Source of the DNA: Phenylobacterium sp.
Lineage (GTDB): Bacteria; Pseudomonadota; Alphaproteobacteria; Caulobacterales; Caulobacteraceae
DNA: 33,044 nt
NCBI RefSeq assembly: GCF_016793225.1
Contig: NZ_JAEUMN010000109.1
Coordinates: 1 to 33,044, forward strand
Reading direction: 5' to 3'
Every line of letters starts with the position of its first letter. The stretch's first letter is position 1. The notes below the pieces were generated by a model, which ran no database searches, was not told where the DNA came from, and worked only from the letters and a program-made list of their open reading frames with translations. A program made the translations under genes and the position numbers. Below, in pieces: positions 1-33,044 of the stretch.

Positions 1-597
1 TCCCTCACATTGGCGCAAGGCGAACGTGTGGCGCTGATCGGGCCCTCGGGCTCGGGCAAGTCGTCGATGATCGCCGTGGCCGCAGGCCTGGAGCGGCCGA
101 GCTCGGGTCGCGTGCTGCTGTTCGGACAGGACCTCGCCCGCCTCGACGAGGACGGGCGCGCGAAGCTGCGCCGGGGCCGCGTGAGCCTGGTGTTCCAGTC
201 GTTCCACCTGCTGCCCAACATGACCGCCGAGGAGAACGTGGCCGCGCCGCTGGAGATCGCGCGGCGGCCGGGCGCCATGGACGAGGCCCGCGCCTGGCTT
301 GACCGCGTGGGGCTGGGCGCGCGGATGCGGCACTACCCCCACCAGCTGTCCGGCGGCGAGCAGCAGCGGGTGGCCCTGGCCCGCGCCCTCGCCCCGCGGC
401 CGGCCCTCATCTTCGCCGACGAGCCCACGGGCAACCTCGATTCCGCCAACGCCGCGCACGTGGCCGACCTCCTGTTCCAGCTGGCCGAGGACACGGGCGC
501 GGCGCTGTTGCTGGTGACCCACGACTCCGCCCTGGCGGCTCGCGCGCAGCGCACCGTGCGCCTGCGCGACGGCGCGCCGGTGACGGAGTCCGCCTGA
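1..597 (+). CDS. ABC transporter ATP-binding protein, 5'-truncated by the window
   Basis: ATPase subunit of an ABC system, driving the permease encoded directly downstream. The frame is open back to base 1 and the residues before the TTG at 10 (SLTLAQGERVALIG) fit the usual beta-strand ahead of Walker A, so the true start lies upstream of the window. Visible are Walker A GPSGSGKS (bases ~40-63), a Q-loop (VFQSFHLLP), the signature LSGGEQQRVALARAL, Walker B ALIFADEPTGNLD and the H-loop THD. The 'FADEPTGNLD' form is typical of the LolD/MacB/YbbA class that partners FtsX-type permeases. The stop overlaps the permease start by one base (TGATG), so translation is coupled. The large single-chain permease makes a YbbA-like assignment more likely than LolD. 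The substrate cannot be told from sequence. Confidence 0.93.
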   Translation, partial: SLTLAQGERVALIGPSGSGKSSMIAVAAGLERPSSGRVLLFGQDLARLDEDGRAKLRRGRVSLVFQSFHLLPNMTAEENVAAPLEIARRPGAMDEARAWLDRVGLGARMRHYPHQLSGGEQQRVALARALAPRPALIFADEPTGNLDSANAAHVADLLFQLAEDTGAALLLVTHDSALAARAQRTVRLRDGAPVTESA

Positions 598-3110
598 TGC
601 CGCTCTGGCTGCGGTTCGCCGCGCGCGAACTCCGGAGCGGGGTGAAGGGCTTCCGCATCTTCCTCGCCTGCCTGGCGCTGGGCGTCGCCGCGATCGCGGC
701 CGCCAGCTCGACCGCCGAGGCCTTCCGCCGCGGCCTCGCCACCGAGGCGCGCGCGATCCTGGGCGGCGACCTCGCCATCGCCGGCAGCCAGCGCCGCTTC
801 GACGCCACCGAACGGGCGCGGCTGGCCCGCCTCGGCAAGGTCACCTACGCGGTGGCGTCCCAGGCCATGGCCGAGGCGCCGGGCGGCGAGCGGCGGCTGA
901 TCGAGCTGCGCGGGGTCGACGCGAACTACCCGCTCGCTGGCGCCGTCTCGATCCGCGGCGCGCCGTCGCTCCAGTCGGCGCTCACCTACCAGGACGGCGT
1001 CTGGGGCGCCGCGGTCGAACAGCCCCTTCTCGACCGGCTCGGCCTGCGGCTGGGCGACCGCTTCCTGGCCGGCAACGTCCCGATGCGGGTGACCGCCGTC
1101 CTGGACGAGGAGCCCGACCGCCTGTCCCGCGGCTTCGCCCTCGGGCCACGGGTGCTGACGCGCGTGGGAGCCCTGGAAGCTGGCGGCTTCCTGAAGCCGG
1201 GCCTGCCGTTCGGCGAGACGGCGCGCATCGCGATCGAACCGGGCGCCTCGCTGGCCGCCGCCAAGGCCGAGGTGCGCAAGACGATGCGCGGCTTCTATCG
1301 CCTGCGCGACCGCAACGACGCCTCGCCGGGGGTGTCGCGGATGATCGACCAGCTCGAGTACTTCCTGGGCTTCATCGGCCTGGCCTCGCTCGTCGCCGGC
1401 GGGCTGGGGGTGTTCGGAGCAGTCAGCGCCTACGTCGATGGCCGCAAGCCCGCCATCGCGACGCTGAAGGCGCTGGGCGCCGACAGCGGCCTCATCCGCA
1501 ACATCTACCTCGCCCAGATCGGCCTGCTGGCGTTCGCCGGCGTCACCATCGGCCTCGTGGTCGGCGCGGCCACGCCGCTCGTGCTGGGCGCCACCATCGC
1601 CGACGAACTGCCCGTGCCGGCGCTGTTCGCCGTCTACCCCATGCCGCTGCTGAAGGCGGGCGGGTTCGGCCTCCTCTCGGCCGCGGCCTTCGCGCTCGCG
1701 CCGCTGGCGAGGGCCCGCACGACCCCGCCGGCCAGCCTCTTCCGCAGCGACCTCTCCGGCCGGATCCGGTTCGGCCCCGAACTCGTCGCCGCCCTGCTCG
1801 CCGCCGCGGGCCTCGCCGGCCTGGCCGTCTGGACGGCGCCCACGCCGCTCGCGGCCGCCCTGATGATCGGCGGCGTCGCGGTGGCCTTCGTCGTGCTGTG
1901 GGCGTTCGGCTGGGCCGCGGCCAGGCTCGCCGGCCGGCTGCGGTCGGGCACGCGCGGCGCGCTCCGCATCGCGCTCGCGAACCTCGCCGGCCCCCGCTCG
2001 GCGGCGCGCACCGCGGCCCCGGCCATCGGGCTGGGCGTGGGCCTGCTGGCGGCCGTGGTGCTGATCCAGTCGAGCCTGCTGCGCCAGATCGCCGTCATCG
2101 CGCCGCAGACCGCGCCCGCGCTGGTCTTCACCGAGATCCCGGGCGACCGGGTCGCGCAGTTCGACGCCGAGGTGGCGCGGGCGATGGGGCGGACGCCGGG
2201 GCGGGACCAGTACCTGCGCGCCCCCATGCTCTCGGGCCGCATTCTCGCCGTGCGCGGAGAGCCGGTCGACCGCGAGAACATTCCCCGCGGCGAACGCTGG
2301 GCCTACGACCGCGACATCACGCTGTCGGCCCTGCCGGGCGAGCCGCCCAACCCGGGGACGCTCCAGGGCCGCTGGTGGCCGCCGGGATATGCCGGGCCGC
2401 CCCAGGTCGCCCTGGCCGAGGGGGTCGCCGAGGCGACTCGCCTGAAGCCGGGCGACACGATCACGCTGTCGATCCTCGGCCGGGAGATCGACGCCGAGGT
2501 GGCCGTGATCCGCCGCGTGGACATCGGCAGCTTCGGGGCCAGCTTCCCGATCGTGCTGAGCGCGAACGCCCTGGAGGGGGCGAGCCCGCGGCACGTGGCC
2601 ATCGCCAAGGCGAGCCGCGCCGAGGAGCAGGCGGTCACCCGCGCGCTGGGCGCCGCCTTCCCGGAGGTGAACGTGATCTCGGTCCGCGAGCAGCTGGAGG
2701 CCGCCACCGAGCTCTTCGACCGTGTGGCGCTGGCCATCCGCGGCGCGGCGGCGGTGGCGCTCATGGCGGCGCTGCTGGTGCTGGCCGGGGCGATCGCCGC
2801 CCGGGCCCAGGAGCGGACCCGCGAGGCCGCGACGCTCAAGGTGCTGGGCGCGAGCCGGGCCCAGGTCCTGGCGGCCTATGTGCTCGAGTATGGCCTGGTG
2901 GGCGTGATCGCCGGCGCGGCCGGCGTGGGGCTCGGCTACGCCGCCGCGTGGCCCGTGGTGGTCGAGGTCTTCGAGGCGGACTGGAGCGTCGACTGGGGCG
3001 GCGTGGCCGCCCTGCTGGCCGCCGCCTCCGCGGTCGCCGCCGGCGGCGGACTGCTGGCGTCGTTCCAGGCCCTGTCGAAGCGCCCCGCCCCCGCGCTAAG
3101 AAGCGAATAG
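597..3110 (+). CDS. ABC transporter permease, FtsX/YbbP type (837 aa)
   Basis: Inner-membrane permease of the preceding ATPase. It has an N-terminal membrane segment (about residues 20-40), a periplasmic stretch, and a first FtsX block with several helices from about residue 255 onward, containing a conserved-looking cytoplasmic loop (GRKPAIATLKALGA). A second extracytoplasmic domain follows, then a C-terminal FtsX block from about residue 715 with the matching loop (RTREAATLKVLGA). Two FtsX units in one chain of more than 800 residues is the YbbP arrangement; LolC and LolE are half this size. The family moves lipophilic or cell-envelope substrates, or works mechanically, rather than importing nutrients. 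ATG at 597 overlaps the ATPase stop. No frameshift or missing part is apparent. Confidence 0.92.
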   Translation: MPLWLRFAARELRSGVKGFRIFLACLALGVAAIAAASSTAEAFRRGLATEARAILGGDLAIAGSQRRFDATERARLARLGKVTYAVASQAMAEAPGGERRLIELRGVDANYPLAGAVSIRGAPSLQSALTYQDGVWGAAVEQPLLDRLGLRLGDRFLAGNVPMRVTAVLDEEPDRLSRGFALGPRVLTRVGALEAGGFLKPGLPFGETARIAIEPGASLAAAKAEVRKTMRGFYRLRDRNDASPGVSRMIDQLEYFLGFIGLASLVAGGLGVFGAVSAYVDGRKPAIATLKALGADSGLIRNIYLAQIGLLAFAGVTIGLVVGAATPLVLGATIADELPVPALFAVYPMPLLKAGGFGLLSAAAFALAPLARARTTPPASLFRSDLSGRIRFGPELVAALLAAAGLAGLAVWTAPTPLAAALMIGGVAVAFVVLWAFGWAAARLAGRLRSGTRGALRIALANLAGPRSAARTAAPAIGLGVGLLAAVVLIQSSLLRQIAVIAPQTAPALVFTEIPGDRVAQFDAEVARAMGRTPGRDQYLRAPMLSGRILAVRGEPVDRENIPRGERWAYDRDITLSALPGEPPNPGTLQGRWWPPGYAGPPQVALAEGVAEATRLKPGDTITLSILGREIDAEVAVIRRVDIGSFGASFPIVLSANALEGASPRHVAIAKASRAEEQAVTRALGAAFPEVNVISVREQLEAATELFDRVALAIRGAAAVALMAALLVLAGAIAARAQERTREAATLKVLGASRAQVLAAYVLEYGLVGVIAGAAGVGLGYAAAWPVVVEVFEADWSVDWGGVAALLAAASAVAAGGGLLASFQALSKRPAPALRSE

Positions 3111-3128
3111 CGCGGAACGGGGGCCAAG

Positions 3129-3920
3129 ATGCTGCGGAGACTTCTCAGGCGCCTGAGCCCCTCGCCCCCGAACCCCTCGCCCCCGCCGCTTCCGGCCGAC
3201 TGGCGGGGATTCGACCGCGACACGCTGCATCATTTCGACGCGCCCGAACTGCCGCTGCAGCCGCACGGCATGGCCGTTCCCAGCTATGCCCTGCGCACCG
3301 AGGCGGGCACGGGCGACCTCGCGATGTTCCTGGGCATCGGCGAGGCCTGGGCGCAGATGGTCGCCCGGTTCCTGCCCGACGAGCCGGTGGTGCTGGACCT
3401 CGGATGCGGCTGCGGCAAGCTCGCGCGGTTCCTGCATCTCAACCCGCGCCTGCGCTACGTGGGCGTCGACATCTTCCTTCCGGGGATCCTGTGGTGCCGC
3501 AGGGCCTTCGCCGGATCGGCGGACCGCTTCCGCTTCGAGCACTTCGACGGGTACTCGGCGACCTACAACCCCGACGGGCGGATCGCCGTGACGGACTACA
3601 GCCTTCCCGCCGCCGATGCGTCGGTCGACGTGGTGGTCTGCAGCTCGCTGTTCACGCACCTCCTGGAGGCGGACGCGATCCATTACCTCGGCGAGATCGC
3701 ACGCGTCCTGAAGCCCGGCGGGCAGGCCTTCATCTCGGTGCACAACGCCGTGGCGCCCGGTGAACGCTGGCGCGGCGACGAGGAGCGGATCGACCTCGAC
3801 GAGGACTATTTCCTCGAGCTCTGCGCGATGTCGGGTCTTATCGCCGAGGAACCGATCGGCGAGGTCTACGGCCAGGTGGTCCACCGCCTGCGCAACAGTG
3901 TCGCATCGCGCGGGCGGTAA
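3129..3920 (+). CDS. class I SAM-dependent methyltransferase (263 aa)
   Basis: Cytosolic methyltransferase of the Rossmann type. Motif I is VVLDLGCGCGKLARF (about residues 87-101), followed by an acidic strand end (YVGVDIF), and motif post-I/IV regions with VDVVVCSSLFTHL and the typical late motif ARVLKPGGQAFISVHN. The N-terminal 25 residues are Arg/Pro-rich and probably disordered. The gene starts 18 bp after the permease stop, so it may be co-transcribed with the ABC genes. The sequence does not reveal the acceptor; the family includes methyltransferases acting on small metabolites, quinones and sugars. The start at 3129 is the first ATG after the permease stop. Confidence 0.85.
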   Translation: MLRRLLRRLSPSPPNPSPPPLPADWRGFDRDTLHHFDAPELPLQPHGMAVPSYALRTEAGTGDLAMFLGIGEAWAQMVARFLPDEPVVLDLGCGCGKLARFLHLNPRLRYVGVDIFLPGILWCRRAFAGSADRFRFEHFDGYSATYNPDGRIAVTDYSLPAADASVDVVVCSSLFTHLLEADAIHYLGEIARVLKPGGQAFISVHNAVAPGERWRGDEERIDLDEDYFLELCAMSGLIAEEPIGEVYGQVVHRLRNSVASRGR

Positions 3921-3983
3921 GCATTTGGCATCCACCGGAAGGCAAGTTCGCCGCCGCAATCGAAGCCATCCCGCGGAGCTCAA

Positions 3984-4202
3984 ATGTCGTTCGACATCAC
4001 CCGGAAAGATCTCGTCGAGTGGAGCTCGGCCAGCCTCGTCTTCCTGTCCGGCGCGATGACCGGCCACTACGCGGCGATGGGGATGAACGCCATCCAGTGG
4101 ACGGGCGCGGCGGCCGCGGTCCTGGGTTCGGTGACCATCGCGGTCGCCGTCCGGATCTGGCCGCCGAAGGCCGAGGGCGCCAAGGCGAAGGTCGGCGACT
4201 AG
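3984..4202 (+). CDS. small membrane protein, function unknown (72 aa)
   Basis: Not recognised as a named family. The ATG at 3984 has a well-placed GGAG seven bases upstream. The protein has a polar N-terminus (residues 1-13), two hydrophobic stretches (about 15-33 and 37-57) long enough to span the membrane, and a short basic, Lys/Ala-rich tail. It lies alone between the methyltransferase and the ECF sigma gene on the same strand, 63 bp after the former. A small two-helix protein just ahead of a sigma/kinase pair could be a membrane accessory of that system, but this rests on position only. Confidence 0.65.
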   Translation: MSFDITRKDLVEWSSASLVFLSGAMTGHYAAMGMNAIQWTGAAAAVLGSVTIAVAVRIWPPKAEGAKAKVGD

Positions 4203-4317
4203 CCGGCCGGCCTCCGCGGCGCCCGCGGAGCGCGCCGCCGCCGTTGAAGTCTCGGCGGATTCCCGCATGAGGCGCGAGCGCTTGCCAGGGCTCGCCGCTG
4301 TTCGCACTATCCGTTCC

Positions 4318-4881
4318 ATGTCGGGGCGTACCAGCCAGGATCATGTGCGCGAACTGCTCGCCGCCTGGCGTCGTGGCGACCGCGCCGCCCGCGACCGGCT
4401 GTTCGAGATCCTCTACGCCGAGCTGACGCAGGCCGCCGCGGGGATGCTCCGTGGCGAACGGCACGTCTCCCTTTCGGTCGGCGACCTGGTCCACGAGACG
4501 ATCCTGAAGCTGATCGCGCTGGACAGGATCGACTGGCAGGACCGGGCGCACTTCATGGCGCTGACCTCGGTGATGATGCGCCGCGCGCTGGTCGAGCACG
4601 TGCGCGCCAAGCGCAGGGCCAAGCGCGACCACCAGAAGGTCGAGCTGGTCACCAACATTCCGGACGCGGTCAACGCAGACCTCGAGGACATCAACGACGC
4701 GCTGGACCAGCTCTCCCGCATCGACAGCGAGCGGGCCGATATCGTCGAGATGCGGTACTTCGGCGGCATGGAGATCGCCGACATCGCCGTGGTGCTCAAC
4801 CTGTCGGAATCGACGGTGAAGCGCCGCTGGCAGGCCGCGCGGCTGTGGCTGTACGAGGCCCTCGCCCCGCAGCATGGCTAG
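4318..4881 (+). CDS. ECF-type RNA polymerase sigma factor, kinase-associated group (187 aa)
   Basis: Alternative sigma factor. Region 2 spans about residues 8-95 (GDLVHETILKLI, then DWQDRAHFMALTSVMMRRALVEHVR) and region 4 about 130-183 with a helix-turn-helix (MEIADIAVVLNLSESTVKRRWQAAR). The size and the 'W.DRAHF...A..MR..LV...R' pattern match the TIGR02999 (Sig-70_X6) group, usually encoded beside a Ser/Thr kinase rather than an anti-sigma factor. The open frame extends back to ATG 4267, but 4318 gives the family's normal N-terminus; the 17 extra residues look like translated leader. The end overlaps the kinase start by 8 bases, so the two are coupled. Regulation by the downstream kinase, probably through phosphorylation, is inferred from context and from studied ECF-kinase pairs. 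Confidence 0.88.
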   Translation: MSGRTSQDHVRELLAAWRRGDRAARDRLFEILYAELTQAAAGMLRGERHVSLSVGDLVHETILKLIALDRIDWQDRAHFMALTSVMMRRALVEHVRAKRRAKRDHQKVELVTNIPDAVNADLEDINDALDQLSRIDSERADIVEMRYFGGMEIADIAVVLNLSESTVKRRWQAARLWLYEALAPQHG

Positions 4882-7273
4882 GTCGTCCCGCACGGCCGCC
4901 GCCGCCGAGGCGCAGGCCCTGGACCTGCTCGAACGGGCGATGGCCGAGCCGTCCGAGACGCGGGCCCGCTGGATCGCCGAGCAGGCGGCGCCGGAACCGG
5001 TGCGCGCCCGGGCCCTCGCGCTTCTCGGGGTCGGCCAGGACGCCGCCCTCGCGCTCGTCACCGGCGGCGCCCCGCGCAAGGCCGACGGCGGGCCGCTGCC
5101 CGAGCGGATCGGGGCCTACCGCATCACCGGGCTGATCGGGCAGGGCGGCATGGGGGCCGTCTATCGCGCCGAGCGCGCCGCGGGCGATTTCGAGCACGCC
5201 ACCGCCATCAAGGTCATCCGGCCCGGCGCGCTGTCCCAGAGCCTTATCGAGCGCTTCCGGCGCGAACGGCAGACGCTGGCCCGGCTCGCGCATCCGAACA
5301 TCGCGCGCCTGTTCGACGGCGGCGAGACCGCGGCGCACGAGCCCTACATCGTCATGGAGCTGGTGGACGGCCGGCCCCTTTCCGAGTGGCGCGCCCAGAC
5401 CACGCCATCGCGCGAGGCCCGCCTGGACCTGTTCCTCGCCGCGGCCTCGGCCGTGGCGTTCGCGCACCAGAACCTGATCGTCCACGGCGACGTGACCCTG
5501 GCGAACATCCTCGTCGATGCGGCCGGCCAGCCGAAGCTGATCGACTTCGGGATATCGTCGCCGGCCTCGACGGCCGCCCCGTCCCTGCCCGCGCCGGGCG
5601 GCAAGGCCGGGATCCACACCCCGGGCTTCGCCGCGCCCGAGCGCATCGCGGGCGCGCCCTCGACGACGCTGTCCGACATCTACTCCCTGGGCCGGGTGCT
5701 GGCCTGGCTGACGGAGGGCGACCCGCCGGACGCCGAGCTCGCCGCCATCATCGGCCGCGCCACCGCCGAGGACCCGACCGAGCGCTACCCCACAGTCGAG
5801 GCGATGCGCGACGACGTCGCCGCCTGGCGCGGCGGCTTCCCGGTCGCCGCCGTGGCCGGCGGGCGCGGCTATGTGTTCGGCAAGTTCGTCCGCCGCCATC
5901 GGCTCGCCGTGGGCGGGGCGGCGACGGCGGGCGTCCTGATCGTGGCGGCCCTGGCGGCGACGCTGGTGGCCAACGCCCGCGCCGAGGCGGCCCGCGCCGA
6001 GGCCGAACGCCGGTTCCAGCAGACCCGCGAGATCGCCACCGCCATGCTGTTCGACGTCTACAACGAGGTCAGCAAGGTGCAGGGCGCGACGCTCGCGCGG
6101 GGCAAACTGGCGGGCACCGGGCTGCGCTACCTGGACGCCCTGAGCGCGGATCCCGACGCCCCGCTGGACGTCCGCGTGGAGGCCGGACGCGGCTACGTGC
6201 GGCTGGCGCAGGTCACCGGCAGCGGGCAGCAGAGCCAGCTCGGCAAGGCCGCCGACGCCAATGCGCTCCTGGCCAAGGCCGACGCGATCCTGACCCGCGC
6301 CTACGCCGAGGCGCCGGACGACGAGAAGGTGCGCCGGGCCCTCGCCGACCTGCGGATCGAGCAGGCGGGCGTCAATCTCTACAACAACAGCGAGATCGCC
6401 CTGGCCCGCAGGCAGGCCATCGAGACCCAGCGCCTGCTCGAGCCCTTCGCCCGCAAGGACGCCGAGGCGGCGCGGATCTACGCCACCGCCATCCAGGCCG
6501 AAGGGGACAGCCACGGCTGGGACGGGAACTACGCCAGGTCGCTGGAACCGTTCCAGCGCGCCGAGGCCTTCCTGGCCGGGCTCCCCGACGCCCTGCGCAA
6601 CGAGACGGGCGTGATGAAGGCCCGCTCCGCGATCCTGCGGCTGCACGCCGAGGCGCACCACGAGATGGGGAACGACGCCGCCGCGGTGCCCGCCGTCGAC
6701 CGGGCCGTGGCCCTCAACGAGGAACTGGCGCGCCGCGAACCGGACTCCCCCGAGGTCCTGCGCAAGCTCGCGATCTCGCTCTGGTACCGGGCCGTCGTCC
6801 TGAGCGCCCTCAAGCGCCCGGAGGAGGCCTATGCATCGGTGGACCGGGCCGTCGCCCTGACACGCCGGATGCGCGCCCGCGACCCGGCCGACCGCGGGGC
6901 GCTGGGACTGTTCGCCGTGGTCGGCGAGGTCCGGGCGATGGTTCTTTCCGACCTCGGCCGGGTCGCGGAGGGGTTCGCCATGTCCGAGGAGATCCTCGCC
7001 GCGCACCGCGACATCGTCCGCCTGTCCGACAACGCGCCGGGGCCCCGGCGAAGCATGGCGGCGACCATGAAGAGCGTCGGCGGGGTCTACTACAACGGCG
7101 GCGCCTACCCGCGCGCCTGCGGCGCCTGGGGCGAGGCCCGGGGCGTCTACCGGGGGCTGGAGCGAGAAGGCAAGCTCACCGGCCACGACCGGGAGCAGGC
7201 GCTGGCCCAGCTCGAGACCTGGATGGCGAAGGCCTGCAATCCCCCGCGCAGGGGGATCGCAGGCCGCCTGTAG
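4874..7273 (+). CDS. membrane Ser/Thr protein kinase-TPR protein with atypical catalytic loop (799 aa)
   Basis: Probably senses a signal outside the cytoplasm and controls the overlapping ECF sigma factor. Domain order: helical N-terminus (1-75), kinase domain (about 81-330), one membrane helix (about 345-367), then a long Ala-rich TPR-like repeat region (370-790) expected in the periplasm. Kinase landmarks: G-loop IGQGGMGAVYRAE (88-100), ATP-binding K113, helix-C glutamate near 131, catalytic loop 204-211, DFG at 224-226 and APE at 254-256. The catalytic loop reads HGDVTLAN: Arg of HRD is Gly205 and the Lys normally two residues after the catalytic Asp206 is Thr208, while Asn211 is kept. This may mean reduced or altered phosphotransfer. 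Otherwise the protein is full length for sigma-linked kinases. The 3' end of the gene forms a strong hairpin (see separate entry). Confidence 0.88.
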   Translation: MARSSRTAAAAEAQALDLLERAMAEPSETRARWIAEQAAPEPVRARALALLGVGQDAALALVTGGAPRKADGGPLPERIGAYRITGLIGQGGMGAVYRAERAAGDFEHATAIKVIRPGALSQSLIERFRRERQTLARLAHPNIARLFDGGETAAHEPYIVMELVDGRPLSEWRAQTTPSREARLDLFLAAASAVAFAHQNLIVHGDVTLANILVDAAGQPKLIDFGISSPASTAAPSLPAPGGKAGIHTPGFAAPERIAGAPSTTLSDIYSLGRVLAWLTEGDPPDAELAAIIGRATAEDPTERYPTVEAMRDDVAAWRGGFPVAAVAGGRGYVFGKFVRRHRLAVGGAATAGVLIVAALAATLVANARAEAARAEAERRFQQTREIATAMLFDVYNEVSKVQGATLARGKLAGTGLRYLDALSADPDAPLDVRVEAGRGYVRLAQVTGSGQQSQLGKAADANALLAKADAILTRAYAEAPDDEKVRRALADLRIEQAGVNLYNNSEIALARRQAIETQRLLEPFARKDAEAARIYATAIQAEGDSHGWDGNYARSLEPFQRAEAFLAGLPDALRNETGVMKARSAILRLHAEAHHEMGNDAAAVPAVDRAVALNEELARREPDSPEVLRKLAISLWYRAVVLSALKRPEEAYASVDRAVALTRRMRARDPADRGALGLFAVVGEVRAMVLSDLGRVAEGFAMSEEILAAHRDIVRLSDNAPGPRRSMAATMKSVGGVYYNGGAYPRACGAWGEARGVYRGLEREGKLTGHDREQALAQLETWMAKACNPPRRGIAGRL
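7231..7265. terminator. strong hairpin between convergent genes, possible bidirectional terminator
   Basis: Bases 7231-7237 pair with 7259-7265 and 7239-7245 with 7251-7257, leaving one A/C mismatch and a 5-base loop: 14 pairs in all. It overlaps the last codons of the kinase gene and sits 12 bp past the stop of the opposing PEP-CTERM gene. No T-run follows on either strand, so it may be a pause site, an mRNA 3'-end stabiliser or a weak terminator rather than a classical intrinsic terminator. Confidence 0.5.
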
Positions 7274-7276
7274 TCG

Positions 7277-7918
7277 TCAGGCGACGGCGGTGCGCCGACG
7301 GCGGAGCGTCGCGCCGGCCGCGCCGAAGCCCAGGATCATCATCGCCCAGGTCGCCGGCTCGGGAACCCCGGTCACCGGCTGACGGGTGTCGATGTAGTTG
7401 ATCGCGGCGACCGCGTCGGGGTCGAAGCCGTTGCTGCCGCTGATCGACCCGCCGGACGTCCCGTCCAGCCGCAGATAGCGGAACTGGCTCACGCCCAGGG
7501 CGGTCACGGCCGCCCCGAGATCGTAGGACCGGCGGAAGCTCGCGCTGCCGTGCGCTTCGTCGCCCACCAGGTCGACGGCAGCGGCCGAACTCGCCTCGAT
7601 GTTGAAGAAGGTCACGCCGTCGTTGCTGACCAGGATATCGACGCTGCTGAACTCCACGCTTCCCCCATCCACCTCGTAGACATTGAGGTCCTGTCCGGCC
7701 CCGTCGACCAGTCGGTAGTCGCCGAAGTCGTAGGTGATGAACCCGGACCCGATGCCCGTGTAGAGGTCGTCGGGCGCGCCCAGGAAGCTGGCGAGTTCGG
7801 CGGGCGACAGCGCCTCCGAGCTACCGCTCAGTTGGAACCCGTAGAGCGGCGCGGCGGCCTGTGCGGCGCCTGCGGTCAGCACGATTGAAATGGCCGCGGC
7901 GGCGAGCTTCATCCTCAT
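7277..7918 (-). CDS. PEPxxWA-CTERM sorting domain secreted protein (213 aa)
   Basis: Exported protein destined for exosortase processing. It has a signal peptide (MRMKLAAAAISIVLTAGAAQA), a central 150-residue beta-rich region (motifs YTGIGSGFITYDFG, QDLNVYEVDGG, ILVSNDGVTFFNI, FRYLRLDG) and a C-terminal sorting tail: GVPEPATWAMMILGFGAAGA followed by RRRR. The tail has the PEP motif, a hydrophobic helix and a basic end, exactly the alphaproteobacterial PEPxxWA form. Start 7918 was preferred to the longer frame (7984) because AGGGG lies 8 bases upstream and the signal peptide begins here. The central part resembles bacterial cell-surface beta-sandwich proteins; no enzymatic function is visible. 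It is convergent with the kinase gene. Confidence 0.88.
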   Translation of the reverse strand: MRMKLAAAAISIVLTAGAAQAAAPLYGFQLSGSSEALSPAELASFLGAPDDLYTGIGSGFITYDFGDYRLVDGAGQDLNVYEVDGGSVEFSSVDILVSNDGVTFFNIEASSAAAVDLVGDEAHGSASFRRSYDLGAAVTALGVSQFRYLRLDGTSGGSISGSNGFDPDAVAAINYIDTRQPVTGVPEPATWAMMILGFGAAGATLRRRRTAVA

Positions 7919-8291
7919 TGTAAACACCCCTGTGTCGCGACACGCATGCGTCGCCCTGGGGTAGGCGCCGGCCGCGGTCGTCACGGGTCAGCGCGGCGCA
8001 AGAATCCTCGCCAGACCATGCAGTTTCTATCTGGGCGCGAATTTATCGCGCCGCAGGGGAGCCACGCCCCGCAGCACCTTCCTCTCCCGCCAGCGGGAGA
8101 GGGGGACCGCCCGCCGAAGAGCGGGTGGTGGAGAGGGCGAGCGGCAGCCACGGCGCCAAACTTTCGTATGCGATAGCCCCGGCGCCGCGGAAAGTGGCAG
8201 ACCCGGCCGGAACTCGCCTCGCGAGGGTCCGTGGTTGCCGAGCCGCGGGCTTGCAGCCAAGCTGCCGTCCCGGGACGACACGGGGCTTCCC
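7919..8291. other. intergenic region with several stem-loops, no gene seen
   Basis: No convincing coding sequence lies between the divergent PEP-CTERM gene and LuxR-type gene. The stretch holds a 12-bp perfect palindrome GTGTCGCGACAC (7932-7943) just upstream of the PEP-CTERM start, a 7-bp hairpin with an AT loop (arms 8034-8040 and 8046-8052), and a repeat-like block of three further stem-loops (8081-8190). Promoters for both genes must lie here, but no clear -35/-10 pair was recognised. Confidence 0.6.
8081..8190. repeat. REP-like palindromic intergenic repeat block
   Basis: Three consecutive inverted repeats. The first has arms 8081-8090 and 8093-8102 (ctctcccgc core, 2-base loop), the second 8107-8114 and 8121-8128 (one G-T pair), and the third cggcgcc at 8151-8157 against ggcgccg at 8181-8187. 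The 'ctctcccgc..gcgggagag' plus 'agcgggtggtggagagggcg' pattern resembles intergenic repeats common in alphaproteobacterial genomes. Copy number in the genome cannot be judged from one window, where this version appears once. Confidence 0.55.
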
Positions 8292-9416
8292 ATGCAGGGC
8301 GCGGACGAGAGCCGGTTCCTCGACGGACTCTACGAGGCCGCCCTCGACCCTGCGCGGTGGCCGGCGGTCATGGAGGACCTCGCCGATCTGCTCGGCGGGG
8401 CCGCGGGGTGGCTGACGCGGATGAGCGTGGCCGACGGCTCGGGCGAGGGCGTCCTCGCGCGCCTGGATCCCGCGATGGCGACGCTCTACGAGACCTACTA
8501 TGCGCGGCTGAACCCGTTCTCGAACGAGCCGGACCCGGCCGCCTACATGGCCGCCTGGCGGCCCGAGGTGCTCACCGACGAGGCCTGGCTCGGGCGCAGC
8601 GAGCTCGAGCGGACCGAGTACTTCAACGACTTCATGCGGCCCCAGGACATCCATTCGGGGATGATCATCCGGCTGGCGGCCTACGGCTTCGACGTCTGCG
8701 CCCTGACCATGACGCGCACAATGCGGCAGGGCGCGTTCGGCCAGGAGGCGCTTTCCACGGCGCGCCGGCTGCACCCGCACCTGCGGCGGGCCTTCCGCCT
8801 GACGGAGAACCTCGCCATGGGCGGGGGCGCCCTGCCCGCGGGGGTGGCGCAGGCGCTCGACGCTTCGCCGCACGCCCTGCTGGTGCTCAGCACATCCGGC
8901 CTGATCCGGCGCCTCAACGGCCCAGCGGAGCGGATGCTGCAGGAGGGCGGCGGCCTGCGGGCCGTGAACAGCCGTCTCGTGGCGGAGCGGCCGGAGGACG
9001 CCGCGGCGCTCGAGGCGCTGCTGGGCGCCGCCGGGACGGCCGATCCCGAACAGCGGCGCGCCGGCGAGATGAAGCTCGCCTGGTCGGAAGACCGGCCGGC
9101 GGTCTCGATCACGGCGTCGCCCGTGCGCTCGTCCGCCACCGCCGTCTTCGAGGACGGGCCGGCGGTGCTGGTCTGCGTCACCGATCCGCTGGCCGCCGGC
9201 CCGTGGAGCCCCGCATCGCCCAACCTGACCCTGCGCGAGCGCGACGCCCTGCAGTGGGTGGCGGCCGGCAAGTCCGACTGGGAGATCGGGATGATCCTGG
9301 GCGTCTCGCCCACCACGGTCCGCTTCCATGTGGACAACGCGCGCCGCAAGCTGGGGGCGGTGAACCGCGCCCACGCGGTCGCCCTGCTCCTGGCCGCCCA
9401 GCGCGCCGCGAACTGA
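8292..9416 (+). CDS. LuxR-type HTH transcriptional regulator (374 aa)
   Basis: DNA-binding regulator with a C-terminal LuxR/GerE helix-turn-helix at residues 312-370 (LTLRERDALQWVAAGKSDWEIGMILGVSPTTVRFHV). The N-terminal 300 residues resemble a PAS/GAF-like sensory region without an identifiable ligand-binding signature; there is no receiver Asp pattern, so it is not an ordinary response regulator. Start 8292 was chosen over TTG 8235 because it is an ATG and the extra 19 residues look unstructured. The gene lies between two PEPxxWA-CTERM genes, divergent from one and 152 bp upstream of the other, so one or both may be targets. This is positional inference; the signal is unknown. Confidence 0.82.
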   Translation: MQGADESRFLDGLYEAALDPARWPAVMEDLADLLGGAAGWLTRMSVADGSGEGVLARLDPAMATLYETYYARLNPFSNEPDPAAYMAAWRPEVLTDEAWLGRSELERTEYFNDFMRPQDIHSGMIIRLAAYGFDVCALTMTRTMRQGAFGQEALSTARRLHPHLRRAFRLTENLAMGGGALPAGVAQALDASPHALLVLSTSGLIRRLNGPAERMLQEGGGLRAVNSRLVAERPEDAAALEALLGAAGTADPEQRRAGEMKLAWSEDRPAVSITASPVRSSATAVFEDGPAVLVCVTDPLAAGPWSPASPNLTLRERDALQWVAAGKSDWEIGMILGVSPTTVRFHVDNARRKLGAVNRAHAVALLLAAQRAAN

Positions 9417-9490
9417 GATCCCGGCCGTTGCGCCGAAGATTCAATCGCGGGGGGAATTATTCCCTCAATCCAATATGTTGTCGGGTCTGA

Positions 9491-9509
9491 CACCCCTGAT
9501 CGGGGGGTG
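9491..9509. promoter_or_regulatory. inverted repeat upstream of second PEP-CTERM gene
   Basis: CACCCC (9491-9496) and GGGGTG (9504-9509) form a perfect 6-bp inverted repeat with a 7-base spacer, 60 bp before the PEP-CTERM start. It could be an operator for the adjacent LuxR-type regulator, or a small hairpin ending transcription of that regulator. No T-run follows. Confidence 0.3.
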
Positions 9510-9568
9510 ACGCGATCCCCTTCGACGGCCGATCAACGAGCCTGACGCCGAACTCGTGGGGGCAGAAG

Positions 9569-10252
9569 ATGAAGACGAAGCGCTTGGGGCTCGCGGGCAT
9601 GGCCGCGGCGATGGGCCTGGCTTGCACCGGGGGCGCGGCGCAGGCCGCGGTCAGCCAGCTGACCATCAGCAACGTCGGCATGGGCAACCAGTTCGGCAAT
9701 CCGTCCAGCATCAACGCCGCCCAGCAGGCGCTGCTCAACGACTTCTTCAACAAGCCGTTCTCGGTGACGTTCGCCTACGACACGGATGCGACGCCCGTCG
9801 GGGGCCAGTTCGCCGCGACGCTCGTCTCGGCCACCGCCAACGGCAACAGCAGCGTCTTCGCCGGGTTCAGCGCCTACATCCGGCAGTCGCAGGCCTCGTT
9901 CAATCCCACCTGGGACGTGATGGACTTCGTGCTGTTCCGCAACGCGCACGGCGGCCCCACGGCGAAGACCGAGGCCTACTTCACCATCGTGGACACCCAG
10001 GGCGGCCTGTTCGCCAGCGCCGGCGCCCTGCCGCCCGGCGTCATCAACACCGCGATCCTGGATCAGGTGAACGGCGAGATCCGGATCAACAACGGCGCCT
10101 ATTCGCTGTTCGGCGGCGGCGGCACGGCGAGCGCCCAGGCGGCGCCTCCGCCGGGTCCGGGCGTGCCCGAGCCCGGCGCCTGGGCGCTCATGATCGCCGG
10201 CTTCGGCGCGGCGGGCGCCATGCTGCGCCGGCGGCGGGCGCTGCCGGCCTGA
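9569..10252 (+). CDS. PEPxxWA-CTERM sorting domain secreted protein (227 aa)
   Basis: Secreted protein with signal peptide (MKTKRLGLAGMAAAMGLACTGGAAQA) and C-terminal tail GVPEPGAWALMIAGFGAAGA plus RRRR, the exosortase/PEPxxWA sorting pattern. The middle (residues 27-190) is rich in Asn, Gly, Thr and Phe, has no cysteine, and carries no motif that I recognise. The tail closely matches that of the 7277-7918 protein, but the bodies are different, so the two probably share a sorting machinery rather than a function. A GGGGG tract about 8 bases before ATG 9569 serves as ribosome binding site. No exosortase gene is present in the window. The stop lies 4 bp from the opposing thiC stop. Confidence 0.85.
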   Translation: MKTKRLGLAGMAAAMGLACTGGAAQAAVSQLTISNVGMGNQFGNPSSINAAQQALLNDFFNKPFSVTFAYDTDATPVGGQFAATLVSATANGNSSVFAGFSAYIRQSQASFNPTWDVMDFVLFRNAHGGPTAKTEAYFTIVDTQGGLFASAGALPPGVINTAILDQVNGEIRINNGAYSLFGGGGTASAQAAPPPGPGVPEPGAWALMIAGFGAAGAMLRRRRALPA

Positions 10253-10256
10253 CGCC

Positions 10257-12232
<1,976 letters not shown>

Positions 12233-12236
12233 ACGG

Positions 12237-12283
12237 TAAAACGGAAGCGCCGGGGAGTCATCCGCGGACGACGGCCCCGGCGC
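12237..12283 (-). terminator. intrinsic terminator of kup
   Basis: On the minus strand a perfect 9-bp GC stem (12275-12283 with 12247-12255) is followed by a T-rich run (TTCCGTTTTA) ending near 12237. It begins 11 bp after the kup stop and separates kup from the TPP riboswitch, so thiC should have its own promoter inside or very near this element. Confidence 0.7.
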
Positions 12284-12293
12284 CGATTTCCCG

Positions 12294-14249
12294 CTACAGG
12301 CTGAGGCGCGAGCCGAGCTCGACCACGCGACCCGCCGGGATGCGAAAAACGTCCGTCGGATCGGCCGCGTTTCGCGTCATCCAGATGTACAGGCGACCCA
12401 GAAGGCGCGGCAGCGCGGAATTGGCCCCGACGACGATGGACCGTCGCCCGAGGAAGAACGATGTCGACATGATGTCGAAGGCCAGGCCCGTCTTGCGCAG
12501 GTCGGCAAGCGCCTTGGGCACGTTGGGCTCTTCCATGTAGCCGAAGGTTAGCGACACGCGGGTGAAGTCCTCTGAAAGGCGCTCCACCCGGGCCCTCTCG
12601 AAACCGGCCACGCGAGGCGCGTCGGCGGTGCGCACACTGACGACGAGGTTCCGCTCGTGCAGCACCCGGTTGTGCTTCAGGTTATGCAGGAGCGCGCCCG
12701 GCGCGTGGTCCGGCTGCGAGGTCAGGAACACCGCCGTGCCCGGCGCACGGTACGCCGTCCCCCGGCTCAGCGACGGCAGCACATCGTCGAGCATGGGGGC
12801 GTCGGCCGCGGCCTTGGCGCTGATGATCTCCGAACCTCGGACCCAGGTCAGCATGAGGGCCAGAAGGGCTGCGCCGATCACGAGCGGCACGTAGCCGCCG
12901 TGAAACACCTTCAGCGCGTTGGCCCCCAGGAACACCAGATCGATCGCCAGCAGAGGCCCCATGACCGCGACGCACGCCGCCAGCGGCCACCGGCGACCGT
13001 TGCGCAGGACGACGAACGCCAGGGCCGTGGTCACGGCCATCGTTCCCGACACCGCGAGGCCATAGGCGGCCGAGAGGCTGGACGAGGTCTTGAACACCGC
13101 TACCAGGAAGACCACGCCGATCGCGAGGATCAGGTTCACTTGCGGCATATAGATTTCGCCGAAGCGCGAGGCCGAGGTGCGCACGATGGTGAGCCGCGGC
13201 AGGAGGCCCAGCTGCATCGCCTGGTTGGTCAGCGAGAACGCTCCGGTGATGACCGCCTGCGAGGCGATGATGGTCGCGAGCGTGGCGAGGATCACCAGCG
13301 GAGCCCGGTAGGCCTCTGGGGCCATCAGGAAGAACCAATCGGCGTTCGCGACCGGCTGCCCGCCGGCGCTGGCGATGACGTCCAGCACGAACGCCCCCTG
13401 GCCCAGGTAGTTCAGCGCCAGCGCCGGCAGGACGAAGCCGATCCACGACGCCTGGATCGGCCAGCGGCCGAAGTGGCCCATGTCGGCGTAGAGCGCCTCG
13501 GCGCCCGTCACGGTGAGGAACACAGCGCCCAGGACGAGCAGCCCCACCACGCCGTTGCCCGCGACGAAGGCTATGGCGTGCCGTGGATCGAGCGCAGCCA
13601 CGATCTGCGGCGCCTGCGCGATATGAACCACCCCGAGGGTGGCGATCGCCACGAACCAGACCACGCAGATCGGGCCGAAGAACCTTCCGACGCCGCTCGT
13701 GCCGCGGCTTTGCACCGCGAACAGCGCCACGAGGATCGTCAGGCTGGCGATCAGGATGACCGAGAGGTTCACATGCGGGCCGATGACGGGGACGCTGCGC
13801 AGGCCCTCTATCGCCGACAGCACCGACACCGCCGGGGTCAGCATCGCGTCTCCGTAAAACAGCGCGGCCCCGACGGCGCCCAGCAGGAACACAAAGGTCG
13901 TGCGACGCCCGATCGCCTGCTGGGCCAGCGACGCCAATGAGAGCACCCCGCCCTCGCCGCGATTGTCGGTGCGCATCAGCACCAGCACGTACTTGAGCGT
14001 CACGACTAGAAGGAGCGCCCAGAGCGCCAGCGATGCGACACCCAGCACGGCGGCCGGGGTTAGGGCCTCGCCGGATTGGCCGAGCGCCTCCCGGAAGGCG
14101 TAGAGGGGGCTTGTTCCTATGTCCCCGAACACCACGCCGACGCTGCCGATCGCCAACGGCCAGAAGCGCGCGCCGGAACCCGGCGTGGAGGGATCTGATG
14201 AGGACGGTCGAGCTTGCGGCGACGCGGCGAGATCGTTCTCGCCAGTCAT
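12294..14249 (-). CDS. kup: potassium uptake transporter Kup (651 aa)
   Basis: Proton-coupled K+ importer of the KUP/HAK/KT family. The N-terminal signature LAIGSVGVVFGDIGTSPLYAFREAL is diagnostic, followed by about twelve membrane helices (LLGAVGAALFYGDAMLTPAVSVLSAIEG, VTGAEALYADMGHFG and others) and a soluble C-terminal domain of about 150 residues. Length is normal for the family. ATG 14249 places 27 residues before the conserved block; the frame stays open to 14618, but that extension is low-complexity Arg/Pro sequence. AGGA lies immediately before the ATG, too close for an ideal site, while GGAG is about 11 bases upstream. The gene is divergent from the small secreted protein at 14461 and is followed by a good terminator. 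Confidence 0.96.
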   Translation of the reverse strand: MTGENDLAASPQARPSSSDPSTPGSGARFWPLAIGSVGVVFGDIGTSPLYAFREALGQSGEALTPAAVLGVASLALWALLLVVTLKYVLVLMRTDNRGEGGVLSLASLAQQAIGRRTTFVFLLGAVGAALFYGDAMLTPAVSVLSAIEGLRSVPVIGPHVNLSVILIASLTILVALFAVQSRGTSGVGRFFGPICVVWFVAIATLGVVHIAQAPQIVAALDPRHAIAFVAGNGVVGLLVLGAVFLTVTGAEALYADMGHFGRWPIQASWIGFVLPALALNYLGQGAFVLDVIASAGGQPVANADWFFLMAPEAYRAPLVILATLATIIASQAVITGAFSLTNQAMQLGLLPRLTIVRTSASRFGEIYMPQVNLILAIGVVFLVAVFKTSSSLSAAYGLAVSGTMAVTTALAFVVLRNGRRWPLAACVAVMGPLLAIDLVFLGANALKVFHGGYVPLVIGAALLALMLTWVRGSEIISAKAAADAPMLDDVLPSLSRGTAYRAPGTAVFLTSQPDHAPGALLHNLKHNRVLHERNLVVSVRTADAPRVAGFERARVERLSEDFTRVSLTFGYMEEPNVPKALADLRKTGLAFDIMSTSFFLGRRSIVVGANSALPRLLGRLYIWMTRNAADPTDVFRIPAGRVVELGSRLSL

Positions 14250-14315
14250 TCCTGTCTTGCTCCTGCGGACCCGCGGGAACACCCCGGGCGTTCGCGGCCG
14301 GCGCTGTAGGCCCGA

Positions 14316-14330
14316 TGTTGCGCCGCAACA
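14316..14330. promoter_or_regulatory. 15-bp palindrome between kup and 14461 gene
   Basis: TGTTGCG-C-CGCAACA is a perfect inverted repeat with 7-bp arms around one central base, in the 211-bp divergent intergenic region, 67 bp upstream of the kup start. Its TTGC-N3-GCAA core resembles alphaproteobacterial regulator sites such as those described for PhaR. The binding protein is not identifiable here. Confidence 0.4.
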
Positions 14331-14460
14331 AGTGAATTCGCAGTCGCAAAACGAGGTCCCGTGGCGGCCGGCCTTCACGTCTCCGTGACGCGGAATGGAC
14401 GCAGACGTGGGCCCGCGGGCGCCGTATCCTGTTCGTGGGGGACGTTCAGGAGACCCGCCG

Positions 14461-14889
14461 ATGAAGCTGGCGATCATCACCCTGGCGGCCATGGCCGCCG
14501 TTTCCACCGCCGCGGTCGCGGCCTCGACCGCCGAGAAGACCTCGCCCCTGGGCGCAGCGCCCCCCAAGGGCGCGGGCCTGCCGTCCGGGCAGTGCATCCG
14601 CAGCAGCGAGATCCGCAATCACACCTTCCTCGACAACCGCACCATGCTGATCGACGTGAACGGCAAGGCCACCTATCGCGTGACCTCCGGGGGAAGCTGC
14701 TTCGCGGGGGCCGTGAGTTCCGATCCCATCGTGATGCGCAACCCGCCGGGCTCGTCCCTGATCTGCAAGCCGATCGACCTGGACCTCGGCGTGTCGAAGG
14801 GCGGCTTCACCACGCCCTGCATCGTGGAGTCGATCGTGAAGCTCACGCCGGACGAGGTCGCCCGGGTTCCCAAGAAGCTGCGGCCGTAG
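14461..14889 (+). CDS. small secreted protein, tandem paralogue 1 (142 aa)
   Basis: Exported protein with a signal peptide (MKLAIITLAAMAAVSTAAVAA) and a mature part of about 115 residues containing three cysteines after the signal (in GQCIR, GSCFA, LICKP) plus one in TPCIV, suited to two disulfide bonds. AGGAG lies 8-12 bases before ATG 14461. It is clearly paralogous to the gene 6 bp downstream: LPSGQCI, TMLID, YRVT, AVSSDP, C..., VESIVKLTPDEVA and LRP line up. The pattern resembles the DUF6491-type secreted proteins known from Caulobacterales and Xanthomonadales, but that assignment is from memory of the pattern only. Function unknown. Confidence 0.75.
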   Translation: MKLAIITLAAMAAVSTAAVAASTAEKTSPLGAAPPKGAGLPSGQCIRSSEIRNHTFLDNRTMLIDVNGKATYRVTSGGSCFAGAVSSDPIVMRNPPGSSLICKPIDLDLGVSKGGFTTPCIVESIVKLTPDEVARVPKKLRP

Positions 14890-14895
14890 GCGACG

Positions 14896-15312
14896 ATGCG
14901 CATCGTCGCCCTCGGGCTCGGACTCGCGATCATGGGCGCGGGAGCCGTCTCGGTCGCCGTGGCGGCGGCCCCCTCGCCCCTTCCCCCGCCGCCGCCCTCC
15001 GGCGCGAGCCTGCCGAAGGGCCAGTGCGTCCTGACCCATGAACTCGGCAATCACGTGGTCGTCGACCAGGACACCCTGCTTCTGGACGGCTTCGGCCGCA
15101 GCAAGGGCGTCTATCGGGTCACCATGAAGAACGGCTGCCTGCGCAGCGCCGTCTCGTCCGACCCGCTCGCCATCCGGCAGGTCGGCGGCGGACGCCTCTG
15201 TGCGCCGCGGGACGTGGAAATCCGCGCCCGCAGCGGCTTCTGCGCCATCGACTCCATCGTGAAGCTGAGCCCGGACGAGGTCGCCGCCCTGCCACGGCGC
15301 TTGCGGCCCTAG
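14896..15312 (+). CDS. small secreted protein, tandem paralogue 2 (138 aa)
   Basis: Second copy of the secreted cysteine-containing family. It has a signal peptide (about residues 1-24), a short proline-rich linker (PSPLPPPPPSG), then the same core as its neighbour: LPKGQCV, TLLLDGFGRS, YRVTMKNGCLRSAVSSDP, GRLCAPRD, FCAIDSIVKLSPDEVA and a final RRLRP. All four cysteines shared with the first copy are kept. The start lies 6 bp after the previous stop with AGG upstream, so both are in one operon. The two have diverged well beyond recent duplication but share the SIVKL(S/T)PDEVA ending almost exactly. Confidence 0.75.
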   Translation: MRIVALGLGLAIMGAGAVSVAVAAAPSPLPPPPPSGASLPKGQCVLTHELGNHVVVDQDTLLLDGFGRSKGVYRVTMKNGCLRSAVSSDPLAIRQVGGGRLCAPRDVEIRARSGFCAIDSIVKLSPDEVAALPRRLRP

Positions 15313-15324
15313 AAGCCCTGTCAC

Positions 15325-15353
15325 CCCGCCTGGTGCTGCGAACATCAGGCGGG
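15325..15353. terminator. stem-loop after the tandem secreted genes
   Basis: An 11-bp stem (15325-15335 with 15343-15353, one G-T pair) and a 7-base loop lie 13 bp past the stop of the second paralogue. There is no T-run, so it may be a Rho-independent terminator of poor quality or an mRNA-protecting hairpin. Confidence 0.4.
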
Positions 15354-15370
15354 CGTCCCGGAAGGTTCAG

Positions 15371-15412
15371 CTGTCATCCCGGTTTCGCCGCAGGCGAACA
15401 CCGGGACCCATA
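15371..15412. repeat. 'gtcatcccgg' intergenic inverted repeat
   Basis: The core is a 12-bp stem (15378-15389 with 15393-15405, one bulged base, 3-base loop) flanked by 'tgtcat' and 'gacccatag'. Elements of this form are dispersed in intergenic regions of Caulobacter-like genomes, where they are often mistranslated as 'WVPVF..GMT'. A degenerate echo may lie around the kup start codon (14240-14275). Confidence 0.55.
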
Positions 15413-15488
15413 GACTCCGCGCCGCAGGACCACCCCAAAGGCGCCGCCGCGGTTGCGGCCGTGGGCCAAGGGGGCTAGCGGGTGGGAC

Positions 15489-16508
15489 ATGCATCTCGCC
15501 CGCTTCAACCCGGTCCGCTTCGCCCACCTGCCGACGCCGTTCGAGCCGCTTCCCGGCCTGACCGAGCACCTGGCCCGCCCCGGCGGCGGCGGGCCGGCGG
15601 TCTGGATCAAGCGCGACGACTGCACGGGGCTGGCCGGCGGCGGCAACAAGACCCGCAAGCTCGAGTACCTGCTGGGCGACGCCCTGGCCAACGACGCCGA
15701 CACGCTCGTCACCCAGGGCGCGATCCAGTCGAACCACGTCCGCCAGACGGCGGCGGCGGCGGCGCGCTTCGGCATGGCCTGCGAGATCATCCTGGAGGCG
15801 CGGACCGGGTCGGACGCGGTCGACTACAACCGGTCGGGCAACGTGCTGCTGGACGAGCTGCTGGGCGCCAGGATCCGGACCGTGCCCGGCGGGACCGACA
15901 TGAACCAGGAGCTGGCCAAGACGGCGGCCGAGGTCGCCGGGCGGGGCGGGCGGCCCTATGTGATCCCCGGCGGCGGCTCGAACTGCATCGGGGCGCTGGG
16001 CTACGTCGAGTGCGCGCTGGAGCTCGTGGCCCAGGCGAACGAGGCCGGCCTCGAGATCGACCGGATCGTCACGGCCACGGGCAGCGCCGGCACGCACGCC
16101 GGCCTCGTCGCCGGTCTCGCGGTGATGGGCGCCGACATCCCGGTCCTGGGGATCGGCGTGCGCGCGCTGAAGGACGTGCAGGAGGCCAACGTCTACAAGC
16201 TGGCCCGCGAAACCGCCGCCCTCCTGGGCCACGAGGATCGGGTGACGCGGGAGATGGTCGTGGCGGACTGCGACTTCGTCGGCGCCGGCTACGGGCTGGT
16301 GGACCAGGCGGTGATCGACGCCCTGAAGACGATCGCGCGGACCGACGGGATCCTCCTGGACCCCGTCTACACGGGCAAGGCGATGAAGGGCCTGCTGGCG
16401 CTCTCGGCCCAGGGCGAGTTCGACGGCGAGACCATCGTGTTCCTGCACACCGGCGGGGCGCAGGGGCTGTTCGGCTACCAGAGCGAACTGGAGGGCAAGC
16501 TGCAATGA
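15489..16508 (+). CDS. PLP-dependent D-cysteine desulfhydrase / ACC deaminase family (339 aa)
   Basis: Fold-type II PLP enzyme. The PLP lysine is K54 in GGGNKTRKLEYLL, followed by the substrate-binding TQGAIQSNHVRQTA loop (about 75-88), a glycine-rich phosphate cradle (TGSAGTHAGL) and a late VYTGKAMKGL motif. This set is shared by D-cysteine desulfhydrase (DcyD), 1-aminocyclopropane-1-carboxylate deaminase and L-cysteate sulfo-lyase (CuyA). I favour D-cysteine desulfhydrase (D-cysteine to pyruvate, H2S and ammonia), or CuyA as the alternative. ATG 15489 gives the typical N-terminus. The stop overlaps the start of an amino-acid racemase (ATGA), so the two are translationally coupled, which argues for a pathway handling both enantiomers of one amino acid. 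Confidence 0.85.
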   Translation: MHLARFNPVRFAHLPTPFEPLPGLTEHLARPGGGGPAVWIKRDDCTGLAGGGNKTRKLEYLLGDALANDADTLVTQGAIQSNHVRQTAAAAARFGMACEIILEARTGSDAVDYNRSGNVLLDELLGARIRTVPGGTDMNQELAKTAAEVAGRGGRPYVIPGGGSNCIGALGYVECALELVAQANEAGLEIDRIVTATGSAGTHAGLVAGLAVMGADIPVLGIGVRALKDVQEANVYKLARETAALLGHEDRVTREMVVADCDFVGAGYGLVDQAVIDALKTIARTDGILLDPVYTGKAMKGLLALSAQGEFDGETIVFLHTGGAQGLFGYQSELEGKLQ

Positions 16509-17209
16509 GCGCCACTTCGCTGACCCTCGGCGTGCTCGGCGGCATGGGGCCGGCCGCCACGCTGGAGTTCCTGTCGCGGCTGCAGGCCTACACCCCGGCC
16601 GAGAAGGACCAGGACCACATCCGGGTGATCGCCGACATCAACCCCAAGGCGCCCGACCGCAACGTCCCGGGCTCGAACGCCGGCGGCGTGCTGGCCGAGA
16701 TGGCGGGCGCCCTTCGCGGCGCCGGGGCCGAGGTGCTGGCCATGCCCTGCAACACCGCCCATGCCCATGCCGACCTTATCCAGCGGGCGTCCGGGCTGCC
16801 TCTGGTGGACATGATCGGCCTCGGCGCCGAGGCCGCGGCCCAGAGCGGCGCGATGCGCGCCGGCGTGCTCGGCACCAAGGGCGCCCTCAAGCTCTACCGC
16901 GAGTACCTGGCCGCCCGGGCCATGGGGATCGTCACGCTCCCGCCCGAAGCGCAGGAGCAGTTCATGGTGACGCTCTACCGGATCAAGGCCGGCGACCTGG
17001 GCCACGACGTGAAGCGCGAGATGCAGGCGCACGCCGAGACCCTGCGCCAGCTCGGCGCGGAGGTGATCATCGCCGGCTGCACCGAGGCGCCGCTGGTGCT
17101 TCACAAGGGCGATGTGAAGGCGCCCCTGAGCGACCCCGGCGACCTGCTGGCGCGGCGCTGCGTGGGCGTGTGCCTGGGCTGGGACCCGCTGCCGCACGTC
17201 GCCGCCTAA
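16505..17209 (+). CDS. aspartate/glutamate racemase family protein (234 aa)
   Basis: Cofactor-independent amino-acid racemase. It starts with the family motif LGVLGGMGPAATLEF and carries both catalytic cysteines, Cys82 in MPCNTAH and Cys192 in AGCTEAPL, so it should be active. The length matches aspartate racemase (RacD/YgeA type). Four-base overlap with the preceding desulfhydrase (ATGA) means the two proteins are made together. A plausible joint role is to interconvert D and L forms so that the PLP lyase can break down its preferred isomer. The true substrate could be aspartate, glutamate or a broad range of residues. A hairpin and T-rich tract follow the stop. Confidence 0.88.
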   Translation: MSATSLTLGVLGGMGPAATLEFLSRLQAYTPAEKDQDHIRVIADINPKAPDRNVPGSNAGGVLAEMAGALRGAGAEVLAMPCNTAHAHADLIQRASGLPLVDMIGLGAEAAAQSGAMRAGVLGTKGALKLYREYLAARAMGIVTLPPEAQEQFMVTLYRIKAGDLGHDVKREMQAHAETLRQLGAEVIIAGCTEAPLVLHKGDVKAPLSDPGDLLARRCVGVCLGWDPLPHVAA

Positions 17210-17210
17210 G

Positions 17211-17276
17211 GATAACCTTAAGTTATTGTTATTATTAAGATTTTTGTCCTCTAACGGGATCCGATAGAGGCGTTTT
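17211..17276 (+). terminator. AT-rich tract and terminator hairpin between convergent genes
   Basis: Bases 17211-17247 contain only 7 G/C out of 37, a striking dip in this GC-rich window, including a run of five T. They are followed by a hairpin (17248-17253 with 17265-17270, then 3 more pairs inside after one mismatch) and GTTTT, which suits termination of the racemase operon. The opposing metallopeptidase gene ends at 17282, so the element may also serve that gene. Confidence 0.55.
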
Positions 17277-17281
17277 AGCCG

Positions 17282-18124
17282 CTAGAGGTCGCTCGCGCGG
17301 AAGGTGTCGCAGGCGTTCGGGTCGCCCGTCTGGGCCCCCCGGCGGAACCACCGCATCCGCTGCTCCGACGACCCGTGCGTGAAGGCGTCGGGCATCACCC
17401 GGCCCTGGGACTTCCGCTGCAGGGTGTCGTCGCCGACCGCGGCGGCGGCGCGCAGGCCGTCCTCGATGTCGCGCGGGTCGAGCGTCACCTGGCCGCCCGA
17501 GACCGAAGCGGCATGGGCGGCCCAAACGCCGGCGTAGCAGTCGGCCTGCAGCTCGAGCCGCACGGCGCCGCTCTCGGCGCCGCGCGCGCCCAGGCGGCGC
17601 GCCCGGTCGGAGGCGCCCGTAAGCGTCTGCACGTGGTGACCGATCTCGTGGGCGATGACGTAGGCCCTAGCGGCCTCGCCGCCGGCGCCGAACTTCGTCT
17701 CCAGCTCCTGCCAGAACGACAGGTCCAGGTAGACCTTGCGGTCTGCCGGGCAATAGAAGGGGCCCATGGCCGACTGGCCCATGCCGCAGCCGGTCCCCGT
17801 GGCCCGGTCGTAGAGCACGATCGCCGCGGGGCGCTCGTACGTCTGGCCGGACTGCCGGAACTGCGCCTGCCACACGTCGTCCACATTGCCCGAGACCACG
17901 TCGACGAAGCGTCCGGCCTCGTCCGCAGGAGCGCCGCGCACGCCCTCCTGCTGCTGCGCGCCGCCGCTCTCCAGCACGCGCGTGGTGGTCGACGGGTCGA
18001 TGCCGAAGACGAAGTAGCCCACCAGGGCCAGGATCACGCCGCCCGCGCCGAGCCCGCCGACACCGGCCGCGCCCATGCCGCGACGGTCCTCGATGTTGCC
18101 GCCGCCTTCGCCGCCCCAGCGCAT
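17282..18124 (-). CDS. neutral zinc metallopeptidase, YpfJ family (280 aa)
   Basis: Membrane-anchored zinc metallopeptidase-like protein (PF04228). It begins with the family's MRW...NIEDRRG motif, has one membrane helix (about residues 20-42), and an extracytoplasmic peptidase domain with FYCPADRKVYLDLSFW, the zinc motif HEIGHH (159-164), ELQADCYAGVWA (third ligand region) and a late GSSEQRMRWF motif. Length is typical (280-300). ATG 18124 is chosen because the family begins here and GGAG lies about 8 bases upstream; the frame is open to 18295, but that part is Arg-rich and unrelated. Substrate is unknown for the family. It is the last gene in a minus-strand run with the 18180 and 18575 genes. 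Confidence 0.9.
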   Translation of the reverse strand: MRWGGEGGGNIEDRRGMGAAGVGGLGAGGVILALVGYFVFGIDPSTTTRVLESGGAQQQEGVRGAPADEAGRFVDVVSGNVDDVWQAQFRQSGQTYERPAAIVLYDRATGTGCGMGQSAMGPFYCPADRKVYLDLSFWQELETKFGAGGEAARAYVIAHEIGHHVQTLTGASDRARRLGARGAESGAVRLELQADCYAGVWAAHAASVSGGQVTLDPRDIEDGLRAAAAVGDDTLQRKSQGRVMPDAFTHGSSEQRMRWFRRGAQTGDPNACDTFRASDL

Positions 18125-18179
18125 GGATGCTCTCCGCTCGACCTCGACGCCCACGGCGCCGCTCTGGAAATGTGGACGC

Positions 18180-18551
18180 TCAGCGGCGGTTCCGCGCCGC
18201 CTCCTGGACCTTGCGGTTGGAGTCGGCCAGAGCCTCGTCCGGAACCGACGGATAGTCCCCCTGCGACGCCGGGGCGACCGGGGCGACCGGAGCATGCCTC
18301 AGCACCGGAACCTGGCGCGGTCCCACGTCCCCACGCCGAAGCTGAAGATCCAGCGCCGCCTCGTCGGCGCGCTGGCGGGCCGCCAGGGCTTCCAGCTGGT
18401 TCGCCTGGTCGATCGCGCGGCGCTGCGCGGCCTCCTGCTGCGCCCGAAGGTCGAGCAGCTGGCCCTGGCTCAGGGGATCGAGGATCTGCGCCGCCGCCGG
18501 GCCCGCCGCCGTCAGCAGCGCCAGGACGATGATATTGCGCGCGAAGCCCAT
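18180..18551 (-). CDS. secreted Ala/Gln-rich helical protein, unknown (123 aa)
   Basis: Not a family I recognise. The signal peptide (MGFARNIIVLALLTAAGPAAA) is followed by a strongly helical, Gln/Ala/Arg-rich segment (about residues 28-72) with a possible coiled-coil pattern, then a Pro/Val-rich linker (VPVLRHAPVAPVAPA) and a polar tail. No cysteines or catalytic motifs. It is 23 bp downstream of the TPR protein gene and 55 bp upstream of the metallopeptidase, all on the minus strand, so a common transcript is likely. A periplasmic structural or adaptor role is possible but not shown. Confidence 0.65.
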   Translation of the reverse strand: MGFARNIIVLALLTAAGPAAAQILDPLSQGQLLDLRAQQEAAQRRAIDQANQLEALAARQRADEAALDLQLRRGDVGPRQVPVLRHAPVAPVAPASQGDYPSVPDEALADSNRKVQEAARNRR

Positions 18552-18574
18552 GACATGACGCGAACGGACGACGC

Positions 18575-19138
18575 CTAGCGCCGTTCCACCGTGAACCGCG
18601 CCAGCTCCTTCTTCGGCATCTCCCAGTCCGGCTTCAGCTCGACCGCCTTCTGGTAGTCGAAGTAGGCGGCCTTCAGATCGTCCAGGCCCTCATAGGCCAG
18701 CGCGCGGTTGTAGTAGGCCTTCTCCGGCTCCTCGACGCCCAGCTCGAGCGCCTTGTTCAGGTCGCTGAGGCCGTCCGAGAAGCGCCGCGCCCCGACGGCG
18801 GCGGCGCCGCGGTTGACGTAGGCCTCGCCCAGGTCGGGCTTGGTCTCGATCGCCCGGTTGAAGTCGAACTGGGCCGAGGCGAACTCCCGGCGGCGCAGCT
18901 TCAGCACGCCGCGGTTCACGTAGGTGCCCGCGCGGTCGCGCAGGTTCAGCATCTCGGTTTCGAGCGCCAGCGTGCAGATCGCCTCGAAGCGCGCCTCGGA
19001 CTCGCCGCCGAGCGCGGCCTTCGAGCAGTCGCGCGCCATGCCGCCGCCGAGCACGGTCACAGCGCCGGCGCTCGCCGCCGAGGCTCCGGCCAGGCCGGCG
19101 CAGAGCGCCAGGATGAAGAGTGCGGGGGTATTGGGCAT
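18575..19138 (-). CDS. periplasmic TPR-repeat protein (187 aa)
   Basis: Exported protein with a signal peptide (residues 1-25) and three to four tetratricopeptide repeats between about residues 65 and 175. Repeat starts are visible at YVNRGVLKLRRREFASAQFDFNRAIETKP, YVNRGAAAVGARRFSDGLSDLNKALELG and YYNRALAYEGLDDLKAAYFDYQKAVELKP. Two cysteines (in RDCSK and AICTL) precede the repeats. TPR arrays act as protein-binding scaffolds; the partner is unknown. The gene heads a probable minus-strand operon with the 18180 secreted protein and perhaps the metallopeptidase. Start is ATG 19138, though the ribosome binding site is not strong. Confidence 0.8.
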   Translation of the reverse strand: MPNTPALFILALCAGLAGASAASAGAVTVLGGGMARDCSKAALGGESEARFEAICTLALETEMLNLRDRAGTYVNRGVLKLRRREFASAQFDFNRAIETKPDLGEAYVNRGAAAVGARRFSDGLSDLNKALELGVEEPEKAYYNRALAYEGLDDLKAAYFDYQKAVELKPDWEMPKKELARFTVERR

Positions 19139-19199
19139 CGTTCGCTTCCCTCAGGCCGCTACGTCGCCGAGGGTCCGCCCGTAACCGTGTCGTGTCAAT

Positions 19200-20138
19200 T
19201 CACCCCGGGCGCGAGGGCGGCCGGAAGCGGCGCAGCTCGCGATGCAGGATGTAGACGCCGCTCGCCGCCACGACCACCGCCCCGACGAGCGTCAGCGGAT
19301 GGGGCAGCTCGCCCCAGATGACCAGACCGAGAAGGCTGGCCCAGACGAGTTGGGTGTAGTCGAAGGGCGCGATGACCCCGACCGGCGCCTGGCGCAGGGC
19401 CTCGGTCAGGAACAGCTGGCCGACGCCGCCGATCAGTCCGCCCAGCACCAGGGCCGCGAGCGTGAGCGGATCCGGCGTCACCCAGTGGAAAGCCGAGCCG
19501 ACGGCGCCCAGGACGACCCCGCCCAGCGTGAAATAGAAGACGATCGTCGGCCCCCGCTCGGTGTCCGAGATCTGGCGGATGGCCACCATCGCGCCGGCGG
19601 CTCCGAGCGCGCTCAGGATGCCCAGGGTCACCCCCGGGACATTCATCTCGCCGGGGATCGGCCGGGCCATGATCAGCACGCCGAGAAAGCCCACGAAGAC
19701 GGCGGCCCAGCGGTGCCGCCCGACCTTCTCGGACAACAGGAGCGCGGAGAGCGCGGTCATGAACAGCGGCGAGGTGAACTGGAGCGCCGTGGCTTCGGTC
19801 AGGGGCAGGTGCTGGACCGCCGAGAAGCCGCACACCATCCCGGTGAGACCGACGATCGACCTGGTCGCGTGCCCCAGCGGCCGCTGGGTCCGCAGGACCG
19901 AGAAGCCGGTCGTCCGCGCGATGTAGAGGCCCAGCGGAATGAAGGCGAAGAGATTGCGGAACAGGATGATCTCGAAGACCGGGACGCCCCGGGACCCGGT
20001 CCACTTCACGATGGCCGACAGGCAGGCCATGCAGGCCATCGCGGCCACCCGCAAGGCGATCCCCAGGAGAATCCGGGGCTGAGGCGGGGCGGCGGCGGTC
20101 ACCTGGGTTCTTAAGGAGGCCGGCGGCCCGTTCGTCAA
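19200..20138 (-). CDS. DMT-superfamily (EamA) transporter (312 aa)
   Basis: Inner-membrane exporter-type protein with ten predicted helices in two EamA repeats (about residues 28-155 and 165-300). Typical marks are RNLFAFIPLG, LPLTEATALQFTSPLF near the end of the first repeat and APVGVIAPFDYTQLVWASLLG in the second, which contains the usual xxPF(D/E)Y motif. This matches RhaT/YdcZ-like DMT permeases often annotated as metabolite or S-adenosylmethionine carriers; substrate is not predictable. The start is uncertain: TTG 20138 gives a polar 26-residue lead, GTG 20102 is another option, and neither has a good ribosome binding site. Confidence 0.85.
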   Translation of the reverse strand: MTNGPPASLRTQVTAAAPPQPRILLGIALRVAAMACMACLSAIVKWTGSRGVPVFEIILFRNLFAFIPLGLYIARTTGFSVLRTQRPLGHATRSIVGLTGMVCGFSAVQHLPLTEATALQFTSPLFMTALSALLLSEKVGRHRWAAVFVGFLGVLIMARPIPGEMNVPGVTLGILSALGAAGAMVAIRQISDTERGPTIVFYFTLGGVVLGAVGSAFHWVTPDPLTLAALVLGGLIGGVGQLFLTEALRQAPVGVIAPFDYTQLVWASLLGLVIWGELPHPLTLVGAVVVAASGVYILHRELRRFRPPSRPG

Positions 20139-20251
20139 TCACGGAGGCGTCCCGACCTCCCGCGAGGACCGCACGCGCCGCGCCCGAATGTGTTCCAGCC
20201 TTTACGGCCAGGCCGGGTCCGGGTTCTGTTCGGCTTCGGGGAGGCGATCCG

Positions 20252-20671
20252 ATGCAAAGTCCGATCCTGCAGCCGGTGGCTGCGCTGGTGTTGTGGTCGT
20301 TCGTGATGTGGGCCTGGCTCTACGCCACTCGGATCCCGGCCATGCGACAGGCAAAGGTCCCGATGGACCCCGCCATGACCAAGGATGATCTCAATCAGGC
20401 GCTGCCCCCGCAGGTGCGCTGGAAGGCGGACAACTACAATCACCTGATGGAGCAGCCGACGCTGTTCTACGCCACGGCGCTGGCTCTTGCCGTCGCCGGC
20501 GCGGGCGACGGGCTGAACCTGTGGCTGGCGTGGGCCTACGTGGGCCTGCGGGTCGCGCACAGCCTCGTCCAGGCCACGACGAACATCATCAAGGTCAGGT
20601 GGGCGCTGTTCATGCTGGGCTCGCTCGCCCTGCTGGCCATGGCCGCGCGGCTCGCCGTGTCGCTGGCCTAG
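20252..20671 (+). CDS. MAPEG family membrane protein (139 aa)
   Basis: Four-helix membrane protein of the MAPEG group, related to microsomal glutathione transferases. Recognisable pattern: a first helix (LQPVAALVLWSFVMWAWLYATRIPA), the loop ending KADNYNHLMEQPTLFYA, then helices around YVGLRVAHSLVQ and the C-terminal LFMLGSLALLAMAARL. The N(H/Y)xxExP motif is present as NHLMEQP. Bacterial members have no settled role; glutathione-linked detoxification is the family's theme. ATG 20252 has GGGGAGG about 9 bases upstream. Its stop codon shares CTAG with the stop of the opposing sugar transferase gene. Confidence 0.85.
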   Translation: MQSPILQPVAALVLWSFVMWAWLYATRIPAMRQAKVPMDPAMTKDDLNQALPPQVRWKADNYNHLMEQPTLFYATALALAVAGAGDGLNLWLAWAYVGLRVAHSLVQATTNIIKVRWALFMLGSLALLAMAARLAVSLA

Positions 20672-21330
20672 AAGGCCTGGGCGTCGCCGAACAGCAGCGG
20701 CGCCGTGCGGGCCACGATGGCGAGGTCGCGGGTGAAGGACCAGCCTTCGATGTAGCTGTTGTCGGCCTCGATGCGGCGGCGAAGCCCCTCGTCGTCCAGG
20801 ACCTCGCCGCGCAGGCCCAGCACCTGGGCTTCGCCCGTGAGGCCGGGACGGGCCCGGAAACGGCCCTCGTAGTCCGGCACGCGCCGCGACCATTCCGCAT
20901 CGTGGCTCAGGGCGTGCGGCCGCGGGCCCACGATCGACATCTCCCCCTTCAGCACGTTGAGCAGCTGGGGCAGTTCGTCCAGGCTGAGCTTCCGGAGCAG
21001 CCCGCCCAGCGGCGTGATGCGGGCGTCCCCTCGGACGGCCTGGCGGACGCCGTCGCCGTCCTCGGTGACCGTCATGGTGCGGAACTTGTAGATGCGGAAG
21101 GGGCGGCCGTTCAGGCCCGTCCGCTGCTGCCGGAAGAGGATCGGGCCCTCGCTCTCCATCCAGATCGCGGTTCCGATCAGCATGAGCAGCGGCAGGAAGG
21201 CGAGCAGCGCCAGGCCGGCGACGGCGACATCGAACGCGCGCTTGCGGCGGCTTGCGGCGACGCGCAAGGCCTTCCGGGGGCTACGTAAGGTCATATGATC
21301 GCGGTGCGCCGCGGACGCGATGACGGCCAT
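20668..21330 (-). CDS. polyprenyl-phosphate sugar-1-phosphate transferase (220 aa)
   Basis: Monotopic membrane enzyme that loads a sugar phosphate onto undecaprenyl phosphate to start a polysaccharide. The conserved C-terminal catalytic domain is complete: KRAFDVAVAGLALLAFLPLL (reentrant helix), GPILFRQQRTGLNGRPFRIYKFRTM, LRKLSLDELPQLLNVLKGEMSIVGPRPH (with the Asp-Glu catalytic pair) and ARPGLTGEAQV. It is the short form, like the PssY or HfsE catalytic domain, without the N-terminal four-helix WbaP part. AGAGG precedes ATG 21330; ATG 21294 is an alternative without a ribosome binding site. No other polysaccharide gene is nearby, so it is a stand-alone initiator, possibly redundant with others. 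Confidence 0.9.
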   Translation of the reverse strand: MAVIASAAHRDHMTLRSPRKALRVAASRRKRAFDVAVAGLALLAFLPLLMLIGTAIWMESEGPILFRQQRTGLNGRPFRIYKFRTMTVTEDGDGVRQAVRGDARITPLGGLLRKLSLDELPQLLNVLKGEMSIVGPRPHALSHDAEWSRRVPDYEGRFRARPGLTGEAQVLGLRGEVLDDEGLRRRIEADNSYIEGWSFTRDLAIVARTAPLLFGDAQAF

Positions 21331-21478
21331 CCCCTGCCCAGCCTCTGTGCTCCACCCGACACAACCTTCAACAGCCCGGACGACAGCGTTGTTCCGGTCT
21401 GGGGCGATTTCAGGGAGGAATTCTGTCGCAGCGCGTTCCCGGGGCGCCTAAGGTCGTGGGGCGTGGGAGGCGCCTGAC

Positions 21479-22264
21479 ATGGCCAGAAAGCTGGTGGATC
21501 TGTCGATCCCGATCACGAACGACATCATTTCCGACCCCGCGACCATGCGGCCGAAGGTGACCTACTTCCGGCATCGCGAGACGGTGCCGCAGATGGCCGC
21601 GTCCTTCCCGGGCCTCGAGGCCGAGCACCTGCCGGAGGGGGAAGGCTGGGCGGTGGAGCAACTGACGCTGTCGACCCACAACGGCACCCACATGGACGCG
21701 CCGTGGCACTTTCATTCCACCACCGACCAGTCGGTGGCGAGGCGGCCCGCGCCGACGATCGACGAAGGCCCGCTGGAGTACTTCCTGCAGCCCGGCGTGA
21801 AGCTCGACTTCCGGCGCTTTCCCGACGGCTACGTGGCGGGGGCCGCCGACGTGGAGGCGGAACTGGCGCGCATCGGCCACGAGCTCAAGCCGCTCGACAT
21901 CGTCCTCGTGAACACGGCGGCCGGCGCCGCGTACGGCGATCCCGACTTCATCCATCGCGGCTGCGGCATGGGCGAGGAGGCGACGCTGTACCTCACCGAG
22001 CGCGGCGTGAAGGTGGTCGGCACCGACGCCTGGTCCTGGGACGCGCCGTTCAGCCATACCGCCCGCAAGTGGGCCGAGACCAAGGACCCCCGCATCATCT
22101 GGGAAGGCCACAAGGCGGGACGCTTCCGCGAGTACTACCAGATCGAGAAGCTGACGAACCTGGAGGCGCTGCCGGCCAACGGCTTCACCCTCTCGTGCTT
22201 CCCGGTGAAGATCGCCGGCGCGTCCGCGGGCTGGATCCGCGCCGTAGCGATCCTCGACAGCTAG
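21479..22264 (+). CDS. cyclase family protein, kynurenine-formamidase-like (261 aa)
   Basis: Metal-dependent hydrolase of the PF04199 fold. It opens with [13 protein letters not shown] and contains the metal-binding motif [12 protein letters not shown] (HxGTHxDxPxH), then later conserved pieces [27 protein letters not shown] and the C-terminal [23 protein letters not shown]. Family members include kynurenine formamidase, isatin hydrolase and polyketide cyclases; this one's length and the '[10 protein letters not shown]' pattern fit the isatin-hydrolase/hypothetical branch as well as formamidase, so no gene name is given. No kynurenine pathway gene is adjacent. The ATG at 21479 follows GGGAGG. 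Its stop shares CTAG with the opposing dehydrogenase stop. Confidence 0.85.
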
Positions 22265-23490
22265 CGCTTCGGGGTCAGACGCACGATGCGGCCCGCAGGT
22301 CCGCCGGCCAGCAGGTAGATCGAGCCGTCCGCCGCCTGGCGGATATCGCGCCAGTAGGCGCCCGGAAGGTCCAGGCGCTCCTCGCCGACCACGCGATCGT
22401 TCTTGAGGGTGAGGCGCGTGATGTGGCCGCCCGGCAGGCCCTGCGGCTGCTGGCCGGCGATCAGCAGGCTGCCCTTCCAGGCCGGGAAGGCTGCCCCCGT
22501 GTAGAAGATCGCGCCCGCCGGCGCGATGACGGGATCCCAGTAGTAGAGCGGCTGCTCCATCCCCGCGCGCTGCGTCTCGCCGCCCGTGATCGGCGCCTTG
22601 GCCGGTCCGTAGTTCACGCCGTAGCTGATGGTGGGCCAGCCATAGTCCTTGCCCTTGCGCGCGACGTTGAGTTCGTCGCCGCCCTGCGGACCGTACTCGA
22701 CGGTCCAGAGTTCGCCGGTCTGGGGATGCAGCGTGGCGGCCTGGATGTTGCGGTGGCCGATCGACCAGATCTCGGGCCGGGCGCCCGCCTTGCCGACGAA
22801 CGGATTGTCCTTCGGGACCGAGCCGTCCGCGCCGATCCGCACGATCTTGCCGATGAGGCTGTCGAGGTTCTGGGCCTGCTTCTGGCCGTCCGGCACGAAC
22901 CGGTCCCCCTGGGTGACGAAGAGCCGCCCGGCTCGGTCGAAGACCAGGCGGGAGCCGAAATGCAGGGGCGAGTTCAGCGAGGGCTTCTGGCGGTAGATCA
23001 CCGTGAGGTCCTCGAGCCGCGGAGTCGGCCCCTCGGTAAGCCGAGCCCGGGCCACCGCGGTGTTGTTCGTGTTGTCGGCCTGGGCCTCGGCATAGCTGAG
23101 GTAGACCAGCCGGTTGCGGGCGAACGCGGGGTCCAGCACCACGTCCAGCAGGCCGCCCTGGCCGCGGCCCAGCACCTGCGGCGCGCCGGCCAGCGGCTCG
23201 GACAAGGTCCCGTCGGCGCCGACCAGGCGCACGGCGCCGGCCATGCGCTCGGTCACCAGCATCCGTCCGTCGGGCAGCAGGGCGATGGCCCAGGGGAACT
23301 TGAGCCCGGTCGCCACGGTGGCGGTCTCGAAGGCGACGCCGAGCTTCTGCTCGGGCGCCCGCGTCTGGCCGGCGAAGGCCGGCTTGTAGGGCGTGATCGG
23401 CGGCCGGGTTTCCACGCCCTGGGCCTGGGCGGCCAGCGGCGCGGCCGCCAGGAGCGTCAGGGCGGCGGCGAGACTGCGGACGGACGGCAT
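22261..23490 (-). CDS. PQQ-dependent sugar dehydrogenase, YliI-like (409 aa)
   Basis: Periplasmic six-bladed beta-propeller of the GSDH family (PF07995), expected to oxidise aldose sugars with pyrroloquinoline quinone. A signal peptide ([23 protein letters not shown]) precedes [104 protein letters not shown] and a late GGHITRLTL. These track E. coli YliI (aldose sugar dehydrogenase) closely, and the length fits. The ATG at 23490 begins the signal peptide; the frame is open to 23742, but that region is leader. No PQQ-synthesis gene is in the window. Confidence 0.9.
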
Positions 23491-23573
23491 GCAAGGCTCC
23501 GAAGGCTGAGGCGGCACGGATAGAGCAGGCCGCCGCCTTCGCCACAAGCCCACGGCGCAGCCGCGCGATGGCG

Positions 23574-23600
23574 CTTGCGCAACTGCGAGTGAGTTGCAAG
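23574..23600. promoter_or_regulatory. nested inverted repeats, possible Fur-type operator
   Basis: GCAAC (23579-23583) pairs with GTTGC (23593-23597), and TGCGAGTGAGTTGCA (23584-23598) is a near-palindrome that resembles the TGCgAnTGAnTCGCA-like sites of alphaproteobacterial Fur/Irr-type regulators. It lies 32 bp before the HhH gene and 84 bp from the divergent sugar dehydrogenase start. Confidence 0.3.
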
Positions 23601-23629
23601 AAAGTCGCATCCCCCCTTTGGAGAAGATC

Positions 23630-24118
23630 ATGCGCAAGGTGCTCCGTACGACGCTCGTCGCCGGTCTCATCGCTCTCACGACTGGCGGCGTCGCCTTCAG
23701 CCAGTCGCGGCCCAAGCTGGCGCCGCCCGCCGGGACGCCCATGGCGACGACTCACCTGAACCCCAACCGGGCGACCGAGGCGCAACTGCGCGCGGTCCCC
23801 GGGCTCAGCGCCGAGCTGGTGCGCGACATCATCCGCAACCGGCCCTATGCGACGCAGGGCGCGTTCGCCAAGGTGGTGGCCGGCAAGGTCCCCGAGGCGC
23901 AGCTGCCCGCGCTCTACGCCGCCGTCTTTGTCCCGATCAGCCTCAACAACGCCTCGCGGGACGACATCATGCTGATCCCTGGCATGACGCGCCGCATGGC
24001 GCACGAGTTCGAGGAGTACCGCCCCTACAAGGACCTGGCGCAGTTCGACCGCGAGATCGGCAAGTACGTCGACGCCAAGGAAGTGGCGCGCCTGCGCAGC
24101 TACGTCACCCTGCCCTGA
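23630..24118 (+). CDS. exported protein with two helix-hairpin-helix motifs (162 aa)
   Basis: ComEA-like in fold but with two HhH units. The signal peptide ([24 protein letters not shown]) is followed by unit 1 ([30 protein letters not shown]) and unit 2 ([30 protein letters not shown]), each in the LNxAxxxxLxxxPGxxxxxAxxIxxxRP pattern. In ComEA this motif binds incoming DNA during transformation, but many secreted HhH proteins of this length have no proven DNA role. ATG 23630 has GGAG 8-11 bases upstream. The end overlaps the MsrQ-like gene by 14 bp on the opposite strand. Duplication of the motif within one chain is a family variation, not an error. Confidence 0.82.
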
Positions 24119-24686
24119 CGGTCTTCCGGCGCAGCGCCAGACGGACAAGGATCACGGCGGCCAGCACGCCGCCGTGGATCCAGCCGACGAGCGGATCGAA
24201 GGCGGTGATCACCCAGTGCGCGATGGTGAGCGCGGCCCCCGCGTAGACCATCCGGTGCAGGATCCGCCACCGCGGCCCCAGCGCGCGGACGGACGCATCG
24301 TTGCTGGTGATCGCCAGCACCGCGAAGACCACGAACCCGACCCAGCCCACGGCCATGCCGGGATCGAGCGCCTCGCGCACGATCAGCACCGGCATCTCGG
24401 CCTTGCGCGCCAGGTAGACCCCAAGGTGCAGCAGGGCGTAGCCGAACACGGCGACGCCCAGGTCGCGACGCCGGCGCAGCAGCCATACCGTCCAGCCGGC
24501 CCGGGGAAACGCCAGGCGCAGGCCGGTCACCGCCAGCACCACGACCAGCAAGCGCACGGCCCACTCGCCGCTCAACTGGATGGCCTCGCCGTAGCCCAGA
24601 GCTCCGGTGGCATGGCGCGCGACGATCCAGACGCCAGGAACCGAGAGCAGTCCCCAGAGGAGCAGTTGCGGCGGCGAGAGCTTCAC
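24105..24686 (-). CDS. MsrQ/YedZ-like heme-binding membrane protein (193 aa)
   Basis: Inner-membrane b-type cytochrome of the ferric-reductase-like fold. In the known system MsrQ passes electrons from the quinone pool or flavin reductase to the periplasmic methionine-sulfoxide reductase MsrP. Visible are six hydrophobic segments, TGLRLAFPRAGW, the RRRRDLGVAVFGYALLHLGVYL stretch with a candidate heme His, and RILHRMVYAGAALTIAHWVITAFDP with two more histidines. The start appears to be GTG 24686 (VKLSPPQLLLWG), with GGGG about 11 bases upstream; length is slightly under the usual 200-210. No msrP is in the window, so MsrP may be encoded elsewhere or the protein may serve another partner. Confidence 0.75.
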   Translation of the reverse strand: MKLSPPQLLLWGLLSVPGVWIVARHATGALGYGEAIQLSGEWAVRLLVVVLAVTGLRLAFPRAGWTVWLLRRRRDLGVAVFGYALLHLGVYLARKAEMPVLIVREALDPGMAVGWVGFVVFAVLAITSNDASVRALGPRWRILHRMVYAGAALTIAHWVITAFDPLVGWIHGGVLAAVILVRLALRRKTVRAG

Positions 24687-24779
24687 GACAGTGCAATCCC
24701 CGTTGCGGACGGAACGCCATGGGGCTGGGCCGCCGCAACGGCAAGCCCCTAAGCTCGGCGTCCAGCGCGGAGGTTGCCC

Positions 24780-25865
24780 ATGAAGACGGTCCTGGTCGCC
24801 GGCGCCACCGGCCTGGTGGGCGAGGCGGCGGTCGCCCGGTTCGCCGCCGCGGGCTGGAATGTGATCGCGGTTTCGCGCCGGACGCCCGAGCCGACCGTCG
24901 CGGCGTCCGTTCGCCACATCGCCGTGGACCTCACCGACCCGGCCGCCTGCCGCGCGGCGCTCGGTGGGCTCGGCGAAGTGACCCACCTCGTCTACGCCGC
25001 GCTCTACGAGAAGCCCGGCCTGCTCGCCGGGTGGCGCGAGACGGACCAGATGGAGACCAACCTCTCCATGCTGCGCAACCTGCTGGAGCCGCTGGCCGCC
25101 GCCCGACCCCTTCGGCACGTCACCCTGCTGCAGGGGACCAAGGCCTACGGCGCACACCTGCGGGCGCGCATTCCGATCCCGGCCCGCGAGCGGGCGCCGC
25201 GCGACGACCACGCCAACTTCTACTGGCTGCAGGAGGACTACCTGCGCGCCACGGCTGGTACGCGGGGCTTCGACTGGACCATCTTCCGGCCGCAGATCGT
25301 CGTCGGGGCCGCCTGGGGCGCGGCCATGAACCCCCTGCTGCCGCTGGCCGTGTACGCCGCCATCCGGCGCGAGCTGGGCCAGCCCTTCGCGTACACGGGC
25401 GGCGCGCCCCAGGTCATGGAGCTGGTCGACCCGCGCCTGCTGGGGGAGGCGTTCGCCTGGGCCGCAGAAGCGCCGGCCGCCGCCGGGGAGACCTTCAACA
25501 TCACCAACGGCGACGTCTTCGCCTGGAGCGAGGTGTGGCCGGCCATGGCCGAGGCGTTCGGGATGGCGCAAGGCCCCGACGAGCCCCTGCGCCTCGCCGA
25601 ATGGCTGCCGGCCCACGCGGAGATCTGGGACCGCATCGTCGCGCGCGAGGGGCTGCGGCCGATCCCGCTGGACCGCCTGCTCGGCGAAAGCCATCACTAC
25701 GTCGACGCGCTCACGCGCCCGGGCGTGACCGCGGTCACGCTGCCGATCCTGGTCAGCACGATCAAGCTGCGGCAGGCGGGCTTCGGGGCCTGCTACGACA
25801 CCGAGGACACCCTGCGGTTCTGGATCGCCGAGATGGCGCGGCGGAAGCTGATCCCGACGCCCTGA
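24780..25865 (+). CDS. PRISE-type SDR oxidoreductase (361 aa)
   Basis: NAD(P)H-dependent short-chain reductase of the extended class. The Rossmann motif is VAGATGLVGEAAVARFAAAGWNV (GxTGxxG) near the N-terminus, followed by LLQGTKAYG with the unusual active-site lysine seen in PRISE enzymes (progesterone 5-beta-reductase / iridoid synthase-like), ANFYWLQEDYLR with the family Tyr, FRPQIVVGAAWGAAMN and NPLLPLAVYAAI. PRISE enzymes reduce the C=C of enones. The bacterial members are poorly characterised. ATG 24780 has GGAGG 8-12 bases upstream. The next gene on the opposite strand ends 7 bp away. Catalytic set looks complete. Confidence 0.85.
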   Translation: MKTVLVAGATGLVGEAAVARFAAAGWNVIAVSRRTPEPTVAASVRHIAVDLTDPAACRAALGGLGEVTHLVYAALYEKPGLLAGWRETDQMETNLSMLRNLLEPLAAARPLRHVTLLQGTKAYGAHLRARIPIPARERAPRDDHANFYWLQEDYLRATAGTRGFDWTIFRPQIVVGAAWGAAMNPLLPLAVYAAIRRELGQPFAYTGGAPQVMELVDPRLLGEAFAWAAEAPAAAGETFNITNGDVFAWSEVWPAMAEAFGMAQGPDEPLRLAEWLPAHAEIWDRIVAREGLRPIPLDRLLGESHHYVDALTRPGVTAVTLPILVSTIKLRQAGFGACYDTEDTLRFWIAEMARRKLIPTP

Positions 25866-25872
25866 CCGCGCT

Positions 25873-26742
25873 TCAGGCCACGCCGTCCCACCAGGGGTAG
25901 CCCTTGGGCATGTCCTGGCTGACCTTGCCCGGGAAGCTGGGCGGCCGCTTCTCGAGGAAGGCCGACACCCCCTCCTTGACGTCGCCGCCGGCGCCCAGCG
26001 TCATCGCGAACGGGCCGTCCACCTTCAGCAGGTCGAACGGATGGTCCTGGCCGGCGAACCGCCAGAGCATCTGCCGGGTGAGGGCGATCGAGACGGGGGC
26101 GGTGTTCTCGGCGATCTCGAGCGCGATCTCGCGGGCGCGGCCCAGCAGCCGCTCGGGCTCGACCACCTCCGACACGAGGCCGCCGGCGAGGGCTTCGTCT
26201 GCGCCGAACACGCGGCCCGACAGGCACCAGCGCAGCGCCTGCGACAGGCCCACGAGCTGCGGCAGGAACCAGGCGCTGCCGGCCTCGGGCACCAGGCCCC
26301 GCCGAGCGAAGACGAACCCGAACTTCGCCGCCGTCGAGGCGATCTTGATGTCGGTGGGCAGCGCCAGGGTGATGCCCACGCCGACCGCCGGGCCGTTGAA
26401 CGCCGCGATCGTGGCCTTCTTGCAGTTGAAGAGCGCGCCGACGAAGCCGACGCCCTCGTTGCGACGCTGGACGTTCCCGGCGCCGCCGAAGTTCTTGGCC
26501 CCCTCCCCGCTCGTCGTGTCGAAGCTGCCCGCGCCGGCCGAGATGTCGGCGCCGGCGCAGAAGCCCCGCCCCTCCCCCGTCAGGATCACGGCGCGGACCG
26601 CGTCGTCCTCGTCGGCCCGGCCCAGCGCGTCGGCCAGCTCGGCCCCCATCTGCGCCGTGTAGGCGTTCAGCTTGTCCGGTCGGTTCAACGTGATCGTCAG
26701 CACCGGCCCGTCCGTCTCGTACTTGATCGTCTCGAAGGTCAC
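25873..26742 (-). CDS. enoyl-CoA hydratase/isomerase family protein (289 aa)
   Basis: Crotonase-fold enzyme that probably acts on an acyl-CoA. Pattern: VLTITLNRPDKLNAYT at the start, ILTGEGRGFCAGADIS (oxyanion hole), AAFNGPAVGVGITLALPTDIKIAS and FGFVFARRGLVPEAGSAWFLPQLVG. The second catalytic glutamate (in VPEAGS) is present, while the position of the first (after GVGIT) is Thr, so hydratase activity may be replaced by isomerase or another reaction, as in PaaG-like members. GTG 26742 is preferred over ATG 26772 because GGAG lies 9 bases upstream and the protein then begins at the conserved TFETIKYE. It is divergent from a TetR regulator that is its likely controller. Confidence 0.85.
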   Translation of the reverse strand: MTFETIKYETDGPVLTITLNRPDKLNAYTAQMGAELADALGRADEDDAVRAVILTGEGRGFCAGADISAGAGSFDTTSGEGAKNFGGAGNVQRRNEGVGFVGALFNCKKATIAAFNGPAVGVGITLALPTDIKIASTAAKFGFVFARRGLVPEAGSAWFLPQLVGLSQALRWCLSGRVFGADEALAGGLVSEVVEPERLLGRAREIALEIAENTAPVSIALTRQMLWRFAGQDHPFDLLKVDGPFAMTLGAGGDVKEGVSAFLEKRPPSFPGKVSQDMPKGYPWWDGVA

Positions 26743-26814
26743 GGCGTGGCTCCGGTTCGTTGCGGGGGTCATCGAGGCCGGGCGAGGCCGGGCCGATGGC
26801 GATTGGCAGTACAC

Positions 26815-26900
26815 GTTATAGGAATGTCGAGCGTCAAGCGACGCCGGGTCCGGGCGCCGCAGCGGCTGCACGCGGGGGGCGCGGCTGTTATAGAGGCGTC
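26815..26900. promoter_or_regulatory. two direct copies of GTTATAGnnnnGTC in divergent promoter region
   Basis: The motif occurs at 26815-26828 and again at 26887-26900 on the plus strand, 72 bp apart, between the enoyl-CoA hydratase and TetR genes. On the minus strand the first copy gives TATAAC, with TTGACG at 26837-26832 upstream but at too short a spacing (11 bp) for a standard promoter. These could be regulator sites or -10-like elements. Confidence 0.3.
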
Positions 26901-26926
26901 CTTTCTCGGGGGAGCGCGAGACGACC

Positions 26927-27628
26927 ATGGGAGCGGGGGCCAAGCCCATGCGGGACGAGTCCGGCGCGGTGACGCTCAGCCGACGCGAGGCCGGCAAGGA
27001 GGAACGCCGCCGCCGCATCATCCGCGCGGCCCGCGACCTGATCCGCGAAACGGGCAACACCGGGCTTTCGATGCGCGCCCTCGCCGCCCGCGCCGGCGTC
27101 AGCCTGGCCACGCCCTACAACCTCTTCGGTTCGAAGCGCGCGATCCTGCTGTCGGTGCTGGACGACATCCGCGAGTACCTCGACCGGTTCGCCGACCTGC
27201 GCTCGACCGAGCCTCTCGAACGGCTCTTCGGCGCGCTCGACATCTGCGTCGATTTCTACGTGGCCGACCCGGCGTTCTACCGGACCGTCTGGGCCGCCCT
27301 GTTCGATCCCTCCGACGATTTCCGCTCGCAGATCTTCAACTCCCAGCGCTTCGCCTTCTGGGAAAGCCTCGTCCGCGACGTCGCCCGCGCCGGGGCCATC
27401 GCCGAAGACGTGGACGTGGAGCTGCTGTCGCGCAGCCTCGACCGCAGCTTCGGCGCCGCCATGCTCGACTGGGTGACCGGGGACCTCAGCAACGGCCAAC
27501 TCGGCCCGACCATCCGCTACGGCTACGCGCTCGCGCTGCGCGGCGCGGCCTCGCCGCCCTGGGCCGGCGCGCTCGACGCGCGCGTCCGCGAGAGCCAGGC
27601 GGCGATCCGGGCCGCCGCGGCCGGCTGA
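26927..27628 (+). CDS. TetR/AcrR family transcriptional regulator (233 aa)
   Basis: One-component regulator. The N-terminal DNA-binding domain is clear (about residues 25-75): RRRIIRAARDLIRETGNTGLSMRALAARAGVSLATPYNLFGSKRAILLSVL, the helix-turn-helix being ALAARAGVSLATPYNLF. The C-terminal ligand domain (80-215) is helical and contains many aromatic residues, suited to a hydrophobic ligand such as an acyl-CoA. The gene is divergent from the enoyl-CoA hydratase, the classic setting for a TetR repressor and its target. ATG 26927 is the first candidate; ATG 26948, with GGGGG about 9 bases upstream, may be the real start. Confidence 0.88.
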   Translation: MGAGAKPMRDESGAVTLSRREAGKEERRRRIIRAARDLIRETGNTGLSMRALAARAGVSLATPYNLFGSKRAILLSVLDDIREYLDRFADLRSTEPLERLFGALDICVDFYVADPAFYRTVWAALFDPSDDFRSQIFNSQRFAFWESLVRDVARAGAIAEDVDVELLSRSLDRSFGAAMLDWVTGDLSNGQLGPTIRYGYALALRGAASPPWAGALDARVRESQAAIRAAAAG

Positions 27629-27635
27629 ACCGGCC

Positions 27636-28124
27636 TCAGTCCTCGCAGGCCGCCTCCATGGCCCGCAGGTGACCGACGCCCGCGCGCTCCCGCTCCTCCA
27701 GCGCCGGAGGCTGGGCCGCGATGGTCAGGATCTCCGCCGGCCGCTCCAGCGTGCGGTGAACGGGACAGCGCTCGGCGATCTCGAGCAGGCGCCGCCGCTG
27801 TTCGGCGTCCAGGGCGCCCTCCAGCGTCACCTCGCGCGCGAAGCGGTCGCCGCCATCGGACGCGCGCGTGTGCAGCACCCGCACCGTCGCCCGCGCCAGC
27901 GGCCAGCCCTTGCGCTCGGCGTAGAGCCGCAGCGTCATCGCCGTGCAGGCGCCGAGGGCGGCGCAGAGCAGGTCATAGGGGTTCGGACCGCTGCCCAGGC
28001 CGCCGGCCGCCACGGGCTCGTCGGCCAGGAAGCTGGCGCCTGCCGCCAGCACCGCCACCTGGAACTTCCCCACGCCGGTTTCGGCGACTGTGACGGTGTC
28101 CGGATCTTCGACCGCGGGGGGCAT
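27636..28124 (-). CDS. OsmC family peroxiredoxin-like protein (162 aa)
   Basis: OsmC/Ohr-fold thiol protein, probably reducing organic peroxides. Both catalytic cysteines are seen: one in LLCAALGACTAMTLRLYAERKGW (Cys of GACT) and one in IAERCPVHRTLERP. The SGPNPYDLLCAALG motif and the A..KGWPL sequence are typical of the YhfA/OsmC-like subgroup. ATG 28124 has GGAG about 7 bases upstream. It converges on the TetR gene (stops 8 bp apart). A reductant partner is not nearby. Confidence 0.87.
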   Translation of the reverse strand: MPPAVEDPDTVTVAETGVGKFQVAVLAAGASFLADEPVAAGGLGSGPNPYDLLCAALGACTAMTLRLYAERKGWPLARATVRVLHTRASDGGDRFAREVTLEGALDAEQRRRLLEIAERCPVHRTLERPAEILTIAAQPPALEERERAGVGHLRAMEAACED

Positions 28125-28204
28125 GGCAGACTCCAGGAAGGTTGCGACAGGGCTTCCCAGTCTGGCGCCGCCCGGCGGCCCGCTTCAACGGCGCTCGGTT
28201 GGCG

Positions 28205-28747
28205 TCATCGTTGCCCGATCCCGATCACCACCGTCTGGGCGTTGCGGTTGCGCGCCCAGGCGTCCTCGGTCGAGGCCGGGTCGAGGGGGCGCTCCTTGCC
28301 GAAGGACAGCGTGGCGATCCTCGCGGAGGCGACGCCGCTCGTGATCAGCGCCTGACGCACGGCCGCGGCGCGCCGGGCGCCGAGCGCCAGGTTGTACTCG
28401 CGCGTTCCCCGCTCGTCGGCGTGGCCCTCGATGCGGACGCCGACCGAGGGGTTCGCCGCCAGCCAGGCGGCCTGGCGGCGCAGGGTCTCGCGATCCTCGC
28501 CGTCGAGGGCGTCGCTGTCGAAGTCGAAGTAGACCCGGTCTTCCCCGGCCGCCGCGATCAGCGCCTGCTGGGCCGACGGATCCGCGTCGGGCGCGCTCGG
28601 CGGTGCGGGGGTGGGCATGGCCGTCGTCGGCCCGGCTTCCGCGGGCGTGGCGGAGGCGCCGACCGCGGGCTTGGGCTTGGTCGCGCAGCCCGACAGCACG
28701 ACGCCGGCGGCGGCCGCCGCCAGGATGATGCGAGCGGAGGTGATCAT
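28205..28747 (-). CDS. OmpA/Pal-like outer-membrane lipoprotein (180 aa)
   Basis: Peptidoglycan-binding lipoprotein. The signal ends in the lipobox LSGC (about residue 21), followed by a Pro/Ala-rich linker (residues 25-62) and an OmpA domain: VYFDFDSDALDGEDRETLRRQAAWL, IEGHADERGTREYNLALGARRAAAVR with the Asp and Arg that bind meso-diaminopimelate, and RNRNAQTVVIG at the end. It resembles Pal, but no tol genes are adjacent, so it is more likely an additional OmpA-type lipoprotein than the Tol-Pal member. ATG 28747 overlaps the stop of the small gene upstream (ATGA). Confidence 0.88.
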   Translation of the reverse strand: MITSARIILAAAAAGVVLSGCATKPKPAVGASATPAEAGPTTAMPTPAPPSAPDADPSAQQALIAAAGEDRVYFDFDSDALDGEDRETLRRQAAWLAANPSVGVRIEGHADERGTREYNLALGARRAAAVRQALITSGVASARIATLSFGKERPLDPASTEDAWARNRNAQTVVIGIGQR

Positions 28748-28923
28748 GGCTTGAGCCTCGAGAGGTTTTCGTTCGCTGTCCGGTGCGCTCGGCTTCGGCC
28801 GACGCGGCCCGGGTGACGTGGTTTCGGTCCGCCTAGGATCCACGTCACGAGACGCAGCCAGACCACGCCCACGGCCATGGTGAGGACGACGGCGAAGGCG
28901 AACAGCTGCAGTCCTGAATCCAT
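28744..28923 (-). CDS. small single-helix membrane protein, coupled to Pal-like gene (59 aa)
   Basis: No known family. It consists of one hydrophobic helix near the N-terminus (LFAFAVVLTMAVGVVWLRLVTWILGG) and a basic, Arg/His-rich cytoplasmic tail. Its TGA overlaps the ATG of the Pal-like lipoprotein by 4 bases, the arrangement of a translationally coupled upstream gene, which is the main argument that it is real. The ribosome binding site before ATG 28923 is poor, and the frame stays open upstream to 29046, so the start is uncertain. Confidence 0.5.
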   Translation of the reverse strand: MDSGLQLFAFAVVLTMAVGVVWLRLVTWILGGPKPRHPGRVGRSRAHRTANENLSRLKP

Positions 28924-28996
28924 GTGGCGCCCGTCGCGGCCGCGGCACGCTCGCCGTTCGAGTGGGGTTCGTCCGGCGTCGGGGGAGGGTTGCGTG

Positions 28997-29034
28997 CGCG
29001 GTCGCTTGCCGTCAGATGGCAAGCCCGGACCGCG
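28997..29034. other. long bulged stem-loop upstream of the Pal-like operon
   Basis: Bases 28997-29003 pair with 29028-29034 and 29004-29010 with 29018-29024, giving 14 pairs with a single 3-base bulge and a 7-base loop. It sits in the 204-bp region between the minus-strand small protein/lipoprotein genes and the plus-strand sensor kinase. On the minus strand it would be in the mRNA leader, where it could affect translation or stability. Confidence 0.45.
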
Positions 29035-29127
29035 AACCGCCAGCATAACGAACTTATAAGGACGCGGCGTGGCCGCATAAGCCGGCCATAATTGACCCCG
29101 CGCCGGGCCTGATGGACTGAGAACCTC

Positions 29128-30627
29128 ATGTGGTGGTCGCCGGCTCGGGCGCGGGAAGCAGGTCGCGAACGGAGTTTCCTCCGCCAGGTCCTGCGCTACG
29201 CCGCCGTGGCGCCGATCATCGCCGCGGCCACCGGGATCGCTGAACTCTTCTACCGACTGACGGGAAGCGACCGTCTCTCAGGGATCTTCCTCGCAGGTGT
29301 CCTGCTGGCGGCCTTCCTGCTGGGTTCCGGGCCGGCCTACGTCGCCGCGGGCCTTGCCTTCGTCGTCTACTTCTACTGGGTCGATCCGCGCTTTCAGTTC
29401 ACCTTCGGCTCGCCCGAGGATTTCAACGTCCTGATGGTGTTCCTCGCGGTGTCGACGCTCACGGGGCTTCTCACCGGGCGCGTCCGTGACGAGGCCGCCC
29501 GGGCGAAGGCGCGCCAGCGCCTGAACGCGATCCTCTTCGAGGCGAGCCGGGAGTTCTCGGCGAGTTCGGACGAGGCGCACATCCGCGAAAGGCTCGTCGG
29601 TCGCCTCGCCGAAGCGGCCCATGGCGAAGCCGTCGTCAGCGATGGGGCGGCGATGCTGTGCGCGCCCGACGACCGCGAACGGCCCGACCTGACGCAGCGG
29701 CTGCTCCACCTCGAAACGCGGGCGGATGCGGCGGCGCGGACCGCAGGCGACGACGGATGGCGGCTCCGGCCTCTGCGGGCCGGGTCCGCGGCGCTTGGCG
29801 CGGCGGCTTGGCGGCCTGCGGGGGCCGACCTCAGCGATGACGAGCTGACACTGGTCGAGATCCTCGTCGATACCGGGGCTGCGGCGATCGCCCGCGCCCG
29901 ACTGGCCGCCGGCAAGGCCGAGGCCGAGGCCAGGGCCCGGACCGAGCACCTGCGTGATGCGCTGCTGTCGTCCATCTCCCACGATCTGCGCACGCCGCTC
30001 GCGGCGATCCTTGCCTCGGCCACCAGCCTGGAGGCCTTCGGCGGCTCGTTCGACGGCGAGACCCGGCAGGACCTCCTGGCGACGATCCGCGAGGAGGCGG
30101 AGCGCCTCGACGGCGTCGTCGCCAACCTGCTCAACATGAGCCGCCTGGAGGCGGGGGCCCTGACGCTGCAGGCCGCGGCCTTCAACGTGCCCGAGGTCGT
30201 GCGCCGCGTGCTGGAGCGTCGGCGTTGCGCGGACAAGCGCCACGTCTCGACGGAGATCGATCCCCGCACGCCGGAAGCCATCGGCGACCCCGTGCTCTTC
30301 GAGCAGGCTCTGGGCAACGTCGTGGACAACGCGCTCCGCTATGCGCCGCTCCGCTCGCCCCTCAGCATCGTGGTGCGCCATGAGGACCCGGGCGTGGTGG
30401 TGGAGGTCTGGGACGAGGGGCCGGGCGTTCGCGACGCTGACACCGAGCGGGTCTTCGAGAAGTTCTACCGGGCCCCGGAGGCGGCGCAGACCCAGGGCAC
30501 CGGTCTCGGCCTGGCGATCACCCGCGGGCTGCTGACGGCCATGGACGGCGAGGTCTGCGTGCAGAATCGTCGGGACGGCGTGACGGGGCTCGTGGTCCGC
30601 CTGCGCCTCCAGGCGGCCGGCGCATGA
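29128..30627 (+). CDS. KdpD-like sensor histidine kinase lacking N-terminal sensor module (499 aa)
   Basis: Membrane histidine kinase. It starts almost directly with the DUF4118 four-helix domain (about residues 22-118), goes through a GAF-like linker (145-255), then HisKA with phospho-acceptor His285 in LLSSISHDLRTPLAAIL, and the HATPase domain (N box EQALGNVVDNALRYAP, DEGPGV, FEKFYRAPEAAQTQGTGLGLAI). Standard KdpD proteins are about 890 residues with KdpD and Usp sensor domains at the front; these are absent, and no frame upstream could supply them. It therefore lacks the part associated with c-di-AMP or K+ response and may respond to other cues. ATGA overlap joins it to the response regulator gene. 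No kdpFABC lies in the window. Confidence 0.88.
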   Translation: MWWSPARAREAGRERSFLRQVLRYAAVAPIIAAATGIAELFYRLTGSDRLSGIFLAGVLLAAFLLGSGPAYVAAGLAFVVYFYWVDPRFQFTFGSPEDFNVLMVFLAVSTLTGLLTGRVRDEAARAKARQRLNAILFEASREFSASSDEAHIRERLVGRLAEAAHGEAVVSDGAAMLCAPDDRERPDLTQRLLHLETRADAAARTAGDDGWRLRPLRAGSAALGAAAWRPAGADLSDDELTLVEILVDTGAAAIARARLAAGKAEAEARARTEHLRDALLSSISHDLRTPLAAILASATSLEAFGGSFDGETRQDLLATIREEAERLDGVVANLLNMSRLEAGALTLQAAAFNVPEVVRRVLERRRCADKRHVSTEIDPRTPEAIGDPVLFEQALGNVVDNALRYAPLRSPLSIVVRHEDPGVVVEVWDEGPGVRDADTERVFEKFYRAPEAAQTQGTGLGLAITRGLLTAMDGEVCVQNRRDGVTGLVVRLRLQAAGA

Positions 30628-31322
30628 GCGGCCCGCGGCTCCTTCTCGTGGACGACGAGGCGCAGATCGTCCGGGCGCTCAGCCCGGCCCTGCAGGCGGC
30701 CGGCTACGAGGTGACCGTGGCGACGGGGGGCGCCGCCGCCCTGACTCAGCTCGCCGCCGAGCCCTGCGACGCGATCATCCTCGACCTTGGACTTCCCGAC
30801 ATGGACGGCAAGGAGGTGATCGGCCGGGTCCGGGAGTGGTCGGACGCCCCCATCATCGTGCTCTCCGCCCGCGACCTCGAGAGCGAGAAGATCGCTGCGC
30901 TGGACGCCGGGGCCGACGACTACGTCAACAAGCCCGTCGGCGTGGGCGAGCTGCTGGCCAGGGTGCGCGCGTCCCTGCGTGGCCGGGAACGGCGGTTCGC
31001 CTCGCAGGCGCGCTTCCGGACGCGTGACCTGACCATCGACTTCGCCGTCCGCCGGGTCTGGCTGGAGGACCAGGAGGTCCACCTCACCCCGCGCGAGTAC
31101 GATCTCCTGCGCACCCTGGCGCGGCATGCGGGGCGGATCGTCACCCACCGCCAGCTGATCGCGGCGGTCTGGGGGGCCCGGGCGCAGGTCGACGCCCAGT
31201 TCGTCCGGGTGCTGGTGGGGCAGCTCCGCCAGAAGCTGGAGGCCGAGCCCTCGTCGCCCCGCCTGGTGCGGACCGAGCCCGGCCTGGGCTATCGCCTGGC
31301 CGCGGAGGACGAGGTCGCCTGA
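30624..31322 (+). CDS. KdpE-like OmpR-family response regulator (232 aa)
   Basis: Cytosolic regulator partnered with the preceding kinase. The receiver domain (residues 4-118) has the acidic pair (VDDE), phospho-acceptor Asp54 in AIILDLGLPDMDG, the switch Ser in IIVLSAR and Lys in YVNKPVGVGELLARV. A winged-helix DNA-binding domain (about 130-228) follows: VHLTPREYDLLRTLARHAGRIVTHRQLIAAVWG and TEPGLGYRLA. 'DAGADDYVNKPVGVGELLARVRASLR' is close to KdpE. It overlaps the kinase stop (ATGA). Targets are unknown; with no kdpFABC adjacent, they lie elsewhere in the genome. Confidence 0.9.
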   Translation: MSGPRLLLVDDEAQIVRALSPALQAAGYEVTVATGGAAALTQLAAEPCDAIILDLGLPDMDGKEVIGRVREWSDAPIIVLSARDLESEKIAALDAGADDYVNKPVGVGELLARVRASLRGRERRFASQARFRTRDLTIDFAVRRVWLEDQEVHLTPREYDLLRTLARHAGRIVTHRQLIAAVWGARAQVDAQFVRVLVGQLRQKLEAEPSSPRLVRTEPGLGYRLAAEDEVA

Positions 31323-31338
31323 GCGCATCCGCGCCGCA

Positions 31339-32409
31339 CTACGCCGTCTGCTCCGTCTCCACCCGCGAGGGGTCCAGGGCGTGCAGGTTGGCGGCGCGCA
31401 CCTCCGCGCCCTCGGCGTCGTAGAGGAACGGCAGGAACGCGTAGCGGGTCCCGCGCGTGACGCGGGTGGCCTCGTGCAGGAGCGAACACGAGAAGACCAC
31501 GGCGCCGCCGGTCGGCGGCCGGTAGGTCCTTCGCCCGAACTCCGGGAAGCGCAGGTCGCCGCCCTCGAAATCCTCGGCGTTCAGGTTGATGGAGACGGCG
31601 AACTTCCGGTGCGCGGTGCCGAGCGTCGTGTCGTCGCGATGCGGGTTGAACCAGCCGCCCTCCTCGGCGTCGTAGCACCCTACGATGTACCGCTCGATGT
31701 GCGTGGTCCGGAACTGGAACGCCCTGCGGATCTCGGGCAGGAGGCGATGGGAGATGCGGGCGCGGCAAGCGGCGATGAGCCTCTCGTCCGTGATCGAGGC
31801 GTCCCGGCGGCTCTTGAAGTCGCTCAGCACCCCGATTGTGCGTCCGTCCCGGTCCACCATGGTCCCGGACGGCAGACCTCCGGCCGCGGCGTAGTAGTCG
31901 ATCAGCCGCTGGCAGAACGACGGCTCGAAGATGCGGGGAACGATCAGGACCGGCGCGTGGAGCGGCGTTCCGGCGTGCCGGTCGGGGTCGCCGCGGGACG
32001 CCAGATGGCCGATCAGCTCTCCGCCCTGCTCGGGCTGGACCCACGCGAGCACGCGCAGCGACGGATCGATCGCCACCCACAGCGGCTTGACCCCGCCGGC
32101 CTCGTCCACCGCGCCGTAGAGCCGGCGCAGCTCGCCGTCGACGTCCGAGAACCAGCGGACTGGCGGCTCGTTGCGCGCCGCGGCGTACGATTCCGCGTCC
32201 GGCAGCACGCCGAAGAACACCAGGCGGTCGTCGTCGAATGCGGCGCTCCGACTTCGCACCAGCGCCAGGGCGGCGTCGCGCTCCGGTCCCGGCCCGGGCA
32301 GGAACGCGAGCACGATGTACCGTCCGCCGAGGCTGCCGAAGGCGAACCTGGGATTCACCGGAGAGGGGGCGCTGAACAGCGGGGCTGGCGCCCCCAGCGT
32401 CAAGGCCAT
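31339..32409 (-). CDS. peroxiredoxin-like domain fused to 2OG-Fe(II) oxygenase, prolyl-4-hydroxylase type (356 aa)
   Basis: Two-domain protein. Residues 1-145 look like an AhpC/TSA-type thioredoxin fold (LGAPAPLFSAPSPVNP, LGGRYIVLAFLPGPGP, LVFFGVLPD, PLWVAIDPSLRVLAWV) but contain no cysteine at all; the first Cys is 166, so the fold cannot be redox-active. Residues 155-340 form a prolyl-4-hydroxylase-type dioxygenase: HRD metal motif at His257/Asp259 (NPHRDD), distal His312 and 2-oxoglutarate Arg322 ten residues later (LLHEATRVTRGTRYAF). The oxygenase therefore looks catalytically complete. It lies 24 bp downstream of a proline-rich repeat protein on the same strand, a possible substrate. No signal peptide is present, so it should work in the cytoplasm. 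ATG 32409 fits the start of the peroxiredoxin-like domain. Confidence 0.82.
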   Translation of the reverse strand: MALTLGAPAPLFSAPSPVNPRFAFGSLGGRYIVLAFLPGPGPERDAALALVRSRSAAFDDDRLVFFGVLPDAESYAAARNEPPVRWFSDVDGELRRLYGAVDEAGGVKPLWVAIDPSLRVLAWVQPEQGGELIGHLASRGDPDRHAGTPLHAPVLIVPRIFEPSFCQRLIDYYAAAGGLPSGTMVDRDGRTIGVLSDFKSRRDASITDERLIAACRARISHRLLPEIRRAFQFRTTHIERYIVGCYDAEEGGWFNPHRDDTTLGTAHRKFAVSINLNAEDFEGGDLRFPEFGRRTYRPPTGGAVVFSCSLLHEATRVTRGTRYAFLPFLYDAEGAEVRAANLHALDPSRVETEQTA

Positions 32410-32433
32410 GATCGTCGAGCCGCTCGCAATGGC

Positions 32434-33042
32434 TCAGAACACGGCGTCGTCGAACAACGACCGCATCCGGGCGAGTTCCTCGTCGGTGGCCGGCAACAGG
32501 TCGACGCCGTCCTCCCGGTAGTGGACGACGAGCGGCCGCGCGAAGACCACCACGGGGGCCTCCGCCCCGGCGGGATCGGCCGGGGCTTCGCCGGGCGGCC
32601 GCCACCCGGGATACGGAGGCCGCCAGTCCGGGTAGATGGCCGGATGGTTCCAGGGATCCAGCGAGGGGTCCTCGGCCGGCAAGGGCTCCAGCGCCGCGGG
32701 CGGCGGCTCAGTCGTCGTCGCCGGAGGCTCCGCCGCGTTCGCCGCAGGTGGCGGGCCGCTCGGTGCATAGCCCTCCGTACGGCCATGGGCGTTGTACCAG
32801 TAGTCGGCGTAGTCCTCGAGGCTGGTCCCGCCCACGCGCTGCACCCAGGCGTCGGAATGGCGGTCGTTGTTGGGGCCGTAGTACTCGGTGAAATAGGCCT
32901 GGAAGACGTCCGGGCGGTCGGCCAGGATCTTCGCGAGCGGGATCCCGTCGATGGTCGTGCGGCCCGAATGGAGCTCTCCGGGGACGCCCTCGGCAGGCGC
33001 CGCAAGGGCGGCGCTGGGCGCATATCCCTCGAAGCGGCCGTG
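32434..33042 (-). CDS. proline-rich protein with 85-residue tandem repeat, 5' end outside window
   Basis: The frame stays open to the window edge, so at least 202 residues are visible and the N-terminus is missing. The visible part begins HGRFEGYAPS and the same block, HGRTEGYAPS, returns exactly 85 residues (255 bp) later, at 32787 on the minus strand; codons are also similar, which supports a true tandem repeat. Each unit ends in a short Tyr/Trp-rich core (LEDYADYWYNA before HGRTEGY) and then Pro/Ala-rich sequence. After the last visible repeat comes a proline-rich linker (PPPAANAAEPPATTTEPPPA, then PWNHPAIYPDWRPPYPGWRPPG) and a final 40-residue domain. No known family was recognised. It is the upstream gene of an apparent operon with the prolyl-hydroxylase-like oxygenase 24 bp away. 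Confidence 0.75.
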   Translation of the reverse strand, partial: HGRFEGYAPSAALAAPAEGVPGELHSGRTTIDGIPLAKILADRPDVFQAYFTEYYGPNNDRHSDAWVQRVGGTSLEDYADYWYNAHGRTEGYAPSGPPPAANAAEPPATTTEPPPAALEPLPAEDPSLDPWNHPAIYPDWRPPYPGWRPPGEAPADPAGAEAPVVVFARPLVVHYREDGVDLLPATDEELARMRSLFDDAVF

Positions 33043-33044
33043 GG

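Follow-up and report, generated by a model that had tools for sequence, protein, structure and literature searches.

To our knowledge, bacterial protein hydroxylases have few known substrates. The Pseudomonas EF-Tu prolyl hydroxylase is a bacterial 2-oxoglutarate (2OG) protein hydroxylase with a translation factor as substrate (PMC4682802), a kind to which the oxygenase studied here, termed OX, would also belong. In a search with a profile of 34 OX homologues, the C-terminal half of OX matched PKHD-type hydroxylases (PiuC, 9ghl and 9qn1, 1e-6; Sbal_3634, 3dkq) and procollagen lysyl hydroxylases (6ax6, 6fxk), and the solved relatives recovered comprised these two groups and one unnamed 2OG-Fe(II) oxygenase. 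The match is weak even at its best (1e-6), and OX differs from these enzymes by an extra N-terminal domain, in which profile positions 2-143 aligned to the BCP-type peroxiredoxin 3drn at 5e-7. A further difference is that no iron-uptake gene was recognised by eye beside the OX gene of the DNA analyzed here.

Two further comparisons concern the neighbours of OX. An adjacent two-component system resembles KdpDE in its DUF4118-HisKA-HATPase kinase and its receiver/Trans_reg_C regulator; it differs from KdpDE in a short kinase without a detected KdpD N-terminal part and in its predicted targets, which are OX, an OmpA-like lipoprotein and a protein termed REP. The units of REP are similar by profile to NPDV...HYxxYGxNEGR modules of phage tail or ejection-type proteins (profile-profile probability 94.7%); they differ in being longer, in carrying NND..S.AW..RVGG and in belonging to small cellular proteins. 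Among the titles and abstract openings found by literature searches, none deals with the OX domain fusion, the proposed regulon or REP.

The locus and its two proteins

The window, meaning the whole stretch of DNA analyzed (33,044 nt), is a complete contig (C155) of a 4.6-Mb Phenylobacterium genome. OX occupies positions 31339-32409 of the minus strand (356 aa) and REP positions 32434-33042 of the same strand, its 5' end open, with 24 bp between them, so that the coordinates confirm the gene order and spacing from which an enzyme and its substrate had originally been predicted. REP is truncated because the window ends with the contig at 33044. A second contig, C143, carries the 5' part of REP and closes with 141 nt identical, in reverse complement, to the end of the window; this exact overlap suggests that the two contigs are neighbors in the assembly graph. 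The first in-frame start past the predicted upstream control site described below is a TTG at C143:10063, and the joined protein of 343 aa resembles the 345-aa REP of locus L064 in length and layout. In other genomes, homologues cover OX and the window portion of REP almost completely, and the two are therefore not chance open reading frames. Gene calls at related loci came from a simple codon-position script, with OX in L061, L131 and L143 recovered by tblastn.

OX combines a peroxiredoxin/thioredoxin-like N-terminal domain (residues ~1-145) with a PKHD/lysyl-hydroxylase-like 2OG-Fe(II) dioxygenase domain (~150-345). The complete 2OG-Fe(II) site of the original prediction is borne out by an intact HxD..H..R motif (H257-x-D259, H312, R322), with H257, D259 and H312 kept in all 34 aligned homologues and R322 in 33, the remaining one having a gap. 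Family matches were fainter: AhpC/TSA (PF00578) at residues 6-117 scored 22.3 bits, under the Pfam cut-off of 26, and a PKHD-type dioxygenase match at 217-346 fell under the NCBIfam cut-off. PF13640 was not listed for the window OX at E<=1 and scored 45.8 bits (cut-off 27) for the 76% identical relative at L064. The N-terminal AhpC/TSA-like domain had not been mentioned in the original prediction. Residues 1-165 of the window protein contain no Cys, and the peroxidatic Cys of a peroxiredoxin is thus missing; in 16 of the 34 aligned rows, this stretch contains one or two Cys. As the window OX has no Cys before residue 166, peroxidase chemistry is not expected. An AlphaFold model of OX from five sequences had low confidence (pLDDT 41).

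REP was present in 12 of 101 Phenylobacterium genomes. Its 3' part in the window (202 aa) ends in a Pro-rich tail closing with SLFDDAVF. The Pro/Trp-rich motifs noted earlier (PPYPGWRPP and AEPPATTTEPPPA) are indeed there, and Pro accounts for 15.3% of the 202 window residues. As a correction to the original prediction, the Pro/Tyr/Trp block DPWNHPAIYPDWRPPYPGWRPP (32593-32658, minus strand, coordinates counted by hand) is not the repeat of this protein. The true repeat is a helical unit of ~55 aa, RPDV...YYG.NND..S.AW..RVGG.T.EDYA.YWY...G..EGY, which occurs two or three times per protein. The joined protein has two such units, one on C143 and one, unit 2, at 32758-32958 of the window (minus strand, 67 aa including lead-in), for which the model of a homologue predicts four helices. 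That model, made by AlphaFold from the two units of the L064 REP, shows two four-helix domains with block pLDDT of ~80-90, a low-confidence linker and a pTM of 0.53. The Pro/Trp block was found in four of the 12 REPs, two of the five adjoining OX and two of the seven others, and thus does not track with OX.

Database searches placed REP in no known family: no Pfam family matched at cut-off, the window part had no NCBIfam match, and no PHROG was convincing. Comparison with the PDB gave no match to its fold (best E 3.4), the best viral match (E 0.049) is a lead only, and the phage, plasmid and viral collections searched contained no REP. Profile comparison of REP with OX gave no match. One REP-like unit (22.9 bits) was seen in an ejection-protein-like open reading frame (PHROG 598) at positions 388-1956 of locus L103 in genome G011; the unit in this ORF, perhaps of a prophage, hints at a fold common to both protein types. 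With the start codons adopted, no REP has a strongly hydrophobic N terminus, which makes a signal peptide unlikely on sequence grounds. Several REPs open with an FDW-like motif and several close with SLF(D/E).. (window/C143, L064-L067, L071, L072), and both termini appear, from these motifs, as if recognized by something.

A predicted control site at unlinked loci

Convergent with OX lie the plus-strand genes of the two-component system, a KdpD-like short sensor kinase (29128-30627) followed by a KdpE-like response regulator (30624-31322) with a receiver and a Trans_reg_C DNA-binding domain. DUF4118, HisKA and HATPase_c exceeded cut-offs in the kinase; the KdpD N-terminal sensor domain, which together with a kdpFABC target characterizes potassium-responsive KdpDE, was not found. 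No kdpA match was detected in four of 10 genomes searched (G000, G121, G031 and G024), the window's own genome included, so that Kdp-mediated potassium transport is unlikely to be the target of the KdpDE-like system there. An OmpA/Pal-like lipoprotein gene (28205-28747, minus strand) is divergent from the kinase gene, and we infer that an OmpA-like regulon member points to an envelope response.

The short kinase was detected (E<=1e-80) in all 12 REP genomes and in 47 of the 101 genomes of the genus, a co-occurrence with a naive hypergeometric probability of 4e-5, uncorrected for kinship. The neighborhoods analyzed were those of 87 OX genes from 60 genomes, the genus having, by our count, at least ~150 OX places. 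The KdpDE-like genes lay within 2.5 kb of OX in 31 of the 87 cases, 26 of them with OX and kinase head-to-head, four convergent (including the window) and one in the same direction. To judge from these neighborhoods, the window's OX lineage has its lasting partner in the two-component system.

The 26 head-to-head OX/kinase intergenic regions share words, the best of them in 25 regions as compared to 9-11 in shuffled sequences. From these words we derived CAAGCATAAGAAGCTTATAAG, present in 25 of the 26 regions, which in reverse reading is an 11-bp tandem repeat. The resulting candidate site is a 21-bp tandem, CTTATAAGCTTCTTATGCTTG, with the consensus half-sites CTTATAAGCTT and CTTATGCTTG at an 11-bp period. 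As a rule, OmpR/PhoB-type regulators target tandem half-sites one helical turn apart. Site orientation was identical in all 25 regions, and the 26th (L112) contains a 21.6-bit copy.

A matrix built from the 25 intergenic copies also found the site upstream of REP, at L064, L065, L066, L067, L069, L071, L072, L073, L074 and weakly on C143. This corresponds to 10 of the 11 testable REPs, the G035 REP lying outside the comparison as its upstream DNA is off the contig; the exception, G014, had no site at REP or at its OX/kinase locus. At L069, L071, L072 and L073, REP has the site with neither OX nor the kinase in the DNA seen. An in-frame TTG or GTG candidate start follows the site by 54-60 nt in eight of the 10 REPs (in L067 as the second candidate).

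A genus-wide pattern search allowing at most one mismatch returned 39 sites, distributed over 30 of the 101 genomes, compared to three for a reversed control. Classified by hand, 36 could be placed, 25 at kinase/OX promoters, nine at REP and two at OmpA-like genes, the latter directly preceding genes at other loci (L244, L245); the remaining three, all with one mismatch, lay elsewhere (G431:C5, G013:C284 and G480:C106). In 841 kb of genus DNA selected because it contains OX or REP, the matrix gave 35 sites of >=16 bits, every one of them at a kinase/OX, REP or OmpA-like promoter; 24 had trained the matrix and 11 had not. These genome counts are for related genomes, so that independent events are far fewer than the counts. 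In 205 kb covering 20 OX loci of other genera, no site reached 13 bits.

The window's own genome contains no site with at most one mismatch and only weaker copies. One (29040-29060, plus strand) lies between the OmpA-like and KdpD-like genes, where CCAGCATAACGAACTTATAAG scores 29.3 bits with three mismatches to the consensus pattern and reads CTTATAAG towards the OmpA-like gene. The copy at the window's REP is weak (16.7 bits), its second half-site being degenerate. The G121 OX lacks its own site, and among the scanned loci with OX away from the kinase, none has a 16-bit site except L145, whose contig begins just upstream; only one OX lineage would therefore be in the regulon.

From the common predicted site and the KdpDE-like kinase in all 12 REP genomes, REP and OX probably belong, both as outputs, to a single very small regulon, a reading to which we assign a probability of roughly 70%. 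Co-regulation at unlinked loci outweighs adjacency as evidence of common function. In the mechanism that we propose, an orphan KdpDE-like system encoded beside its targets would bind the 21-bp tandem site (an 11-bp direct repeat) through its KdpE-like regulator and thereby regulate its own locus together with OX, an OmpA-like envelope lipoprotein and, in roughly one-eighth of Phenylobacterium species, REP. OX would then be a cytosolic 2OG/Fe(II) protein hydroxylase that modifies a protein, with its catalytically dead peroxiredoxin fold as docking domain, and REP a multi-unit helical protein, cytosolic or exported, that joins the same response as a partner or one substrate. Defined by a sharp DNA site, a regulon of about four genes would shorten the list of possible partners for one lineage of an alphaproteobacterial dioxygenase family that is widespread. 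For an orphan KdpDE-like system, it suggests targets outside potassium transport.

Distribution, adjacency and competing readings

OX was found far more widely than REP, in 79 of 101 Phenylobacterium genomes (E<=1e-30) and, at class level, in 73 of 385 sampled genomes (E<=1e-40), the window's own genome being counted in both. Among 398 sampled genomes of the order, REP matched credibly only in the window's genome; the sole match outside the genus, spanning 35 columns in G369, lies opposite a sensor-kinase-like open frame and was dropped as chance. All 12 REP genomes contain OX, a weak co-occurrence with a probability of 0.043 by chance, and 67 of the 79 OX genomes lack REP. Five of the 12 REP loci adjoin OX (window, G442, G031, G002 and G455), all five at the KdpDE-like locus. 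The G011 REP adjoins the kinase genes only, and the other six have neither OX nor kinase in the DNA seen, the upstream side of the G035 REP being off its contig. The joint conservation in related genomes that the original prediction named as its check thus broke down in part.

These distributions bear first on the reading that OX and REP are a dedicated pair in which OX hydroxylates REP, for example at the conserved Pro of RPDV or at Asp/Asn of the NND loop, and not in the Pro/Trp block. The intact active site of OX, the shared predicted site, the presence of OX in every REP genome and the adjacency of the two genes with REP before OX (window, G442) as well as OX before REP (G031, G002 and G455) all fit this reading. 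Against it stand the rarity of REP relative to OX in the genus, the wide occurrence of OX in the class with no credible REP outside the genus among the genomes sampled, the slight weight of finding OX in every one of the 12 REP genomes, the Pro/Trp block, which does not follow OX, and G121, which has a 75% identical OX and the kinase locus with no REP. On balance we consider the dedicated pair unlikely. The same doubt attaches to its fuller version, in which a dedicated two-component system would have as nearly its whole regulon a hydroxylase with a dead-peroxiredoxin docking domain and its client REP, an undescribed multi-unit helical protein. Such a circuit, if real, would be a stress-responsive bacterial protein modification system dependent on oxygen and 2-oxoglutarate. 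Of the substrate-enzyme pair first proposed, a functional link is supported by the common predicted site and by OX and kinase in all REP genomes, and a wide OX with a rare REP speaks against a dedicated pairing. The predicted co-regulation supports REP and OX belonging together and does not support REP as the reason for OX; in most species OX must have another target, and REP could be an added client, adaptor or parallel output where it occurs.

A distinctly less likely reading is that REP came to lie near OX once, at a rearrangement-prone locus, and was kept there by descent with no functional link. REP is near only five of the 87 examined OX genes, and the five OX-adjacent REPs fall within one supported half of the REP tree (seven rows, 100/99), so that adjacency may trace to a single event. 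In the OX tree, where the window OX groups with those of G442 and G121 (100/100), the adjacency labels need at least two changes. Against this reading, the two genes are adjacent in two orders, and the predicted control site of OX and the kinase also stands upstream of REP at loci unlinked to them.

An RTX link, in which OX would form part of a general system for type I secretion and RTX modification, with REP as one secreted client, appeared plausible from L196 (OX by RTX-like proteins, by eye), L202 of G523 (OX directly after type I secretion ATPase, HlyD and TolC-like genes, by eye), L063 and the RTX gene adjoining REP in L071, and was rejected as highly improbable, since RTX genes identified by a simple motif occur in four loci holding five of the 87 OX genes, as against 52-199 RTX repeat matches per genome in 14 genomes (no enrichment in an informal comparison), and the REPs scanned have no RTX repeats (PF00353, GGxGxDxUx nonapeptides).

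Some OX genes occur in other arrangements. Tandem pairs account for 24 of the 87 examined OX genes, for example at L063 (5996-8112), L119, L129, L130 and L163, and the L063 pair has an ssb-like gene (by eye) close by. OX homologues were also found on two plasmids (L164, L165), one from Niveispirillum, between sigma/anti-sigma pairs, and one from Rhizobium, beside a DUF692/DUF2282/DoxX cluster.
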